Positions 1-64,000 of a stretch of DNA of 64,000 nt are shown here, piece after piece. The stretch comes from Bacteroidales bacterium. GTDB taxonomy: Bacteria; Bacteroidota; Bacteroidia; Bacteroidales; 4484-276. The stretch is from positions 1 to 64,000 of the forward strand of contig JACZJL010000010.1 in NCBI GenBank assembly GCA_014860585.1. Reading direction: 5' to 3'. Every line of letters starts with the position of its first letter. The stretch's first letter is position 1. The position numbers were made by a program, and so were the translations under genes. The notes under the pieces were generated by a model, which made no database searches, was not told where the DNA came from, and saw only the letters and a program-made list of their open reading frames with translations.

Positions 1-345
1 TTTGCTTTTCCGGCGAGAAGCAAAAAGAACCAACCTGGTCATTTTGAATTCAAACCTTGATAATCGAAACACAGGCAGGAGCCTGCAGAAATAGATGCAA
101 CTTAGGCTGGAGCCTAAGCTGAACGCGGGTTCGGACGAGGCTCTGCCTCGTCCGGTCTATCATGGCAGGCTCCAGCCTGCCAGGGAAAAACAATTCCAGC
201 AATTTCCTGTGTTCAAAAATGTCTGAGACCTGACAGGTTTCAAAAACCTGTCAGGTCTGCCGACAACCTTAGTAGAGCTGGCCGACCCCAAAAGTTATCA
301 AACCTTATTACCTTATTTTCAATGGATTGAGCCCTGACAGGACTA
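1..345. repeat. Palindrome-rich direct repeat, copy 1 (cut by window start)
   Basis: This stretch is repeated imperfectly at 1200-1535. It carries a run of perfect or near-perfect hairpins: CTTAGGC/GCCTAAG at 101-118, GGACGAGGC/GCCTCGTCC at 133-153 and GGCAGGC/GCCTGCC at 164-181. A 15-bp perfect hairpin with a 3-nt loop (AGACCTGACAGGTTT and its complement) occupies 226-258; this hairpin is replaced by other sequence in copy 2. The shared block resumes at about 262-345. The first base of the copy lies at or before the window edge. No gene is supported in this stretch. Confidence 0.85.
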
Positions 346-430
346 TTCAATTGGTCAAGCCGCCGCGTAAGTCCGAACCGATTATTAACTTTGCGTCCCG
401 CTGCAAACCACTCATGTGGTGACTTTTTCA

Positions 431-736
431 CTACATCCTGTCTTTCAGTGTCTTTGGGTTTCGTTTATGGTGTAAAACGCCGAGAATATGAACATGAAAG
501 GTGGTGAGATCAATGCGATAATAAATACTGTAAGGAAACTTCCTCATCACCAATCTGAAAGTATTCTCGAAATTCTTTTCTGCTGCCAGGGGGAATTGAC
601 TGATGCGCAAGAATGTTTTTTCAACTTCAAGGATAAATTCAACGCCAAGTCCTTGTTTGTGCAACTCATACCAGATAAAGGTCTCGTCGAGATCATCCTC
701 CGCCGAATCGAGCAGAACGTATTCGAATTGGCTCAT
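431..736 (-). CDS. RelE/ParE-family toxin of a type II toxin-antitoxin module
   Basis: A 101-residue protein with the ParE/RelE fold pattern: an N-terminal strand (YVLLDSAEDDLDE), an amphipathic helix pair, then FRLVMRKFPYSIYYRI and VHILGVLHHKRNP, the usual C-terminal arrangement of ParE-like toxins. Family toxins act on gyrase (ParE) or ribosome-bound mRNA (RelE); the sequence does not say which. I chose the ATG at 736 over the upstream ATG at 769 because it overlaps the antitoxin stop as ATGA, the normal coupling for such pairs. The pair lies between two copies of a palindrome-rich repeat, which suggests it travels with or inside repetitive DNA. Confidence 0.85.
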   Translation of the reverse strand: MSQFEYVLLDSAEDDLDETFIWYELHKQGLGVEFILEVEKTFLRISQFPLAAEKNFENTFRLVMRKFPYSIYYRIDLTTFHVHILGVLHHKRNPKTLKDRM

Positions 737-951
737 GCCTGAATGTATTTCGATCTGATTTCTTCCCACCTTTTAAATTTAGCATCTCCACGATCAATTC
801 GATCAAGTCTCTGCCTGAGGATTTTTTTATGATCTTCAGGTATATCCAACCTTTCGTTTTCACTGGCGATATCAGTCCATAATAATTGGATCAGATCAAA
901 CTTTTCAGCCCATGTCAACTTTTGGAGTGATTCAATTTGTTGTTTTTCCAT
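733..951 (-). CDS. Addiction-module antitoxin (PF09720-like)
   Basis: About 72 residues from the ATG at 951. The body follows the 'addiction module component' pattern: an N-terminal helix (LQKLTWAEKFDLIQLLW), a middle segment with IPEDHKKILRQRLDRID, and a C-terminal GDAKFKRWEEIRSKY that resembles the usual toxin-wrapping tail ending in W-E-E. The gene directly precedes and overlaps the ParE-like toxin by 4 bp, so translational coupling is likely. A longer reading frame starts at 1044, but its extra 31 residues are Phe/Cys-rich and unlike the family, so I reject them. Such antitoxins usually repress their own promoter, which would lie in 952-1100. Confidence 0.8.
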   Translation of the reverse strand: MEKQQIESLQKLTWAEKFDLIQLLWTDIASENERLDIPEDHKKILRQRLDRIDRGDAKFKRWEEIRSKYIQA

Positions 952-1186
952 AGGGTCATCAATTGATTTTGCAAAAGCAAAAATACAAAAACTGGATAAT
1001 CCGTGTTTAAACCTTCTGTAAATACTCACCATAAGCGCGACCACATAAAGATAATATTTGAAAATGAATCAAACTGCAGATGTTTCACCGGGTTGCTAAT
1101 CTTAAGACATTCATCAGCCAGCCCGAGGATTTCACTGATCAGGGATAGTGAATTTCAATGTATTACCATTTCTACTAAGGTTTGGG
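952..1186. other. Intergenic stretch upstream of the antitoxin
   Basis: No gene, clear promoter or hairpin is supported here. It separates the toxin-antitoxin pair from the second copy of the large repeat and must contain the promoter of the pair. Confidence 0.5.
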
Positions 1187-1453
1187 TAGGGGATAAGGTT
1201 TTGCTTTTCCGGTGGGAAACAAAAAGAATCAGCCAGGTCATTTTGAATTCAAACCCCTTGATAATCAGAAACGCAGGCTGGAGCCTGCAGAAATAGATGC
1301 AGCTTAGGCTGGAGCCTAAGCTGAACGTGTGTTCGGACGAGGCTCTGCCTCGTCCGGTCTATCATGGCAGGCTCCAGCCTGCCAGGGAAAAGCAATTCCG
1401 GCAATTTCCAGTTTTCAAAAATGGCTGCATAGGTTCAGAAAACCTTATCCCTA
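1187..1453. repeat. MITE-like element with terminal inverted repeats inside repeat copy 2
   Basis: The left end TAGGGGATAAGGTTTT (1187-1202) is the reverse complement of AAAACCTTATCCCTA (1439-1453) except for one extra G. Between them lie the same hairpins as in copy 1: GCAGGC/GCCTGC, CTTAGGC/GCCTAAG, GGACGAGGC/GCCTCGTCC and GGCAGGC/GCCTGCC. The element is 267 bp and non-coding, the architecture of a miniature inverted-repeat element. The right terminus is absent from copy 1, where a different hairpin takes its place, so the ends may be fortuitous. Confidence 0.6.
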
Positions 1454-1687
1454 AAAAACAACCTTAGTAGATCAGCCCGATCCCAAAAGATTAAAACCTT
1501 ATTACCTTATTTTCAACGGGTTAAGCCCTGACAGTCCCGCACGTGCCGGACTGTCAGGGCTTTCCAACTCCACCAGATAATCAGAAACGCAGGCATGAGC
1601 TTAAGCTGAACACGGAGCGCAAAAGTAACAGATTTGCAACTTCAGGAAAAAATGGAAAGAAAATGGGATTGATTAATAAGTCCAGAA
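1454..1687. repeat. Tail of the direct repeat and a 15-bp perfect hairpin
   Basis: Positions 1459-1535 repeat 265-345 of copy 1. They run into a perfect 15-bp inverted repeat, AAGCCCTGACAGTCC at 1523-1537 and its complement at 1548-1562, around the loop CGCACGTGCC. The rest to 1687 contains a degraded fragment of the same family (caggcatgagcttaagctgaacac near 1592) and no supported gene. Confidence 0.6.
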
Positions 1688-1739
1688 TTTGCGAATCGAA
1701 TCGCAAAAAAAGGGTTATTTTTGCGAATGAAATCGCAAA
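1688..1739. promoter_or_regulatory. Two identical-arm dyads upstream of the DUF4143 ATPase
   Basis: TTTGCGA-N6-TCGCAAA occurs twice, at 1688-1707 and 1720-1739, with identical 7-bp arms and different 6-bp spacers. The centres are 32 bp apart, about three helical turns. The second dyad ends 12 bp before the ATG at 1752 and just before a GGAG ribosome site at 1744-1747. This placement fits a pair of operator sites controlling the ATPase gene. Confidence 0.65.
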
Positions 1740-1751
1740 ACCTGGAGTTTT

Positions 1752-2891
1752 ATGATAAAACGAATATTAAAAATTAGCATCGAAAAGGAGCTATTTGGAG
1801 GAAAAGCGCTGATAATAATGGGCGCACGACAAACAGGGAAAACAACGCTATTGAACGAAATTTTCGCAAATCGTGAAAAAGTTATCTGGTTCAATGCTGA
1901 TGAGCCCGATGTAGTCGCGCTGTTTGAAAATCCAAATTCGGTAAGGTTGAAGTCAATATTTGGAGATAACAGAATCGTAGTCATTGATGAAGCTCAGAGA
2001 ATAGAAAATGTTGGGCTGAAATTCAAACTGATAACCGATACCTTGCAGGACATTCAGTTAGTAGCCACAGGCTCTTCATCATTTGATCTGTCAAACAAGA
2101 TAAATGAACCCCTAACCGGGCGAAAGTGGGAACACAAACTATTTCCTGTTTCCACGCAGGAGATGATCAATCATCACGGACTTCTCGATGAGATGAGAAA
2201 ACTGCCTGATCGTCTTATTTATGGTTTCTATCCGGAGGTGCTCACCTCACCGGGAAAAGAGCGCAAAGTATTGAAAGAAATAACGGATAGCTACCTCTAC
2301 AAGGACCTCCTTAAACTTGATGGGATAAACAAATCCGATAAGTTGATCAAGTTACTTCAGGCATTGGCTTATCAGGTTGGTAGTGAGGTTTCTTACAATG
2401 AACTGGGCAGTATAATCAACCTGGACAATGAGACCGTAGAAAAGTACATCACTATTCTTGAAAAAGCATATGTGATCTTCCGGCTGGGTGTATTCTCGCG
2501 AAATTTGCGCAGTGAGCTCAAGCGTACCCGGAAAGTTTATTTTTATGACAATGGAATAAGGAACGCGATCATTGCCAACTTTGCCTTGCCCGAGCTTCGA
2601 CAGGACATTGGCGCACTGTGGGAAAATTTCATCATCAGCGAGAGAATGAAATATCTGCATTACAACGAGGTTTGGAGCAACTGCTATTTCTGGCGCACAC
2701 AGGATCAACAGGAAATTGATTTTATTGAAGAACGGGATGGGGTGCTTCATGCAGCCGAATTCAAATGGAATGCAAAGAAAATCCCACGTTTGTCGAAGAC
2801 CTTTACCAATGCTTATCCCAATCACACTTTCAGGGTCATCACACCGGAGAATTACGAAAGTTTTGTCAGCAATGTTGGCTATGATCAGTGA
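1752..2891 (+). CDS. AAA ATPase with C-terminal DUF4143 domain
   Basis: 379 residues. The N-terminal half is a P-loop ATPase with Walker A GARQTGKTTLL (about residues 24-34) and Walker B RIVVIDEAQR (about 73-82), followed by a sensor-like LVATGSSSF. The C-terminal half matches DUF4143, with a winged-helix-like middle (YNELGSIINLDNETVEKYI) and a nuclease-fold-like tail containing QQEIDFIEERDG and AAEFKW, reminiscent of a PD-(D/E)xK core. The biological role of this common family is not established; DNA or mobile-element defence has been suggested only in general terms. It has a GGAG ribosome site 4 nt from the ATG, unusually good for this genome, and stands alone with its own paired dyads. Confidence 0.88.
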   Translation: MIKRILKISIEKELFGGKALIIMGARQTGKTTLLNEIFANREKVIWFNADEPDVVALFENPNSVRLKSIFGDNRIVVIDEAQRIENVGLKFKLITDTLQDIQLVATGSSSFDLSNKINEPLTGRKWEHKLFPVSTQEMINHHGLLDEMRKLPDRLIYGFYPEVLTSPGKERKVLKEITDSYLYKDLLKLDGINKSDKLIKLLQALAYQVGSEVSYNELGSIINLDNETVEKYITILEKAYVIFRLGVFSRNLRSELKRTRKVYFYDNGIRNAIIANFALPELRQDIGALWENFIISERMKYLHYNEVWSNCYFWRTQDQQEIDFIEERDGVLHAAEFKWNAKKIPRLSKTFTNAYPNHTFRVITPENYESFVSNVGYDQ

Positions 2892-3076
2892 TTTTGAAAA
2901 TTGAAGATGTACGCACTCCTTTTACTGATTACACGAAAGGATAAGAGACGAGGCGCTGCCTCATTTGATTGATCGGGTTACCCGTGAGTTCTGTCTGAAG
3001 ATCACCGGATTTTCAGTTTTAGTTTTTGTGCGCAAGCTATTCACGGGGTGACTTCCGGAATTAAATTGAGATCTGA
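2892..3076. repeat. Short intergenic gap with a lone palindrome of the dispersed family
   Basis: The gap between the convergent ATPase and rodA genes contains GAGGC-GCT-GCCTC at 2950-2962, related to the GACGAGGCTCTGCCTCGTC hairpin of the repeats at 133 and about 1335. Nothing else is recognised. Confidence 0.5.
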
Positions 3077-4336
3077 CTAAAGCACATTCAGCCGGTCGGC
3101 ATCCAATTTCAGAAAGATAAACAGCAGGATGGTGAAAGACCAGAGTGATGAACCCCCATAACTGAAAAAGGGCAAAGGAATCCCAATGACCGGGAATAGA
3201 CCGAGGGTCATGGCAATGTTAACCACAAAATGAAAAAAGAGAATGGAGAAAACGCTGTAGCCATATATTTTACTGAAGACCGAACGCTGTCGCTCAGCCA
3301 GCCTGATCAGCCGGATGAGCAATACCGCAAATAAAACCACTACAGCAAGACTGCCAATAAAGCCCCACTCTTCGCCAACAGTACAAAAGATAAAGTCGGT
3401 ACTTTGCTCAGGCACAAAATTATATTTGGTTTGGGTTCCTTTTAGAAATCCTTTGCCCCAAAAACCCCCCGAACCAATTGCAATCAGCGATTGGTGAACA
3501 TTATAGCCGGCGCCAAGTAAATCAGTTTCGAGGCCAATAAGCACTTTCACGCGGGTTTGCTGATGGGGTTTCATTAACTGATGAAAACCGTAATCCACAC
3601 TCAAAACAAATGCTGTGGATGCCAGAAACATCAAAATGATCATCACAATATTTTTCGGTGTGCGGTTGATCAGGAAAAGTGCCACGATCATCAAAACTGC
3701 CAGTAATCCGATCAGGATCAGGTTTTGAATTAATAAGGTCAGGAAAAACAATACCAGCACTCCAACCCCTATAAACAGGAAAGTTCCCGGCATCCCCTGC
3801 CGGTAAAAAACCAGGAAAAAGGCAACAAAAACCAGGGCGGTTCCTGTGTCATTCTGCAATTCGATCATCAGCAAAGGAATGGCAATGATGACAAAGGCTT
3901 TGAGTAACTGCCTGAACTCTTTAAGGTCAAGGCTTAATGTGCTCAGGTATTTTGCCAATGCCAGGCCGGTGGCAAATTTCATAAACTCGGCAGGTTGCAG
4001 ACCAATACTGCCAATTTGTAACCAGGATTTTGAACCGGCGACCTCCTTCCCAAAAACCAGCACTGCAACCAATACAAGTAAAATAAATCCATAGATGGCA
4101 TAAGAGAACACCGAGTAGAATTTTGCATCAATAATCAGGATGATCATGGCCAGCAAGATCGAAGTGGCTATCCAGATCATCTGCTTGCCATAGCTTTGAG
4201 AAATGTCGAGGATGCTTTGGTGCTCTTCGTTGTAAACTGCAGCATAGATATTTAACCAACCGAAGATGATCATCACAAGATAGATCGTCACTGTTGGCCA
4301 GTCAAGGTTCTGTATTAAGTTATTTCTTGATCTCAC
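3077..4336 (-). CDS. rodA: Rod shape-determining peptidoglycan glycosyltransferase RodA
   Basis: 419 residues of the SEDS (FtsW/RodA/SpoVE) family with about ten hydrophobic membrane segments. The C-terminal signature GIPLPFFSYGGSS is present near residue 395. RodA polymerises glycan strands from lipid II in the inner membrane as part of the elongasome, together with the class B PBP2. The start overlaps the stop of mrdA by 4 bp (ATGA), so the two are co-translated, as is usual. The usual mreBCD genes are not upstream in this window. The assignment to RodA rather than FtsW rests on the mrdA partner. Confidence 0.95.
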   Translation of the reverse strand: MRSRNNLIQNLDWPTVTIYLVMIIFGWLNIYAAVYNEEHQSILDISQSYGKQMIWIATSILLAMIILIIDAKFYSVFSYAIYGFILLVLVAVLVFGKEVAGSKSWLQIGSIGLQPAEFMKFATGLALAKYLSTLSLDLKEFRQLLKAFVIIAIPLLMIELQNDTGTALVFVAFFLVFYRQGMPGTFLFIGVGVLVLFFLTLLIQNLILIGLLAVLMIVALFLINRTPKNIVMIILMFLASTAFVLSVDYGFHQLMKPHQQTRVKVLIGLETDLLGAGYNVHQSLIAIGSGGFWGKGFLKGTQTKYNFVPEQSTDFIFCTVGEEWGFIGSLAVVVLFAVLLIRLIRLAERQRSVFSKIYGYSVFSILFFHFVVNIAMTLGLFPVIGIPLPFFSYGGSSLWSFTILLFIFLKLDADRLNVL

Positions 4337-6150
4337 CTGTACAATAGATTTGCTTCAATTATCCGGGCTTCATAAGGAGGCTTTTCAAAATCACGTTGAA
4401 TGTACTTTTTCATCATCAGCGTAGCAATCGGAGCGGCAAAAGTAGCTCCAAAACCGCCATTCTCGACCACGACGGCAATAGCAATCTTGGGATTGTCAAC
4501 CGGGGCAAATGCCATAAACAACGAGTGGTTCTCTCCATGAGGATTTTGCACAGTACCGGTTTTCCCGCACATCGATAAATTCTCATCTGCATACCATCTG
4601 CCTGTTCCGTGGTCCCCGGCATAAACGCGACGCATACCTTCAACTACGATGTCATAATGCCTCGGGTCGACCATGGTGATCCGCTTTTCGGGTTTAAGAA
4701 TTTCAGACACTCCATTTCTTTTTATTGTTTTGACCAGGTGGGGGTCGCAGTAATAACCCCGATTGGCAATAATGGCTGCCATGTTGGCCAATTGAAGCGG
4801 AGTAACCAGGATTTCACCCTGCCCGATGGATAATGATCGTATGGTCATCGAACGCCACCTGTTTTTCCCGAAATATTTGTCATAGTATTCAGAACTGGGA
4901 ACATTCCCTGAGCGCTCAACAAGCAGGTCGCTCTGAAATGTTCTTCCCAGGTTAAAACTCAGCAGGTATTCACGCCATTTTTCAAAGGCTTTTTGTGTTG
5001 AGCCAAATTTGGGATTGTCAATTACAGCTTTAAAAACACTCCAAAAATAGGGATTACAGGATTGTTCTATGGCTTCAAGTAACGAAAGCGGTGAATAATG
5101 ATTATGGCTGCACTTAATGGGCACGGCGCCAACGCCACCGCAGGGAAATCTTGAATTTACGTTAATAACCCCTTCCTGAAGAGCGATAAGAGTTCCTGTT
5201 GGTTTGAATGTTGAACCGGGAGGATATTGCGCCAGCAGTGCGCGGTTGAAGAGTGGTTTTAATGTGTCCGCTTCGAGCAGGGGGTAGTTTTGATTTCGAA
5301 TACGGCCAACCAGCAGGTTGGGATCGTAGGAGGGGCTGGAAATTAAGGCGAGGATTTCACCTGTTGCCGGTTCGATGGCAACAATGCTTCCCCGTTTGTT
5401 TTTCATCAGCAGCTCTCCATATTCCTGCAAGACAAGGTCAACAGTCATGACAAGGTCATTACCCGAAATGGCGGATGTATCGTAACGTCCTTCAAGGTAG
5501 CTCCCTTTTTCACGGTTAAAAACATCCACCATCTTTATTTTTAGCCCCTTTTGTCCCCGTAACTCCGTCTCATAAGCTTTTTCTATCCCGCTCTTCCCTA
5601 TGTAGTCCCCAATTTTGTAGTAAGGATTCTTTTCAATTTCCCAGGGACTTACCTCGCCAATGTAACCCAGGGAATGCGCGGCCGTGGAGTGCGGATATTT
5701 CCTCAAGGTTCGTGATTGTACATAAAAACCGGAATATTTGTAAAGCTTTTCCTCGATATAGCCGTAGCTCTCCTTTGGAATTTGAGGTTCAAAAACGGAT
5801 GATTTATGGGTGGAGAAGTTGCGTGCACGATCCATTTTAAATATGAAATCTTCCTTAGAAATGCCTACAAGACGGCAAAACTCAAGCGTATCAATTTTCC
5901 TTACCAGTCGGGGAATTACCATCAGATCGTAGGCGGCTTCGTTGTAGATCAGCAACTCACCATTGCGGTCATAAACCAGTCCACGGGCAGGATATTGGGT
6001 CATATAACGCAACACATTGTTATTGGCCGACAACACATATTTTTCGTCGATCAACTGTACATAAAACAGCCTGATGATAAATAGTATGCTGACCACCAAT
6101 ACAATGCCTGTTAATATGATTTTCCTGTTCTCGTAGGATTTATATTTCAT
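4333..6150 (-). CDS. mrdA: Penicillin-binding protein 2 (peptidoglycan transpeptidase)
   Basis: 605 residues with a single N-terminal membrane anchor (ILTGIVLVVSILFIIRLFYV), a dimerisation/pedestal domain at about 50-240 and a transpeptidase domain to the C terminus. The catalytic motifs are intact: STFK with Ser313 and Lys316, SCN at 364-366 and KTG at 530-532. It crosslinks new peptidoglycan for lateral wall growth in the periplasm and forms the elongasome core with RodA, encoded next in the operon with a 4-bp overlap. A conserved Bacteroidota neighbourhood would place mreB-mreC-mreD just upstream; here a lipoprotein gene occupies that position. Confidence 0.95.
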   Translation of the reverse strand: MKYKSYENRKIILTGIVLVVSILFIIRLFYVQLIDEKYVLSANNNVLRYMTQYPARGLVYDRNGELLIYNEAAYDLMVIPRLVRKIDTLEFCRLVGISKEDFIFKMDRARNFSTHKSSVFEPQIPKESYGYIEEKLYKYSGFYVQSRTLRKYPHSTAAHSLGYIGEVSPWEIEKNPYYKIGDYIGKSGIEKAYETELRGQKGLKIKMVDVFNREKGSYLEGRYDTSAISGNDLVMTVDLVLQEYGELLMKNKRGSIVAIEPATGEILALISSPSYDPNLLVGRIRNQNYPLLEADTLKPLFNRALLAQYPPGSTFKPTGTLIALQEGVINVNSRFPCGGVGAVPIKCSHNHYSPLSLLEAIEQSCNPYFWSVFKAVIDNPKFGSTQKAFEKWREYLLSFNLGRTFQSDLLVERSGNVPSSEYYDKYFGKNRWRSMTIRSLSIGQGEILVTPLQLANMAAIIANRGYYCDPHLVKTIKRNGVSEILKPEKRITMVDPRHYDIVVEGMRRVYAGDHGTGRWYADENLSMCGKTGTVQNPHGENHSLFMAFAPVDNPKIAIAVVVENGGFGATFAAPIATLMMKKYIQRDFEKPPYEARIIEANLLYR

Positions 6151-6242
6151 CGCCTGATTATAGAAAACGTTGCAAAATTAGGTAATCCCGTGGATTATTG
6201 CGGTTACAGGAGAAGGATAATTATCAACAACCGGAGGATAAA

Positions 6243-6809
6243 TTAATCCGGGTTTTTAACAATGATTAGCGGCGTTTCGACGGTATTGCTGTAATTGCCG
6301 GCACGGTCAACCATGTAAATTTTGTATTGTACCGTATCAAACGTTTTGGTTGAGCGGGGATCGTAAAGCGGTTTGATGGTATCTTCGATTTCACCTTTTA
6401 TCCAGCCGGTATAGCCTGGGGGGGCAAGTCTGTAAAACCGGTTGTTGAAAAAGATGGTATCATACTGTCCCGTTACCGCGTTATAGCGGGTGCCGGGCTT
6501 CAGCACACCATTTTCCATCTGGTAATATGTTACAAAGAAATTGTAGGAAGATGTATCCAAACCTGCTATACCCAGGTCACCGTCTCCATCGGTATAGCTC
6601 AGCAATAAAACACCGGCGGAGTCATATCCCGAAGGATGCACCAACGTTGTAAACCGCTCGTATTTTAACGAAGGAATGTCAGGATATTCCTGCTTTTGGA
6701 GACACGAAACCATCATAGCAAAGATAAGCAGTGGCAATATCAACCTGCTGGTTGTCGTTTTCAACCAGCGATCTGGGTTTCTTAATGTATTAAAATGAAT
6801 ATTCAACAT
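6243..6809 (-). CDS. Predicted outer-membrane lipoprotein, function unknown
   Basis: 188 residues. A hydrophobic segment SRLILPLLIFAMMVSC ends in a lipobox Cys, so it should be lipidated. The mature part has Asp/Gly-rich DGDGDLG, possibly calcium-binding, and a C-terminal beta-rich domain (KIYMVDRAGNYSNTVETPLI) suggesting an immunoglobulin-like fold. I do not recognise a family function. The predicted start overlaps the divergent LuxE-like gene by 15 bp, which is unusual. No other ATG would leave a complete signal peptide, so either the overlap is real or a non-ATG start just inside is used. Confidence 0.75.
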   Translation of the reverse strand: MLNIHFNTLRNPDRWLKTTTSRLILPLLIFAMMVSCLQKQEYPDIPSLKYERFTTLVHPSGYDSAGVLLLSYTDGDGDLGIAGLDTSSYNFFVTYYQMENGVLKPGTRYNAVTGQYDTIFFNNRFYRLAPPGYTGWIKGEIEDTIKPLYDPRSTKTFDTVQYKIYMVDRAGNYSNTVETPLIIVKNPD

Positions 6810-7787
6810 CTGAGCACGAAGATTTTTTCGATTACTTCTCCCGGGAGTTTCAACGAAACCGCGCTTGAATTATTTCGTTATCAGTATCAAACCAACAAGG
6901 TTTACCGTACTTTTACTGACCAATTGCGCATTCGCCCCGGGGATGTAAAAACGGTTGAACAGATTCCTTTTTTGCCGGTAGAATTTTTTAAAACCCAGGT
7001 AGTTTATTCCGGAAACAAAATGCCACAACATTGGTTCGAAAGCAGCGGCACCAGTGGGATGATACCCAGTAAGCATTATTATAGCGATTTGTCTCTTTAC
7101 GAAGAAAGTTTCATGGGGGCTTTCCGTGAGTTTTATGGAAATGCAGATGAATATTGCATCCTGGCGCTGCTTCCTTCGTATCTCGAACGACAAGGTTCCT
7201 CATTGGTTTATATGGCCGGAAAACTGATTGAAAGCAGCCGACACCCTGAAAGTGGCTTTTATTTGGAAAATAGGGATGAATTGGCCAAGACTATTGTTCG
7301 CCTTGACAATGAAGGACAAAAAATCATGCTGATCGGAGTGAGTTATGCTTTACTCGATTTAATCGAAAATCATAAATTTCATCTCAAAAATACAATTATT
7401 GTTGAAACGGGTGGAATGAAAGGCCGAAAACGAGAGCTAGTCCGTGAAGAATTACACCAGCTTTTATGTTCCGGTTTTGGTGTCGGGAAAATTCATGCTG
7501 AATACGGGATGACAGAACTTTTTTCGCAGGCCTGGTCAAAGGGTGAAGGCAGTTTTGTCGGCCCGTCATGGCTCAGGGTGCTCATTCGTGATGTGAATGA
7601 TCCGCTAACCATCATTGGAAAAAATGCAGTCGGTGGAATCAATATCATTGACCTGGCTAATCTTGGTTCCTGCTGTTTTATTGCCACACAGGACCTGGGG
7701 CGCCTCCACGAGGATGGCTCCTTTGAAGTGCTCGGTCGGTTCGATCAGGCCGAATTACGTGGATGCAACCTGCTCGTTGCTCATTAA
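6795..7787 (+). CDS. LuxE-like acyl-protein synthetase
   Basis: 330 residues matching the LuxE/acyl-protein synthetase family of adenylate-forming enzymes (PF04443). Recognisable pieces are the Ser/Thr-Gly-rich nucleotide loop ESSGTSGMIPSKHYY at about residue 76, and further conserved segments IVETGGMKGRKRELVREEL and EYGMTELFSQAW, the adenylating-enzyme motif around the substrate pocket. LuxE in luminous bacteria activates fatty acids, but no luxABCD genes are present. In Bacteroidota these solitary homologues probably activate another carboxylic acid, for surface polysaccharide or lipid modification; this is inference. The start overlaps the divergent lipoprotein gene. Confidence 0.85.
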   Translation: MNIQHLSTKIFSITSPGSFNETALELFRYQYQTNKVYRTFTDQLRIRPGDVKTVEQIPFLPVEFFKTQVVYSGNKMPQHWFESSGTSGMIPSKHYYSDLSLYEESFMGAFREFYGNADEYCILALLPSYLERQGSSLVYMAGKLIESSRHPESGFYLENRDELAKTIVRLDNEGQKIMLIGVSYALLDLIENHKFHLKNTIIVETGGMKGRKRELVREELHQLLCSGFGVGKIHAEYGMTELFSQAWSKGEGSFVGPSWLRVLIRDVNDPLTIIGKNAVGGINIIDLANLGSCCFIATQDLGRLHEDGSFEVLGRFDQAELRGCNLLVAH

Positions 7788-7889
7788 CTTCTTACGCTGC
7801 CTATCTAAAAAAACTTTGAACAAAACAAACGATATTCTGCTGATTTACTATTGGTTTTATTAATTTTGCCACCCAATCCTAAACGCTTT

Positions 7890-8858
7890 ATGAGCAATAC
7901 TGAAAAACCACGCAACACTGGTGGTGAAAAGAAAAACAAACACGGCGACTTTTCGAAATTTGTGAAAAAAAAAGTTGCTCCGTCACGGTCGAAAACTACC
8001 GGTAAACTCATCAGTAAGCGCTTCCGGGATGATGAAGAAGAACGCAAATCAGCTGTCAAAGGGAAGGTTAAAAGAACTACCCGTCCAGGGCAGGTCGAGA
8101 AAAGATCGGAGGTGCGAAAACCAAAAACTGCACAACCTGCCGAAAGTGGCATGGTAAGATTGAATAAGTTTATTGCCAACGCAGGTGTTTGCTCACGTCG
8201 CGAGGCCGACAACCTGATCATCTCCGGGGCAGTGAAAGTAAATGATAAGGTGGTTTCTGAAGTAGGAACCAAGGTAAGCCTGAGCGACAAAGTGCAAATT
8301 GGCGAACAAACCCTTAAATCGGAAAAACTGCGCTATGTATTGCTGAATAAACCAAAAGGTTACATCACAACTACCGACGATCCGGATAAGCGAAATACAG
8401 TGATGATGCTGGTTGAAAAAGCCTGCAAAGAACGTATTTACCCGGTTGGCCGCCTCGACCGAAACACTACCGGGCTATTGCTTTTTACCAATGATGGGGA
8501 TCTGGCGAAAAAATTGACCCATCCACGAAGTAAAATAAGTAAAACCTACCACGTTTACCTTGATAAATCGCTTACGAGAAATGACATGAAGAAACTCGAA
8601 GAAGGTATTGAGCTCGAAGATGGTTTTATAAAAGCAGATGGCGTTAGTTACGTTGGCAATGGCGCTGATAAAAAAGACATCGGCGTAGAATTGCATTCTG
8701 GTAAAAACAGGATCGTAAGACGTATGTTTGAGTCTTTGGGCTACGAAGTGACGAAACTCGACCGGGTGCTTTTTGCCGGGCTTACAAAAAAAGATATTCC
8801 CCGCGGTCGTTACAGGTTACTTACACCTCAGGAAATCGGGTTTCTTAAAATGTTGTAA
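7890..8858 (+). CDS. rluB: 23S rRNA pseudouridine synthase, RluB/RsuA family
   Basis: 322 residues from the ATG at 7890. A basic, low-complexity N-terminal extension of about 90 residues (many Lys/Arg) precedes an S4 RNA-binding domain (LNKFIANAGVCSRREAD) and a pseudouridine synthase domain with the catalytic Asp in VGRLDRNTTG. The C terminus carries GKNRIVRRMFESLGY, typical of the RsuA/RluB/RluE/RluF group. It isomerises uridine in rRNA, probably the helix 89-93 region of 23S rRNA as for RluB. The long basic extension is common in Bacteroidota members. An earlier frame opening at 7851 adds 13 hydrophobic residues that do not belong. The exact rRNA site is not proven. Confidence 0.9.
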   Translation: MSNTEKPRNTGGEKKNKHGDFSKFVKKKVAPSRSKTTGKLISKRFRDDEEERKSAVKGKVKRTTRPGQVEKRSEVRKPKTAQPAESGMVRLNKFIANAGVCSRREADNLIISGAVKVNDKVVSEVGTKVSLSDKVQIGEQTLKSEKLRYVLLNKPKGYITTTDDPDKRNTVMMLVEKACKERIYPVGRLDRNTTGLLLFTNDGDLAKKLTHPRSKISKTYHVYLDKSLTRNDMKKLEEGIELEDGFIKADGVSYVGNGADKKDIGVELHSGKNRIVRRMFESLGYEVTKLDRVLFAGLTKKDIPRGRYRLLTPQEIGFLKML

Positions 8859-8911
8859 ATAATAAAATAAATCCCTGAAAATTGCTTTAACTTATATCAA
8901 AGTATTTATTA

Positions 8912-9484
8912 ATGAAAAAAGAAATTTACCAGATTCAGGTATCATTAATAGGTTCAAAGCCAAAGATTTGGAGGCGTTTGCTTGTTCCATCCAACATTTT
9001 ATTATCCGATCTCCACAAGGTGATTCAAACGGCAATGGGCTGGGAAAACGCCCATTTGCACCAATTTATGCAAGGTAAAAAGCACTACACCGCACCCATC
9101 AAAGACGACCCTTTTTGGGATAACCTGGATACTGTTGATTATAAAAAAGTAAGGCTGCACGACCTTTTGCAGGTTGAAAAAGATGCTATTGTGTATGAAT
9201 ACGATTTTGGCGACAGCTGGGAGCACAGCGTTTTGCTCGAGAAAACCTTACCAATGGATCAGGTACTCAAGCACCCTGTATGTTTAGCAGGAAAAATGCG
9301 CTGCCCCCCCGAAGATTCTGGTGGCATTTTTGGTTATACTGATTTAATCGAAAAACTTAAAGATCCTAAAAGTGACGGTTATAAAAATGCTGCGGACTGG
9401 TTGGGTACCGAATATGATCCGGATTATTTCGATAAAGATGAAGTAAACCTGTTGCTCAAAAGTAAAAACTACGGGTGCTACTAA
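8912..9484 (+). CDS. pRiA4b ORF-3-like domain protein
   Basis: 190 residues that match the plasmid pRiA4b ORF-3 family (PF07929): IYQIQVSLIGSKPKIWRRL at the N terminus, SDLHKVIQTAMGWENAHLHQF, then YEYDFGDSWEHSVLLEK and a conserved CPPEDSGGIFGY loop. The family is widespread and sometimes linked to mobile elements (it was first noted in a plasmid and in IS1096-like contexts), but its biochemical role is unknown. It follows the pseudouridine synthase by 53 bp in the same direction and ends at a strong bidirectional terminator. Confidence 0.88.
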   Translation: MKKEIYQIQVSLIGSKPKIWRRLLVPSNILLSDLHKVIQTAMGWENAHLHQFMQGKKHYTAPIKDDPFWDNLDTVDYKKVRLHDLLQVEKDAIVYEYDFGDSWEHSVLLEKTLPMDQVLKHPVCLAGKMRCPPEDSGGIFGYTDLIEKLKDPKSDGYKNAADWLGTEYDPDYFDKDEVNLLLKSKNYGCY

Positions 9485-9485
9485 A

Positions 9486-9517
9486 AAAAACGGCAGAGAC
9501 CATTCCCTGCCGTTTTT
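9486..9517. terminator. Bidirectional rho-independent terminator
   Basis: AAAAACGGCAG at 9486-9496 pairs perfectly with CTGCCGTTTTT at 9507-9517 around a 10-nt loop, flanked by A and T tracts on the two sides. It separates the convergent pRiA4b-like gene (ends 9484) and the T9SS cargo gene (ends 9531) and can serve both. Confidence 0.9.
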
Positions 9518-9530
9518 ATTCAATTGACCT

Positions 9531-12500
9531 CTAATTTATTCTGATGATTTTCCCGATCACATCGAGATTGTTTCCGGAAACCTTAAGGAAGTAGATACCG
9601 GTATTTTGCCTTGTACCACTATCATTGGTACCATTCCACCTGAATACATAATCACCACGCTCAAGATGGCTTTGATGGACATTTTTCACCAGGCGACCAC
9701 CCAGATCAAAAATTGAAATCGAGTAAATCCCCGGGTTTTCGACCGTAAAAGAGATGGTTGTATTCCCTGATGTCGGATTTGGAAACACATGGAGTTGGAC
9801 AGCATCAACAATTTCTGTAACCCCTGTAGTAACATCAAAAACCATGTTTGCCGAAGGTTCAGACTCCTGCCCTGCTTTATCTATAGTGGTTACATAGAAA
9901 AGCGTATAATCAGTGTTTTCGGTCAGGTAGAAAACCTGGGTACCAATGGTTTCGGTGAGCAGTTCAAAACCACTTCCCTCGTTGATATACACCCTGAAAT
10001 GATCAAAGTCATTGATATCAGGCTGGTTCCACTCCATGTTGATCAGGATTGGTGCAGTCGGGCTGTTCCAGTGAATACTCAGTTCGTCCGGTGGCGGAGG
10101 TACATTATTATCAGCGCCAAACGTAATGGGTCCGTATGTTAATGGATAGAATATCTGCTGATTAAGTGCAGGCCAGTACCCGTCGAATCCTGTTGTAAAT
10201 AAAAATAAACCACTTTGGTCCATTTCATTGGGATTCAATTTCCACACTTCGTCATCACCCATCGGAATTACGAGTTCCATCACAACGTAACCGGTTGCAT
10301 CGGAGGCAGCAACCTGCGGGTCAGTTAGATTCAAATTCTGGCCAACACCGCCAGTGTTATAAATTGGCCGGTAAGTGATTACGTTTCCTGCGGCAAAATA
10401 CCTTGCCCAGTAGTTTCCTTCAGTATCATCTCCGGTTGGAGGATAAGTACCATCATTATTATCATCAATATAAAGAGCTACAGTGAAGTTGTCAAGCAAA
10501 ACTGGTTTGTTTTCATCCATACAGGCAACATACAATTCGGTCATTTCCTCATTTGCTTTGAAAAACATGGTGACGCTGCCCATTGGGTTGGGATTATTAT
10601 CATAAGTACCAAAAAAGTCGGAGGCATCCATCATAAACGCATCGTCCCATTCACCTGTCGATAATGTGCCGTCAATGGTGGGTGTAGAACCGGTGTAGGC
10701 ACTGATTTCATTAACCACAAATCCTGAAGCCATCCAGCCTTCTGCTATGTTGGAGTAGGGGCTTTGCGCTCCCTGATCAAGCATTGCTGTGACTGCATAA
10801 TAATACGTAGTGAGCGGTTTAACATCCACATCTTCAAATTCCAGCAGGTTGTTGCCAACAGTTGCGAGAGGTGTTTCGGGGAACTGAACCTCCGGATTGG
10901 ATTTCCGGTAAATATTGAACCCGGATGTGCCAGAAGGGTTTTCGTGATTCCAGCTCAGTGTAACACTGTAGCTTTCACCGTGTGTGGCATACAGGCTTGT
11001 TGGCGGATTTCCGGTGGGTAAAAGTGTGAAATCCAAATCGGTAGTGCCCCCTTCTGTAACTGCAACATTGGTTTGCTCAACAGGGTAGTAACCTACTTTT
11101 GAAGCTACGACAGTATAATTGCCGGCAGGCACAAACCTGATTTCATAATTTCCATCAACATCAGTGTAGCCAAAGTAATCTTCGATCCCCTGAACCTGGA
11201 TCTTGACATTTTCAGAGGTTGTTGCCCCATTAAGTACAACTGTCCCGGCTATGGTTCCTCCACCCGGGTCTGTGTTAATATTGTAAAGCAATCCGCCGCT
11301 GCCCATCACACGGGCATGAACTGCCTTGCCGGTAACACTGCAATAAGTTCCATCGGGCGAAAGATCAACGGAATTTAAAGACCCGGGGGTGGTTATTGTA
11401 AAGAGCGGATTGCTGCTCTCTTTGCGAAATAAAAAAAAGTCTGGTTTTGCATTGTTCAAAGGTCCCCATCCGGCGGCGGCAATCAGCGAACCATCACCAG
11501 AAACAGAAATAGAAGAAATTTCGTCCCCGGTGTGCTCGTAAACCCATAAAGGAATATTCGAATAGGTATTAAAAAGATACATTTCGCCATCGAAATCAGA
11601 AGCAAGAAAAACCAATGTGCCAACGGCAACCGTTGAACCATCAGCCGAAACATCCACACCAATAACCCATGCTGAGGTGCCTCCGCCGCCAACTTTGAAA
11701 TTCCATTTTTCGTAGTATGATCCTGTGTTTTCATCAAATTCGTGCAAATAGGCATATCCGCCGTAATCCCCCGAAATAATTATTTTTCCGTCATGACTGA
11801 AAGCCGGAGGATTTTGGTTGCGATAAAATGCATCGAAAATGATTTCCCCGTTGGCGCCATTTAGAATCCACATTCGATTGGCGCCAGGGTACTGGCAGAA
11901 AGCCAGTTTTGAGCAGTCCCCTGAAATGGCAAAAGCAACACCGGTTCCGATGAAATCGGTTGACCAAATGGGATCATTTTCTCCCACATTGTATGCACTT
12001 ACGCTGGCTTTGTCCTGCCCTGCGGGTGCGTTTTCAGCAACAAAAACCTGTGAACCATCTGCTTTGATTTTGACATGGGTTACCGAACCCGGGCTGGTTT
12101 TTTCCCAAACAAGGGCTTGTGTTGCAGTAGCATAAACCCTTACCAGGTTGCTGAAACCAACCACCAAAAATGCACCATCCGGCGTCATATCAATGGGGAA
12201 TTCAAAGTCTGCCGTGACGGGGGATTCCCACACAGGTGCTGAGGAATTGCCATACAGCGATACCCGTATATTGTTGAGCCACCAGGCCACATAAGTCAAT
12301 TCCTCGTCTTTCGAAACCTTCACCGCCGAACCAATAGAAGCCGGATCGGTGAATTGCCAGTTGATGCCCGGCGCTTTTGCATTTCCCCCGACGATAAACG
12401 AATGGTCAACGTCCGGTAACTTTGTGACTGTTTCCGTTTGAACCTGTTGGCCAAACTGTGGATCAGTCGTTGTTTTTTGTAAAGTGTAGCTCTGCGAATA

Positions 12501-12557
12501 GCCTTCGAATGCTATCAGTATCATTGCTACCATTAAACCTCTGTAAATTTTACGCAT
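9531..12557 (-). CDS. Large multidomain secreted protein with T9SS type A sorting domain
   Basis: 1008 residues. A signal peptide (LMVAMILIAFEGYSQS) is followed by a beta-propeller-like region with WD40/YVTN-type repeats (about 60-430, repeated 'VSADGSTVAVGT'-type strands). Next come a carboxypeptidase regulatory-like domain (IAGTVVLNGATTSENVKIQV, about 440-515), a fibronectin III domain, a CBM9-like domain beginning PTIDGTLSTGEWDDAF, a second FN3 domain and a T9SS type A sorting domain (VFPNPTSGNTTISF ... NTGIYFLKV). It should be exported across the outer membrane by the gliding-associated type IX system and attached or released at the cell surface. The function is probably binding or adhesion; no catalytic site is seen. 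It lies upstream of a terminator shared with its neighbour and next to a second T9SS cargo gene. Confidence 0.9.
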   Translation of the reverse strand: MRKIYRGLMVAMILIAFEGYSQSYTLQKTTTDPQFGQQVQTETVTKLPDVDHSFIVGGNAKAPGINWQFTDPASIGSAVKVSKDEELTYVAWWLNNIRVSLYGNSSAPVWESPVTADFEFPIDMTPDGAFLVVGFSNLVRVYATATQALVWEKTSPGSVTHVKIKADGSQVFVAENAPAGQDKASVSAYNVGENDPIWSTDFIGTGVAFAISGDCSKLAFCQYPGANRMWILNGANGEIIFDAFYRNQNPPAFSHDGKIIISGDYGGYAYLHEFDENTGSYYEKWNFKVGGGGTSAWVIGVDVSADGSTVAVGTLVFLASDFDGEMYLFNTYSNIPLWVYEHTGDEISSISVSGDGSLIAAAGWGPLNNAKPDFFLFRKESSNPLFTITTPGSLNSVDLSPDGTYCSVTGKAVHARVMGSGGLLYNINTDPGGGTIAGTVVLNGATTSENVKIQVQGIEDYFGYTDVDGNYEIRFVPAGNYTVVASKVGYYPVEQTNVAVTEGGTTDLDFTLLPTGNPPTSLYATHGESYSVTLSWNHENPSGTSGFNIYRKSNPEVQFPETPLATVGNNLLEFEDVDVKPLTTYYYAVTAMLDQGAQSPYSNIAEGWMASGFVVNEISAYTGSTPTIDGTLSTGEWDDAFMMDASDFFGTYDNNPNPMGSVTMFFKANEEMTELYVACMDENKPVLLDNFTVALYIDDNNDGTYPPTGDDTEGNYWARYFAAGNVITYRPIYNTGGVGQNLNLTDPQVAASDATGYVVMELVIPMGDDEVWKLNPNEMDQSGLFLFTTGFDGYWPALNQQIFYPLTYGPITFGADNNVPPPPDELSIHWNSPTAPILINMEWNQPDINDFDHFRVYINEGSGFELLTETIGTQVFYLTENTDYTLFYVTTIDKAGQESEPSANMVFDVTTGVTEIVDAVQLHVFPNPTSGNTTISFTVENPGIYSISIFDLGGRLVKNVHQSHLERGDYVFRWNGTNDSGTRQNTGIYFLKVSGNNLDVIGKIIRIN

Positions 12558-12600
12558 GATAATTATAGATTAAGTAGTTAAAGAAAAAGTGTTTATCAGT

Positions 12601-14289
12601 TTATTGTTTAACGATTTTTCCGTGAACTGTTTGTCCGGAATCAGCAACAATTTGGTAAAAGTATAACCCGCTGGATAGAAATGAGGTTTCAATATTTATA
12701 GCTGAATTGTGAAAACCTGAGGATAAAACCAAATTTCCTTTACTGTCATAAATGCTAATTGTCGCAATTTCAATTTCAGCTGAGAAGTTCACGTAATCAT
12801 TAAAAGGATTCGGATAAACTTCAACCGGACCTGCATGATTCGGATTCCCGGAATGAATGGCTGTGGTAACCGCACCCAGCGTTCCATCAGGCTGAATATT
12901 CTGGGCAAAAATATCTCCGCTATCATTGCGCCTGTCTTCCCAAACGGTTACCCATTGGCCCCAGAAATAACCTGTCATTACATTGTGGAGTTTTTCACTT
13001 TGATAAGTTGATAAGTTGATAAACTGAGCCGGCCACACATAATCTCCTGCAGCGTCAAGCATCACGGCCTGCATTTTTGAGTCAACGCTGTTGCCAAAGT
13101 CGGCAGCCTGATAAATGCAAATGGCTTTATCGTTATGTCCGTCTGCCATAAAAAGCCCATAATCATTATTGCCCAGGGGAATCAACTGTTTACCTTCATC
13201 CGTCCAAAGCCGGTTTCCTGCAAGATCAAATTTTTGGGCATAGAATCCCCTATCATTTTGATTCAAATCCTGTTCGCTGAAAAAGCAAATTATTTCCTGA
13301 GTCTGATTAAGAAATGCCGGAACCGGGTAAAAATGGTTGCGGTTTGTCGAAACTGACATCAATGCTCCGGCGGGAGGCATGGTGATCTGTCCGTCGAAGG
13401 TCATGCGTTGAATATAACAGTGAAAGTGTGTTCCGCTGTGATTCCTGTACCACGTAAAAATAATCCCGCCTTCATCGTCCCGGCAGGTTTCAAGATAATA
13501 CACAGGTCCTGAAGCTACAGGAGCATAGATTACAGTTTCCGATGCCCACATAAAACTTCCGTCAACATCCAGCTTTTGAGCATAAAGCCCACGGTTGGGT
13601 GCGTAAAAAGGGCCGGTTTCCCTGTACCAGGTAAAAAATACATGGTCACCATCGGCCGGGAAAACGTTGGGCGAAGTATAACTGACGCCGGATTGCAAAA
13701 GGATAATACCCTCATCACCCCATAATTTTTGGCCATCTGGTGAAATTTTCTGCAGTCGAACTTCAGATGGCCCGGAAGGCGCACTTTGCCAGGCAAATAC
13801 AGCATTTCCTTCTTCGGTGACACACACTTTCGGGCTTGGGTCAAAATTGCTGTTGTTAGCCAGTAAAATGCCGCTTGCGCCCCACATGTGTTCCCCTTCC
13901 GGCGAAATTCGGTAAGCAACCGGATTGGGGTTGCCCGTGCGTATGTCCATAAAAGTTATGATCGCATGACCTGTTGGGTCAATGGCCATATCATAATCAG
14001 TGATCCATGTTTCCTGAGGCTCGCTACTTACCAGGATGCCATTATCTCCCCATAATGCGTTTCCTGTATCATCAAGGCATTGAAGCCTTACGTTATAGCT
14101 TCCGGTCTCGGTTGTGAACCAGCAAATGTAAACAGAGCCGTCAGTATGCGTTACGATTTTTGGCAAAGCCTGCTCACCTGTCTTTGATGCTATACTGTTA
14201 TTCTCTAACGGGTTGGAAGTCCATTGGGCTTTGCTGGGGCTGATAAAGAGATGTACCAGCAGTGTTAGGGTCAGGGTTAACTGTTTCAT
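12601..14289 (-). CDS. Secreted T9SS cargo with BNR/propeller-like repeats
   Basis: 562 residues with an N-terminal signal peptide (LTLTLTLLVHLFISPSKAQW) and a C-terminal T9SS type A sorting domain (VEVYPNPFNDYVNFSAE ... LSSGLYFYQIV). Between them, repeated segments with the pattern 'LWGDEGI', 'ALWGDNGIL', 'MWGASGILL' and 'LWTDEGKQL' recur roughly every 50 residues and describe a beta-propeller. Such proteins are common in Bacteroidota genomes and carry no assigned enzymatic function. It is co-oriented with the 1008-residue cargo gene and starts 43 bp upstream of that gene's own start, so they may form one transcript. Confidence 0.88.
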   Translation of the reverse strand: MKQLTLTLTLLVHLFISPSKAQWTSNPLENNSIASKTGEQALPKIVTHTDGSVYICWFTTETGSYNVRLQCLDDTGNALWGDNGILVSSEPQETWITDYDMAIDPTGHAIITFMDIRTGNPNPVAYRISPEGEHMWGASGILLANNSNFDPSPKVCVTEEGNAVFAWQSAPSGPSEVRLQKISPDGQKLWGDEGIILLQSGVSYTSPNVFPADGDHVFFTWYRETGPFYAPNRGLYAQKLDVDGSFMWASETVIYAPVASGPVYYLETCRDDEGGIIFTWYRNHSGTHFHCYIQRMTFDGQITMPPAGALMSVSTNRNHFYPVPAFLNQTQEIICFFSEQDLNQNDRGFYAQKFDLAGNRLWTDEGKQLIPLGNNDYGLFMADGHNDKAICIYQAADFGNSVDSKMQAVMLDAAGDYVWPAQFINLSTYQSEKLHNVMTGYFWGQWVTVWEDRRNDSGDIFAQNIQPDGTLGAVTTAIHSGNPNHAGPVEVYPNPFNDYVNFSAEIEIATISIYDSKGNLVLSSGFHNSAINIETSFLSSGLYFYQIVADSGQTVHGKIVKQ

Positions 14290-14602
14290 AATTTCAAATG
14301 ATTTGTGATTGATAACTCCTTAAATTAAAGGGTTAAAGATACAATTCTTTTAAAAAATGGCAATGTCTTAATTAATTTGTCAGAAATTTTATTTAGCCTT
14401 CTTTATTCATAAACTTAGTGAATCTTTGTGTCTTTGATCCTTTGTGGCAACTTTTTCTTTTTGCCACTAAGACACCAAGACTCTAAGAATCAAAAAATTA
14501 AAGAATTTCATGAATTTTCCATGTTAAAACTATCGACTACTTTTGCACCAGAAAATAAATCAGCAAACAGTGATCATAGTATTTCAAAAAGCCAGGAACA
14601 CA
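14290..14602. repeat. Divergent intergenic region with imperfect hairpin of a dispersed type
   Basis: The stretch separates a T9SS cargo gene and the divergent phosphatase-fold gene. It contains an imperfect long hairpin: 14424-14450 (ending TTTGTGGCAA) pairs with 14461-14487 (starting TTGCCACTAAG), 20 of 27 positions matching around a 10-nt T-rich loop. Repeats built from 'CTTTGTGTCTT' and 'CTTAGTG' units resemble sequence I know to recur in Bacteroidota intergenic regions. Promoters for both genes must be here but none is recognised clearly. Confidence 0.5.
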
Positions 14603-16009
14603 ATGTTAATCCTGGCATTTCTTTGTTTTTCAAATTTCGTGTTCACCCAGCAGTCGGTTACTCTGATGACCTACAACCTGCTTAAGTTTAGCGAAAACAG
14701 TTCGGATAGGTTACCCTGCTTTAAAACAGTGCTCGACAGCCTTCAACCAGATATTCTCATTGTACAGGAAATCTTTTCACAGGGCGCCATTGATCTTTTT
14801 CATTCTAATGCGCTGGATACATCCTATCAAAAAGGTATTTTTATCGACGGTCCTGACAGTGATAATGGTGTTTTTTACAAACACGACCGGTTTACTTTCG
14901 TAAGCAATACACCAATCCCAACGGCACTGCGCAACATCAGCGAGTTCAAATTGGTTTTTCAGCCCACGGGGGATACCCTTCGTATTTATTCGGTTCACCT
15001 CAAAGCGAGTTCAGGATCAGCCAGCGAAACACAGCGATTGCAGGAAGTTATGGCACTCAGAAACATCACCAACTCGCTCCCGGCCGGCAGCAATTTTGTT
15101 GTCTGTGGTGACTTTAACATGTATAAATCTTCAGAACCAGCCTACCAGGCACTGATCTACAATAACCAGGAGTCTGAAGGGCATTTCATTGATCCCATCA
15201 GCCTGACCGGAACATGGAATAAAGCAGAACATGCCCGTTTTCACACACAAAGCACACGAACACGTCAATTTGGAGGCGGTGCTTCTGGTGGTCTCGATGA
15301 TCGGTTCGATATGATTCTTTTCTCAAGTGCTATCGAACAACCTGGTGGGGTTCATTATATGCCTAATTCCACATGGGCTGTTGGAAACGATGGTTTTCAT
15401 TACAACGACAGCGTTAACAAACAGCCAAACAGCAGCGTTTCACAGGTCCTTGCCGATGCGTTGCACTGCGCTTCAGACCATCTTCCGGTGATTGCCAGGT
15501 TTTTTTTTGGAGGCACTGTAATTAATTTATCTGTTTCGCTTGAAGAAGGGTGGAATTCCATTTCAACATTTTTCGAGCCTTACAACACTGAGATCCCGTT
15601 CATTGTTGCCCCTTTGGGCGCCAACTTTATTGCTCTCCATGATATTGAAGGGCTGGTTTATCCTGAAGGAGGTACGAATTCAATAGAAAATTGGAATTAC
15701 CATCTTGGTTATGCTTTGAAAGTGAGTGAATCAGCTACATTGATCATTCAGGGCTATCTGCCTGATAATGCATGGGTACAAATTAATGAAGGATGGAACA
15801 TGATCCCCGTATTGTCTGACAGCGCAAAGCAAATTGAAGATGTTTTTGGTCAAAACCTGGTACATGTTGAAATGATCAAAGAAGTGGCAGGAACAAACGT
15901 ATTCTGGCCGGCGATGGGAATTTTCAGTCTTGAATACCTCAACCCAAAGGCTGCCTATTATCTGAAAAGCAGCCGGGTATTTACTGCAGATTTTCAATCA
16001 GTCAAATAG
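14603..16009 (+). CDS. Secreted endonuclease/exonuclease/phosphatase-family protein
   Basis: 468 residues from the only ATG (14603). Signal-like segment LILAFLCFSNFVFTQQ, then a DNase I-like (EEP) domain to about residue 310 with the family motifs TYNLLKFS, LIVQEIFS, VHLKASSG, VVCGDFNMY and ASDHLPVIARF, including the metal-binding Glu, the DFN pair and the terminal S-D-H. Substrates could be nucleic acid, phospholipid or sugar phosphate. The last ~170 residues form two similar beta-rich segments around 'LEEGWNSIS' and 'INEGWNMIP', a pattern seen in secreted Bacteroidota proteins. There is no recognisable T9SS tail. TTG/GTG codons upstream in frame could extend the start to 14543. Confidence 0.85.
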   Translation: MLILAFLCFSNFVFTQQSVTLMTYNLLKFSENSSDRLPCFKTVLDSLQPDILIVQEIFSQGAIDLFHSNALDTSYQKGIFIDGPDSDNGVFYKHDRFTFVSNTPIPTALRNISEFKLVFQPTGDTLRIYSVHLKASSGSASETQRLQEVMALRNITNSLPAGSNFVVCGDFNMYKSSEPAYQALIYNNQESEGHFIDPISLTGTWNKAEHARFHTQSTRTRQFGGGASGGLDDRFDMILFSSAIEQPGGVHYMPNSTWAVGNDGFHYNDSVNKQPNSSVSQVLADALHCASDHLPVIARFFFGGTVINLSVSLEEGWNSISTFFEPYNTEIPFIVAPLGANFIALHDIEGLVYPEGGTNSIENWNYHLGYALKVSESATLIIQGYLPDNAWVQINEGWNMIPVLSDSAKQIEDVFGQNLVHVEMIKEVAGTNVFWPAMGIFSLEYLNPKAAYYLKSSRVFTADFQSVK

Positions 16010-16014
16010 TAGAT

Positions 16015-16953
16015 TTAACCGCACAACCCCCTTTTTACCTCTAAAAATTCAGCCATCATTTCACGAATAATATCTCCGGCTGGCTTTATTTCATTGATCA
16101 ATACCGAAACCTGGCCAATTTCCAATTCCCCTTCGTCGGCGTTTCCCTCAAACATGCCCAACTTCGCCCGACCTCGTCCGAGATGAGTTTTTATTTCATC
16201 CACCGATGCTCCGGAATTTTGCATTTGCTCGATTTCATCAAAAAACTTATTCCGGATTAATCTTACAGGAACCACCTGTTTCAACGTCAGTTTTGTATCG
16301 CCTTCATTGGCGCAGATAACCTTTTGTTTAAAAATCGGATGTGCCGACGACTCCTCAGAGGCCACAAACCGGCTTCCCACCTGCACACCGTCAGCCCCCA
16401 GCGCAAAGGCAGCCAGCATCTGGCGGCCTGTTCCAATCCCGCCTGCTGCAATTAGTGGCAGGTCAACAATTTTCTGGATTAAGGGGATGAGGACCATCGT
16501 CGTGGTTTCATCAATCCCATTGTGACCCCCAGCTTCAAAACCTTCGGCAACGATGGCATCCACCCCGGCCTCCCGGGCTTTGATGGCAAATTTGGAACCT
16601 GCAACGACATGAACCACCGTTATTCCATGATCTTTGAACACCGGGGTCCATTTCTTCGGATTACCCGCTGAGGTAAAAACGATCTTCACCTTTTCGCGAA
16701 GTACGATTTCAACGATTTCGTCCATTTGCGGATAAAGCAGCGGGAGGTTCACACCAAAAGGCTTAGTGGTGGCCACTTTGATTTTCTTCAGGTGTTCCAC
16801 AAACACATCGGGGTACATCGAGCCGGCGCCGATCAGCCCCAGCCCGCCCGCCTCCGAAACAGCGGCAGCCAACCGCCACCCCGAGCACCAGATCATCCCC
16901 GCCTGGATGATGGGGTATTTTATCCTGAAAAGTTCTGTGATTCTTGTGATCAT
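16015..16953 (-). CDS. Nitronate monooxygenase / FabK-like flavoprotein
   Basis: 312 residues, TIM-barrel flavoenzyme of the 2-nitropropane dioxygenase group (PF03060). Features are the N-terminal YPIIQAGMIWCSGWRLAAAV, phosphate-binding EGFEAGGHNG and AAGGIGTGRQMLAAFALGADGVQVGSRF, all FMN contacts in this family. It may oxidise alkyl nitronates, or act as an FMN-dependent enoyl-ACP reductase (FabK); sequence alone does not decide, because no fab genes are adjacent. The gene converges with the EEP gene with only 5 bp between the stops. It lies just beyond the leftmost attC-like structure and is of ordinary composition, so I treat it as backbone and not cassette. Confidence 0.88.
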   Translation of the reverse strand: MITRITELFRIKYPIIQAGMIWCSGWRLAAAVSEAGGLGLIGAGSMYPDVFVEHLKKIKVATTKPFGVNLPLLYPQMDEIVEIVLREKVKIVFTSAGNPKKWTPVFKDHGITVVHVVAGSKFAIKAREAGVDAIVAEGFEAGGHNGIDETTTMVLIPLIQKIVDLPLIAAGGIGTGRQMLAAFALGADGVQVGSRFVASEESSAHPIFKQKVICANEGDTKLTLKQVVPVRLIRNKFFDEIEQMQNSGASVDEIKTHLGRGRAKLGMFEGNADEGELEIGQVSVLINEIKPAGDIIREMMAEFLEVKRGLCG

Positions 16954-17040
16954 TTTGAAATAAAAATTTGTTGAATGGTTATTTCCTCAATCGTAATGAT
17001 ACCGGCATTTTAGGATGATGGTCTCGTCGTGCTTTTGCCT

Positions 17041-17107
17041 GGTAACGGTCAATTATAAGCGAAGTGCGGGATTAGAAGCACTTCACCTTCGGTTTAACCA
17101 TATGTTA
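17041..17107 (-). other. attC-like inverted repeat (weak), site A1
   Basis: On the minus strand, AAATAAC (ending 17104) leads into a hairpin with GAAGTGC/GCACTTC arms (17061-17067 and 17078-17084) and ends at a GTTACC core (17041-17046). Its length (~67 bp) lies in the attC range and it is downstream of the lipoprotein gene at 17179, the correct side for a cassette recombination site. The outer arms pair poorly, so this is the least certain member of the set. Confidence 0.4.
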
Positions 17108-17178
17108 TTTAATATTCAATTCGTTCAAATTTAGTATTTTAGCCCGCATTACTATTATACAGTGATTAATGGTCGTTA

Positions 17179-17607
17179 TTATTCTTCTTTCCTCCAATCT
17201 TCGATGATTTCTTGATTATTTTCATTATATGTAAAAGTTGTCAGGTTATCTGAAATTTGAAACTCATAAGATTTTTGAGAATTATCGTAATTAAAATAAA
17301 TAATACTATTTGAAGGGTTTAATTCAAATACACCGTTTGTTTCATATCCAACTCCAGAAGCCGTGAATTCTCCCTTTAGGTTATCAGGTTCACTATCTGG
17401 TTTGAAGATAATATAATCGCAACATTGAATTGATAAATCTGTAATTCCATTTATTGTTCTTGTTTCAAGTTTCCATTTTCCAAGAATACCAAATTGTTCT
17501 AAGTTGTCAGAAGTCTCAATTTCGACTTTTTTTTCGACTTTTTCACAACTTGAAAAAACGGTTAATATAGATAAAATTAGAACAAGAAAAAATTTCAAAT
17601 GTCTCAT
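17179..17607 (-). CDS. Small predicted lipoprotein, putative cassette gene
   Basis: 142 residues. The signal peptide KFFLVLILSILTVFSSC ends in a lipobox Cys. The mature domain (ILGKWKLETRTINGI ... FKPDSEPDNLKGEFTASG ... DNLTTFTYNENNQEIIEDW) has the look of the small lipocalin-like/DUF lipoproteins of Bacteroidota, where 'GKWKL' opens the barrel. Function unknown. The gene is clearly more AT-rich than the neighbouring nitronate monooxygenase gene and is bounded by the GTTGTATGGC core at 17715-17724 upstream and an attC-like structure downstream, so I infer recent acquisition as a cassette. Confidence 0.7.
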   Translation of the reverse strand: MRHLKFFLVLILSILTVFSSCEKVEKKVEIETSDNLEQFGILGKWKLETRTINGITDLSIQCCDYIIFKPDSEPDNLKGEFTASGVGYETNGVFELNPSNSIIYFNYDNSQKSYEFQISDNLTTFTYNENNQEIIEDWRKEE

Positions 17608-17714
17608 TTTCTTTTATTTTTTAAGATTCATAGCAAAGTTAATTTTTAATACTTGGGACTTCCTGTTTCATAGATTATTTTTTGGTTAACTTTTACGGTC
17701 ATTTGTTTTTTAAT

Positions 17715-17739
17715 GCCATACAACACGCTGTTATAGGGC
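17715..17739 (-). other. Minimal cassette junction, site A2
   Basis: GCCATACAAC (17715-17724), ACGCT, GTTATAGGGC (17730-17739). On the minus strand this is the inverse core GCCCTATAAC of one cassette, a 5-bp remnant and the core GTTGTATGGC of the next. The inverse core is an exact reverse complement of the same cassette's upstream core at 18447-18456. The body is far shorter than a functional attC (normally 55 bp or more), so the site is probably a deleted one. Confidence 0.55.
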
Positions 17740-18015
17740 GTTTTTCTTTATTTTTTGTCTTATTATCAGTATTGTAAGTGCAAATGGAATTGTCACTCCG
17801 GAAATTAATGAAACCATTTTTATCAAACCTACAATTGCATAAAATCCAAATCCCCAATCTGTTCTAAACCTGTCAGCTTTTTTCAATAAGGCACTCAAGT
17901 CCTGAGAATTATCCATATAAAAGAACAGTCCCAAGCACAATAGTCCAATAATACATAGTCCAATTATTTTAAAAGCCCTTTTCAATTGGTTGCTATTTTG
18001 AAGGGTCAAATCCAT
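17731..18015 (-). CDS. Small two-helix membrane protein, putative cassette gene
   Basis: 94 residues with two predicted membrane segments (IIGLCIIGLLCLGLFFYM and VSLISGVTIPFALTILII) linked by a soluble stretch (ALLKKADRFRTDWGFG). No family is recognised. It overlaps the 3' end of the DUF4844 gene by 23 bp, so the two are co-translated. The last codons GCC CTA TAA followed by C form the cassette inverse core GCCCTATAAC; a stop codon embedded in the recombination site is typical of integron cassette genes. Confidence 0.65.
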   Translation of the reverse strand: MDLTLQNSNQLKRAFKIIGLCIIGLLCLGLFFYMDNSQDLSALLKKADRFRTDWGFGFYAIVGLIKMVSLISGVTIPFALTILIIRQKIKKNAL

Positions 18016-18430
18016 ACATAAAGTTATTCAAATGTCCACCTGAACTTTCAAGTCCTACAATGTCCATTAGTTCTTCAAAGTAACTACAAACTCTTTCTCG
18101 GTCTTCTGTGTCAAGTTGCAAGTAAAGGTCAGCGAATCTTTCAAGTCCGATTTTAATTGCGTTTTGATAATCCTTATCTGTTGAGTTTCCTTTGTCCGCA
18201 AGTTTTTTAAAGTCGTCTGCGACAAGATTGATTTTCTCTGTCAAAATAGGTTTCAGTTTCGGGTCGCCAATTCCTGGATAAAAAAGTTTGTCATCTTGTA
18301 AAAATTTTTCTTTGTTTTTGAACTCTTCAAACTTTGTCATTGCATTGTCTGGTGTTTTCAATTGTCCTTGTCCACAAGATGTGAAAAGAAGCAAAGTCAG
18401 TCCTAATATTAAGTTTGTTATTTGTTTCAC
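17993..18430 (-). CDS. DUF4844-domain lipoprotein, putative cassette gene
   Basis: 145 residues from a GTG start. The signal peptide ILGLTLLLFTSC ends in a lipobox. The mature part agrees with DUF4844 as I know it (GIGDPKLKPILTEKINLVADDFKKLADKG ... RFADLYLQLDTEDRERVCSYFEELMDIVG). DUF4844 has no known function and is usually found as a small all-helical protein in Bacteroidota. Upstream by 16 bp sits the cassette core GTTATAGGGC (18447-18456). Codon usage and AT content match the other genes of the array and not the backbone. Confidence 0.7.
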   Translation of the reverse strand: MKQITNLILGLTLLLFTSCGQGQLKTPDNAMTKFEEFKNKEKFLQDDKLFYPGIGDPKLKPILTEKINLVADDFKKLADKGNSTDKDYQNAIKIGLERFADLYLQLDTEDRERVCSYFEELMDIVGLESSGGHLNNFMYGFDPSK

Positions 18431-18446
18431 TGTCGTCTTTTAAAAT

Positions 18447-18594
18447 GCCCTATAACGGTTCGCGGCTATGGTGCATGCCGCTTTTCTTGTACTGTTTTTA
18501 TAAAAATGCACCATTTTCATTTTTACTATTATCTTTATTATTTTTCATTACCTTCGGCATGCACTATGAGTCGCTGTTCTATGCAGTTATCATG
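18447..18594 (-). other. attC-like inverted repeat, site A3
   Basis: GCCCTATAAC (18447-18456) and CTATGGTGCATGCCG (18466-18480) pair with CGGCATGCACTATGAG (18555-18570) and GTTAT (18586-18590). The whole structure is about 140 bp with AAC/GTT at its ends and a non-paired centre, which is the geometry of an attC site. It lies between the M60-like protease gene and the DUF4844 gene, downstream of the former. The left core is the exact complement of the next cassette's inverse core. Its ends deviate from the strict RYYYAAC/GTTRRRY consensus. Confidence 0.55.
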
Positions 18595-18614
18595 TTACAT
18601 TTAATTGGTCTTCT

Positions 18615-21341
18615 CTACCTCAAAATCAAAATTCGTTTACTTATTTGTACACCACCAGCCAATTCGATTTGCAGTAAATACACCCCTTCTTTTAGTGCAG
18701 ATATATTAATTCGATCAGCTTTTCGGGATTGAGTAAGTACCTGACCATGAATCGAAACTATTCGTAAGCTCTCTATTTGTTTATTACCTCCTGTAAAATC
18801 AATATAGATTTCTGTCGAAGCAGGATTAGGGTATATTCTAAGTCCCTCCGCTTCTTCATCGGTTAAACTTGTTAATATGAATTGAGCAGTAGATTCACAT
18901 CCATCGAAATCCACAACGGCTACAGTCATAACATTTCCAGTTGTGTCAATGGAAATATCATAGGGTGGTACGCCTCCCGTCACGATAATGACTTCATTAA
19001 CCATGTAGATATTCATGGTGTCAAGCAAGCAGCAAACGTCTGGATTACCATTGCCCGCAGGTTCACCATCCGGATAATAGAGTTCTATGATGGATTGAAG
19101 GATATCAGTTCGGATCTGGGCTTCGGCTGCATCGTAAGTCAATGATTTCTGGTAATGCCATCCTACCCCATAATCAGGATCTTCTATCGGGCCATTCGTG
19201 TACAGGTCAGGGTAAACCGACAGGGCGTAATTGACGAATGCCGCGTTGTCCTCAGGAATCAGGTCGAAATAGTCTTGCAGTCTGTTGTAGACCGTGAGGG
19301 ATTGCGGTACACCGATCTGGGCCAACGTGTCTTGTACCGCAATTGAATCTTGTGGAAGAATTCCAAAAACATGGAACAAAGGACGCAGATCGGCCTGCGC
19401 CGCAACCGACATCCTGATGATCCTGCTGTCAATCTCCTGGTCGTTGCCGCCATGGATGATTCCATTCTCAAAGTCCATGAATTCCTGCTTCCAGAAATTT
19501 CTGAGCGGACACCACCCAAACATATTAACGATCTCAAAATAGTGTCCGTACCCTCTGTGCTGGTATCGTACTTCGTCGGTTGTAGTATTGGAAATATCTC
19601 TTTCTGAACCAAAAGTATTAGAGACTATTCTATGGGTGGCGGTCTTGTCGATGTCAAACGTATTCGGAACGAAGCTGTAATTCACCGCTACATTCAGGTC
19701 GACATCGAGGCCATAATTCATAGCCATGATGTATGGTACATTGACCAGGGCCTCCTCCTCACCCGGAAATTTAGATATCGCCAATGCATGCCCGGTTTCA
19801 TGAAAGTTTGTCTCATCATCAGGTCCGGGACCGTTTATAAAATAAGCCGGGCCGGGGACATTGGTATAGTTCAGCGGTGTGTTAGACATCGGATAGCCGA
19901 TTGAATAAGAGCCAGTTCTGATATCTATATCAGCAATCATATACATATTGTGTTTGTCGGGAATGATCTGTCTGGCTAAAATGGAATTGACACCCCGTAC
20001 AGCCGACTCCCAGTCCAGCATGGCTTGCATGAGATCATACTGAAAAGGGGCAATAGAATGCTTAGGAATGGTGAACATGACATTTTCTGTCTCAAAGACA
20101 GCCCAGGGACCAGGCTTGCTGAATTCGGCGTTGAAGTCTGGGGTTTCATAAAATGACTTCAGCGAAAAGAAGGGGGCTTCCACACCGTTGCTCACACTGA
20201 TCCCGACAATACCATCATTGGCGCCGTAGGGAACAAGAACCGAAATCGCTCCTCCAAACGGATTGAAAACCTCTGTTGTCGTTGAAGTGATTGGAAATTT
20301 CCGCGATATCCTGTCAAATCGTCTGAAATAGGTTCTGTCGGTCAAATCCCATTCATGAGACCCTACTCTGATATAATAGCCCTGGCCAACCAAACTATCA
20401 GGCACAGTAACACTGGCTATACTTCCGGGAGATAAATACAGACCCGTAGGTCGAAGGGCATGATCGGTTCCATCTCCATTAATATCGAAGTAGGGGTTCA
20501 TCCCATCCGGGTCTTCAAAATTTGCCAGGATGAGTGCGGAATTACTTGCGGATGAATCTGCCGGCGGGTCAACAAATCCGGGGAAAACGGAGCACGAATT
20601 GAACTTCCAGCCATTTATGTGTTGTGGATAATCTGCATAAATTTCTGGGGTGAATACACAATCGAATATTCCCTGCTGAAGGGCAAACATGGCCCGTTCC
20701 AGTTCCATACCCGGTGCTGCTGCAGGGTCCTTGGGAAAGCCGTTTTCGGTGGTGGGAGTGGTAAAAAGTGCCCCTATTTCATTATCATAATCTTCAACCA
20801 CACTTTTTGATAGCAATATGTTAGATTCGCTGCCGGCCAGACATTCCGGGAATAACGTGAAAACATTTCTGATCAGTGTGAGTTCCTCGGCGTCAAGCGT
20901 GATTGCTCCATTGATGTGTGCCTGAAGATCATTAAGCGCAGTAAGAATCATACCACATGAATCCCAGCAATTCACAACGGTCATGGCGTAAGATCCAATG
21001 TCATTGGAAGCACTGTAAACAAGCATTTCATCCAGATAAACCTTACACCCGCCGGGAGCATAAATGCCATCTCCCCATGTATCATAAATCTCAAAAAACA
21101 AGCACTCATTAGAAAGAACGCAGATGCTATCAGAATAGCTCGTGTTGTTTTGGTAAACTCCATTCTGGCCACCTTGCATGACTATAGTGCCCAATAGATC
21201 GGACAAGGTCCAGGAAGTTTCATAACCCCAATCATCTGTCATTATTTCTACTCTCACTTCAACTTCATTTTCGTCGCATTGAGCGAAGCTGTAACCTGTA
21301 AAAAGGGTCAGAAGGGAACTGATTAATAAAATTTTTTTCAT
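18615..21341 (-). CDS. T9SS-exported M60-like (enhancin-type) metalloprotease
   Basis: 908 residues. A signal peptide (KKILLISSLLTLFTGYSFAQC) is followed by a ~100-residue domain of the 'W-G-D-G-I/Y' secreted type (TWGDGIYAPGGCKVYLDE). An M60-like peptidase domain follows with the gluzincin motif HETGH (His514, Glu515, His518) and the downstream acidic residues in PGEEEALVN. A T9SS type A sorting domain closes it (LRIYPNPASTEIYIDF ... LKEGVYLLQIELAGG). M60-like enzymes cleave mucin-type glycoproteins in several host and environmental bacteria; the substrate here is not shown. At 2.7 kb it is unusually long for a cassette, yet it lies between attC-like sites A3 and A4 in the array orientation. 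Confidence 0.85.
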   Translation of the reverse strand: MKKILLISSLLTLFTGYSFAQCDENEVEVRVEIMTDDWGYETSWTLSDLLGTIVMQGGQNGVYQNNTSYSDSICVLSNECLFFEIYDTWGDGIYAPGGCKVYLDEMLVYSASNDIGSYAMTVVNCWDSCGMILTALNDLQAHINGAITLDAEELTLIRNVFTLFPECLAGSESNILLSKSVVEDYDNEIGALFTTPTTENGFPKDPAAAPGMELERAMFALQQGIFDCVFTPEIYADYPQHINGWKFNSCSVFPGFVDPPADSSASNSALILANFEDPDGMNPYFDINGDGTDHALRPTGLYLSPGSIASVTVPDSLVGQGYYIRVGSHEWDLTDRTYFRRFDRISRKFPITSTTTEVFNPFGGAISVLVPYGANDGIVGISVSNGVEAPFFSLKSFYETPDFNAEFSKPGPWAVFETENVMFTIPKHSIAPFQYDLMQAMLDWESAVRGVNSILARQIIPDKHNMYMIADIDIRTGSYSIGYPMSNTPLNYTNVPGPAYFINGPGPDDETNFHETGHALAISKFPGEEEALVNVPYIMAMNYGLDVDLNVAVNYSFVPNTFDIDKTATHRIVSNTFGSERDISNTTTDEVRYQHRGYGHYFEIVNMFGWCPLRNFWKQEFMDFENGIIHGGNDQEIDSRIIRMSVAAQADLRPLFHVFGILPQDSIAVQDTLAQIGVPQSLTVYNRLQDYFDLIPEDNAAFVNYALSVYPDLYTNGPIEDPDYGVGWHYQKSLTYDAAEAQIRTDILQSIIELYYPDGEPAGNGNPDVCCLLDTMNIYMVNEVIIVTGGVPPYDISIDTTGNVMTVAVVDFDGCESTAQFILTSLTDEEAEGLRIYPNPASTEIYIDFTGGNKQIESLRIVSIHGQVLTQSRKADRINISALKEGVYLLQIELAGGVQISKRILILR

Positions 21342-21365
21342 TTTGTTTAATGTTAGCTGTTTATT

Positions 21366-21503
21366 GCATAAAACGGGTCGCAGCTAAGAAAAGTGGGGCT
21401 TTTCGAAGCACTTTCCTGTCCGCCGTGACATAGGAAGCCACAAAGAACGAACCTTGCGGAAACCACTGTCCGCCCCATGTTTTCTTAGGTGCTGTTGTAT
21501 GCC
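21366..21503 (-). other. attC-like inverted repeat, site A4 (best example)
   Basis: GCATAAAAC (21366-21374) and GCAGCTAAGAAAAGTGGGG (21380-21398) pair with CCCCATGTTTTCTTAGG-TGC (from 21473) and GTTGTATGC (21494-21502). The full length is 137 bp with a mismatched loop, the length and layout of a canonical attC. On the minus strand the inverse core GGCATACAAC lies 5 bp after the stop of the upstream gene and matches that gene's own core at 22055-22064 exactly. Confidence 0.6.
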
Positions 21504-21507
21504 GTTT

Positions 21508-22050
21508 TTATTTTTTCAATTTTATAATTTTTTGTGTCAGGACGTAACTTCCGTCTCCTTCCTGATTTGGATTAATAATTATGTAATCAAGTCGTTTGAT
21601 TTTTTCATACTCGTTAATGTCAATCGTATAAGTATCATCAGCGATGAAAAAACGTTTTTCAAAGATTTCGTAATCGTCATCAAATTCTTCCATCCCTTTA
21701 TATTCCGCAACTGAGAGAAGGTTGTCAATACGGGTTATTTTTCCAAGAGTAATATTTGAACCGTTATTTAATCTCCAAGCTTTGTATGAACCTGATTCAA
21801 ATTCCATTCTATTTGTCTTGATTCCAAATTCAAATGTGCTGGAAGAATCAATTATTGGAAATCGGTAAAACTCTCCGACCTTTTCACCCTTGATTTTAGT
21901 TCCATCCACAACTATCCAAACTTCTGACACCTTGATATTCTTTTCTTTATCGTTCTTGAAGAACTCAATTGAATGCATAGAATAGTCAGTTTGACCAAAA
22001 GTCAAATTAGCTGAGATTGAGAATAATATTGTCAGCAATATGGTTTTCAT
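21508..22050 (-). CDS. Secreted hypothetical protein, putative cassette gene
   Basis: 180 residues from the ATG at 22050, which gives a clean signal peptide (MKTILLTILFSISANLTFGQ). The mature part is beta-rich (VSEVWIVVDGTKIKGEKVGEFYRFPI ... SNITLGKITRIDNLLSVAEY) and unlike any family I recognise. The gene sits between matching inverted cores GTTGTATGCC (21494-21503) and GGCATACAAC (22055-22064), only a few bases from start and stop, the packing expected for a gene cassette. AT-rich relative to the window. Confidence 0.65.
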   Translation of the reverse strand: MKTILLTILFSISANLTFGQTDYSMHSIEFFKNDKEKNIKVSEVWIVVDGTKIKGEKVGEFYRFPIIDSSSTFEFGIKTNRMEFESGSYKAWRLNNGSNITLGKITRIDNLLSVAEYKGMEEFDDDYEIFEKRFFIADDTYTIDINEYEKIKRLDYIIINPNQEGDGSYVLTQKIIKLKK

Positions 22051-22054
22051 AAAT

Positions 22055-22080
22055 GGCATACAACTCATTTATTGTTAAGC
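22055..22080 (-). other. Cassette core boundary, site A5
   Basis: GGCATACAAC (22055-22064), a 9-bp spacer and GTTAAGC (22074-22080). GTTAAGC fits the strict GTTRRRY core consensus, and GGCATACAAC is the exact complement of the downstream inverse core of the gene at 21508. The short spacer means the next attC body, if any, is lost. The array seems to end here, as 22081-22323 shows no gene and no repeat. Confidence 0.45.
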
Positions 22081-22323
22081 TAAAACTGTACACTGATTTG
22101 ATACTGGAAGAAAATATTGTACGGTTTTCACCCATTTTTATTTTTATCGTTGACTCAATGAACTGAAAATGTCAAGCCAAAAATAGTGTTATTACCAAAC
22201 AACAAGTTGTCAAACTAATATCAGCAAGAAAGTTCTTTGCATTTGTATTTCAACGATTTTATTACACTAACCTTCTCATGTGGAGCTTTTTTGCTACTTC
22301 AAATTAGTTTACAAAAAATTGTG

Positions 22324-22569
22324 TCAATCGTAATGAAACCTACATTTCGCGATCAGAATTTCGTCATTTTTAACCTGGTAAATCAACCGGTGTTCTCCAT
22401 CAATTCTCCTCGACCAGAAGCCCTTGTATTTATGTCGGAGTGGTTCAGGTTTTCCAAGGCCGGTAAAGGGATGCCGTGAAATATCTTTTAGCAGTTCATT
22501 GATTTTCTTATCGGTCGTTTGCCAGTAAAGATAATCCTCCCATGATTCTTCGACAAATATGTACTTCAT
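22324..22569 (-). CDS. yoeB: YoeB toxin (mRNA interferase)
   Basis: 81 residues closely following YoeB/Txe: the ribosome-dependent endoribonuclease, released when YefM is degraded, that cleaves translated mRNA. The diagnostic C terminus AKCRFHYD carries the essential His-Tyr, and RHKYKGFWSRRIDGEHRLIY carries the catalytic Arg and substrate contacts. The gene overlaps yefM by 4 bp (ATGA), the conserved arrangement. There is no obvious defect. Confidence 0.95.
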   Translation of the reverse strand: MKYIFVEESWEDYLYWQTTDKKINELLKDISRHPFTGLGKPEPLRHKYKGFWSRRIDGEHRLIYQVKNDEILIAKCRFHYD

Positions 22570-22820
22570 GACTCAATCAGCTCTTTTTCGAAGGTTTCTC
22601 CTTTTTTTAGCTTTTCAATGGCGGCATCCAGTCGCAGTTCGTTTGCCCGTGAGGACAGTTCGTGCTGCGTGGCTTTCAGCGCGTTGTACTCGTCGAGCGA
22701 GATGACAACAACACCGGTATCTTTACCTCTATTGATGACAAGCGTTTCAAAATTGGAGGTGACCTCATCAAGGTACCTTTTGATGTCTTTTCTAAAATCC
22801 GAAATCGTTGTGGTTAACAT
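22566..22820 (-). CDS. yefM: YefM antitoxin (Phd/YefM family)
   Basis: 84 residues from the ATG at 22820. The N-terminal DNA-binding half (LTTTISDFRKDIKRYLDEV ... GVVVISLDEYNALKATQH) matches Phd/YefM, and the flexible C-terminal half would wrap YoeB. I rejected the longer frame from 22853 because the chosen ATG has an AGGAG ribosome site 6 nt upstream (22827-22831) and the YefM family starts there. YefM represses the operon with YoeB as co-repressor; the matching operator is at 22835-22852. Confidence 0.93.
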   Translation of the reverse strand: MLTTTISDFRKDIKRYLDEVTSNFETLVINRGKDTGVVVISLDEYNALKATQHELSSRANELRLDAAIEKLKKGETFEKELIES

Positions 22821-22834
22821 TTTCGTCTCCTTTC

Positions 22835-22852
22835 TGTACAAAAATAAGTACA
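22835..22852. promoter_or_regulatory. YefM-YoeB operator (TGTACA-type)
   Basis: TGTACA at 22835-22840 and a one-base variant AGTACA at 22847-22852, with centres exactly 12 bp apart, 15 bp upstream of yefM. In Escherichia coli the YefM-YoeB operator has adjacent palindromes with TGTACA cores and a 12-bp centre spacing, as I recall it. The overlap with the promoter is expected but the promoter itself is not clear. Confidence 0.75.
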
Positions 22853-22894
22853 AAAATCGAAATAAGGATTTAAGGATAAAAAATTAGACCAATC

Positions 22895-25060
22895 CTACTC
22901 CACCACCACCATTTCTTCGATCAGATGCCCGGCGCCGGCATATTTGTCGATGATGAAAAGGCAGTACCGCATGTCGAGCATGATATTGCGGCATTGGTCA
23001 GGGTCAAACATCAGATCGCTCATGGTGCCTTCCCACACCCTGTCGAAGTTGAGCCCGATCAGCTGACCATCAGCATTGAAAGCCGGGCTGCCGGAGTTGC
23101 CGCCGGTTGTGTGGTTGGTGGCAATGAAGCAAACCGGTAAAGTTCCGTTCAACCCATATTTCCCGTAGTCCTTTGTTGTGTAAAGCTGCTTCAGCTTATC
23201 ATCCACCAGGTAATCTTCCACATTGGGGTCTTCTTTTTCGATGATGCCTTCGATGGTGGTTTGTTTCTGATAGAAAACAGCATCGCGCGGATAGTAAGGT
23301 TTGACATTTCCATAGGATACCCTTAGCGTGGAATTGGCATCAGGATAGAAGCGGCGCTCCGGTTCAAACTCCAACTGGGCTTTCATGTATAACCGCATCA
23401 GGCTGTCGTTTTGGTTTGTAATGCGGGAAACTTCCGGAAATATTTTTTCCTGGTAGTGCTTCACTAATCCGCCGGCAAGCTGATAACCCGGGTCTTTCAG
23501 CAATTTCTTGTATTGGTTCTTCCTGAAACCTTCGAGAAAGTCCATCGCTTTTGCCTGGTCCGCAAACATCGATTTTTCAAAAACAAAATCAGCATATTGC
23601 CTGATGTTACCATCAAATTTCTGATCGATGAGATCAAATACCGGGGGTAATTTTTCTTTTGCAACGGCTTCCCGGTAGGACGCAAGCATCGCTATAAACA
23701 CCTCCCTGTCAACCGGCTGATGGTAATCCTTGTAAAAGGTCCGGAGCGAAGTGGTTGCTTTTTCAACTTCTGCATCCACCTCTTCATCTGTTGCTTCCTT
23801 GTTTCGGGCAATGTTCTCAAGTGCTGAAAGCGCCCTGGCTGCCCTGACGATCTCTATGCCAAGTCCTGCTTCCTGCATGTAAACCATCTCCAGCTGAAGC
23901 CCGGTTAATTGAGCATAATTTTCCTTGAAATGAGACAGTAAACTTCCGTAATTTTTTTCTTTTTCCTGCGACGACTCAATCCAGCGTTGAATAGCAGACT
24001 CGTGCTGTTCTTTTTTTTCAATCCCGTTCAATTTGCGAATCCCATTATTTTCGCCTATCCATTTTTTCCAGGCATTCGATAAACCTTTGTGCTTATTGGA
24101 GTATTGTAATTTCACCAGGGCATCCCGACTCATGAACGATTCATAGATATCGAGTTTCTGGCGGCGAAGGTCAATGCGTGCCGGGTTTTGCACCTGGGTA
24201 ATCATTTCGATAGCGTAGGAGGGGAGGTATTGTTCAGTGCGACCGGGAAATCCAAAAACAAAAGTAAAGTCATCCTCCTGAATCCCTTTCAGTGAAACGG
24301 GAAGCACATAATGGGGTTTGTAGGGGACGTTATCGGGCGAGTATTCTGCCGGTTCGTTCTTCTCATTAACATAGATCCTGAAAAGGGAAAAATCACCGGT
24401 ATGCCGCGGCCACATCCAGTTATCGGTATCGCCACCAAAATTGCCTATACCCGAAGGTGGCGCCCCTACTAACCGGACATCTTTAAACACTTCGTTTACA
24501 AAAAGATAATACTCATTTCCGTAGTAGAATGGCCTGATGAAAGCAGTATAATGCGTGCCTTCTTTGGCTTGATTTACCAGCTCTTCACCGTTCTTTTTGA
24601 TGATCTCGCTCCGTTCTTTTTCGGTCATCCCATCACTCACACCTTTAAGCACCTGATCAGTCACATTTTCCATCCTTACCAGCCTTGTAACCGTAAGTCC
24701 GGGGCTGGGCAATTCTTCCTGACGATTCATTGCCCAAAAACCATTGGTCAGCATGTCGTTTTCGATGGTGCTCAACCGTTGAATTGCGCCGTAACCGCAA
24801 TGATGGTTGGTAAGCAATAATCCATCAGCCGAGATAGCCGATGCGGTGCAGCCTCCTCCAAAAAGAAAAATGGCGTCCTTCATCGAACCGTTGTTGATGT
24901 CATAGATGTCTTTTGCCGACAGGCGCATGCCCATGTCCTGCATTTGTTTCTCGTTGAGTTGCTCAAGGAGCATTGGTATCCACATTCCTTCGTCTGCCTG
25001 AGATAAAGCAGGCAGCAGGAGGAACAATGTAACCATTGATCTTAAAAAATAATTTTTCAT
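22895..25060 (-). CDS. S46 dipeptidyl peptidase, DPP11 specificity class
   Basis: 721 residues, periplasmic S46 serine peptidase with signal peptide MVTLFLLLPALSQA. The catalytic His lies in LLLTNHHCGYG, the Asp region is GDTDNWMWPRHTGDF, and the Ser is in GGNSGSPAFN (Ser656). The residue 18 positions after the Ser is Arg674 (FDRVWEG). This position is Arg in DPP11 (acidic P1, Asp/Glu) and Gly in DPP7 (hydrophobic P1) of Porphyromonas. The enzyme therefore probably releases N-terminal dipeptides ending in Asp or Glu, supporting growth on protein. It pairs logically with the POT peptide transporter elsewhere in the window. Confidence 0.93.
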   Translation of the reverse strand: MKNYFLRSMVTLFLLLPALSQADEGMWIPMLLEQLNEKQMQDMGMRLSAKDIYDINNGSMKDAIFLFGGGCTASAISADGLLLTNHHCGYGAIQRLSTIENDMLTNGFWAMNRQEELPSPGLTVTRLVRMENVTDQVLKGVSDGMTEKERSEIIKKNGEELVNQAKEGTHYTAFIRPFYYGNEYYLFVNEVFKDVRLVGAPPSGIGNFGGDTDNWMWPRHTGDFSLFRIYVNEKNEPAEYSPDNVPYKPHYVLPVSLKGIQEDDFTFVFGFPGRTEQYLPSYAIEMITQVQNPARIDLRRQKLDIYESFMSRDALVKLQYSNKHKGLSNAWKKWIGENNGIRKLNGIEKKEQHESAIQRWIESSQEKEKNYGSLLSHFKENYAQLTGLQLEMVYMQEAGLGIEIVRAARALSALENIARNKEATDEEVDAEVEKATTSLRTFYKDYHQPVDREVFIAMLASYREAVAKEKLPPVFDLIDQKFDGNIRQYADFVFEKSMFADQAKAMDFLEGFRKNQYKKLLKDPGYQLAGGLVKHYQEKIFPEVSRITNQNDSLMRLYMKAQLEFEPERRFYPDANSTLRVSYGNVKPYYPRDAVFYQKQTTIEGIIEKEDPNVEDYLVDDKLKQLYTTKDYGKYGLNGTLPVCFIATNHTTGGNSGSPAFNADGQLIGLNFDRVWEGTMSDLMFDPDQCRNIMLDMRYCLFIIDKYAGAGHLIEEMVVVE

Positions 25061-25134
25061 GACTAATGTGTTAAGTTATTCAATTTCAGTATTTAAATTC
25101 AATTAAAAAGGTTAAAGGATTGATTTTGGAAATG

Positions 25135-25590
25135 CTACTGTTTGATGTTCTTTTCATAAATTTCAATCCATTTAGCGACACTCATTTTTCCTGCCAGCTC
25201 ACCGATCAATTCGTAAGGAATCTGATCTGGCTTTTTGAACCGAATGCAACTTTTACCCAAATCCAATCTGGCGGCAGTGTGTTTTGGATAGTTAGCAATA
25301 AACCAATCTAATAGCTCTTTTTCTGCATACATGCCCATGTGGTAAATTGCCACATAATTTTTTTGTGAAGCTATACTCATAAAAGGTAATGGCAACTTCG
25401 TATCGCAATGATAACCCGGTTGATACACTGAATGTGGAACAACATATCCAATCATTCCATAACTCATGGTCTCCACAAAGCCATCAGGAAGGTTTTGGAG
25501 AATTATCTTTCTCAACCGGGTAAAAGCCGCTTTTCGGTCTTCGGGCAATTGTTCAATGTATTGCCCGGGTGTGTTTGCAATGATTTTCAT
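25135..25590 (-). CDS. DUF1801 (YdhG-like) domain protein
   Basis: 151 residues. It follows the DUF1801 family: EQLPEDRKAAFTRLRKIILQNLPDGFVETMSYGMIGYVVP at the N terminus and LDLGKSCIRFKKPDQIPYELI at the C terminus. The family fold resembles iron-chaperone/frataxin-like small proteins, and the biochemical role is unknown. It lies 21 bp from ridA in the same orientation, so the pair is probably co-transcribed. Confidence 0.85.
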   Translation of the reverse strand: MKIIANTPGQYIEQLPEDRKAAFTRLRKIILQNLPDGFVETMSYGMIGYVVPHSVYQPGYHCDTKLPLPFMSIASQKNYVAIYHMGMYAEKELLDWFIANYPKHTAARLDLGKSCIRFKKPDQIPYELIGELAGKMSVAKWIEIYEKNIKQ

Positions 25591-25610
25591 TTTGCTTTCG
25601 GGATAATGAA

Positions 25611-25988
25611 CTACTTCATCGCAATGGTTTCAATTTCTACCATCACGCCCAGGGGCAATCTTACAACGCCATAAGCAGCGCGGGCTGGTGGATTGTTTGG
25701 ATAGAACCTGGCATAAACTTCATTCATAGCTGCAAAATTATCCATGTCGTCCAATAAGCAGGTTGATTTTACAACGTCATCGTAGGAATAGCCGGCTTCT
25801 TGCAGGATCGCCCCTATGTTTTTCATAACCTGCTCGGTTTGTTCTTTAATGCCTCCTTCCACTACTTTCCCGACGGCAGGATCAATGGGGATTTGCCCCG
25901 AGATAAACAGATGTCCGTCTTTTTCGATGGCCTGGCTGTAAGGTCCTACTGCCTTAGGCGCTTTGTCGGTGTGAATTACTTTTTTCAT
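25611..25988 (-). CDS. ridA: RidA-family enamine/imine deaminase
   Basis: 125 residues, full-length RidA (YjgF/YER057c/UK114). GPYSQAIEKDGHLFISGQIP, the DDVVKSTCLL segment and the C-terminal PARAAYGVVRLPLGVMVEIE contain the conserved Arg of the active-site pocket at about residue 105 and the Glu near 120. It hydrolyses reactive enamine/imine intermediates produced by PLP enzymes. Length and start agree with the family. Confidence 0.95.
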   Translation of the reverse strand: MKKVIHTDKAPKAVGPYSQAIEKDGHLFISGQIPIDPAVGKVVEGGIKEQTEQVMKNIGAILQEAGYSYDDVVKSTCLLDDMDNFAAMNEVYARFYPNNPPARAAYGVVRLPLGVMVEIETIAMK

Positions 25989-26074
25989 AACAGATTAATT
26001 TTAAGTATATTAAATAAAAGATAATATCCTTTTTCCATTGTTTAGTTTCAATCATTTTTTAGGGCTGTATTTAA

Positions 26075-28867
26075 CTAAAATCCATCTCTGAAATCTTTTT
26101 TCCGGTCGTATTTCAAATCCTGCAATATGGAAGCTTTCACGTTGATCCCAAATGACCAGCTCTTGCGGAATCCCAATGGCGTCCAGCTGAAACGCATCTC
26201 CCAGCAGTGAAGATCGCGGTAAAAATCTAATGTTGTGTAAGTAAAATCCTGGAGTTCAAAATCGTAACCGGTTCTAAAACCCATTTTCCATTTTGGGGTA
26301 ATGTTCACATCGCCGGTCAGTCCGATGGCTTGCACCTTGGTACGGTTGTCTTTCCATCCGAAAGCAACATACCTCGGGTTGTTGGAAAATCGGAGGTTAT
26401 AAGTCAAATTCAAACTCCAGGGATTGTTCCAGTTGACGTAATTATCAGGATAATCAAGCACATCGCTGATCTCCTGCTCGGTGTATTTGTCGAGTAATTC
26501 AAGTTCTTCAGTATTTGATGCTACATCCGGTGGCTGTGATTGTTTTTCACCTTTATCAAAATCACTTGAACTGATCCTGTAGCTAATGCCGAAATTCCAT
26601 GTTGTGCTCTTCATATGAAACAACTTCCTGTTCACCTCCCATTCCGACTTATTGATCGGGTTACCCGTCGCATCAACTGCATAAGGGTCCCAGGTGCTCG
26701 AGTAGTTGATGCTCAGCTTTTTAAAAAGAGTAGTTCTTCCACTCACGGTAAGTGGCGACCAATTCAATGAGTCTTTTGCAATATCGTATCCCATCGATAA
26801 GGAAAAGTTTTCGATTAAAATAACCTTCTTCAACCCCGAAATCGTATCTTTTTTTGACCGCACCTTAGCTTCCAGGTTATTGGCAATTGAAAAAGCAAGG
26901 TTGCCGGATTTCCCGTCGGGTGGTCCGCCGTAAAGCAATCCTTCGAAGTGAGAATACCTGAGAGAATCTCCTTTTTGGTTCACCTGTACTTCGTCCCAAT
27001 AGCCCCAGGCTTCTGAACCGAAATCCGGCCGAAGTGAAAAGCTAACCGAAGGTGTCAACACATGGCGGATGGCAGCCACAGGCCCTGAAGAAAACTGGTA
27101 CATGCCGTAGAGCCTTGTATTGAGCGAGGCTGAGTAGGAAAAATCTCTTGCCGCAGCAAAAGTCATTACAGTGTCGGTTTCAACTTTGCCATAAATGGTG
27201 TCGTTTGGAGTAAAAATCGTATCGTTATTCCAGGTTTTTCTTATCGTGTAGGGGTACCAGCGCTCATTATAGTCAATAGAGTTAGTCAATGTAAAGAATT
27301 TCAATACTTTAACTGAGCTGCTGATAGGGATATTATGCTTGACACCGGTTTTGAAATCGTCTTCCCATCCTGGCTTAAAAAGCAGTGAATCAACGGTTTG
27401 TATCCTGTTTTCGGCAGTCATGGAGTATTTCATCGTGATGTTCTCGTACCAGCGCACCTGCCCAAGTTGTTCTTTCTTTCGGAAAGGATAAAACTGCTTG
27501 GTATTAAATGCCAGTGTAGGCAGGGTAATGTTTACCGAACCGTCGATCGTATTTTGCTGATGCGAAGCATTTAGCGTGAGAAAAAGATTGTTGTTGAAAT
27601 TGGTCTGGTAAGCAATACTCGATTGAAAAGTATTGCTGAGATAAGCATCGGTGCTGGTGAGGTTATATTGATTAAAACTCCGGCTGACAATATTCACATT
27701 GGCTGAAAATCGTGAGTTTGGACGTGCTTTAGGATCCTGAGCATGTGACCACCTTACTGTAAAGTCGGTACTTAATTGACTATCAGGAGAGTCTCGGTCG
27801 CCCGTGAAATTTTTCGCATAACTAAAATCAAAGGTTCCATTGTACTGGTAACGGTTATTGTATCTGAAAGTAGGTCTGATTGCCCAGCTTCCGTTTGTGA
27901 AAATATCACCGGTCAGTGTAAAATCCATATAATCGTTGATCCCCCAGTAATAACCCCCTCGTTCGAGATAAAATCCCCGGTTTTCCGCCTCGCCATAGCG
28001 TGGTATAATGATCCCTGAACGCTGTCCGCTTTTATTGGGAAACAAACCAAATGGTATGGCCAGCGGCACGGGAACGCCCTCAATAACCAGCCAGGCCGGA
28101 CCGGATACAATTTTGTTGTTTGGAATAACCTGTGCTTTTGAGTAACGAAACTCAAAATGCGGATGATCCAGATTGCAGGTAGTGTAGCTTCCACGCTGAA
28201 CATTGATGCGCTCATCATCCAACTTCTTGATGCGTTCGCCATGAATATACCCTTCGCCTTCCTGGGTGATTACACGCTGGATCACACCCTTTTTCGTGTC
28301 AAAATTATAGGTCATTTCCTCCGCTTCAAACTCCGTGGCGCCTTCCGAAAATACAGGAGTTCCCTTCAATACTCCAAGGCTGTCAGGTACCCCGCGGGCA
28401 TAAACCTGGTTTTTGGCAAAATCAATTTCCACATAATCAGCTTTTAACCTGATGGTTCCGTAAGTGATGTCTGCGTTTCTGTAGAGAAAGACTTTTTTAT
28501 TGATTACATCAAAATGAATTTTCTCAAAAGAGTTGTAAACCACCTTGTTTTCAAGGCCAAAAGATTCAGAAGGTTTTTTGAGGAGGGTATCATTTCCTGC
28601 GTCTTCACCAAAGAGTTGAAACGCCAACGTATCGGCAGCCTCTGTTTTGCCGGTTTCGAGCAGTTGATCCAGCATCTGAGTCGGAATTGAATCGGAGACT
28701 GGCGAGTTGATTGTGTCCTGAGCTATAAGCGGGCTTTGCAGCACAACTAATCCAAAAAACAAGTAACACACGAAAGAGGTACCATAGAGCACCAAATGGT
28801 TCGTTTGCCGTAAATCAGCTTTTATTAAGTTAAAGAGTTGGATACTTATCAATTTCAGAATTTTCAA
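26075..28867 (-). CDS. lptD: LPS-assembly outer-membrane protein LptD
   Basis: 930 residues. An N-terminal hydrophobic segment ends in PLIAQ, followed by an OstA/LptA-like jellyroll (YNSFEKIHFDVINKKVFLYRNADITYGTIRLKADYVEIDFAKNQVYARG read in strands, about 110-230). A long C-terminal beta-barrel domain with alternating hydrophobic strands (YNNRYQYNGTFDFSYAKNF) runs to the end. LptD, with LptE, inserts LPS in the outer leaflet. Bacteroidota LptD proteins lack the Cys pairs used for maturation in E. coli, and I see no conserved Cys pairs here either. The partner lptE is at 43006, apart from lptD, as in many relatives. Confidence 0.93.
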   Translation of the reverse strand: MKILKLISIQLFNLIKADLRQTNHLVLYGTSFVCYLFFGLVVLQSPLIAQDTINSPVSDSIPTQMLDQLLETGKTEAADTLAFQLFGEDAGNDTLLKKPSESFGLENKVVYNSFEKIHFDVINKKVFLYRNADITYGTIRLKADYVEIDFAKNQVYARGVPDSLGVLKGTPVFSEGATEFEAEEMTYNFDTKKGVIQRVITQEGEGYIHGERIKKLDDERINVQRGSYTTCNLDHPHFEFRYSKAQVIPNNKIVSGPAWLVIEGVPVPLAIPFGLFPNKSGQRSGIIIPRYGEAENRGFYLERGGYYWGINDYMDFTLTGDIFTNGSWAIRPTFRYNNRYQYNGTFDFSYAKNFTGDRDSPDSQLSTDFTVRWSHAQDPKARPNSRFSANVNIVSRSFNQYNLTSTDAYLSNTFQSSIAYQTNFNNNLFLTLNASHQQNTIDGSVNITLPTLAFNTKQFYPFRKKEQLGQVRWYENITMKYSMTAENRIQTVDSLLFKPGWEDDFKTGVKHNIPISSSVKVLKFFTLTNSIDYNERWYPYTIRKTWNNDTIFTPNDTIYGKVETDTVMTFAAARDFSYSASLNTRLYGMYQFSSGPVAAIRHVLTPSVSFSLRPDFGSEAWGYWDEVQVNQKGDSLRYSHFEGLLYGGPPDGKSGNLAFSIANNLEAKVRSKKDTISGLKKVILIENFSLSMGYDIAKDSLNWSPLTVSGRTTLFKKLSINYSSTWDPYAVDATGNPINKSEWEVNRKLFHMKSTTWNFGISYRISSSDFDKGEKQSQPPDVASNTEELELLDKYTEQEISDVLDYPDNYVNWNNPWSLNLTYNLRFSNNPRYVAFGWKDNRTKVQAIGLTGDVNITPKWKMGFRTGYDFELQDFTYTTLDFYRDLHCWEMRFSWTPLGFRKSWSFGINVKASILQDLKYDRKKDFRDGF

Positions 28868-29036
28868 GCCGTAATCGGATTAGCAGCAAAAAATTATTTG
28901 TTTGCAAAGTAAAAGAATTTGTAGGTCTAAAGCGTACTGAAAATCATCAAAGCGTTCTATTTTTGTTAACGAAAAAATAAATCATCCGTCAAATGGTTTT
29001 TATCAGCAAGTGAATGATCGTAACTTATTCAGAATG

Positions 29037-30155
29037 ATGAAACGCCTGCAAAAGATTTTTCTTGTTTTTATCGCAGTGTTGACAGCAATTCCTTTCCATC
29101 AAAGTCTGGCAACATTGCCCCTCAGGCAACCCAGGGCGTTCAGGGTGATTATTGATGCCGGGCATGGTGGGCGAGACCCGGGCGCTTTGGGACCCAATTC
29201 TGTAGAAAAAGAAATCACACTTGAAATTGCTAAAAAAGTTGCTGATATAGCCAGATCAGAACTGCCGGATGTTGACGTTATACTCACCCGCACCGTTGAC
29301 ACTTTTGTGGCTTTGCACCAGCGCGCTGCCATTGCCAACGAAAATAACGCTGATCTTTTCATTTCTATCCACTGCAATTCTAATCCCAAAACATCCTTTC
29401 AGGGCGCCGAAACCTATGTAATGGGTTTGCACAAAAGTGCTGAAAACCTGGAAGTAGCAAAAACTGAAAATGCTGCTATTCTTGCCGAGGACAATTATTT
29501 TGAACAATACGGTGGTTTCAACCCCGATGCCGACGAAGATTATATTATGCTCAATATGATGCAGGCGGCTAACATCAGCCAAAGTATTGATTTTGCACAA
29601 TCTGTGCAAAACAAACTTTTTGAAATGGCCGGTCTCAGCAATCGCGGTGTTAAACAGGCTGGTTTTGTGGTTTTATACCTCACCACAATGCCAGGAGTGC
29701 TCATCGAAACCGGCTTCTTGTCAAACGCTGACGAGGAGAACTATTTGTTACAAAAAACTAATCAGCAAAAAATCGCCTTTTCAATTGTAGAGGCCATTTC
29801 CGAATTCAAAAAAGCCACCGAAAGTACGACACTGGCAGCCATCTCCACACAAAATATTATTGTGCCCAATGAAGAACAACCATCTGCAAACCGCACATAC
29901 CGGCTTTGGTTTACATCCCACAATAAACCCATTTCAACTGATGACCGAAAATTCAGAGATTTGCCTGAGATCTGGGCTTTTACTGATAAGAACGGGTATC
30001 ATTTTACTTTTGAAAAAGCAAACACAAAAGAAGAAATCAGCGTCAAATTAAACGATCATCGGGAATCGGGGAAAATTAAAAATCGTTACTTGAAAAACAT
30101 AAGAATCATTGAATTAGAAGAGGATAAAATCATTTCGGTGTCCGATCCCGATTAA
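29037..30155 (+). CDS. N-acetylmuramoyl-L-alanine amidase (Amidase_3)
   Basis: 372 residues from the ATG at 29037, giving signal peptide LQKIFLVFIAVLTAIPFHQ. The zinc amidase motifs are complete: VIIDAGHGGRDPG (His), NSVEKEITL (Glu), SIHCNSNP (His) and VLIETGFLSNADEE (catalytic Glu). The protein extends about 110 residues past the catalytic domain with a small C-terminal domain (LWFTSHNKPISTDDRKFRDLPEIW) typical of Bacteroidota amidases. It cleaves the amide bond between the sugar and the stem peptide during division or recycling. Divergent from lptD; mlaD follows in the same direction. Confidence 0.92.
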   Translation: MKRLQKIFLVFIAVLTAIPFHQSLATLPLRQPRAFRVIIDAGHGGRDPGALGPNSVEKEITLEIAKKVADIARSELPDVDVILTRTVDTFVALHQRAAIANENNADLFISIHCNSNPKTSFQGAETYVMGLHKSAENLEVAKTENAAILAEDNYFEQYGGFNPDADEDYIMLNMMQAANISQSIDFAQSVQNKLFEMAGLSNRGVKQAGFVVLYLTTMPGVLIETGFLSNADEENYLLQKTNQQKIAFSIVEAISEFKKATESTTLAAISTQNIIVPNEEQPSANRTYRLWFTSHNKPISTDDRKFRDLPEIWAFTDKNGYHFTFEKANTKEEISVKLNDHRESGKIKNRYLKNIRIIELEEDKIISVSDPD

Positions 30156-30204
30156 TGATTAAAATAATTTGAGTAGATTTGTAAATCCTAAAACTGAAAG
30201 CATA

Positions 30205-31152
30205 GTGAAAAAAGTACCAATAGAGTTTAAGGTCGGCTTCCTGTTCCTGGCTGCAGTTGGCCTTTTCATTTGGGGGCTCAACTTCCTTAAAGGGACGGAC
30301 ATTTTCGGGCAAAAGCGGATTTTTTATGCTGTTTACGACCATGTAGAGGGTCTTGAACCAGCAAACAAGGTCAAGGTGAGCGGACTTAACATCGGCCAGG
30401 TTAAAACGCTTGGTTTTATCCCCGGCACTTCCCTCATATTTGCTGAGTTGTACATTAAAAATGAGATCCCAATTCCAAAAAACTCCATTGCCCGCGTTTA
30501 CAGTACAGACCTGCTGGGTGGCAAAGCGATCGAAATTATTCTGGGTGATGCTGAAGAACTAGCAAAGCCCGGTGACACGCTGATTTCGGAAATGGAGCAA
30601 TCCATTCGCGAGCAGGTGAATGAACAAGTGGAGCCTATCCGCAAAAAAGCGCTGGCTCTTATCAATACGGTGGATTCGTTGCTGATGAATATTCAATCTG
30701 TTTTCACCGAAGACAATCAAAATAATCTTGCGACCAGTTTCGAAAACATCAGGTATACTATCCAAAGTATAAAAAGCGCTACTTCTACATTGGACACCAT
30801 ACTTACCAGCGAAAAATCGAGAATTGATAACATCATGGGAAATATTGAGCGGATCTCTTACAACCTGAAAGAAAACAATCAGCAGATTACCAATATCCTA
30901 CGGAATGTTTCCACAATCAGTGATTCACTTGCTGTATCCGAACTTCCTCAAACCCTCCGCGATGCCCAGGCGGCAATGGCTAACCTAAAGGAGATCAGCG
31001 ATAAACTCAACCGTGGAGAAGGTTCGATGGGGCAACTGCTCACCAATGATACACTCTATTTCAATCTTCAGCAATCTACCGAAAACCTGAACAAATTGCT
31101 TGAAGACCTCAGGCTTAATCCAAAGCGGTATGTGAAGTTTTCGATGTTTTAA
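30205..31152 (+). CDS. mlaD: MlaD-family (MCE) lipid transport protein
   Basis: 315 residues from a GTG start at 30205; no ATG is available, as the only upstream ATG is followed by a stop. The first membrane helix (FKVGFLFLAAVGLFIWGLNF) and the MCE domain (YAVYDHVEGLEPANKVKVSGLNIGQV ... ARVYSTDLLGGKAIEI) are complete, followed by a long coiled coil and heptad-rich tail (about 150-310). MCE proteins form periplasmic hexamers that move phospholipids between the membranes; the permease mlaE and ATPase mlaF are not adjacent. A TTG at 30169 would add 12 residues (SRFVNPKTESI) and cannot be excluded. Confidence 0.88.
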   Translation: MKKVPIEFKVGFLFLAAVGLFIWGLNFLKGTDIFGQKRIFYAVYDHVEGLEPANKVKVSGLNIGQVKTLGFIPGTSLIFAELYIKNEIPIPKNSIARVYSTDLLGGKAIEIILGDAEELAKPGDTLISEMEQSIREQVNEQVEPIRKKALALINTVDSLLMNIQSVFTEDNQNNLATSFENIRYTIQSIKSATSTLDTILTSEKSRIDNIMGNIERISYNLKENNQQITNILRNVSTISDSLAVSELPQTLRDAQAAMANLKEISDKLNRGEGSMGQLLTNDTLYFNLQQSTENLNKLLEDLRLNPKRYVKFSMF

Positions 31153-32024
31153 CAAGGGTTTTTTCCTCCAACAATTTTCCTCCAAATTTTTTTTAACCGG
31201 CTGCTTATCTCAGACTCAGGCGCCCATTCGGGGATACTTTTAAGATTGACCATGGCATCCACAACGATGGGGTCAAAAGGCAACTTTCCGGCAATTTTTA
31301 ATCCTGATTTCCGGCAATAATTTTCTATTACGACAGTCATTTCAGTGTTCAGGTCAAATTTGTTGATCAACACCCAGGGATTCAGGTTGAACTTTTGGGT
31401 GACTTCCACAGCTCTTTTCAAATCGTGCAATCCTGACATCGACGGTTCAGTAACGATTACTACCTGATTCACTCCGGAAATAGCAGAAATCACAGCACAG
31501 CCAATCCCTGGCGGGCCATCAATGATTATATGGCTGAAGTTTCCTTCCTTTGCCAACTCCTTCGCTTTTGCTCTGACCATATTGACAAGTTTACCTGAAT
31601 TTTCCTCGCCTGGCGCCAACCGTCCATACACCATTTTCCCTCCCCTGAAATTTCCGGAAAACATGCGGCTGAGATTATTCTCAACCATGCTGATGGCGTC
31701 AAACGGACAAACGCGGGCGCACAACTTACACCCATCGCACGATACTTCCGAAATCTCCACTTTTCCATCAATCGTATGAATGGCGTGAAATCGGCAATAA
31801 TCAACACACAAACCACAATTTGTGCATAAATCGTAATCAATCACCGCTTTTTTCCCTCCTACATAAACCCGCTCTTCTTCCTTTTCGGGATCGAAAAGGA
31901 TATAAAGATTGGCAGCGTCCACATCGCAATCGGCCAGCACTACCTCTCCGGCAATCATTGCAAATGCAGCACTGATGCTGCTTTTTCCCGTTCCGCCCTT
32001 ACCACTGATGATGGCTGTTTCCAT
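31149..32024 (-). CDS. MinD-type ATPase with inserted 2x[4Fe-4S] ferredoxin domain, second paralogue
   Basis: 291 residues. A deviant Walker A AIISGKGGTGKSSISAAF opens the SIMIBI-class P-loop, with switch and Walker B regions around IIIDGPPGIGCAVISA. Two [4Fe-4S] motifs sit at about residues 65-107: CTNCGLCVDYC and CDGCKLCARVC. Homologues accompany ORP/NifX-like proteins in anaerobes such as Desulfovibrio. It overlaps the first paralogue by 26 bp and ends the cluster; its stop overlaps the convergent mlaD stop by 4 bp. It probably couples ATP hydrolysis to assembly or reduction of a metal-sulfur centre. Confidence 0.88.
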   Translation of the reverse strand: METAIISGKGGTGKSSISAAFAMIAGEVVLADCDVDAANLYILFDPEKEEERVYVGGKKAVIDYDLCTNCGLCVDYCRFHAIHTIDGKVEISEVSCDGCKLCARVCPFDAISMVENNLSRMFSGNFRGGKMVYGRLAPGEENSGKLVNMVRAKAKELAKEGNFSHIIIDGPPGIGCAVISAISGVNQVVIVTEPSMSGLHDLKRAVEVTQKFNLNPWVLINKFDLNTEMTVVIENYCRKSGLKIAGKLPFDPIVVDAMVNLKSIPEWAPESEISSRLKKIWRKIVGGKNPC

Positions 32025-32892
32025 AATTCATTTTTATAGTTGAAAAAACCTGTAAGAATTGCTCTTCAAGTGCAGGTACTGCTTCAGTGGCCATTTTCCC
32101 GCTACTGTAAGCAGTAGCAATCTCCCGGCTGAATGGGATTTCGAGTAGCAAAGGGATATTTTCTTGGTCCAGATATTTGTAAACGTCTCTGTTGCCAAGG
32201 CTGGCTTTGTTGATAATAACTCCGCAGGGTTTGTCTATTTGCCGGAGTGTTTCGACGCTTTGGCGAAGGTCGCTCAAACCGAAAGGAGTAGGCTCGGTGA
32301 CCAGAACAATAAAATCGGCACGGGCCGCTGTTTGAATAAATGGGCATGAAGTGCCCGGTGGTGAATCGAATAATGCAATAGCTATCCCAGGCTCAATTTT
32401 ACTTATGGCTGCTTTGATCAGCGGCACCGGCGACATCACACCAATATTAATTCTTGACTCGATCAAAGTCGAATTTTCATTTATCAAAAATCCGGATACG
32501 ACCCCCAAAGAGACAGGTTTTTCGGCGATAGCACCAAACTCACACGCGTAACTACACGCACCACAGCCATGACAAAGCTCCTCCATTACCTGAATAACCT
32601 TCATAGTGGGGAGATAGAAAATGGCCTTGTACTCACAGTATTCATGGCACTTACCGCAGAATACACATTTCTCCGTATCAATTACAGGTACCTGATGAGA
32701 AACCTCCTCTTCCCAAATTTTCCCGGAATTAAAAAACTCAAGCACATTCGGCGCTTCAGCATCACAATCCACCAGAGTAACCTGGAGTCCTCTTTTAATG
32801 AGTGTGTGAAAAAGGGTTGTCGCAACAAAAGTTTTTCCGGTTCCCCCTTTTCCACTGGCGATGGCTATTTTCAGCGGTTCCCCGTTAGTCAT
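31999..32892 (-). CDS. MinD-type ATPase with inserted 2x[4Fe-4S] ferredoxin domain, first paralogue
   Basis: 297 residues with the same architecture as its neighbour: deviant Walker A IAIASGKGGTGKTFVATTLF, two cluster-binding motifs CVFCGKCHEYC and CHGCGACSYAC, and FDSPPGTSCPFIQTA at the catalytic end. Duplicate pairs like this are a fixed feature of the clusters encoding orange-protein-like metal-sulfur systems (Desulfovibrio DVU2103/DVU2104, as I recall). The two paralogues may form a heterodimer bridging two Fe-S electron pathways. Overlap with the CGGC gene is 8 bp. Confidence 0.88.
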   Translation of the reverse strand: MTNGEPLKIAIASGKGGTGKTFVATTLFHTLIKRGLQVTLVDCDAEAPNVLEFFNSGKIWEEEVSHQVPVIDTEKCVFCGKCHEYCEYKAIFYLPTMKVIQVMEELCHGCGACSYACEFGAIAEKPVSLGVVSGFLINENSTLIESRINIGVMSPVPLIKAAISKIEPGIAIALFDSPPGTSCPFIQTAARADFIVLVTEPTPFGLSDLRQSVETLRQIDKPCGVIINKASLGNRDVYKYLDQENIPLLLEIPFSREIATAYSSGKMATEAVPALEEQFLQVFSTIKMNYGNSHHQW

Positions 32893-33328
32893 AATTCAAT
32901 CTGGTCGTTTGATCAGTCATGGTATCGCTGATCGCCCGCTGAAGAAAGGGGGTATTCCATGTGTTCAGTTTGCTGTGTGTTTTTAGGTATTTTTCAGGGA
33001 TTGGGTGTGTTCCAAAAATAACCTCCATTCCATACTTGCTTTTGATAAATTGTTCGAAATGCTCCATGTGAGGGCAGGGTGGGTAACCCACCAGAAATCC
33101 GGTAGCAAAATGGATGTGTGTCACACCGTTCTTCTTCATCTCTTCGGGAGCATATTCAATATTACCTCCCGGGCAACCGCTGCAGGTTGTGTATCCGGCC
33201 AGCTCCACCTCCATACCTTTGTACCTTGCAAAGGCACCTTCGCGATTGGTCAAAGAGCGTAAGCATTTTCCACCGGCACAGGTGGAATAACGATCGCAAA
33301 TGATGATCCCGATTTTAATTTTTTCCAT
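32885..33328 (-). CDS. CGGC-domain (PF08821-like) cysteine-rich protein
   Basis: 147 residues with the CGGC family layout: IIICDRYSTCAGGKCLRSL at the N terminus, GYTTCSGCPGGN in the centre and GYPPCPHMEHFEQFI towards the C terminus. The multiple Cys-x-Gly-Gly-x-Cys turns are expected to bind a metal or an Fe-S cluster. The family is common beside ORP/NifX-type and MinD-type genes in anaerobes but has no experimentally established role. Its position inside the cluster between the NifX-like gene and the ATPases argues for a carrier or cluster-donor function. Confidence 0.82.
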   Translation of the reverse strand: MEKIKIGIIICDRYSTCAGGKCLRSLTNREGAFARYKGMEVELAGYTTCSGCPGGNIEYAPEEMKKNGVTHIHFATGFLVGYPPCPHMEHFEQFIKSKYGMEVIFGTHPIPEKYLKTHSKLNTWNTPFLQRAISDTMTDQTTRLNYD

Positions 33329-33349
33329 GATTCAATTTTTAAGGTCTTG

Positions 33350-33721
33350 CTAATGTGTGCAATTTCCATGATGATGATCGCTACCATGATCGCAATAATT
33401 CGCTGAAAGGGGTAGCTTATTCTGTAAGAACTCAGTGACCAGTTCTTTGGCAGGTAATTGCGGTGCTCCCACAAAAACATTTATCATTTGTTGGTTAAAA
33501 ATCATGATTGCGCGCTGCCCCATTCCTCCGGCAATCACATCGGTTACCCCTTTTTCGGCGAGCCATGGAGGCAACAATCCCGGTTCGTGGGGTGGCGGTG
33601 TCAGCCTGGTTTCGTTCACAATTTTTCCGTCTTCTGTTTCGATGATGGCAAACTGCTCGCAGTGCCCGAAATGTGCACATAAAACACCATCTGCCATTGG
33701 AATGGCAATTCTTTTCTTCAT
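33350..33721 (-). CDS. NifX/ORP-like protein with Cys-His-rich tail
   Basis: 123 residues of the dinitrogenase iron-molybdenum cofactor-binding fold: IAIPMADGVLCAHFGHCEQFAIIE at the N terminus and GVTDVIAGGMGQRAIMIF in the middle. The fold binds metal-sulfur clusters in NifX, NifY and the Desulfovibrio orange protein (a Mo-Cu sulfide cluster). Unlike typical family members it ends in a metal-binding-looking tail (NYCDHGSDHHHGNCTH, with two Cys and five His). It follows the DUF5320 gene by 51 bp. The paralogue at 34017 lacks the tail. Confidence 0.85.
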   Translation of the reverse strand: MKKRIAIPMADGVLCAHFGHCEQFAIIETEDGKIVNETRLTPPPHEPGLLPPWLAEKGVTDVIAGGMGQRAIMIFNQQMINVFVGAPQLPAKELVTEFLQNKLPLSANYCDHGSDHHHGNCTH

Positions 33722-33771
33722 AAATTTCTGCTTAAATTGTTAGTACTAATTCTAGATTGCATTGGATTAAA

Positions 33772-34005
33772 TCACCAGTTACCGCCACCTCTGAAGCGAT
33801 TCTGCCGACCCAATCCACGACTCCGACCACCTTGGCCAAAACCGAATCCTCTGCCCCTGACATCATCATGAGCAAAATCATCGGCATTGCCCGAGCTGTC
33901 TGATTTTTTTCCTTTCAGACCGGCGCCGAAATTTGTGCACCTGCCCATTTTACGACCGGTCATAGGGCCTTCGCCCATTGGACCACGTTGATTTAAATTT
34001 GGCAT
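33772..34005 (-). CDS. DUF5320-family small glycine/arginine-rich protein
   Basis: 77 residues. The N terminus (RGPMGEGPMTGRKMGRC) matches DUF5320, a small family always found near NifX-like and MinD-like genes in anaerobes. The C-terminal half is a low-complexity Gly/Arg/Phe run (GRGFGFGQGGRSRGLG) that is probably disordered. Function unknown. The 'GPMTGR' turns recall nucleic-acid or cluster-binding tails but nothing proves it. It sits between two NifX-like paralogues, in the same direction. Confidence 0.8.
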   Translation of the reverse strand: MPNLNQRGPMGEGPMTGRKMGRCTNFGAGLKGKKSDSSGNADDFAHDDVRGRGFGFGQGGRSRGLGRQNRFRGGGNW

Positions 34006-34016
34006 AACATTAAATA

Positions 34017-34334
34017 TTAATGGTTTAACATGTTGATCACATCCTCCACGGTTTTCTTTTCGTCTTTCAACACAATCATTTGAATTTTCAAACTGTCGAG
34101 TAAAGATTTGATCTTTATTCCAAATTCGCCGGAAACAATCTTTTGAACTTTTCGCGATGCAATCAGCTGAACGGAAGCCGGACCGGCTCCGTTTAATGCC
34201 TCTTTGTTGGGATTGGGAAGAAACTCAACGCTTCCTGTTTCCCGGTCATAAATCACAAAATAGGCACAGCGTCCAAAACGCTCATCCAACTTACTTTCTA
34301 ACTTGTTTCCAATACTTGTGATGGCAACTTTCAT
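34017..34334 (-). CDS. NifX/ORP-like metal-sulfur cofactor protein
   Basis: 105 residues with the NifX/NifY/ORP fold and the complete pattern VAITSIGNKLESKLDERFGRCAYFVIYD plus GAGPASVQLIASRKVQKIVSGEFG. It is probably a binding or transfer protein for a metal-sulfur unit; its best-known relatives are nitrogenase cofactor carriers and the orange protein. No nif genes other than these relatives are present. It is 4 bp downstream of the DUF134 gene, so the two are co-expressed. Confidence 0.85.
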   Translation of the reverse strand: MKVAITSIGNKLESKLDERFGRCAYFVIYDRETGSVEFLPNPNKEALNGAGPASVQLIASRKVQKIVSGEFGIKIKSLLDSLKIQMIVLKDEKKTVEDVINMLNH

Positions 34335-34338
34335 TTTA

Positions 34339-34917
34339 TTAGTTATTCTGGTTTATTTTTGATTGACTTTTTCTGACAAGGTTCACATCACACTCAGGAC
34401 AAACCTCACTGCGACAGGGTTTTCCGAATTGATGCTCTTTTTCGAAACCACACTTCGGACAAACACAAAGGTCTGTACATCGGGGATTTGGTTCGTGTAT
34501 CTCTTCATTGATGGCATCATAATTTTCGAATTGGTCGCTTCCGCATAAAGGGCATCTATCCAATGGTTTGTCCTTTTCGGGGTGGTTAAAGTAGCAACCA
34601 CATGAATTACAGGCATACCAGTTACTGTCAAAGTAAACTTTGCCACCTTCGATGATCAGCGGTTTACCTTCAACCAGCGCCCATGCAATTTTTTGTCGTG
34701 CCCGGGAATAGATTCTTGTAAGGGTCGGCCTTGAAACATTCATAGCTTCAGCTGCCTGGTGATGATTCATCAGTTCATAATCGCATAACCTAAGCGCTTC
34801 GTATTCTTCGAAATGCAGGAAAACATCACCGCTCGAAGGCTCCCCACCATAGGGCTTAAACCCCGAAACTACAGGAGGATTACTGATTTTTCGCAAACGT
34901 TTTGGACGTGGTGACAT
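34339..34917 (-). CDS. DUF134 predicted DNA-binding regulator with extended zinc-ribbon C terminus
   Basis: 192 residues. The first ~95 residues are DUF134 (SPRPKRLRKISNPPVVSGFKP ... EYEALRLCDYELMNHHQAAEAMNVSRPTLTRIYSRARQKIA), a sigma70-region-4-like HTH. Two Cys4 ribbons follow (ACNSCGCY ... DRCPLCGSD and CVCPKCGFEKE ... CRSEVCPECD), longer than the typical DUF134 protein. DUF134 genes often precede NifX-like and MinD-Fd genes in anaerobes. It is first in the seven-gene cluster and the palindrome at 34950-34963 lies 33 bp upstream, so it may autoregulate. Confidence 0.85.
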   Translation of the reverse strand: MSPRPKRLRKISNPPVVSGFKPYGGEPSSGDVFLHFEEYEALRLCDYELMNHHQAAEAMNVSRPTLTRIYSRARQKIAWALVEGKPLIIEGGKVYFDSNWYACNSCGCYFNHPEKDKPLDRCPLCGSDQFENYDAINEEIHEPNPRCTDLCVCPKCGFEKEHQFGKPCRSEVCPECDVNLVRKSQSKINQNN

Positions 34918-35258
34918 TTGTTATGAGCATTTATACACTGCAAAGATAGTGAACATATGTTCATAATGAACAAATTTTTATAATTTTTTTGAAAATTTCT
35001 AGTGGAATAAAAACGAGTGTATTTTTATTCACGGTAATTAGAAAAACAAGATCTAATCAGCTCTTACGCTAATCAATGGGCATGTAGAAAGATTTAGGGG
35101 GGATGAGGCTATCTCAAAAGTCTTTCGTTTGGATTTTCCGTTTTTAAACCTTTGATCCCTAAAGAGAAAAAGTTGAAAATCAGGCTCCCTTTAGGGACGG
35201 GGTACTCCTGATTTTCAGCGGTTCGGGTTAAATCCAGACTTTTGAGATAGCCTCTTTT
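34918..35258. promoter_or_regulatory. Regulatory region of the ORP-like cluster plus nested-hairpin repeat
   Basis: A perfect 14-bp palindrome TGAACATATGTTCA lies at 34950-34963, and a further half site TGAACA at 34967-34972; both sit 33-55 bp upstream of the DUF134 start, in the position of an operator. From 35105 to 35254 there is a separate inverted-repeat element (see its own entry). Nothing else is recognised in this 341-bp gap. Confidence 0.6.
35105..35254. repeat. Nested-hairpin repeat element, copy 1
   Basis: Eighteen-base perfect inverted repeats, GAGGCTATCTCAAAAGTC at 35105-35122 and its complement at 35237-35254, flank an inner hairpin with GAAAATCAGG/CCTGATTTTC arms. It includes CTCCCTTTAGGG, a motif shared with the element at 59073. 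Non-coding, 150 bp. A related, divergent copy of its right end is at 61196-61240. Confidence 0.75.
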
Positions 35259-36194
35259 TCAGATCGTTTTTTTAAAGTAATCGATTGTATTCTTAAGGCC
35301 TTCTTCAAGTGGGATGGTGGGTTGCCAGTTGAGTATTTGCCTGGCTTTAGTGATGTCGGGTTTGCGTTGCATCGGATCGTCGGTGGGTAGTGGCCGGTAA
35401 ACAATCTTCGATTTTGAGCCGGTCATTTTAATCACCAGTTCGGCCAATTGTAAAATGGTGAATTCACCGGGATTACCAACATTTATCGGTCCGGTAATCT
35501 CATCATTCGTATTCATCATGCTGATCATCCCTTCAATCAGATCGTCAACATAGCAGAAACTGCGGGTTTGCATTCCATCGCCATAGATTGTGATGTCTCT
35601 GTTTTGTAATGCCTGGACAATGAAGTTTGAAACAACACGTCCGTCATTGGGGTGCATACGTGGTCCATAAGTATTAAAAATTCTGATGATTTTAATCCTT
35701 ACGTCGTTTTGTTTATGATAGTTTACAAAAAGAGTTTCTGCGGCGCGTTTTCCTTCGTCGTAGCAGGCACGTTCTCCGATAGGATTAACATGTCCCCAGT
35801 ATTCTTCCTGTTGAGGGTGAACTTCCGGGTCTCCATACACCTCGCTGGTAGATGCCTGAAGCACCTTTGCCCGGATGCGCTTGGCCAGCCCCAGCATATT
35901 GATGGCGCCCATCACCGATGTTTTGACGGTTTTAATCGGGTTGTACTGGTAGTGGATGGGAGATGCGGGGCATGCCAGGTTGTAAATCTCGTCCACTTCT
36001 ACAAAGTAAGGCATGGTTACATCGTGGCGCACCAATTCAAAATAGGGATGATTAAGCAGGTGAACAACATTTTGTTTTTGCCCGGTAAAGTAGTTGTCGA
36101 GACACACCACATCATGGCCCTGACCGAGCAGCCGTTCGCAAAGGTGTGAACCCAGGAATCCGGCGCCCCCTGTAACAAGGATACGTTTTCTCAT
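35259..36194 (-). CDS. uxs: UDP-glucuronate decarboxylase (UDP-xylose synthase)
   Basis: 311 residues, extended SDR. NAD-binding GGAGFLG at the N terminus, the catalytic Ser/Thr region [12 protein letters not shown], the YxxxK pair CYDEGK and the diagnostic [21 protein letters not shown] loop of the UXS group are present. It converts UDP-glucuronate to UDP-xylose. The preceding gene in the transcript (ugd, 15 bp away) provides UDP-glucuronate, so the pair makes UDP-xylose for cell-surface glycan. The gene ends next to the inverted-repeat element. Confidence 0.95.
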
Positions 36195-36209
36195 TATTTT
36201 TAATTTAAG

Positions 36210-37535
36210 CTATAATCCGGTGTTAACTCCGATACAGAAATAATCAAAGCAGGCTTCTTTCATTTCGTTGCGGTCATAAATATTGCGACCGTCAAAAATC
36301 ACATGTTTAGCCATCAGCTTTTGCATCACTTTGTAGTTGGGGAAGCGGAACTCGATCCACTCGGTGACAAGCAGTAAAGCATCAGCATCGAGCAAAGCAT
36401 CGAGTGGATCCTTGGCGTACTCGATCACATCACCGATGCGACGGTGAGCCTCCTCCATGGCCGCCGGATCATAAGCTTTAACTTTACATCCGGCTTTGAT
36501 AAGCTTTTCGATCAAGACAAGTGAAGGGGCTTCGCGCATATCATCAGTTTGTGGTTTGAACGACAACCCCCACATAGCAATGTTTAATCCTTTTAAACGG
36601 CCATCGAAATAGTTCTCCAGCTTATGAAACAACACTGATTTCTGATCTTCGTTCACATCTTCAACAGCCTGGATTATCCTGAGTTTGTGGTTGTATTCCT
36701 CTCCGGTTTTCATCAGCGCTTTAACATCTTTTGGGAAGCATGAACCACCATATCCGATTCCTGAATAGAGGAATTTACTGCCAATCCGTGAGTCGCTGCC
36801 GATACCTTTGCGAACCATATTGACATCGGCACCAACCAGTTCGCAAAGGTTTGCAATATCGTTCATAAAGCTGATACGTGTGGCAAGCATGGCGTTTGCG
36901 GCGTACTTGGTCATTTCTGCTGAAGGAACGTCCATGAAAATCACCGGGTGATTATTTAGTGTGAAGGGCCGGTATAGTTTGCTCATTACATCGCGGGCAA
37001 AATCTGTTTCGACTCCTACCACAATGCGATCAGGTCTCATGAAGTCCTCAATGGCAGCTCCTTCTTTGAGGAATTCAGGGTTTGAAACGACATCGAAAGA
37101 GATTTGTTCGCCACGTTTGTCTAACTCTTCCTGAATGGCTTTCCTGACTTTTTTGGCCGTTCCAACTGGAACAGTACTTTTTGTGACGATGATTAAATGT
37201 TTGGTCATTTGTTGTCCAACTGTGCGGGCCACGTCAAGCACATATTTCAGGTCGGCGCTCCCATCCTCATCCGGTGGGGTTCCAACAGCTGAAAAGATCA
37301 CTTCAGCATCGTTGATACATGAAGCTAAATCAGTAGTGAACCGAAGCTTTTCGCGTGAAATATTTCGTACCAACATATCATCGAGGCCGGGTTCATAAAT
37401 CGGCGAAATCCCGTTCTTCAGCTTTTCAATCTTAGCCACATCAATGTCAACGCAGGTTACATCAATCCCTACTTCGGCAAAACAAGCGCCGGTTACCAGT
37501 CCGACATAACCCGATCCTACAATTACAATTTTCAT
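36210..37535 (-). CDS. ugd: UDP-glucose 6-dehydrogenase
   Basis: 441 residues, three-domain UGDH. The NAD-binding GSGYVGLVTGACFAEVG lies at the N terminus, the catalytic Cys is in IGYGGSCFPKDVKAL, and the UDP-binding C-terminal domain contains IAMWGLSFKPQTDDMREAPS. It oxidises UDP-glucose to UDP-glucuronate with two NAD+. Operonic with uxs; the next gene is DUF2461 in the same orientation. Full length. Confidence 0.96.
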   Translation of the reverse strand: MKIVIVGSGYVGLVTGACFAEVGIDVTCVDIDVAKIEKLKNGISPIYEPGLDDMLVRNISREKLRFTTDLASCINDAEVIFSAVGTPPDEDGSADLKYVLDVARTVGQQMTKHLIIVTKSTVPVGTAKKVRKAIQEELDKRGEQISFDVVSNPEFLKEGAAIEDFMRPDRIVVGVETDFARDVMSKLYRPFTLNNHPVIFMDVPSAEMTKYAANAMLATRISFMNDIANLCELVGADVNMVRKGIGSDSRIGSKFLYSGIGYGGSCFPKDVKALMKTGEEYNHKLRIIQAVEDVNEDQKSVLFHKLENYFDGRLKGLNIAMWGLSFKPQTDDMREAPSLVLIEKLIKAGCKVKAYDPAAMEEAHRRIGDVIEYAKDPLDALLDADALLLVTEWIEFRFPNYKVMQKLMAKHVIFDGRNIYDRNEMKEACFDYFCIGVNTGL

Positions 37536-37573
37536 TATTTATTAGTTTATAATATTATTCTGAGAAATGAAAT

Positions 37574-38230
37574 CTATCGCTCATCTACTGCCCGGTTTAG
37601 AAACCGGATAAAGGGCATCATGGTGCGAAATGCTTCTGCCGCCTGCGACAAAAGTCTGCTGCTCCTTACCGTTTCATCGGTCAGATTCATTCCAACGACG
37701 TAACTCTTATACTTAAGCAGATCAACATCTGCAAACTCTGGCGGGAAGTCTTTTGGTGGCTTTTTCAGCTTATCACCGTTCATGACTCCGAATTTGCTGA
37801 CAAAATCAGGATGGTTAATGATGCTTTTAAACTCTCCGGGGAAATGGTAAATCTCCAACCTGATCAGTTTGAGGATATCAGCCGGAGGCATCCATTTTCC
37901 GCCCCCAATGAACGAACTGCCCGGCTCGATATGCAGGTAATAACCGGAGAAATGGCTGTTCTTTCCGCCACGGCTCATGTAGGCGCCCATGTTGGTTTTG
38001 AAAGGATCTTTGTCCTTGCTGAACCTGACATCGCGATAAATCCTGAAAATGCAATCTTTTGGCATCAGGAAACCGATATCACCGTCAAAGGCAGCAATCT
38101 CTTTTATCAGTTGCGCGGTAAATTCTTCATGTTGGTTTTTCACTTCCTGGTACCAGTCCTTGCTTGCGGTAAACCATTCGCGGGAATTGTTCTTTTTAAG
38201 TTCAGTAAGAAAATTGAGTATTAGTTCCAT
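37574..38230 (-). CDS. DUF2461 domain protein
   Basis: 218 residues, full-length DUF2461 (TIGR02453-type): the opening FLTELKKNNSREWFTASKDWY, the central RDVRFSKDKDPFKTNMGAYMSR and the C-terminal SYVVGMNLTDE segment are conserved. The function is unknown; the family is found in many bacteria and fungi. It is upstream of ugd with 39 bp between, possibly on the same transcript. The ATG at 38230 agrees with the family. Confidence 0.9.
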   Translation of the reverse strand: MELILNFLTELKKNNSREWFTASKDWYQEVKNQHEEFTAQLIKEIAAFDGDIGFLMPKDCIFRIYRDVRFSKDKDPFKTNMGAYMSRGGKNSHFSGYYLHIEPGSSFIGGGKWMPPADILKLIRLEIYHFPGEFKSIINHPDFVSKFGVMNGDKLKKPPKDFPPEFADVDLLKYKSYVVGMNLTDETVRSSRLLSQAAEAFRTMMPFIRFLNRAVDER

Positions 38231-38357
38231 TCAATCCTGAATTTTTATTGGTCATTTGCAAAAGTACTTTGTTTTGGATAATTGAATACCTTTGGCGCAA
38301 AACATCACGAACTTCGGGCGGCAGACATTGAAAAAATTAAGCACTTCTACCGGAACT

Positions 38358-39524
38358 ATGCTAAAGCTAACATTGCTGTTGACCGGCAGTATGACCGTAT
38401 TGGCCGGGGCAGGTATCACCGCTGCCATCCCTGAGATACAACTTCAATTTCGGGATGTACCCAATGCCGGGCTTCTGAGCAAGCTTGTTTTGACCATCCC
38501 GGCATTAGTGATTGCCCTGCTGGCTCCTTTTGCGGGGCAAATCGTTGACAGGTCGGGACGCAAAAAGCCTTTAATGATTTCGCTTACCCTTTACGCTTTG
38601 GCCGGCACATCAGGATTTTATCTGAACGGTCTTTATTTTATACTTGCAGGACGCGCCCTCCTTGGGTTGGCGGTGGCGGGGTTAATGACCGTAAACACTA
38701 CTTTGATAGGTGATTATTTTGATGGAACAGAGCGAAGCCGTTTTATGGGTTTACAGGGGGCATTTATGTCGTTTGGTGGGGTGACTTTTGTAATGGCCGG
38801 AGGTATTTTGGCTGACATTTCGTGGAGGGCGCCTTTCCTGGTTTACGCTTTTTCCATTATTATTCTGTTTCTGACCATATTCTACATCTACGAACCGGAA
38901 ATATTTACTCAACAAATCAGGAATAAACCCCCTCGGGACCAGGATCATCAAATAAATAATTACCTGTTGGTTTATGGTGTTGCGTTTCTTGGTATGTTGT
39001 TTTTCTATGTAATTCCCACGCAAGTGCCTTTTTTGCTTCATCAAACCGGTAAGTTGTCAAACGCTGCCATCGGTTATTCTATCAGTGCAGCCATTCTTGC
39101 CGGCGCGCTGGCTTCATTACAATACGGCAGACTTAAATCGCGATTCAGCTTTTACCAGATTTATGCACTTACTTTTACGTTGATGGGCGCCGGTTATTTC
39201 ATCATCATGTTTGTGAACGATTTCTGGCCAATTCTTGCCGGATTAATTCTTGCCGGGCTTGGTACAGGTTTGCTGATGCCCAATACCAATCTGTGGCTCA
39301 TCACTCTTGCACCCGCTGAACGACGTGGCAGGATGGTCGGGTTGCTCAATATGGCTGTGTATGCGGGGCAATTTCTTTCACCGGTTATCCTGTATCCATT
39401 GGTGCAATGGCACTCCTTACATTTTTCAATTGGCATTTGCGGGATTATCATGTTAGTCATGGCTTTGGCTTTTCTACTCAAAACCAGAAAGAAAACACTC
39501 ATCGTTGAAAATCACTCTGGTTAG
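38358..39524 (+). CDS. MFS transporter (drug/sugar-type)
   Basis: 388 residues from the ATG at 38358, with twelve predicted membrane segments. The family signature in the loop between helices 2 and 3 is present as GQIVDRSGRKK, and the long central loop separates two six-helix halves. The substrate cannot be read from sequence; efflux is likely from the LPNTNLW/GLGTGLLMPN-type helix 10. Two TTG codons (38292, 38328) are in frame, but the ATG leaves a normal first helix. Stands alone. Confidence 0.85.
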   Translation: MLKLTLLLTGSMTVLAGAGITAAIPEIQLQFRDVPNAGLLSKLVLTIPALVIALLAPFAGQIVDRSGRKKPLMISLTLYALAGTSGFYLNGLYFILAGRALLGLAVAGLMTVNTTLIGDYFDGTERSRFMGLQGAFMSFGGVTFVMAGGILADISWRAPFLVYAFSIIILFLTIFYIYEPEIFTQQIRNKPPRDQDHQINNYLLVYGVAFLGMLFFYVIPTQVPFLLHQTGKLSNAAIGYSISAAILAGALASLQYGRLKSRFSFYQIYALTFTLMGAGYFIIMFVNDFWPILAGLILAGLGTGLLMPNTNLWLITLAPAERRGRMVGLLNMAVYAGQFLSPVILYPLVQWHSLHFSIGICGIIMLVMALAFLLKTRKKTLIVENHSG

Positions 39525-39658
39525 TTTTCTTGCTGGCTCCCCCGAAGTAAAAATATTAGAACCGGGTTTTATGAAAAAAAATGATTCTGTAAGCTCAATA
39601 AGATTGAAACAGCATTACTTTCGCATTCGTTTTTGTAAATCAAACAATCAATACCATC

Positions 39659-41383
39659 ATGCATCCGCTTTTACTTATGGTTCTGGTTTTTGGCGGCTAT
39701 ATTTTAATGTACCGCTTTTATGGAAGATTTATCAGCCGAAAGATCTTTAAGATTGATGTAAAAGTCAAAGTTCCATCCGAAACAATGAATGACGGATTTG
39801 ACTATGTTCCTACCAAAAAGGAGATTATTTTCGGTCACCATTTCACTTCCATTGCCGGTACAGGGCCAATTGTCGGGCCTGCCATTGCAATCATCTGGGG
39901 TTGGGTGCCGGCAGTGTTGTGGGTTTTCTTTGGAAGTATTTTTATCGGCGCCGTGCATGATTTTGGTGTTTTGATAGCCTCAATGCGCAACCGCGGCCAT
40001 TCCATAGCTGAGATTACCGGTATTTATCTGAATAAGCGCACGAAGGTGTTTTTTTACATCATCGGGTTGTTGGAACTTTGGATTTTCATTGCCATTCTTG
40101 GACTTATAATGGCTATCATTTTCGACATGTACCCAGGTTCTGTGGTTCCAATATGGCTTGAGATTCCAATTGCAGTCTGGCTTGGTTTCCAGGTGTACCG
40201 CAGGGGAAAAGATTTTCTTAAACTTAGCATCATTGCGGTGATAATTATGTACGTAACTGTAATCCTTGGCAATTATATTCCGTTGAGAATTACTGAAATT
40301 TTTGGAATTCCTGCCACCGGTATCTGGACCATTCTCTTACTTATTTATGCTTTTATAGCTTCAATTTTACCGGTTACTACTTTACTCCAACCGCGCGATT
40401 TCATCAATTCACACCAGTTGATACTTGCAATGGGATTGCTTGTAGTTGGGATCGTTTTCTCGTCATTTAATGCAGAGTTTGGTTTTGTTGCTCCGGCTTA
40501 CAATCCTGTTCCGGTTGATGCGCCTCCGCTTTGGCCATTTATCTTCATTATTATAGCGTGCGGCGCTGTTTCCGGGTTTCATGCCATTGTTTCGTCCGGC
40601 ACCTCATCCAAGCAGGTGGCCAGCGAAAAGGATGCGTTGTTTGTAGGTTATGGAAGTATGCTTATCGAAGGGGCACTTGCACTTTTGGTTATTATCGCAG
40701 TGGGAGCGGGAATTGGGTTAGGGTTCACAACAGAAAACGGTGCAGTAATAACTGGCATTTCAGCCTGGGGGAGTAATTATGGTTCATGGGCAGCAGCCTC
40801 AGGAATGGCTTCAAAAATCAACGTTTTTGTTGAAGGATCGGCCAACATGATCACAGCCGCCGGCATCCCAAAAACAATCGCAGTAATTATTATGGGTGTG
40901 TTTGTTGCCTCTTTTGCCGGAACCAGCCTTGACACTTCAGCCCGAATGCAGCGTTTTTTCCTTCAGGAACTTTTTGGGAAGGGTATGAATAGTCCTTTTC
41001 GAAACAACTATTTCGCTACTGCCATTGTAATCATTTCCGCTGCAATTCTGGCTTTTGTCACCGGCACCGATGGAAAAGGCGCGCTTATGCTCTGGCCTTT
41101 GTTTGGGATTATTAACCAGGTGCTTGCTGCCCTCGCATTAGTCGTGCTTACGGTTTACCTTAAAAAGAAAGGAGGACTTCGGTGGATCATTACCGCCATA
41201 CCTGCTGTTTTCATGGGGTTCAACACTTTGTGGGCAGCTTTACTGAACCAGATTTCATGGGACAAGCAACACAATTGGCTCCTGCTGGCAGTCAATGCTG
41301 TAATCATTATCCTTTCATTTTGGGTAATTATCGAAGGCGTGCTCATCTTTTTCAAAACCAAAACCGAAAGTGCAAAAGTTTGA
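39659..41383 (+). CDS. cstA: CstA-family carbon starvation protein (pyruvate/peptide transporter)
   Basis: 574 residues, with about 15 membrane segments and the CstA signature GHHFTSIAGTGPIVGPAIAIIWGW near residue 60. It also has the FMAL-type VHDFGVLIASMRNRGHSIAEI helix and later SSGTSSKQVASEKDA. It lacks the C-terminal extension of E. coli CstA (701 aa), as do most Bacteroidota members. Homologues import pyruvate or peptides during starvation. The ATG at 39659 gives a normal first helix. Confidence 0.92.
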   Translation: MHPLLLMVLVFGGYILMYRFYGRFISRKIFKIDVKVKVPSETMNDGFDYVPTKKEIIFGHHFTSIAGTGPIVGPAIAIIWGWVPAVLWVFFGSIFIGAVHDFGVLIASMRNRGHSIAEITGIYLNKRTKVFFYIIGLLELWIFIAILGLIMAIIFDMYPGSVVPIWLEIPIAVWLGFQVYRRGKDFLKLSIIAVIIMYVTVILGNYIPLRITEIFGIPATGIWTILLLIYAFIASILPVTTLLQPRDFINSHQLILAMGLLVVGIVFSSFNAEFGFVAPAYNPVPVDAPPLWPFIFIIIACGAVSGFHAIVSSGTSSKQVASEKDALFVGYGSMLIEGALALLVIIAVGAGIGLGFTTENGAVITGISAWGSNYGSWAAASGMASKINVFVEGSANMITAAGIPKTIAVIIMGVFVASFAGTSLDTSARMQRFFLQELFGKGMNSPFRNNYFATAIVIISAAILAFVTGTDGKGALMLWPLFGIINQVLAALALVVLTVYLKKKGGLRWIITAIPAVFMGFNTLWAALLNQISWDKQHNWLLLAVNAVIIILSFWVIIEGVLIFFKTKTESAKV

Positions 41384-41781
41384 TCTTTTATATTGACTAT
41401 TTTCAAACCGGTTTGAATCAATCCAGGTATAATTTTATGATGAGTTGCACAAAATCGATCGAAAGTTGACCAGAAACGACCTGCAACGTTGCATCTTACT
41501 AAAGACGAATTTATCCGCAAAAGAGATTTCATATCTTATGGAGAACAGCCAGGAATCGGTCAAAACATGCAGCTATCGCTTCCGTAAAAAGCGCAACCAT
41601 GGAGCAAAAATAGCACAGAATGCTTTTAACCGTTGGATATAGCACTGATGTTTAAAGTTGATTTCTTTTCGGGAAAAGCAGCGCTCTGCTTTGTACATAC
41701 TAAATGGAAAATTCAAACTGACTTGCCCAAATTGCGTATCTTTGCACCCAAACCAACGTAATTATTTTCTACCGGGATTTC
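41384..41781. other. Intergenic stretch with a gene fragment
   Basis: A 398-bp gap holding the LuxR-like HTH relic at 41445-41642. The remaining sequence before the sigma-54 regulator shows no other gene or clear promoter. Confidence 0.5.
41445..41642 (+). pseudogene. Orphan LuxR-type HTH fragment
   Basis: The 65-codon frame contains LTRNDLQRCILLKTNLSAKEISYLMENSQESVKTCSYRFRKK in segments, matching the C-terminal LuxR-like HTH of Bacteroidota sensor/regulator proteins (typical form LT..E..LC.L...LS.KEIA..L..S..SV...RYR.RKK). No sensor or receiver part and no ATG start lie upstream. The frame opens at a TTG and ends in a non-conserved tail. I read it as a decayed remnant of a larger regulator; a very short active protein is less likely. 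Confidence 0.55.
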
Positions 41782-43005
41782 ATGGAAATTCAAGCAATTA
41801 AACAACGATTCGGGATCATTGGAAATGATCCTAAACTAAACCGGGCGATCGACATTGCCAAACAGGTTGCAGCTACTGATCTCACGGTGCTGATTACCGG
41901 CGAAAGCGGAACCGGAAAAGAAGTTTTTCCACAAATTATTCATCAGCTCAGCGCCCGAAAACACAAATCATATATTGCCGTGAACTGTGGCGCTATCCCC
42001 GAAGGTACAATTGACTCCGAGTTATTTGGACACGAGAAGGGGTCGTTCACCGGTGCTCATGAGTCGAGAAAAGGATATTTTGAAGAAGTAAACGGTGGTA
42101 CCATTTTCCTGGATGAAGTAGCAGAATTACCACTTTCAACCCAGGTAAGGCTGCTCAGGGTGCTCGAATCCGGTGAGTTCATGAGGGTTGGCTCTTCCAA
42201 AGTGATTAAAACTGACGTTCGGGTGATTGCTGCAACCAATGTGCAGATTACCGATGCCATCCAACGTGGAAAATTCAGGCAGGACCTGTATTACAGACTC
42301 AATTCCGTCCCCATTCAAATACCGCCTCTCCGTGAGCGAAAAGAAGATATTCATCTCCTTTTCAGGAAATTTGCAACTGATTTTGCCGAAAAATACCGTA
42401 TGCCGGCACTCCAGCTAACTGAAGAAGCAGTTACTTTACTTTCGAACTATCGATGGGACGGGAACATCAGGCAATTAAAAAATATTACCGAACAAATTTC
42501 AATCATCGAAAGCGAGCGGATTATCTCTAATGCTACCTTGTTGAAATATCTTCCCAAAGCGACAACTTCTACATTACCGGTGCTTTATTCAAAGGAAGAA
42601 TTCAATCACGACCTTACAGATCGCGACATTCTTTATAAAGTGTTATGGGATATGCGCGGCGACATCAATGAACTGAAACGCACGATCAGAGAGATGTCGC
42701 AAAAAGGCGAAACGAAACATCTTCAGGAAAGCGACCCGGTTCTTATTAAGAAGTTTTACCATGACATTAGCAACGAGGTGAAAGATTATGAAGAAGGTGT
42801 GCTGACCGACGATGACTATGAGCAACTTGCCGAGGATGCTGACAATGGTAAGATTGAGGAGTCGCTATCGATACAGGATAAAGAAATTGATCTGATCAGA
42901 AAAGCGCTGGCCAAACACAACGGCAAACGAAAAGTGGCAGCCAGGGAGCTTGGTATCTCGGAGCGGACGCTGTACAGAAAAATTAAGGAATTCAATATCA
43001 ACTAA
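41782..43005 (+). CDS. Sigma-54-dependent transcriptional activator without receiver domain
   Basis: 407 residues. The AAA+ domain starts almost at the N terminus, with Walker A GESGTGKE at 40-47, the sigma54-contact loop GSFTGA at 87-92 and arginine-finger region RLREDLYYRLNSV. A linker and a Fis-type HTH (KRKVAARELGISERTLYRKIKEF) end the protein. No receiver, GAF or PAS domain precedes the AAA+ domain, so activity must be controlled by another protein or be constitutive. Directly upstream of lptE (stop and start touch), a pairing seen in many Bacteroidota genomes. Confidence 0.93.
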   Translation: MEIQAIKQRFGIIGNDPKLNRAIDIAKQVAATDLTVLITGESGTGKEVFPQIIHQLSARKHKSYIAVNCGAIPEGTIDSELFGHEKGSFTGAHESRKGYFEEVNGGTIFLDEVAELPLSTQVRLLRVLESGEFMRVGSSKVIKTDVRVIAATNVQITDAIQRGKFRQDLYYRLNSVPIQIPPLRERKEDIHLLFRKFATDFAEKYRMPALQLTEEAVTLLSNYRWDGNIRQLKNITEQISIIESERIISNATLLKYLPKATTSTLPVLYSKEEFNHDLTDRDILYKVLWDMRGDINELKRTIREMSQKGETKHLQESDPVLIKKFYHDISNEVKDYEEGVLTDDDYEQLAEDADNGKIEESLSIQDKEIDLIRKALAKHNGKRKVAARELGISERTLYRKIKEFNIN

Positions 43006-43527
43006 ATGAACACTGTTTTTAAACCCGGATTTTATTTTACACTGGTATTTATCCTTCTTTCAGCACCTGCCTGCAAGATGAATTATTCCTTTACAGGCGC
43101 CTCCATTCCACCGGGTGTAAAAACTATCCAAATTGAAAATTTTCCGAATAATGCTTTACTTATTAACCCAACATTGAGCCAGGACCTTACCGATGCATTA
43201 CGAAACAAATTCCTCTCGCAAACAAACCTTTCTTTGGTAAACCAGGGTGGAGATCTTGTAATTACCGGAGAAATTACCGACTTTAACACCCGTCCGACCG
43301 CTATCCAGGCCAATGATATTGCAGCCCTGAACAGACTGACCATTACCATTAAGGTTTCATTCGTAAATAACATTGATAAAACACAGAGTTTTCAAAACCA
43401 GTCTTTCTCGAGATTCGAAGAATACCCCAGCACACAGGACTTGCTCACTGTTCAGGATGTGCTGGTTAAACAAATCAACGAACAGCTTGTTGAGGATATA
43501 TTCAACAAAACCGTTGTGAACTGGTAG
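43006..43527 (+). CDS. lptE: LptE-like outer-membrane lipoprotein
   Basis: 173 residues with an N-terminal signal (FYFTLVFILLSAPAC) ending in a lipobox Cys, followed by the LptE domain (GVKTIQIENFPNNALLINPTLSQDLTDAL ... LVITGEITDFNTRPTAI). LptE plugs the LptD barrel and helps deliver LPS. The start codon ATG follows the TAA of the regulator gene with no gap. The lptD partner is at 26075 in the other orientation. Confidence 0.88.
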   Translation: MNTVFKPGFYFTLVFILLSAPACKMNYSFTGASIPPGVKTIQIENFPNNALLINPTLSQDLTDALRNKFLSQTNLSLVNQGGDLVITGEITDFNTRPTAIQANDIAALNRLTITIKVSFVNNIDKTQSFQNQSFSRFEEYPSTQDLLTVQDVLVKQINEQLVEDIFNKTVVNW

Positions 43528-43582
43528 CTCTGTTTGATTGCAGAATGGATTTTAACTTACAAATAGAATTATCCCTGAAATC

Positions 43583-44101
43583 ATGGCACTCATCCGACCT
43601 TTGAATGGTATTTCCCCCAAATTCGGTATTAACTGCTTTGTGGCCGAAACAGCAGTAATTATTGGCGATGTTGTGATTGGCGACAATTGCAGCATCTGGT
43701 ACAATGCTGTGCTGCGTGGTGATGTTCATTACATCAGGATCGGCAACCAGGTGAACATTCAGGACGGTGCAATTATCCATTGCACTTACAAAGTTGCACC
43801 TGTCAATATCGGGAACTATGTTTCTATAGCTCATAATGCTATTGTACATGGTTGCACAATACAGGATCATGTGCTGATTGGTATGGGCGCCATTGTTATG
43901 GATGGCGCAGTTATTGAAAGCAACTCCATCATTGCCGCAGGTGCAGTGGTTGCTAAGAATACTACCGTAAAATCAGGCTCCGTTTTTGCCGGAATCCCTG
44001 CGGTTAAAATTAAAGACATTGATACGAATCTGTCTGAAGGTGAAATTCATCGTATCGCCGAAAGCTATACTAAATACGCAGCATGGTATGATGAGAAATG
44101 A
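43583..44101 (+). CDS. Gamma carbonic anhydrase-family protein
   Basis: 172 residues of left-handed beta-helix (hexapeptide repeats such as VVIGDNCSIWYNAVLRGDVHYIRIG). The three His zinc ligands are visible in IIHCTYK, SIAHNAI and IVHGCTIQ. It probably interconverts CO2 and bicarbonate or acts in a related hydratase role; the family also includes inactive members, and the ligand set here appears intact. Ends just before a terminator. Confidence 0.9.
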   Translation: MALIRPLNGISPKFGINCFVAETAVIIGDVVIGDNCSIWYNAVLRGDVHYIRIGNQVNIQDGAIIHCTYKVAPVNIGNYVSIAHNAIVHGCTIQDHVLIGMGAIVMDGAVIESNSIIAAGAVVAKNTTVKSGSVFAGIPAVKIKDIDTNLSEGEIHRIAESYTKYAAWYDEK

Positions 44102-44143
44102 GAGAATTATCGGGTCGGGAAAACGACCTTGAAGTAAAATGAA

Positions 44144-44185
44144 AAAGCGCTTAAACTCAGGTGTTACGTTGAGTTTAAGCGCTTT
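44144..44185. terminator. Bidirectional rho-independent terminator
   Basis: AAAGCGCTTAAACTCA (44144-44159) pairs perfectly with TGAGTTTAAGCGCTTT (44170-44185) around a 10-nt loop, with A and T tracts on the two sides. It lies between the convergent carbonic anhydrase and CBM48 genes. Confidence 0.9.
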
Positions 44186-44204
44186 CCGGTGGTAACCTGA
44201 TTGT

Positions 44205-44513
44205 TTACAGGCAGATTACAGAATTTTCGGCATCACCATAGCCACTTGGGAGAAACTTATCAGCATCTGGCTCATTCAGCCAGATCTGACCGTCTGCCAG
44301 GTAACGGAAGTGATGATCTTGTCCGGTGGGAAGGTCAGTTGTAAATGTGAATGATCCATCTTTGTTGGCTTTCATTTCACCGGCAGCTTCATCCCAATGG
44401 TTAAAATCGCCCAGTACACTAACTGTAACAGCGTTGTTTGCCTGTTCTTTTTCTACTTTAAACGTAACCTTACATAAAGGTTTTGATTTCAAAATTTGCT
44501 TCTTAATACTCAT
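44205..44513 (-). CDS. CBM48 (isoamylase N-terminal-like) domain protein
   Basis: 102 residues from the ATG at 44513; an upstream ATG (44591) would add hydrophobic residues unlike the family. The compact fold (VTFKVEKEQANNAVTVSVLGDFNHWDE ... GSFTFTTDLPTGQDHHFRYLADGQIWLNEPDADKF in strands) is the glycogen-binding domain of the isoamylase/AMPK-beta type. Without a catalytic domain it is probably a glycogen-binding accessory, seen in many Bacteroidota. A terminator lies 20 bp after its stop. Confidence 0.88.
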   Translation of the reverse strand: MSIKKQILKSKPLCKVTFKVEKEQANNAVTVSVLGDFNHWDEAAGEMKANKDGSFTFTTDLPTGQDHHFRYLADGQIWLNEPDADKFLPSGYGDAENSVICL

Positions 44514-44681
44514 GTTTTCAATGTTTAGTTTTAAAATGATAGCAAAAAGGGATGTTATTCCCAAAATAATTTCCGGCGGCAAAGAAAACACTTTTATTTA
44601 AAATGATTATTGAGAGGAGATTTCACGAGTCCGCAAGGCTGATAGATTAATAGAAATATTATTGCTAAAATCATCTAATTC

Positions 44682-44699
44682 AATTACATACGTGTAATT
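44682..44699. promoter_or_regulatory. Seven-base-arm dyad upstream of the CBM48 gene
   Basis: AATTACA-TACG-TGTAATT is a perfect 18-bp dyad, 169 bp upstream of the CBM48 start and 65 bp from the S41 stop. A regulatory site is possible; random AT-rich symmetry is not excluded. Confidence 0.35.
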
Positions 44700-44763
44700 T
44701 TTCTGTTAAGAAAACGAATAATCAATCTCTGCCTTTTCAACCCTCAGCTCATACAATCAGCAC

Positions 44764-46386
44764 CTAAACGGATCCTTCTTTCAGTATTTTTACCGCCTGG
44801 TTGAATACATTGTCGCGTTGGTGAAAAATAGGATAAAAACCCTGATTGTCGAGTATGTTGCGCCCAATGAGCGCTTTTAACAAGATTTTAATGTCTTCTT
44901 TCATCGCCATGATACCTTCATGATCCCTTTCAAGTTCTTTTTTTTCGGCAAAAGCAATGAGTTGTTCAAAAATACTTTCTGTAATGTTGAACTTGAGGTT
45001 AAAGCTTTTATAATCGGTAAACCTGCTAAGCACTTGGCGATTTGCATCGGTGTATTCAAAAGCGAAATCATAAATGATTCCGCGATTGATTAGCCGGTTG
45101 TAATAGGCCATGTGGTCACCGGTTTCGATGGGTATGAAAATATCCGGCATGATACCTCCACCGCCGTAAACGACCTTTCCACCTGGTGTGATAAACTTCA
45201 GTGTATCATCGAAGTGGATACTGTCGGCATGAAATACTTCGCCATTTTCAAATCGCTTGTGGAATTCCTTGTAATAATCTTCTCTGCCGTTCTCGTAAGG
45301 TTTCTGAATGGATCGCCCTGTTGGGGTGTAATATCTCGCTGTGGTAAGCCTGATGGCCGAGCCGTCCATCAGGTTAACCTGTTCCTGTACCAGTCCTTTT
45401 CCAAATGAGCGTCTGCCTATAATGGTGCCGCGGTCGTTGTCCTGTATAGCTCCTGCTACGATTTCACTGGCCGATGCAGATCCCTCATCAATCAGAACGA
45501 CGATCTCTTCATTCTGGAAGCTGCCGCGCCTTGTGGCATAAGCATAATTCCTGGGTCTGTTTTTCCCTTCGGTGTAAACAATTAATTGCTTATCGGCCAA
45601 AAACTCATCGCAGACGCTGATTGCGGCCTGTAAATATCCACCTGAGTTATTCCGAAGATCAAGGATGAGTTTATTCATTCCCTCACGTTTTAAGTCTGTC
45701 AGGGCGTTGGTGAATTCTTCGTAAGTGGTTGCCGAAAACTTGTTAAGTTTTACGTACCCAATTGTTTCATCCACCATATATGCAATATCAAGGCTGTAAG
45801 TAGGAATGACGCCCCTTGTAATTGTAAAATCAAGTAGTTCTGCCTCGCCTCTCCTGAAAATTTTCACATTGACTTTGGTGTTTTTCGGGCCTTTCAGCCT
45901 TTTCATAACTTCCTGGTTGTTGGTGTTAACTCCGGCAATGGTGTCGCCATCAACAATCACAATCCGGTCGCCGGCTTTTATTCCTACTTTTTCTGAAGGA
46001 CCACCGGCAATTGGAATAATTACCATTGCAGTGTCTTTTTCTATTCGGAATTGAACCCCGATTCCTTCAAAATTACCTTCGAGATGTTCATTTACCTCAT
46101 TAAATTCGGATGCAGGAATGTACTGTGAATGAGGATCAAGATTTTCGAGGATCTGAATAATGGCATCATCCTCCAGGGACTCAAGATTGACTGTATCCAC
46201 CCAATCACGCATAATGTATCCCAGGACATCACTCACTTTGCTGTATTTGGATAAATCAACTGAAAAAATATTCCCTCTGTTTGTCTGCCTGGGCGCCAGG
46301 CGAATGCCAAGCAGAATACCCCCCATCAGCACAATGGCAAAAAGAAGGGGCAGATAAATGGTAATTTTGTATCTGAAGTTGCTCAT
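44764..46386 (-). CDS. S41 C-terminal processing protease
   Basis: 540 residues. An N-terminal membrane anchor (PLLFAIVLMGGILLGIRL) is followed by a PDZ domain (GIGVQFRIEKDTAMVIIPIAGGPSEKVGIKAGDRI, about 105-180) and the tail-specific protease domain with the nucleophile Ser in EGSASASEIVAG and the Lys in GRRSFGKG. The C-terminal ~140 residues add a helical domain found in Bacteroidota S41 proteins. It degrades or trims periplasmic proteins. Divergent from rsmI. Confidence 0.93.
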   Translation of the reverse strand: MSNFRYKITIYLPLLFAIVLMGGILLGIRLAPRQTNRGNIFSVDLSKYSKVSDVLGYIMRDWVDTVNLESLEDDAIIQILENLDPHSQYIPASEFNEVNEHLEGNFEGIGVQFRIEKDTAMVIIPIAGGPSEKVGIKAGDRIVIVDGDTIAGVNTNNQEVMKRLKGPKNTKVNVKIFRRGEAELLDFTITRGVIPTYSLDIAYMVDETIGYVKLNKFSATTYEEFTNALTDLKREGMNKLILDLRNNSGGYLQAAISVCDEFLADKQLIVYTEGKNRPRNYAYATRRGSFQNEEIVVLIDEGSASASEIVAGAIQDNDRGTIIGRRSFGKGLVQEQVNLMDGSAIRLTTARYYTPTGRSIQKPYENGREDYYKEFHKRFENGEVFHADSIHFDDTLKFITPGGKVVYGGGGIMPDIFIPIETGDHMAYYNRLINRGIIYDFAFEYTDANRQVLSRFTDYKSFNLKFNITESIFEQLIAFAEKKELERDHEGIMAMKEDIKILLKALIGRNILDNQGFYPIFHQRDNVFNQAVKILKEGSV

Positions 46387-46487
46387 AGTTTGTTTTTCTT
46401 TGCAAAAAAGTAGCGGAGATGATCTTCCGTAAATTTTCTTGTAAACGCTTTTGTAGTTATTATCTTATTTAATCCCAAACAATCACC

Positions 46488-47159
46488 ATGTCGAAGCTGT
46501 TCATTGTTCCAACCCCGATCGGAAATCTTGAAGACATCACCCTGAGAGCGCTCAGGGTCTTGGCTGAAGTGGATTTTATTCTTGCCGAAGACACCCGGAC
46601 GACTTCCGTTTTACTCAGGCATTACAACATCAGTAAACCTGTCCTGCCTTATCACCAAAACAACGAGCACAAGGTGTTTGAGCGTTATTGCCAGCGCATC
46701 GGGCAAGGTGAGCAAGCCGCTTTGGTGAGCGATGCCGGAACACCTGCGATTTCCGATCCCGGCTATTTAATTGTTAGAGAATGTTTGAGAAATGATATCA
46801 CTGTAGAATGCCTGCCCGGTGCTACAGCGTTTGTACCTGCGCTGGTCAACTCAGGATTGCCAGCCGACCGCTTTGTATTTGAAGGATTTCTTCCTCATAA
46901 AAAAGGACGCATGACACGGCTTCAGTATCTCAGCGACATACCCTATTCAGTAATTTTGTATGAATCTCCCCACCGGCTGATTAAAACCCTCGAGCAAATG
47001 GCAGAAGTATTCGGCGCTGACCGGCAGGCATCCGTTTCACGCGAACTAACCAAAATTTATGAAGAGACTTTCCGCGGATCAATCACTCAAATCCTGGCTC
47101 ATTTCAGCGAAAAACCTGTCAAAGGCGAATTCGTGATCGTTGTTGAAGGGAAAAAGTAA
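46488..47159 (+). CDS. rsmI: 16S rRNA 2'-O-methyltransferase RsmI
   Basis: 223 residues, tetrapyrrole-methylase fold. IVPTPIGNLEDITLRALRVL (N terminus), the EDTRTTSVLLRHYNI loop, SDAGTPAISDPGYLIVREC and LPGATAFVPALVNSGLPADRF are diagnostic of RsmI, which 2'-O-methylates C1402 of 16S rRNA. The protein is shorter than the E. coli homologue (286), as in other Bacteroidota members, which lack the C-terminal extension. Divergent from the S41 gene. Confidence 0.94.
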   Translation: MSKLFIVPTPIGNLEDITLRALRVLAEVDFILAEDTRTTSVLLRHYNISKPVLPYHQNNEHKVFERYCQRIGQGEQAALVSDAGTPAISDPGYLIVRECLRNDITVECLPGATAFVPALVNSGLPADRFVFEGFLPHKKGRMTRLQYLSDIPYSVILYESPHRLIKTLEQMAEVFGADRQASVSRELTKIYEETFRGSITQILAHFSEKPVKGEFVIVVEGKK

Positions 47160-47195
47160 CAGCCGATATTTACAAAATCAGAAAAACCCGTTTCA

Positions 47196-47228
47196 CTCAA
47201 CCTCAACCTTAACCTCAACCTCAACCTT
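47196..47228. repeat. Hexamer tandem repeat CTCAAC/CTTAAC
   Basis: Five-plus copies of a CTCAAC hexamer with CTTAAC variants (47196-47228) immediately precede the NUDIX gene; the last unit merges with its ATG (CTTATG). Slipped-strand variation here would change the leader of the gene. Confidence 0.7.
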
Positions 47229-47669
47229 ATGCTCTACACCTATGAATACCCCCGCGCTTCGGTAACAGTTGACATTGTTGTTTTTTGCAAATTTGATGAC
47301 ATCTTGAAGGTCTTGCTCATTCAGCGAGGCAACGAGCCATTCCGGGATCAGTGGGCTTTTCCCGGTGGTTTTATCGAAATGGAGGAAACCCTTCTAAACA
47401 CAGCCCAACGCGAACTTGAAGAAGAAACCGGACTGAAGGGGATCGACCTCCGGCAGTTTAAAACCTACGGTGATCCCGGGCGTGATCCCCGCGGAAGAAC
47501 TGTTACCATCATTTTCTACGGTTTTGCTGAACCGAAAAATTCTTCGGTTACTGGTGCTGACGATGCCAAAAATGCCGGATGGTTTGCTGTGGACAAAATT
47601 CCAATCCTTGCTTTTGATCACCAAAAAATTCTGGATGATCTTCTTGATATGATTAATACCGCAGAATAG
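47229..47669 (+). CDS. NUDIX hydrolase
   Basis: 146 residues. The Nudix box GGFIEMEETLLNTAQRELEEETGL fits GX5EX7REUXEEXGU. Before it come the typical ILKVLLIQRGNEPFRDQWAFPGG strands and after it LKGIDLRQFKTYGDPGRDPRGRTV. It is probably an ADP-ribose or dinucleoside pyrophosphatase-like enzyme. It is downstream of rsmI with 69 bp between, and it begins directly after hexamer repeats. Confidence 0.92.
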   Translation: MLYTYEYPRASVTVDIVVFCKFDDILKVLLIQRGNEPFRDQWAFPGGFIEMEETLLNTAQRELEEETGLKGIDLRQFKTYGDPGRDPRGRTVTIIFYGFAEPKNSSVTGADDAKNAGWFAVDKIPILAFDHQKILDDLLDMINTAE

Positions 47670-47830
47670 CTGGTTTTCCATGAACTGCCAATTCACCTGT
47701 TCTCAAAAGATTATATTTATCACAAGGCAGTCAGTTTTAAGTTGCTTTGCATCGAAATTTAAATATATTTGCAGACTTTTTCAAACGAACAGTTTAACTA
47801 ATTACAAATTATTCACTAAATTCTACACTT

Positions 47831-49675
47831 ATGCTTAAAGATCATCCAAAAGGTTTACTGGTGGCCTTCTTCACCAATATGGGAGAGCGCTTTGGGTTTT
47901 ATACCATGATGGCCATCCTGGTTATGTTCCTTCAGGCGCGCTATGGACTTGATGCCGATGCCGCAGGAAGTATTTATTCATGGTTCTACTTTGCAATCTA
48001 TGCCCTGGCGCTGGTTGGAGGTATGGTTGCCGATTGGACAAAAAAGTATAAGACGGTTATTTTAGTAGGACAAGTCATTATGTTTGCAGGGTATTTATTA
48101 ATTGCAATACCTGGTCTGGAACTTTGGGTTTCTGTTTCTGCATTGTTAATTATTGCCCTTGGCAACGGATTATTCAAAGGCAACCTGCAAGCGGTTGTCG
48201 GGCAGATGTACGATGAGGAAAAGTACAGGAAATTCCGCGACAGCGCCTTTATGATCTTCTACATGGGGATTAACATCGGAGCTTTCTTTGCACCATTTGT
48301 TGCAAAAGGGATTAAGGAATTCTGGCTTAAATACAATGGTTACTACGAAAATGCCAATCTTCCTTTGCTCAGTCATCAGTATCTGGCCGGAACGTTGAAA
48401 GATGTTGAACAGTTTCAAACGCTGGCCAATGCGGCCATCAGGTCCGATGGAGGACGGTCAGCAGCCAACCTAACAACTTTTGCCAATGAATACATCGGCG
48501 TTTTCTCTGCAGGGTTCAACTATGCTTTTGCCATTGCAGCCGGTGCGATGATCGTTTCATTAATCATCTACGTCAGTTTCAACAAACTGCTGCCTTCTAA
48601 GTATAAACTAGCATTGGCCGACAAGAAAAATAATGTCAATCAGACAACAAAACCGGCACTTGACCTAGGAAGTAATCTGAAATACATCATCATTTCTTTG
48701 GGATTGGTTGCCGTAATCGCCGTTTTATTCCACATCGCTGATGGTTACACTGACATAAAGGACATTGATTACAAATTAGGATTAGCGGTTGGATTGTTTG
48801 TTGGATTTGTAACATTCATTTTCCAGATATCAACCAAAGAAGAGAAACCGCGTGTTGTGGCATTGACGCTGGTATTTATAGTGGTCATTTTCTTCTGGAT
48901 GTCATTCCATCAAAATGGACTTACACTCACCATGTTTGCCCGCGACTACACCACCCAATTTGTTGGGCCGTTTACTAACCTGTTTTTCAATATCTGGTCC
49001 ATCTTATCAGTGATTGCCGCAATTGCAGGGGCTGCTATGGTATTCTTCACCAAAAAAGTTAACAGCCGGTTGGTTGGTGCAGCACTTTTCCTCGTGGGAG
49101 GCGCCCTGAGCTACTATTTTACATCTTCCAATGCTGCATTGAACAGCATTTCACCTGAGGTATTCCAATCATTCAACCCATTGTTCATCGTAGCATTGAC
49201 CCCTCCTGTAATGGCAATTTTTGCCTGGTTAGGGAAAAAGAAAAAAGAACCCTCATCACCACGAAAAATTGGTATCGGGATGATTATTGCCTCCTTCGGA
49301 TTTGTGCTGGTGCTGATTGCATCACTTGGATTGGTTTCACCAAAAGACATGGCAGGGGTTGCCGTTGAAGAAATTAACCGGGTATCTCCTTACTGGCTGA
49401 TGAGTTCTTATCTCATCTTAACCATTGCTGAGCTCTTCTTAAGCCCGATTGGTTTATCCTTCGTGGCCAAGGTTGCTCCTCCACGCTTCCAGGGACTCAT
49501 GCAAGGTGGTTGGTTACTGGCAACAGCAATCGGAAACAAATTCCTGTTTGTTGGCAGTTTATTGTGGGGTAAAGTGGAACTTTACATGCTTTGGGGAATC
49601 TTCATTATTTGTTGTATCCTCGCAGCAGTGTTCATCTTCTCGATTATGAGAAGGCTTGAAAACGCTACTAAATAA
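47831..49675 (+). CDS. POT/PTR-family peptide transporter
   Basis: 614 residues, proton-coupled oligopeptide symporter with 12-14 membrane helices. The first-helix motif reads NMGERFGFYTMMAI; in many POT proteins it is ExxERFxYY, so the first acidic residue is Asn here. The signature FYMGINIGAFFAPF for the fifth helix is intact. It probably imports di/tripeptides produced by extracellular peptidases such as the S46 enzyme encoded at 22895. The gene ends shortly before a strong terminator. Confidence 0.93.
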   Translation: MLKDHPKGLLVAFFTNMGERFGFYTMMAILVMFLQARYGLDADAAGSIYSWFYFAIYALALVGGMVADWTKKYKTVILVGQVIMFAGYLLIAIPGLELWVSVSALLIIALGNGLFKGNLQAVVGQMYDEEKYRKFRDSAFMIFYMGINIGAFFAPFVAKGIKEFWLKYNGYYENANLPLLSHQYLAGTLKDVEQFQTLANAAIRSDGGRSAANLTTFANEYIGVFSAGFNYAFAIAAGAMIVSLIIYVSFNKLLPSKYKLALADKKNNVNQTTKPALDLGSNLKYIIISLGLVAVIAVLFHIADGYTDIKDIDYKLGLAVGLFVGFVTFIFQISTKEEKPRVVALTLVFIVVIFFWMSFHQNGLTLTMFARDYTTQFVGPFTNLFFNIWSILSVIAAIAGAAMVFFTKKVNSRLVGAALFLVGGALSYYFTSSNAALNSISPEVFQSFNPLFIVALTPPVMAIFAWLGKKKKEPSSPRKIGIGMIIASFGFVLVLIASLGLVSPKDMAGVAVEEINRVSPYWLMSSYLILTIAELFLSPIGLSFVAKVAPPRFQGLMQGGWLLATAIGNKFLFVGSLLWGKVELYMLWGIFIICCILAAVFIFSIMRRLENATK

Positions 49676-49694
49676 ACAAATTGCCATCTGATAG

Positions 49695-49727
49695 AAAAAG
49701 GCTGCAACGTTGGTTTGCAGCCTTTTT
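49695..49727. terminator. Rho-independent terminator after the peptide transporter
   Basis: AAAAAGGCTGCAA (49695-49707) pairs with TTGCAGCCTTTTT (49715-49727) around a 7-nt loop. It serves the POT gene and probably also the convergent heavy-metal gene (stop at 49736). Confidence 0.9.
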
Positions 49728-49735
49728 CTTTATGA

Positions 49736-50101
49736 TCAGTGCGGTTCCGCATCCTTTTTGCAACAAGCAGGTAGTTTGTTGTAGGCTTTTTCATCGGCCA
49801 CCAGGTCGTCGGCATCATAACCGATTTTGGTAATGGATTTTTTGATTTTTTCCACATCAGTGCGGCCAGGTTTGTACTCCACCGTGATGAGTTTCTCTTT
49901 CAAATCTACCTGAATATCGGTTACCCCTTTCTCATAAGCCAGTTCCTTCTTCACTCGTGCATCGCACATCCCGCAAACGACTGATGATTTGATGACCACA
50001 GTTTCCGTCTTGTTCTTGTCCTGTGCCTGAACCGGAGTAATTGAAAACGCTGTGATGGCAAAGATCGCCATCAATACAAAAATGATTTTTACAGTTTTCA
50101 T
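49736..50101 (-). CDS. Secreted heavy-metal-associated (HMA) domain protein
   Basis: 121 residues from the ATG at 50101, with a signal peptide (VKIIFVLMAIFAITAFSITPVQAQ). The HMA domain has the CxxC pair Cys43-Gly-Met-Cys46 (SSVVCGMCDARVKKEL) and a second Cys-rich end with Cys113-Cys114 (LPACCKKD). It probably binds a soft metal such as Cu(I) in the periplasm. It is the last gene of the operon with the TonB receptor. A longer start at 50188 adds non-signal residues. Confidence 0.9.
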   Translation of the reverse strand: MKTVKIIFVLMAIFAITAFSITPVQAQDKNKTETVVIKSSVVCGMCDARVKKELAYEKGVTDIQVDLKEKLITVEYKPGRTDVEKIKKSITKIGYDADDLVADEKAYNKLPACCKKDAEPH

Positions 50102-50196
50102 GATTAAAATGTTTAAAATTAATAAATAGTGACTTTCAGAAAACACCCTGAATATGATTTTCAACATTAAGAGTTTTCTGGCTGTCAATAACTAAG

Positions 50197-50469
50197 TTAC
50201 TTTGTCACCCGCCCTATAGCGCAGCTGACATAAGAAACCACCTCTGATTTCAGGCTATTATGCCCTTGTTCCGGATAGCCCAGTTTGGTGAGTTTCTTGG
50301 CAATGTTCTCTCTGTTTTGCAGTGCCTCGTCGTAATCCACCGAAACGGAAGATTCTTCGACGTTCACATTTACCTGGTTAACGCCTTCCATCCCAGAAAT
50401 CCCTTTCGTGATGGTATTTGCGCAACCGTGGCATTTTAAATTCTCGATTATGATTTTTTCTGTTGTCAT
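50197..50469 (-). CDS. Cytosolic HMA-domain metal chaperone (CopZ-like)
   Basis: 90 residues from the ATG at 50469. The CxxC pair is Cys13-His-Gly-Cys16 (LKCHGCANTI), and the ferredoxin-like HMA fold continues through VNQVNVNVEESSVSVDYDEA. The C-terminal extension (SEVVSYVSCAIG) carries one additional Cys. It could shuttle Cu(I) or another metal. The chosen ATG avoids overlapping the receptor gene; a longer frame opens at 50496. Confidence 0.88.
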   Translation of the reverse strand: MTTEKIIIENLKCHGCANTITKGISGMEGVNQVNVNVEESSVSVDYDEALQNRENIAKKLTKLGYPEQGHNSLKSEVVSYVSCAIGRVTK

Positions 50470-50482
50470 GATATTTTGTTTA

Positions 50483-52723
50483 TTATTCAATTGCAAATCG
50501 AAGGCCTACATAATATTTACTACCCATGATCGGACCCCAAACCATGGATGCGTCGAAATAATCTCCGAAAGGGTCATTAGCGGCCACAATCGGGTGGTGC
50601 TGGGTATAATTCAGGAGGTTTTCACCTCCGGCATAAATGCTCCATTTTCTAAAATAGCGTGTTATTTGAGCGTTCAGGTTTGTATAGGCAGGAAAGTTTT
50701 CTTCAAGCCTGTATTCCGGGGGATTTCCAGATGTGTTTGGTAATCTGCCGCCGCCATTAAACTGGCTTGTAAAATCAAACTGCCATCGGTTCATATTGGT
50801 GGCATACGAAAGTGTAACCAACCCTTTATATTTGCTCACCAAAGGCTTACGCTGCAATTCTTCGTTGACGGTCATTTTCACATCGTTGATACGATAGGCT
50901 GCCACAAGATCAAGCCCTTTAATTAACTCATAGCTAATCTCCAGTTGCGCACTGTTGGAGTAAGATTTACCATTGAGGTTATACAACCTGATTTGTCTGA
51001 CATCTGCGTCAATGTCAACAATCACCTGGTTTTGAAACTCAGTCCGGTAATAATCTGCGCTGATGGTCATCTCCTTTCCAAACAAATCAACATATTGCGT
51101 GATATGTGTTCCAAAATTCCAGGCCTCCTCCTGCTTCAACAGTTCAAGTGTGTTTAAGTCGCGGCTGCTGGCAAGAAAAGAAATATTTTCGGCAATCACA
51201 TTCGGAGTCCGGTAACCTTTCCCTGCCGATGCCCTTACAACAGTTTTCGGTGTCAGGGCATAGCGGGCATGAACTCTTGGCGTGTAAAAAGTCCCGTAAA
51301 TGTTATGGAAATCAGCTCTCATTCCGGCAATGAATGTGAATTTCTCCGGGTTGTTATAGGTATATTGAAAATAAACACCCGGCACACTTTCACTCATTGC
51401 AAATGCACTGTCGCTCAATACTTCATCATAATCGTTGTAAATGTAGCTGATCCCGGTGGTGAAGCTGTGTTGCGTGTTTCCGATGTACGACTGGAAGATC
51501 AGGTTGTTGTAAAAACTGTTCTGTCGTGCCGTGTAATCCCGTAATCCAAAAAATGTTTCCTGATCGTGCCAGGTGTAAGAACTAATCATAGCGATGCTGG
51601 TTTCAGGACGGTTGAGTAAAAATCCGTTTTTAGCAAAAAACTGCCAGCGTTTATTGTGAATACCTATGCCATAAGGGTTATCAGCATTCCGGTCATCAGA
51701 TTGATTAAAATTCATCTGGCCCCCGGTTCGGTCTTCGTCAAGAAATTGAACCCCAAACTGGGCCTCATAGTGTTTCCCGAAATACTCCCAACGATTAAAA
51801 AAATTGTATTGGGTGTAAAGCGGATGATCAAGAAAGCCATCACCATTGTGGTCGTCCCTTGAACTATTGTTACTTACATGACCATATATCATAGTAGCCC
51901 AATTTGGATCTAATTTGGTTGCGGCGTTGATGTTGCTTTCAATCCGGCCATCGCTGTCGCCAAAAAGGTTGAGGAAAAGCTTCTCGCTATTGTTGGGCTT
52001 TTTATACTCGACATTAATCTGGCCTGCGATGGATTCATACCCGTTAATCACCGCTGCAGTTCCTTTTGAAACCTGTATGGATTCCATCCACGTACCCGGA
52101 ACCCACATCAGGCCGTAACTGTTGGCCAGCCCGTAATAATTTGGTATATTCTCGATCATCAACTGGCTGTAAATACCTGCCAGCCCCAGCAATTGAATCT
52201 GTTTGGCGCCAGTGACGGCATCGCTGTAATTTACATCCACAGAGGCATTGGTCTCGAAACTTTCTGAAAGATTGCAACAGGCCGCTTTTCTGAGTTCAGT
52301 ACTGTTAATCTGCTGTGTAACTATTGGATTTACCCTTGAGATGTGCGAACCGGATTGTCTGGCACTCACTTCGACACCCTCCAGTTCACTGATGGTTGAC
52401 AACACAATTTCAAGATTTCGGTTGTCCTGATGAATGTGAATGGTGTCGCTGACATAACCCACAAAGCTGAAAACCAATAAGTGCCCGTCATGATTATCTT
52501 CGTTCGAATCTCCATGATTATGCTCTTCCTGTTCGATGGCGAAAAAACCTTTGGAATCAGTTGTAGTCCCCTGCAAGTTATGCGCCCAGTAAACATTCAC
52601 ACCGGTCAAAGGCGTCTTCCTGTTTTTCTCATCCAGCCCATAAACCTTTCCGGCTACGTTTTGAGCCAACGAACCGAAGGAGAGCAAGATGAATATTCCT
52701 GATAAAAATAATATCCTTTTCAT
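50483..52723 (-). CDS. TonB-dependent outer-membrane receptor with His-rich loop (metal-linked)
   Basis: 746 residues. A signal peptide (ILFLSGIFILLSFGSLAQ) is followed by a carboxypeptidase regulatory-like domain with an unusual His/Asp-rich insert (EEHNHGDSNEDNHDGH, about 68-83). Next come the plug domain, containing a Cys-Cys pair (LRKAACCNLSESF), and a 22-strand-type barrel ending in the typical aromatic (VGLRFAIE). The His-rich loop, the CC pair and the flanking HMA and Cys-rich genes point to uptake of a soft metal such as copper. Genes on either side are co-oriented with short spacings. Confidence 0.9.
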   Translation of the reverse strand: MKRILFLSGIFILLSFGSLAQNVAGKVYGLDEKNRKTPLTGVNVYWAHNLQGTTTDSKGFFAIEQEEHNHGDSNEDNHDGHLLVFSFVGYVSDTIHIHQDNRNLEIVLSTISELEGVEVSARQSGSHISRVNPIVTQQINSTELRKAACCNLSESFETNASVDVNYSDAVTGAKQIQLLGLAGIYSQLMIENIPNYYGLANSYGLMWVPGTWMESIQVSKGTAAVINGYESIAGQINVEYKKPNNSEKLFLNLFGDSDGRIESNINAATKLDPNWATMIYGHVSNNSSRDDHNGDGFLDHPLYTQYNFFNRWEYFGKHYEAQFGVQFLDEDRTGGQMNFNQSDDRNADNPYGIGIHNKRWQFFAKNGFLLNRPETSIAMISSYTWHDQETFFGLRDYTARQNSFYNNLIFQSYIGNTQHSFTTGISYIYNDYDEVLSDSAFAMSESVPGVYFQYTYNNPEKFTFIAGMRADFHNIYGTFYTPRVHARYALTPKTVVRASAGKGYRTPNVIAENISFLASSRDLNTLELLKQEEAWNFGTHITQYVDLFGKEMTISADYYRTEFQNQVIVDIDADVRQIRLYNLNGKSYSNSAQLEISYELIKGLDLVAAYRINDVKMTVNEELQRKPLVSKYKGLVTLSYATNMNRWQFDFTSQFNGGGRLPNTSGNPPEYRLEENFPAYTNLNAQITRYFRKWSIYAGGENLLNYTQHHPIVAANDPFGDYFDASMVWGPIMGSKYYVGLRFAIE

Positions 52724-52863
52724 TTAAAATTTCCTTTTGATAATGAATAGACTGTAAACCCGTATTGACAAAAGATAAAAAGATCAAAAATTCAATCTGA
52801 TTTGTCTTCTGCAGAGGCAGTTCCTGTAAAAGGTGGCTAAGGTTGCAAGTAGAAAAACCTTTT

Positions 52864-53367
52864 TCAGGCGGAAAAAATAAATGAAGGGGCAATTTTGAAG
52901 GAATGGGTAAAGATCACAAAAGCTTTACCCGCCGACAGAGGTGGTGGTAATGAATGATTTACAATGAAATCTGATTCAATTTCCTTGCACTGGTCAAAGT
53001 CATTTAAATATAATTCGGTAATAGCAACGATTTGATCGAAATACTGAACTGAAATTTGAACCGGCTTGTTGAATTTCTCCGATATCTTTAGAAACATGTG
53101 TTCGTATTGGCAGCAACCATTCTGGCTGCATACATGGTCTGAATTGCTATGCCGGGCGGGCTCTTCGCAACAAGCCGGTTGGCCTTCTTCGTGCATTTCG
53201 CAGGTTTGGGTTTCACTTTGATCGCAACACTCGTCGAATGCAGTGACTGAGACATCAAAACTCTGGCAACAACCACATGAGTGGGTGTAAATATTTAACC
53301 CGCTGGTAGTTATAATTACTACAAGCGATAATATGATTGCCAATGATTTTTGAAATATCTTTGTCAC
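52864..53367 (-). CDS. Cysteine-rich secreted protein, HYC_CC_PP-like family
   Basis: 167 residues from a GTG start, with an N-terminal signal/transmembrane segment (SLAIILSLVVIITTSGLNIY). Fifteen Cys, among them HSCGCCQSF, ECCDQSETQTC, PACCEEP, VCSQNGCCQY and a single C in DFDQC, together with the tail NHSLPPPLSAG, resemble the Bacteroidota HYC_CC_PP family. Such proteins are found beside TonB receptors and HMA proteins. Probably binds copper or another thiophilic metal outside the cytoplasm. First gene of the operon; divergent from the crotonase gene. Confidence 0.78.
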   Translation of the reverse strand: MTKIFQKSLAIILSLVVIITTSGLNIYTHSCGCCQSFDVSVTAFDECCDQSETQTCEMHEEGQPACCEEPARHSNSDHVCSQNGCCQYEHMFLKISEKFNKPVQISVQYFDQIVAITELYLNDFDQCKEIESDFIVNHSLPPPLSAGKAFVIFTHSFKIAPSFIFSA

Positions 53368-53459
53368 ACCTTTGTTTTCAAATTAAAACGCAAAGATACC
53401 AGGTTTGGTTTAATCGTTTTTTGCTATTATTGAAAAAAATTTCTTTAAAAAGTACAATT

Positions 53460-54236
53460 ATGGAATTTGAAATTTTGAATTTATCCGTTGAAGAGGGCAT
53501 TGCATTGGTTACGATCAACCGTCCAAAAGCATTAAATGCACTGAATACCAGGTTTTTTAACGAAATGGATGCGATGGTCGAAAAAATCAGTAACATGCCT
53601 GAGGTCAAAGTGATGATCATTACCGGCGAAGGAAAAGCTTTTGTTGCCGGAGCTGACATTGCCGAAATGGTGGACAAAGATCAGCAGCAGGGCAGTGATT
53701 TTTCAAGGCTTGGCCAAAATACATTCAGAAGCCTTGGAAATATGGAAATACCCGTAATAGCGGCTATTAATGGTTTTTCGCTTGGCGGCGGACTCGAACT
53801 GGCCATGGGCTGCGATTTCAGGATTGCCAGCACCAAAGCCAAATTTGGTCAGCCGGAAGTTAATTTAGGTTTAATACCCGGATACGCAGGGACTCAACGA
53901 CTTCCACGCCTTGTTGGTCTTGCCGACGCACTTTACCTGCTGATGACCGCCGAGATGATTGGCGCGGAGGATGCACTCCGTATCGGGCTGGTGCAAAAAG
54001 TGGTTGAGCCTGAGCATCTGATGGAAGAAACCATGAAAATTGCCAGGCTGATCGCTTCCAAAGGACCAAGAGCAGTTAAACTTATCAAGAAGGTTGTAAG
54101 AAAAGGACTGGCAGGCAGTTTTGAGGATGGTTCGGAACTGGAAGCAATCAATTTCGGCTCACTTTTCGGCAAAGGTAATGAAGGAGAGATTGGAATGAAA
54201 GCATTCTTGAATAAAGAGCAACCTAAGTGGGAGTAA
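53460..54236 (+). CDS. Enoyl-CoA hydratase (crotonase family)
   Basis: 258 residues from the ATG at 53460; the longer frame from 53337 lies in the divergent promoter and is rejected. Crotonase fold with CoA-binding GKAFVAGADIAEM, the oxyanion loop INGFSLGGGLELAMGCDFRIA and the catalytic region PEVNLGLIPGYAGTQRLPRLVG, in which two Glu positions of active hydratases appear retained. It hydrates crotonyl-CoA-type esters. It precedes 3-hydroxyacyl-CoA dehydrogenase and thiolase, giving a four-carbon pathway module. Confidence 0.92.
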   Translation: MEFEILNLSVEEGIALVTINRPKALNALNTRFFNEMDAMVEKISNMPEVKVMIITGEGKAFVAGADIAEMVDKDQQQGSDFSRLGQNTFRSLGNMEIPVIAAINGFSLGGGLELAMGCDFRIASTKAKFGQPEVNLGLIPGYAGTQRLPRLVGLADALYLLMTAEMIGAEDALRIGLVQKVVEPEHLMEETMKIARLIASKGPRAVKLIKKVVRKGLAGSFEDGSELEAINFGSLFGKGNEGEIGMKAFLNKEQPKWE

Positions 54237-54240
54237 GAAA

Positions 54241-54282
54241 GTCGGCAGTCTGCAGTCGGCAGTCTGCAGTCGGCAGTCAGCA
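54241..54282. repeat. Tandem 14-mer repeat (7-mer based), left of the four-helix gene
   Basis: Three copies of GTCGGCAGTCTGCA, the third with one mismatch. The unit is two diverged 7-mers (TCGGCAG, TCTGCAG). Reverse-complement relatives form the array on the other side of the four-helix-bundle gene (54788-54880). Confidence 0.85.
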
Positions 54283-54334
54283 AGTGGGATATTGACCGGG
54301 AAATGATATTGTGTAATTAAAATTATCTGAAAAA

Positions 54335-54709
54335 TTGAAAACGATTAAGAAGGGCTTCAGGGCGTTACTTGCTTATCAGAAAGGATTTGACCTTGCGTTG
54401 GAGATATTTGAAGTTTCAAAGTTGTTTCCGAATGAAGAAAAATACAGTCTGACAGATCAAATACGCAGGTCATCAAGATCGGTTTGCGCTAATATCGGAG
54501 AAGGCTATCGTAAACGACAATACCCGGCGCATTTTGTTAGCAAAATTTCCGACTCAGATATGGAAAATACTGAATCCCAGGTGTGGCTTGACTTTGCATT
54601 AGCTTCTAAATATATTGATGAATCACTTTATAATGATCTGATTGAAAAATCAGAAGAAGTTGGGAGGCTACTTTCTTTTATGATTCAAAATCCGGATAAA
54701 TTTCGGTAA
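54335..54709 (+). CDS. Four-helix-bundle protein (S23/IVP-like)
   Basis: 124 residues from a TTG start (no ATG is available). It follows the four-helix-bundle family (PF05635-like): KGFRALLAYQKGFDLALEIFEVS, QIRRSSRSVCANIGEGYRKRQ and ESQVWLDFALASKYID are conserved. The family includes proteins encoded in intervening sequences of 23S rRNA genes and is very frequent in Bacteroidota; no biochemical role is firm. Here it lies between inverted 7-mer tandem arrays and splits an otherwise contiguous fatty-acid gene set, so it looks like an insertion. Confidence 0.85.
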   Translation: MKTIKKGFRALLAYQKGFDLALEIFEVSKLFPNEEKYSLTDQIRRSSRSVCANIGEGYRKRQYPAHFVSKISDSDMENTESQVWLDFALASKYIDESLYNDLIEKSEEVGRLLSFMIQNPDKFR

Positions 54710-54787
54710 TTTTTAACCATTGAATAAAATTAACTAGTTTGAACCAATTACAAGAGATCTGCCGCCTGCCTACTGGAGACTACCATC

Positions 54788-54880
54788 TGCCGACTGCCGA
54801 CTGCCGACTGGGGACTGCCGACTGGGGACTGCCAACTGCTGGCTGCCGACTGGGGACTGCCAACTGGGGACTGCCAACTA
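54788..54880. repeat. Tandem 7-mer/14-mer repeat, right of the four-helix gene
   Basis: About a dozen copies of CTGCCGA-like 7-mers arranged in 14-mers such as GACTGGGGACTGCC. It is the reverse complement of the TCGGCAG units at 54241-54282. The two arrays form a loose inverted pair around the four-helix gene. Confidence 0.85.
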
Positions 54881-54940
54881 CAAACTTCCAAAACAACATT
54901 GGAATACCAACATCATTTGATAATTTTAAATAACAAAAAC

Positions 54941-56278
54941 ATGAACTACGACGAAAGATTACAAAAAGTGAGTGTGCTGGGTGCTGCCGGAAAGATGGGC
55001 AGTGGCATTCTGCTTTTAACGGCCGTGGAGATGGCCAATCTCAGCCTTAAGCCCGAAAACAAAGGGAAAACATTTGTGCTCAATGCCATTGACCTTTCCG
55101 AGGAAGGGCTGGCCGGTCTGATGAAATACCTCAAAGTGCAGGTGAGGAAAATTGCTGAAAAGAAAATGGTGTGGCTGCGCGAAGCATATGCCAGCCGTCA
55201 GGATTTGATCGAAAATGGTGAGATCCTTGACGAATACATCTTTGACGTGATGAACATCGTGAGGCCGGTAACTGCAATGGAGGTTGCTTATGGCTCCAAC
55301 CTCATCTTTGAGGCCATTGCCGAAAACCAGGCACTAAAGGTTAAAATCTTCAAACAGATTGATCAGAACAACCCCAACAAACCCTGGTTCTTCACTAACA
55401 CCTCCTCCATTCCGATTCACATGTTGAATAACGAAGCTGGATTAGGCGGGCGCATTCTCGGATTCCATTTTTACAATCCACCCGCAATACAACGCCTGGT
55501 TGAGTTGATTACCATCAGCGAAAACAGTGCGGAGATGAATGACTTTGCCAACGCTTACGCAAAGAGTCTGAAAAAGGTGGTAGTGCCATCAAACGACTTT
55601 GCGGGCTTTATTGGTAACGGCCACTTCATGCGTGATGCGCTGCATGGCATTGCCGAAGCGGAAATCCTGATGAAAGATTTCTCCTTTGCTGAATCGGTTT
55701 ATATGGTCAACCGGATTACACAGGATTACCTGGTTCGTCCGATGGGTATCTTCCAATTGATTGATTACGTTGGTGTTGATGTGGTGCGTTTCATCATGGG
55801 AGTAATGAACCCTTACAATGAAAAGGAAACGCTACACAGTCCGCTGCTCGATCAGCTTTTTGATTTGGGTGTAAAAGGGGGACAAAACTCTGATGGCTCG
55901 CAAAAAGATGGTTTCCTCAAATATGAAAAAGGAAAACCGATTGCCATTTATGACTTGCAAAAAAGGGCATATGTTCCGGTTGTAAATTTTTCAGCAAAAT
56001 GCGATGAACACCTTGGCCCATTGCCCACTGGTTATCAACCATGGAAATCAGTGAACTTCAGCAAAAATAAAGAAGACTTACTGAATGCTCATTTTGAAGG
56101 GATAGAGACCCTTAAAACCATTGGTGGTCAATTAGCCAGAAACTATCACCGTCGCTCATTCGACATAGGAAAACAACTGGTTAGTACTGGAGTTGCCAAT
56201 AGCGATGAAGATGTGAACACTGTCATGCTCACTGGATTTTTCCATGCCTATGGCCCAATTAATAACTATTTAAATTAA
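54941..56278 (+). CDS. 3-hydroxyacyl-CoA dehydrogenase
   Basis: 445 residues from the ATG at 54941. The NAD-binding loop is VSVLGAAGKMGSGI, a slight variant of GxGxxG. HFYNPPAIQRLVELI is the conserved loop near the catalytic His of short-chain hydroxyacyl-CoA dehydrogenases, and the C-terminal helical domains (VYMVNRITQDYLVRPMGIFQLIDYVGVDV) are typical. It oxidises 3-hydroxyacyl-CoA, such as 3-hydroxybutyryl-CoA. The protein is longer than the 280-residue Hbd family because of a central insertion (about 40 residues at 60-100) and a C-terminal extension of ~130. The thiolase follows after 13 bp. Confidence 0.9.
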   Translation: MNYDERLQKVSVLGAAGKMGSGILLLTAVEMANLSLKPENKGKTFVLNAIDLSEEGLAGLMKYLKVQVRKIAEKKMVWLREAYASRQDLIENGEILDEYIFDVMNIVRPVTAMEVAYGSNLIFEAIAENQALKVKIFKQIDQNNPNKPWFFTNTSSIPIHMLNNEAGLGGRILGFHFYNPPAIQRLVELITISENSAEMNDFANAYAKSLKKVVVPSNDFAGFIGNGHFMRDALHGIAEAEILMKDFSFAESVYMVNRITQDYLVRPMGIFQLIDYVGVDVVRFIMGVMNPYNEKETLHSPLLDQLFDLGVKGGQNSDGSQKDGFLKYEKGKPIAIYDLQKRAYVPVVNFSAKCDEHLGPLPTGYQPWKSVNFSKNKEDLLNAHFEGIETLKTIGGQLARNYHRRSFDIGKQLVSTGVANSDEDVNTVMLTGFFHAYGPINNYLN

Positions 56279-56291
56279 GGAGGAAGCAAAA

Positions 56292-57536
56292 ATGAAAAAG
56301 ATGCAGAAGAAAGTATATATGGCTGCCGGTTACAACACGATTTCTATGGGTACCGGTCGAAATGAGTTTAACCCGAAAAAGGAGAGGCCAGGACTGGAAC
56401 ATTATATTTCGGAAGCCGGAAAAGGGACGCTGGCGCAAATCGGTGGAGCAAAAAATGTGGACGAGAGTGTGATAGGGAATTTTATGGCAGCACGCTTTAA
56501 CAAGCAGGGTCATCTGGCAGGATTTATCCCAATGATTGACGAGGGATTGACTTTCAAACCCAGTATCAGGGTGGAAGCAGCATGTGCTTCGGGAGGTATG
56601 GCGCTGATCACCGGAATAAAAAATGTGCTGGCCGGAGCTGACACTGTTTTGGCTCTTGGCGTAGAGGTGCAAAATACCATGAAAGCCATTTATGGCGCCG
56701 ATGTGCTGGCTGGCGCAGGATGGTTCGAAAGGCGTAAAAACGGGCACGCTTACTTTTTCCCCGGACAGTTCAGCGATCGTGCCGGAGCTTACTATGAAAA
56801 ATATGGAAAAGAATATGCCCGCAAAGGCCTTTCGCGCTGGTATCGCAACGCCATCGAAAATGCACGCCTTTGTGCTACGGCACAAGAATTCCACAACACC
56901 AACCCCGATCCTGAAGGTACTTGCTTCAAAATGGAACCCAGCGGAAAAACTTTTGTTGATCATTTGAATGTGTTGGATTGTTCCAAAGTATCTGACGCTG
57001 CGTGCGCCATTGCCATACTTTCGGAAGAAGGGCTTGCCAAATGCGGGATTGAAAAGAAAAACGCCGTTGAAGTTGTAGGATTTGCCACCTCTGAAAGAGA
57101 TATTACAAAAAATCCGACCGACCTCACGGTGATGGAAACCATCAGGGATGCAGCTCGCAAAGCACTGGCTCATGCCGGCATCACCATCCACGATCTGGCC
57201 ACCATAGAGACCCACGACTGTTTTACAATTGCTGGCATTCTTGCCGTTGAAGCACTCGGATTTGCCAAACCCGGCGAAGGCGCCGATTTCGTTTATCAGG
57301 GTCACACTGCCCGCAACGGCAAAATCCCGATCAACACCACCGGTGGGCTGGTTGGGTGGGGGCATCCAACAGGAGGAACAGGTGTTCACCAGGCTGTAAC
57401 CATCTGGGAGCAACTCACCGGAAGAACCGGCGATGCCCAGATCGAAATTCCTGCTGAAAAACCTTACGGAATGACCATCAACATGGGCGGCGACGACGTA
57501 AGTGCAGTGGCGATTGTGTACAGGAAGTTGGAATAG
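56292..57536 (+). CDS. Thiolase-family acyltransferase
   Basis: 414 residues. The nucleophilic Cys sits in VEAACASGGMALIT (about residue 98), with ETHDCFTIAGILA and the C-terminal WGHPTGGTGVHQ supplying the catalytic His region. The layout is that of SCP2-type thiolases rather than the classic AtoB. The start ATG is preceded by AAGGAGG, the strongest Shine-Dalgarno site I see in the window. Thiolysis of 3-ketoacyl-CoA or, in reverse, condensation of acetyl-CoA completes the module with the two preceding enzymes. Confidence 0.9.
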   Translation: MKKMQKKVYMAAGYNTISMGTGRNEFNPKKERPGLEHYISEAGKGTLAQIGGAKNVDESVIGNFMAARFNKQGHLAGFIPMIDEGLTFKPSIRVEAACASGGMALITGIKNVLAGADTVLALGVEVQNTMKAIYGADVLAGAGWFERRKNGHAYFFPGQFSDRAGAYYEKYGKEYARKGLSRWYRNAIENARLCATAQEFHNTNPDPEGTCFKMEPSGKTFVDHLNVLDCSKVSDAACAIAILSEEGLAKCGIEKKNAVEVVGFATSERDITKNPTDLTVMETIRDAARKALAHAGITIHDLATIETHDCFTIAGILAVEALGFAKPGEGADFVYQGHTARNGKIPINTTGGLVGWGHPTGGTGVHQAVTIWEQLTGRTGDAQIEIPAEKPYGMTINMGGDDVSAVAIVYRKLE

Positions 57537-57707
57537 ACCCTGGAGAATTAGATAATGCTTTTCGATTTGAATCACTCATTATTGTAATTAGTTGTGATTT
57601 GATGGCGGTGAAAAAAAGGCTTTTACAGGAATTGTGGCAGTAAATAAACAGGCTGGAGCCTAAGCTGAACACAAGCAAAATATGCAGGCGAAAATGTAGC
57701 CAAAACC
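57537..57707. repeat. Intergenic copy of the GGCTGGAGCC repeat
   Basis: CAGGCTGGAGCCTAAGCTGAACAC at 57649-57672 matches the repeat segments at 104-125 and 1301-1324. The rest of the gap between the convergent thiolase and cutC genes holds nothing I recognise. Confidence 0.65.
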
Positions 57708-58445
57708 TCATAGGTTTGCAAGCAAGCGCTGTATCATCTCCCCATCGGCAAGCACTGTCCGGTACTCATCCAAATTACTTTTCCCCATCGAAAGTCCGGG
57801 ATTTTGGAACAACATTTTTGAAGGGAAATATTTTTTTGCCGATAAATGAATTTCCTGAACACCTGTGCGGGTAATCAAATCCAACACATTGACTTCGTTG
57901 ATGCCGCTGCCGGCCATGATCGAAATCCGGTTTCCTGCCCGTTTTACCAATGCTGAAATTAAATCTGCTCCCTGTATTGCAGTAGGTTTTTGCCCGGAGG
58001 TGAGAATTCGCCGGGCGCCGGTAGAAATTATATCTTCCAAAGCCCTAAAAGGGTTGGCTGTCATATCAAAAGCCCTGTGAAAAGTGACTTCCATAGGGTG
58101 AGCAGCCTCAACCAGGTGGGCAGTTCTTTCTATATCGACCGTACCATCAGGCTTTAACATTCCAAATACAACTCCGTCGGCTCCTGCTTTTTTTGCAAAT
58201 ACAATGTCTTGCAGCATGGTTTCAACTTCATTTTCTGAATAAAGAAAATCTCCTCCACGCGGCCTGATCATCACAAAAAGAGGAAGTGATATTATTTTTC
58301 TTGCAATATGTATAGTGCCTGGTCCTGGGGTAGTTCCTCCCTCAGTTGGGCCGGCACACAATTCTATTCTGTTGGCTCCTGCATTTTGAGCAATCAATGC
58401 AGATTCGATGTTATAGCAGCAGATTTCAAGAGTGATGGCAGGCAT
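57708..58445 (-). CDS. cutC: CutC-family protein
   Basis: 245 residues from the ATG at 58445, TIM barrel of the CutC family: LEICCYNIESALIAQNAGANRIELCAGP at the N terminus, FVMIRPRGGDFLYSE and RRILTSGQKPTAIQGADLI in the middle. The family was linked to copper homeostasis in E. coli, but the molecular role is disputed and the residues do not show metal ligands. The gene is convergent with the thiolase gene and near the metal operon without adjoining it. Confidence 0.93.
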   Translation of the reverse strand: MPAITLEICCYNIESALIAQNAGANRIELCAGPTEGGTTPGPGTIHIARKIISLPLFVMIRPRGGDFLYSENEVETMLQDIVFAKKAGADGVVFGMLKPDGTVDIERTAHLVEAAHPMEVTFHRAFDMTANPFRALEDIISTGARRILTSGQKPTAIQGADLISALVKRAGNRISIMAGSGINEVNVLDLITRTGVQEIHLSAKKYFPSKMLFQNPGLSMGKSNLDEYRTVLADGEMIQRLLANL

Positions 58446-58597
58446 GGATTTAAAGTTGAAATACAGCACAAAAGTAATCCAAGAAAAACATACGTACTGT
58501 TGAAAAGCAAGTTCAAGGCTTCATTATTTGAACATCAACCGGTTTATTTATGTTTAATGGCTTGATAATTAAACAAAATGATCTTAAAAATTAACGC

Positions 58598-59074
58598 ATG
58601 AAAAACATCTTAATCGCCGGAATTGCCGGCCTTTTAATCGGATCTGTAATTACTGGATTTGTATTATTCAAGCTTTCCCCGGGCATGATGCTGATGGAAA
58701 CCGCAAGCCCTTACGATTTTAGCACCACAGTTCAAAAGCTTGAGACGGCGGTGGCAGAGCAAGGTTGGAGAATGCCGGCAGTGCATGACCTACAGGCTAC
58801 TTTGTTGAAGAGTGGGAAAAATGTCCGTTCGGTAAAAGTATTTGAGTTGTGCCACCCCGACCACGCAGAAAAGATTCTGAAGCAAAGTGAGGAGCGCATC
58901 GTTTCGACCATGATGCCCTGCCGTGTGGCTGTTTATGAAAAAGCTGACGGGAAAGTATATATTTCGCGGATGAATTCTGCACTGATGGCCAATGCTATGG
59001 GTGGCATCGTGAAGGAGGTGATGGCAAAGGCATTCGCCGAAAATGAGCATATGATCGAAAGCACTATTAAGTAG
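58598..59074 (+). CDS. DUF302 domain protein
   Basis: 158 residues with one N-terminal membrane helix (ILIAGIAGLLIGSVITGFVLF) and a DUF302 domain (PYDFSTTVQKLETAVAEQGWRMPAVHDLQ ... ELCHPDHAEKIL ... MMPCRVAVYEKADGKVYI). DUF302 is a small alpha/beta fold found in many bacteria and archaea; the CHP-type motif could bind a metal but the function is open. The start at 58598 gives a normal membrane anchor. A nested-hairpin repeat follows. Confidence 0.9.
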   Translation: MKNILIAGIAGLLIGSVITGFVLFKLSPGMMLMETASPYDFSTTVQKLETAVAEQGWRMPAVHDLQATLLKSGKNVRSVKVFELCHPDHAEKILKQSEERIVSTMMPCRVAVYEKADGKVYISRMNSALMANAMGGIVKEVMAKAFAENEHMIESTIK

Positions 59075-59217
59075 TGGCAGCCAGAAAACTCCATAAGTTG
59101 AAAATCAATGAATTCCCCAACCCTAAAGGGAGCATTGATTTTCAACGATTTACTCCCTTTAGGGTGGGGTAAATAAATCGTTGAAAATCAAAAATGAAGG
59201 GTTTTCTGGCTGGCACT
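59073..59217. repeat. Nested-hairpin repeat element, copy 2
   Basis: AGTGGCAGCCAGAAAAC (59073-59089) pairs with GTTTTCTGGCTGGCACT (59201-59217), one mismatch. Inside, TTGAAAATCAATG (59098-59110) pairs with CATTGATTTTCAA (59133-59145), and CCCTAAAGGGAG (59121-59132) pairs with CTCCCTTTAGGG (59153-59164). The element overlaps the DUF302 stop codon and could end transcription. Confidence 0.8.
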
Positions 59218-59362
59218 AAATAGAGCGTTTTTTTGACGCCCGTTATTTTTGGTAAAATCATTTCTGACACCAGCCAGTTAAGTGTTCTTTAGGAGATAGT
59301 CCGACCTGTTGTTAAAAATATTCGTAGGTTTGCCCTCATAATTCATTTAACTCTACTATCCG

Positions 59363-61099
59363 ATGAAGTTTACACATTTATTATCAACGACTTTACTGCT
59401 TGTTTTACTTCCTATTGTCACTTTTGCCTGTACCAGTTACCTTGTGACTCCCGGCGCCTCTGTTGACGGCTCTTCGATGATCAGCTATGCCGCCGACTCA
59501 CACATTCGTTATGGAGAACTTTACTATCATGAAGGCGGCCCGATGCCCGAAGGTTCATTTTACCAAATGTATTGCCGAAGTACACACAAACCACTCGTTA
59601 AAGTTCCACATCCCCCTACTACATATTCAGTGGTTGGATTTATTAATGAGAAACAGGTAGCCATGGGCGAAACAACTTATGGCGGGCGTTCTGAATTGCG
59701 CGACACCACCGGGCTGATGGATTATGGCGGGCTGATGTTCCTTGCATTACAACGGTCAGCTACAGCCAGAGAAGCCATAATGGTGATCGGTCAACTGGTG
59801 GAAGAGTATGGCTATTACAGTGACGGCGAATCATTTTCCATAGCCGACAAAAACGAGGTTTGGATCATGGAGATCATTGGAAAAGGTACGGATTGGCAAT
59901 TTGATAAAAAGAGCAAACAATATTTCAATGCCGACAAAGGTGCTGTTTGGGTGGCGGTGAGAATTCCTGACGGATATATTTCGGCACATGCCAATCATGC
60001 CCGTATCATGAATTTCCCTTTGGAGGATGGCGTTACATCGATCAGTTCAAAAAATTGGGATAACCTGAATAAACCCAATGTTGGAGTTATTTATGCTCAT
60101 GATGTTATCACATTTGCCCGTAAAAAAGGATATTTTGATGGTGCTGATGCCGATTTCAGTTTTTCTGATGTTTATGCTCCGGTTGATTTTGGCGCAGCGC
60201 GTTTCTGTGAAGCCCGTGTCTGGTCGATGTTTCGGAAGGTGAACAGCGAAATGGATGTGTTTGAGGACTATGCCATGGGTCAAAACCTCGAAAACCGGAT
60301 GCCACTTTACATTAAGCCTGAGCGGAAGCTCTCCGTTCAGGATTTGATGGATTTTAAGCGCGACTACCTTCAGGGAACCGAATACGATATGTCGCAGGAT
60401 ATCGGCGCCGGACCGTGGGGAGCGCCCTATCGCTGGCGTCCTTTAACCTGGAAACTTGATGGAAAAACTTACTTCCACGAGCGCACTACCGCCACCCAGC
60501 AAACGGCTTTTTCGTTCATCACACAATCACGTTCCTACTTACCCGACCCGGTGGGAGGGATCATTTGGTTTGGCGTTGACGATGCCAATTCCACAGTTTA
60601 CGTTCCGATGTATGCAGGCATCAGGCATGCACCTGAAACCTATGCCGAAGGGAACGGCAGCATCCTTGAGTATTCCGACAACTCCGCTTTCTGGACTTTT
60701 AACAAGGTTTCCAATTTTGCCTACCTGCGTTACAGCCTGATGCTTCCCGACATCCGTAAGGTGCAGTCGGAACTGGAAAAAAGATTTATGGACTTTGTGC
60801 CCGCTGTTGACAAAGCAGCAACTGAACTTTACAATAAAAACCCCGAACTTGCCCGGGATTTCCTTACCGATTTTTCGGTGAAAATGGGGAATTATACTGT
60901 CGAGCGCTGGGAAGAACTGTTTCGTTTCCTTATGGTTAAATTTATGGATGGGAACATTAAGAAAGAAGAAAATGGTGAATTTCTGACCAATAAATATGGC
61001 AGATACCCCATCGTAATCCACCCTGAATACCCTGAATGGTGGCTGCGCCTGATCGTCGAAACCACGGGGGATAAGTTCAGGTACATTGAAAAGAATTAA
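59363..61099 (+). CDS. C69-family dipeptidase, N-terminal nucleophile
   Basis: 578 residues. The signal segment LLLVLLPIVTFAC ends with the putative nucleophilic Cys (FACTSYLVTPGAS), which after processing would start the mature chain as in peptidase family C69 (lactobacillal dipeptidase, Ntn fold). The conserved GSSMISYAADSHIR and GINEKQVAMGETTYGGR segments are as in the family. It probably hydrolyses dipeptides in the periplasm and could act downstream of S46 peptidases. Stop is 12 codons before a divergent region with a degraded repeat. Confidence 0.9.
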   Translation: MKFTHLLSTTLLLVLLPIVTFACTSYLVTPGASVDGSSMISYAADSHIRYGELYYHEGGPMPEGSFYQMYCRSTHKPLVKVPHPPTTYSVVGFINEKQVAMGETTYGGRSELRDTTGLMDYGGLMFLALQRSATAREAIMVIGQLVEEYGYYSDGESFSIADKNEVWIMEIIGKGTDWQFDKKSKQYFNADKGAVWVAVRIPDGYISAHANHARIMNFPLEDGVTSISSKNWDNLNKPNVGVIYAHDVITFARKKGYFDGADADFSFSDVYAPVDFGAARFCEARVWSMFRKVNSEMDVFEDYAMGQNLENRMPLYIKPERKLSVQDLMDFKRDYLQGTEYDMSQDIGAGPWGAPYRWRPLTWKLDGKTYFHERTTATQQTAFSFITQSRSYLPDPVGGIIWFGVDDANSTVYVPMYAGIRHAPETYAEGNGSILEYSDNSAFWTFNKVSNFAYLRYSLMLPDIRKVQSELEKRFMDFVPAVDKAATELYNKNPELARDFLTDFSVKMGNYTVERWEELFRFLMVKFMDGNIKKEENGEFLTNKYGRYPIVIHPEYPEWWLRLIVETTGDKFRYIEKN

Positions 61100-61409
61100 C
61101 CGGTTCTTAAAGAATATTGATTGTCTAACTCGGTGATCATCCCTGCATTCCTACAATAATAGTCCACTCAGACGAGTAATGGACATGACACTCATGATTT
61201 TCAACGTTTTGGGCTAATTCCAGACTTTGGAGGCAGTCTCCTGTTTACAATTGAAATCTTTTGTTCCCCCCCATCATTGTAATAACACTTTTAGGCATTG
61301 AGATGAAAAGATTTGCTAAATCTTTCTAAAAATCCTTGACAACTTTTTGATTCCGTATTAAATTTACCCCCATTTTAGTTCATTGTTTAATCACCTAAAA
61401 ACTGTGTTT
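61100..61409. other. Intergenic stretch with a degraded copy of the nested-hairpin element
   Basis: 61196-61240 resembles the right end of the element at 35210-35254 (about 80% over 45 bp: both start GATTTTCA and contain TCCAGACTT). No further gene or clear promoter is recognised before the large secreted protein at 61410. Confidence 0.5.
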
Positions 61410-64000
61410 ATGAAAAAATTATCTCTCACTTTTTTTGTAATCATCTTTACCTTGCAAAGTCAAATTTACAGTCAAACCACCAGGTATTGGGTAGGTGGAG
61501 GAGAATCTTACGGAAATGACGGTAATAAGTGGTCGTTATCTTCCAATGGAACACCGATAGGTGGAACTATTACCTGGGCAAGCAATGATATTGCCGTATT
61601 TGATGCCTACTCAGGTTCAAACATTGTGGTAATCATCAATGCTACCATAGGTACAATCGGAAAGCTGACCATTACCGGAAACCAGACAGTGACCGTAAAG
61701 CCTGATGCTGCTGCAAACGCTACCCTTAATCTTTCAACAACTACAGGAAATGCCTTTTATCTTGAGGCCAGCAGTACATTTATCATCAAAGGTCTCGATG
61801 CCGCAACGGACAGAAATTTGAATGTCAACATGAGTTCCAATACCACAGCAACTATTTATGGTTACCTGAAAGTTACCGATGCTGCTACCGGATATGGAGA
61901 GTTTACCAAATCAACAGGCGCCACGATCAATTTTAAAGGTGGTTCAACATACGAGCACAACTCATCACAGTCAGGCTCTGATTTGCCTGTTGCTACCTGG
62001 GAAACCAATTCAACCTGTTTAGTTACCGGTTCAAAAGGTTCAAAACCCGGTGAACTGGATCAACAGTTTCATCATTTTACATGGAATTGTTCTGCTCAAT
62101 CCGACAATATCAGTCTTGCCTGCGATCTGACACATGTGAACGGTAACCTGACTTTTGCCTCAACAAATTCAAAAAACCTGATGTTTTCAAATGGATCAAC
62201 TTGCTCTGTTTTCGTAGGAGGAAATTTTCAGATCAACTCAGGAACCAGGTTTTATGTTGCCAATGGAGGCGGAGACGTTGGTCTGACAGTAAACGGTAAT
62301 TTTTTAAACTCAAATGGGGATTTTACAATGTCAGATGCCAGTTCCAGCGATGTTACCATGACAGTAAATGGCAGTTTTACCCTGAATGGAGGTTATTTCA
62401 GGATCGCTACATACAACACTGATATAAGCACATTGAATCTGAAAGGGAATGTAACCATGTCCAATTCTGCTTTTTTAATTTATACTACAGATGGGAATAA
62501 TGGAAATGTAGTCTTTAATGGAACAACCCAGCAAAATTTCGTCAAATCGGGCGGCACTATTCTGAATAAAGTAAATTTTACTGTCGCCAATGGAGCCATC
62601 CTGAATCTGGCTGATTATATTCTAGGCGACTACAGTTCCACTACCGGTAATTTCACGCTCGCAAGTGGAGCAACACTCATAACAACCCATTCGGAAGGCA
62701 TAACTTCAAGTGGCAACAGTGGTTGCATCCGGTCAACTGGTGCAAGAGGTTTTGACGGCAATGCAAATTATCAGTTTGTCAGGAACGGTGCGCAATCCAC
62801 AGGTAATGGACTGCCATCAGCAATTTCAGGTTCAGTGACCATTGGTTCAAATTCCAACACAACAAGCCTTGGTTTTTCGAATCCCACAGCCATCAATGGC
62901 TCATTAATCATGATGAATGGTACGGTTGCCAGTTCCAATATTAGTTATGGTTCATCGGGTATGTTGGAATACCGTGGAAATGCAGCGCAGACTATGGGAA
63001 ATAATGAATGGCCTTCATCGACAGTTCCCAAGCTAAAAATCAACAATTCTGCAGGGGTTTCGATGAATGTCAGCAAAACTATCAGCAACAACCTGAACCT
63101 GTTTTCAGGCACTTTAAACATTGGGTCTAATCATACACTCACATTAAACAATAGCACCATTACGGTAAATTCTGGCACTTTAACGGGCAGTTCATTGTCA
63201 AACATCATTTTTAGCGGCAGCGGAAACACTACACTACCGGGCGTAAATAGCGGGCTTAATGATCTTACCATCAACAGGCCTGGAGCAACCATCACCATTG
63301 GAGGCGCCATAACAGTGTATGGAACAATGACGATGACGGCAGGGACATGCTCTTTGGGTGCAGGAATGATCAACTACGGTACTTCAGGCATCCTTAAATA
63401 TGATAATACGTCAGTGGCTCAAACAACGGGCAATGCAGAATTTCCCGGCACAAATGGTCCAATAGACCTTGTCATTGACAAATCTTCTCAAACGCTGAAC
63501 CTCCATGCCAGTCGCCAGGTAAACGGTTCTATCTATCTGGATAACGGGATTTTAAATTTGGGGTCCAATACACTTACTGTTGCCGGAAATTTTGCCTCTA
63601 CCGTGGGAAGTATAATAAGCAGCAGCAACGGGCATCTGGTTTTTAGTGATAACGTTCAGCAGGGACAGGCGCCATCATCTGCCGGATTATCCAATCTTAC
63701 AATCAACAGGGCTGCCGGTGTAAACATGACAGGAAGCCTGACAGTTAATGATAACCTTTTTCTCTCCAATGGAGCATTGAGCATCGGAAGCAATCAGTTG
63801 ACCCTGAATGGTGCTATTTTAGTGATTTCCGGAACCTTGTCCGGTGGTGTTGAAGCCTCAGTCAATTTTGGCGGTAACGGCGCTTCTACCACACTTCCGC
63901 CTATTACACTGAAAAGCCTGACAATCGATCGTTCAAACGGGATTGCACTTGGTGGTGATGTCACGATTAAAAATCAGCTTACCCTAACATCAGGTCAGCT
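61410..64000 (+). CDS. Very large repetitive secreted protein, truncated by window end
   Basis: The frame runs from an ATG at 61410 with no stop to the last base, at least 863 codons. A signal peptide (LSLTFFVIIFTLQSQIYSQ) is followed by TRYWVGGGESYGNDGNKWSL, the opening of many Bacteroidota surface beta-solenoid proteins. The rest is Ser/Thr/Asn/Gly-rich beta structure with a module of about 220 bp (70-75 residues), in which 'LTINR', 'LVIDK' or 'LTIDR' recurs from about 63030 on, paired with 'GxLxIGSNxLTL' segments. It probably ends in a T9SS sorting domain outside the window. Adhesin or structural role inferred. Confidence 0.85.
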   Translation, partial: MKKLSLTFFVIIFTLQSQIYSQTTRYWVGGGESYGNDGNKWSLSSNGTPIGGTITWASNDIAVFDAYSGSNIVVIINATIGTIGKLTITGNQTVTVKPDAAANATLNLSTTTGNAFYLEASSTFIIKGLDAATDRNLNVNMSSNTTATIYGYLKVTDAATGYGEFTKSTGATINFKGGSTYEHNSSQSGSDLPVATWETNSTCLVTGSKGSKPGELDQQFHHFTWNCSAQSDNISLACDLTHVNGNLTFASTNSKNLMFSNGSTCSVFVGGNFQINSGTRFYVANGGGDVGLTVNGNFLNSNGDFTMSDASSSDVTMTVNGSFTLNGGYFRIATYNTDISTLNLKGNVTMSNSAFLIYTTDGNNGNVVFNGTTQQNFVKSGGTILNKVNFTVANGAILNLADYILGDYSSTTGNFTLASGATLITTHSEGITSSGNSGCIRSTGARGFDGNANYQFVRNGAQSTGNGLPSAISGSVTIGSNSNTTSLGFSNPTAINGSLIMMNGTVASSNISYGSSGMLEYRGNAAQTMGNNEWPSSTVPKLKINNSAGVSMNVSKTISNNLNLFSGTLNIGSNHTLTLNNSTITVNSGTLTGSSLSNIIFSGSGNTTLPGVNSGLNDLTINRPGATITIGGAITVYGTMTMTAGTCSLGAGMINYGTSGILKYDNTSVAQTTGNAEFPGTNGPIDLVIDKSSQTLNLHASRQVNGSIYLDNGILNLGSNTLTVAGNFASTVGSIISSSNGHLVFSDNVQQGQAPSSAGLSNLTINRAAGVNMTGSLTVNDNLFLSNGALSIGSNQLTLNGAILVISGTLSGGVEASVNFGGNGASTTLPPITLKSLTIDRSNGIALGGDVTIKNQLTLTSGQ
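63030..64000 (+). repeat. Internal ~220-bp repeat modules of the large secreted protein
   Basis: Recurring 'KINNSAG', 'LTINRPG', 'LVIDKSS', 'LTINRAA' and 'LTIDRSN' units begin near 63032, 63261, 63466, 63692 and 63915, a spacing of 205-229 bp. The copies are diverged and continue past the window. Confidence 0.75.

Follow-up and report, generated by a model that had tools for sequence, protein, structure and literature searches.

Judging from sequence comparisons, the array described here very probably consists of four cassettes that belong to an integron-like system of gene capture, which is seen in many Bacteroidota and is not a classical integron. It lies in a stretch of 64,000 nucleotides from a Bacteroidales genome, hereafter the window. 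An initial annotation of the window, which had proposed a CALIN-type array without its integrase, is confirmed in part: the private cores and the sites downstream of the genes stand, in a stretch that is absent from relatives, but the classical consensus, the missing recombinase and the CALIN assignment proved wrong or incomplete.

Layout of the array in the window

The array comprises five co-oriented genes, as annotated (all five ORFs are on the - strand). The claim that these genes are AT-rich applies to the small ones (31-37% GC per kb) but not to the protease gene (47%). The features are listed below, where R1 is a structured-site model made from 15 sites.

16015-16953: NMO gene, flanking
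16954-22894 (no strand): whole extra stretch between NMO and the S46 peptidase
17034-17172, + strand: site S4, decayed and terminal (R1 27.8 bits, E = 2.5e-4)
17046-17723, - strand: cassette 4, lipocalin-like protein (ORF 17179-17607; PF13648, E = 0.0034, under its cut-off)
17715-17739, - strand: site S3, collapsed, hairpin lost, two cores joined (GCCCTATAAC-AGCGT-GTTGTATGGC)
17724-18455, - strand: cassette 3, DUF4844 protein (ORF 17993-18430) and small membrane-like protein (ORF 17731-18015)
18444-18586, + strand: site S2, attC-like (R1 91.7 bits, training-set member)
18456-21373, - strand: cassette 2, M60-like secreted peptidase with a type IX secretion tail (ORF 18615-21341; PF17291, PF13402, PF18962)
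21362-21504, + strand (hairpin strand; the cassettes read on -): site S1, attC-like (R1 104.8 bits, training-set member)
21374-22063, - strand: cassette 1, protein without Pfam match and its site (ORF 21508-22068)
22055-22076, - strand: array head, with the leading core GTTGTATGCC (its GTT at 22064-22062) preceded by an attI-like end, AACAATAAATGA
22895-25060: S46 peptidase gene, flanking

The start of the cassette 1 ORF is likely at 22050. The DUF4844 protein matches PF16133 (E = 1.6e-35), the small membrane-like protein has no match in Pfam and the window has none in Rfam. By comparison with relatives the whole stretch is extra: the NMO and S46 genes are neighbours in six of them. The exact insertion junctions are not visible in the intergenic DNA of these relatives, because it fails to align. 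Contamination was rejected as the source of the array, the flanking genes being syntenic with those of the same genus. In addition to the four cassettes, the extra stretch contains a YefM-YoeB pair (22324-22853).

The long hairpins annotated at 18447-18594 and 21366-21503 are present, albeit imperfect, with fold z-scores on the + vs - strand of -2.39 vs -1.22 for S2 and -2.86 vs -1.13 for S1. The other annotated inverted repeats fared differently: the one at 17715 is a collapsed 25-bp site instead of a long hairpin, the one at 22055 is a core alone (fold z = 0.29) and the one at 17041 falls in the weak, decayed S4. Just two sites of the window, S1 and S2, are intact, and the R1 search does not pick up S3.

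Exact core pairs do surround the DUF4844 gene pair (GTTATAGGGC at 17730, GCCCTATAAC at 18447) and the gene at 21508 (GTTGTATGCC at 21494, GGCATACAAC at 22055), as annotated. The protease cassette has a pair that had gone unnoticed, with one mismatch (GTTTTATGCA/TGCATAGAAC); the end core of cassette 4 is decayed, and a search for a private pair gave none there. Positions 16901-22200 contain 3 exact 10-mer pairs, vs 0-2 in 100 Markov-resampled copies; we take the third one (20281/21254), within the protease gene, as chance. The whole window has 12 such pairs vs a mean of 6.75 and a maximum of 11 after resampling and, therefore, the window pairs alone are weak evidence.

A family of sites and cassettes across the Bacteroidota

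The signature AACGGKTYGCRGCTA was derived from the two intact sites of the window; sites of the family are characterized by AACGGKTYGCRGCTA...TAGGTGCTGTT. It has 18 exact matches, 4 of them from the same genome; L006, L037 and L042 were removed by eye for having no hairpin, and R1 was made from 15 sites. Since S1 and S2 belong to the training set, their matches to the signature and to R1 are not independent; independent support comes from the recurrence of both signature and fold elsewhere, for instance on contig C139. Of 296 Bacteroidota genomes, 141 have R1 sites, which are imperfect hairpins of conserved structure with AAC (226/237 sites) and GTT (223/237 sites). Both sides change at 12 of the 22 pairs, and covariation amounts to 0.400, vs 0.142 after shuffling and 0.064-0.183 after sliding; we drew the structure ourselves from the same 15 sequences.

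The classical attC consensus, which the cores had been said to follow in part, is found at about chance level: RYYYAAC in 13/236 sites, GTTRRRY in 16/236 and both boxes in 3/236. Our initial site pattern was uninformative, and a strict classical-attC regular expression retrieved nothing in ten stretches; as seven of these were IntI neighbourhoods, it is too strict to serve as a control.

As annotated, the cassettes carry private matched cores and have their site downstream of the gene. Between neighbouring R1 sites at most 4 kb apart, the cassette ends share a private 10-bp pair, GTTN7...N7AAC. Over 154 adjacent cassette ends, the N7 agree on average at 5.48 of 7 positions and at 6-7 of 7 in 75% of cases, vs 3% in the reverse control, 7% between the halves of a same site and 2.5% at random. 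ORFs run in the direction of their cassette in 135 of 149 cases. One whole cassette is common to two classes: the copy in a Bacteroidia genome and that in a genome from a different class have 92.8% identity along 875 bases, with the hairpin included in the shared part.

The sites might instead be dispersed palindromes (MITE, REP or BIME-like), located between genes by chance or through a transposase, and some related hairpins are indeed isolated, such as that on contig C188 of the same genome. Yet the private core pairs span genes, the sites keep a single orientation downstream of one recombinase family (see below) and the shared cassette carries its hairpin along; this explanation appears extremely improbable. 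A role of the hairpins as terminators only was rejected, as it leaves the private cores unexplained.

Recombinases, attI sites and the relationship to IntI

The recombinase family was first spotted by its closeness to the sites, and the loci to be tested were then picked by protein similarity (the best 80 of at least 586 stretches). Among these best 80 loci, all 111 R1 sites are on one strand; 109 are found in 276 kb downstream of the recombinase and 2 in 650 kb upstream (locus L166 has two upstream). Contigs end within 600 bp of the recombinase downstream in 28/80 of them and upstream in 2/80. No R1 site is in view downstream at 45 of the 80, nor is there any at 7 of the 34 loci of this set that have at least 2 kb downstream. 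The typical layout occurs at 10 of the 15 founding recombinase genes; L118 ends before an array, L120 is different, L135 has a single distant site and L136 and L137 have no R1 site. As controls, 27 stretches around 22 IntI genes gave 1 weak R1 match (29.5 bits), and two Xer-like loci of the studied genome gave none.

The first cassette typically follows an attI-like site, a leading core being located within 240 bp of the recombinase stop in 36 of 45 arrays (cores of other sites gave a mean of 1.5 and a maximum of 5 in 200 draws), and no leading core was found in 4 of the 45. When a matrix made from the 36 other arrays is applied, the window head ranks first among the 2424 GTTs of the window. 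In two related Chryseobacterium plasmids, among 67 records with a recombinase match, 103/110 bases are alike to the left of attI|GTT and 28/110 to the right, and the comparison thus reveals different cassettes at one attI. The second plasmid (L278) has no R1 site above 14.8 bits, and the exchange is seen there without a model match.

The array had been described as lacking its integrase. The genome, which is 96% complete, gave no IntI over the TIGR02249 cut-off (265 bits; best stretch 120.1 bits, its protein 210.6 bits when scored whole), but its contig C24 encodes a matching recombinase, accompanied by an attI and the first part of a cassette. Under the general attI matrix, the C24 attI scores poorly (-1.66). 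Neither a recombinase nor a remnant of one lies upstream of the window head, and no remnant was found upstream of the attI-like copies on C139, C61 and C15.

A CALIN, in the sense of IntegronFinder, is a set of two or more attC sites recognized by the attC covariance model with no integrase nearby. In that case, the array would be the remnant of an IntI-type integron that lost intI. Such remnants have a similar cassette layout, hairpins and private cores, and IntI over the cut-off occurs in 84 of the 296 genomes. Nevertheless, the canonical boxes and the IntI neighbourhoods gave the results reported above, the only IntI carrier over the cut-off among 70 genomes of the same class (G185) has no R1 site and a different recombinase adjoins the arrays. 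A CALIN thus seems very unlikely, and the comparison points to a parallel integron-like system with its own recombinase on C24.

These recombinases, mostly 340-400 aa long, belong to the XerA/IntI branch. IntI-type integrases are defined in PMC9668308 by an additional domain (I2) around patch III. The spacing between KGxKDR and HxLRH is 58-59 aa in 75 of 79 family recombinases (4 not scorable) and 100 aa in 12/12 IntI; the family is thus devoid of the IntI insert. The recombinase of the studied genome was included in a further alignment. In the fuller, albeit limited, tree the recombinases form a separate clade with IntI beside it, and in a quick tree without XerA IntI falls inside the family, so that the branching of IntI and the family differs between the two trees. 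For the trees we took one in two of the family members of 340-400 aa and added named extras; "array" in their labels designates the protein family, even where no array is in view. XerA/Xer (NF040815) is the top NCBIfam match of six proteins (211-248 bits, cut-off 220) and the catalytic boxes are identical in kind, whereas the family recombinases mostly have an extra N-terminal domain and adjoin cassette arrays. XerA acts at a single dif site. The N-terminal domain may resemble the HARP domain of SMARCAL1 and the XPB recognition domain, with a weak fold match: a 79-residue model has 4o66 as its best Foldseek match and 2fz4 as its best VIA match, with weak scores and an unrelated chain (1zhv) close behind (Z 5.9 vs 6.0). 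PF07443 matches 3/40 members (best E = 0.0011) and DUF5710 matches more (11/40, best E = 0.0021).

Proposed mechanism and evolutionary implications

Capture would be driven by a dedicated tyrosine recombinase encoded just upstream of the arrays and usually bearing the HARP/XPB-like N-terminal domain. Circular cassettes would be joined to attI, about 100 bp past the recombinase stop codon, by a crossover located at G^TT or next to it. Every cassette would have one attC-like hairpin whose outer 10-bp arms (N7AAC/GTTN7) become the two cassette ends upon insertion. Since the arms have to pair only in the free circle, we infer that the recombinase works on the folded (bottom) single strand, like IntI; its catalytic activity, the precise base of the crossover, what the N-terminal domain does and how the array came into the window locus are likewise inferred. 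The window array is located away from the recombinase and follows an attI-like end, so it most probably arose in trans at a chromosomal site resembling attI, or else remains from a decayed platform.

Alternatively, the arrays could be recombined as ordinary double-stranded sites and the hairpins could have another role, for example in transcription termination. The recombinases are devoid of the insert through which IntI handles folded sites, and attI resembles a double-stranded site with repeats. Yet the N7 beside the crossover varies by cassette, leaving no fixed arm sequence, and pairs with its partner only when the site of the circle is folded; moreover, the arms covary and, in both S1 and S2, the + (bottom) strand folds better. 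We regard double-stranded recombination as unlikely and favor the use of folded sites.

Like IntI integrons, the system has a recombinase beside its insertion site, arrays running one way, a single hairpin site in each cassette, AAC/GTT triplets, private ends on the cassettes and varying cassettes at one attI. Contrary to IntI integrons, its recombinases are without the insert and, in a limited tree, form a clade of their own, the typical gene is upstream of the array and points along the cassettes, and the sites have their own signature, without RYYYAAC/GTTRRRY. It is conceivable, although somewhat short of probable, that this is a second integron lineage, whose recombinase, although related to IntI, was always without the I2 helix and in which a HARP/XPB-like domain reads the folded single-stranded sites. 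Should the cassette system be older than the split, its platforms could represent the step still missing between Xer recombinases and IntI. According to PMC7790495, IntI became able to act on folded sites by gaining the I2 helix, and intermediates are lacking; hairpin arrays with a related recombinase devoid of I2 would make this question testable. PMC8138268 deems the insertion essential to integron function, and its section 7 describes no arrays for the "integron-like" tyrosine recombinases without it. The authors of PMC9024848 state that Bacteroidetes had yielded nothing but In0 in their earlier study, and describe Salinibacter as a further carrier of a complete integron, besides Chlorobi and Ignavibacteriae. 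Literature searches in open-access PMC gave no title or opening abstract on arrays such as those reported here; a preprint or subscription paper may exist.

The parallel system would have sites in 141 of the 296 sampled genomes, a platform on two plasmids and at least one whole cassette common to classes. Integron counts usually rest on IntI and classical attC and, if our interpretation is true, IntI-based searches have left a Bacteroidota-wide cassette pool unseen. DUF4844 was rejected as a common cassette of this pool, as it is rare (over the cut-off in 2/296 genomes); the R1 trace adjoining the copy in genome G205 has 10.5 bits over 30 bases, and in Winogradskyella epiphytica a homologue is flanked by R1 sites. 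A scan of 102 of 140 listed cassette proteins gave, among the first 25 families, matches to proteins of anti-phage defence (Shedu SduA, Eco47II endonuclease and viperin).

The array in the window and its site family

The array holds five ORFs, all on the minus strand, flanked by the nitronate monooxygenase (NMO) gene (16015-16953) and an S46 peptidase gene (22895-25060). In minus-strand reading order its elements are:

22064-22055, minus strand: head core GTTGTATGCC
between head core and S1, minus strand: cassette 1, unknown protein
21362-21504: site S1, between cassettes 1 and 2
between S1 and S2, minus strand: cassette 2, M60-like secreted peptidase
18444-18586: site S2, between cassettes 2 and 3
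between S2 and S3, minus strand: cassette 3, DUF4844 and a small protein
17715-17739: collapsed site S3, between cassettes 3 and 4
between S3 and S4, minus strand: cassette 4, lipocalin-like
17034-17172: decayed site S4, last in order

The initial annotation described five inverted repeats here. S1 and S2 are intact hairpins which, as its proposed fold check reveals, fold better on the plus strand than on the minus strand; the other three are not intact hairpins. The matched core pairs that it reported around the DUF4844 pair and the gene at 21508 are present as GTTATAGGGC/GCCCTATAAC (cassette 3) and GTTGTATGCC/GGCATACAAC (cassette 1). Cassette 2 has the end pair GTTTTATGCA/TGCATAGAAC, with one mismatch, and a private end pair was looked for in cassette 4 and not found. 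The comparison with relatives that it called for, made with G447 left aside, found NMO and S46 directly adjoining in six genomes (two of the same genus, four of the family); G446 and G448, of the same family, have no S46 beside NMO, the view of G448 spanning about 0.65 kb. A YefM-YoeB toxin-antitoxin pair (22324-22853) lies inside the extra stretch, upstream of the array head.

The signature AACGGKTYGCRGCTA, derived from both S1 and S2, matches exactly in 12 of 149 same-order genomes (this one and 11 others), and a hairpin of the same kind, judged by eye, follows 15 of 18 matches. In the 15 training sites of the covariance model R1, the 22 pairs that we drew have 89.1% of cells paired, with both sides changed in 12 pairs and a covariation of 0.400, versus 0.142 after shuffling and 0.064 to 0.183 after sliding. 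R1 sites are present in 141 of the 296 phylum genomes sampled, and by our count from the listing 52 of the 70 genomes of the same class have them; per-genome site counts are lower bounds, at most ten candidates being scored per genome. The genome studied has 11 R1 matches with E no higher than 1: C10 (three), C61 (three), C7 (two), C139, C188 and C44.

Cassette ends and traces of movement

Aligning 237 R1 sites gave 154 pairs of same-strand neighbours at most 4 kb apart. The seven bases beside GTT at the cassette start and beside AAC at its end match at 6-7 of 7 positions in 75% of these pairs (mean 5.48), versus 3% for reverse pairing (mean 2.81), 7% for a site's own halves and 2.5% for random pairs. 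Each cassette thus has its private pair, and the halves of one array site come mostly from different cassettes. This pattern is as left by recombinational insertion at the core. Within an array, hundreds of bases to several kb separate the seven bases from their partner; that they match in spite of great diversity points to selection on the hairpin fold. Cassettes have a median repeat of 1.1 kb and a GC content of 33%, and the longest ORF runs along the cassette direction in 135 of 149. Among 102 cassette proteins scanned, defence-like matches comprise two Shedu SduA, an Eco47II endonuclease, viperin, SAVED-HNH and a Schlafen-type helicase.

Two Chryseobacterium plasmids, NZ_CP041688 and NZ_CP094530, have backbone, recombinase and attI in common at 86-90% identity; 103 of 110 bases agree before GTT and 28 of 110 after it, and at E up to 0.001 the former has five R1 sites and the latter none. 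In NZ_CP041688 (13134-20691) the start GTTGGGAAAAATC is repeated at attI and after three R1 matches; the array also contains genes for an IS110 transposase and a group II intron maturase, near weak R1 matches. A cassette common to G342, of the same class, and G164, of another, is 92.8% identical over 875 bases, from four bases before one GTT core to about 20 bases past the next; the adjoining DNA gave no further match, and the hairpin arms differ yet stay paired (by eye). In Winogradskyella epiphytica, a homologue with 64% identity to the DUF4844 protein of cassette 3 lies between two R1 matches (one weak, 23.3 bits). From such breakpoints, we infer that cassettes would form circles and insert at GTT. 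Recombination would involve the folded strand, the seven bases and their partner closing the hairpin, as they would be neighbours only in the circle.

The array recombinase and its relation to IntI

The IntI profile TIGR02249 scores above cut-off in 84 of 296 phylum genomes, 83 of them outside the class; among 70 same-class genomes G185 alone has such a match, and it has no R1 site. G384:C8 and G227:C7 have sub-threshold matches that are nearly full-length, at 116-122 bits. Sub-threshold matches beside arrays led to the array recombinase family, with a co-directional array downstream in 10 of 15 such genes. The 80 best recombinase loci among the matches listed were chosen by protein, named genomes being scanned with aligned proteins, and their hosts include Flavobacterium, Algoriphagus, Winogradskyella, Pedobacter, Chitinophaga and Marinilabilia. 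With respect to the recombinase, all 111 R1 sites at these loci share a strand; 109 lie downstream of it and two upstream (both at L166), despite more than twice as much DNA covered upstream. A downstream site occurs in 35 of these 80 loci, and in 27 of the 34 with at least 2 kb downstream. A contig end falls within 600 bp downstream in 28 of the 80, versus two upstream, an excess expected if arrays halt assembly. The control, 27 stretches around 22 IntI genes, gave a single weak R1 match (L074, 29.5 bits), and two Xer-like loci of the genome itself gave none. At G186:C33:372001-392000, the recombinase has 306 aa, is without the N-terminal domain and points away from its array; a leading core with one mismatch lies at 14724, about 130 bp from the recombinase start.

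Of 79 array recombinases, 75 have a KGxKDR-HxLRH spacing of 58-59 residues (the other four being unscorable); this stretch is longer, at 100, in 12 of 12 same-phylum IntI, and it is 66 in the two Xer-like proteins. PMC8138268 describes the insertion as not fully conserved within its integron-like subgroup. In a 59-row tree, IntI (100/100) and the array recombinases (99/98) form sister clades (97/86) to which archaeal XerA and Xer proteins do not belong; in a quick tree made before it, from which XerA was absent, IntI fell inside the array family. This branching is provisional, as few other XerA-like proteins were sampled and some branches are long. Judged by sequence, the array recombinase is not an IntI. 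Array recombinases score near the cut-off of NCBI model NF040815, 'site-specific tyrosine recombinase/integron integrase', so some are annotated under that name. In the open-access literature, no description of arrays of R1 sites with this recombinase was found. By comparison, the system works in the manner of an integron, and it is no IntI integron.

Most array recombinases carry an extra N-terminal domain (bbabbab; 79-residue model, pLDDT 91.9). Its scores are middling: Foldseek ranks the SMARCAL1 HARP domain first (E 0.13, probability 0.84), and VIA-align gives Z 5-6 for XPB, 4 for HARP and 5.9 for an unrelated chain. HARP is a fold of the kind that meets forked or distorted DNA, one of the structures in the VIA-align comparison, 6p4f, is an XPB-forked DNA complex, and if these scores hold the domain would belong among such folds.

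attI and platforms in the genome

The leading core of a first cassette is predictable from that cassette's private pair. It was located in 41 of 45 arrays, 25 of them 89-107 bp past the recombinase stop; it lies within 240 bp in 36 of 45, versus a mean of 1.5 and a maximum of 5 for other sites' cores (200 draws). The bases preceding GTT at attI approximate TATAWRYRA. With an attI matrix built without the window, the window head (22064) has the top score of 2424 GTTs. Behind the genome's own recombinase (C24, 237-1418, minus strand) lies an attI that contains GTTATGCGCA and several GGTTAC motifs and scores low (-1.66); the head is thus closer to the general attI kind than to the C24 kind. The window array would have been inserted in trans, or would be what a decayed platform has left.

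The C24 attI has copies on C139 and C15 (94-96% identity over 56-87 bp). C119 (23821-23940) has a second, broken platform: an ORF of 171 aa, whose end is a recombinase remnant, precedes attI-like sequence and the core GTTAGTTGCA. These copies and the remnant with its attI-like end suggest break-up and spread of platforms in this genome. The C139 and C15 copies have no recombinase upstream; a 127-aa ORF ahead of the C15 copy is, we presume from its appearance, HU-like. On C61, two cassettes each follow a similar 75-base attI-like lead (GGTTACAAGCGA and GGTTATAGACGA before GTT).
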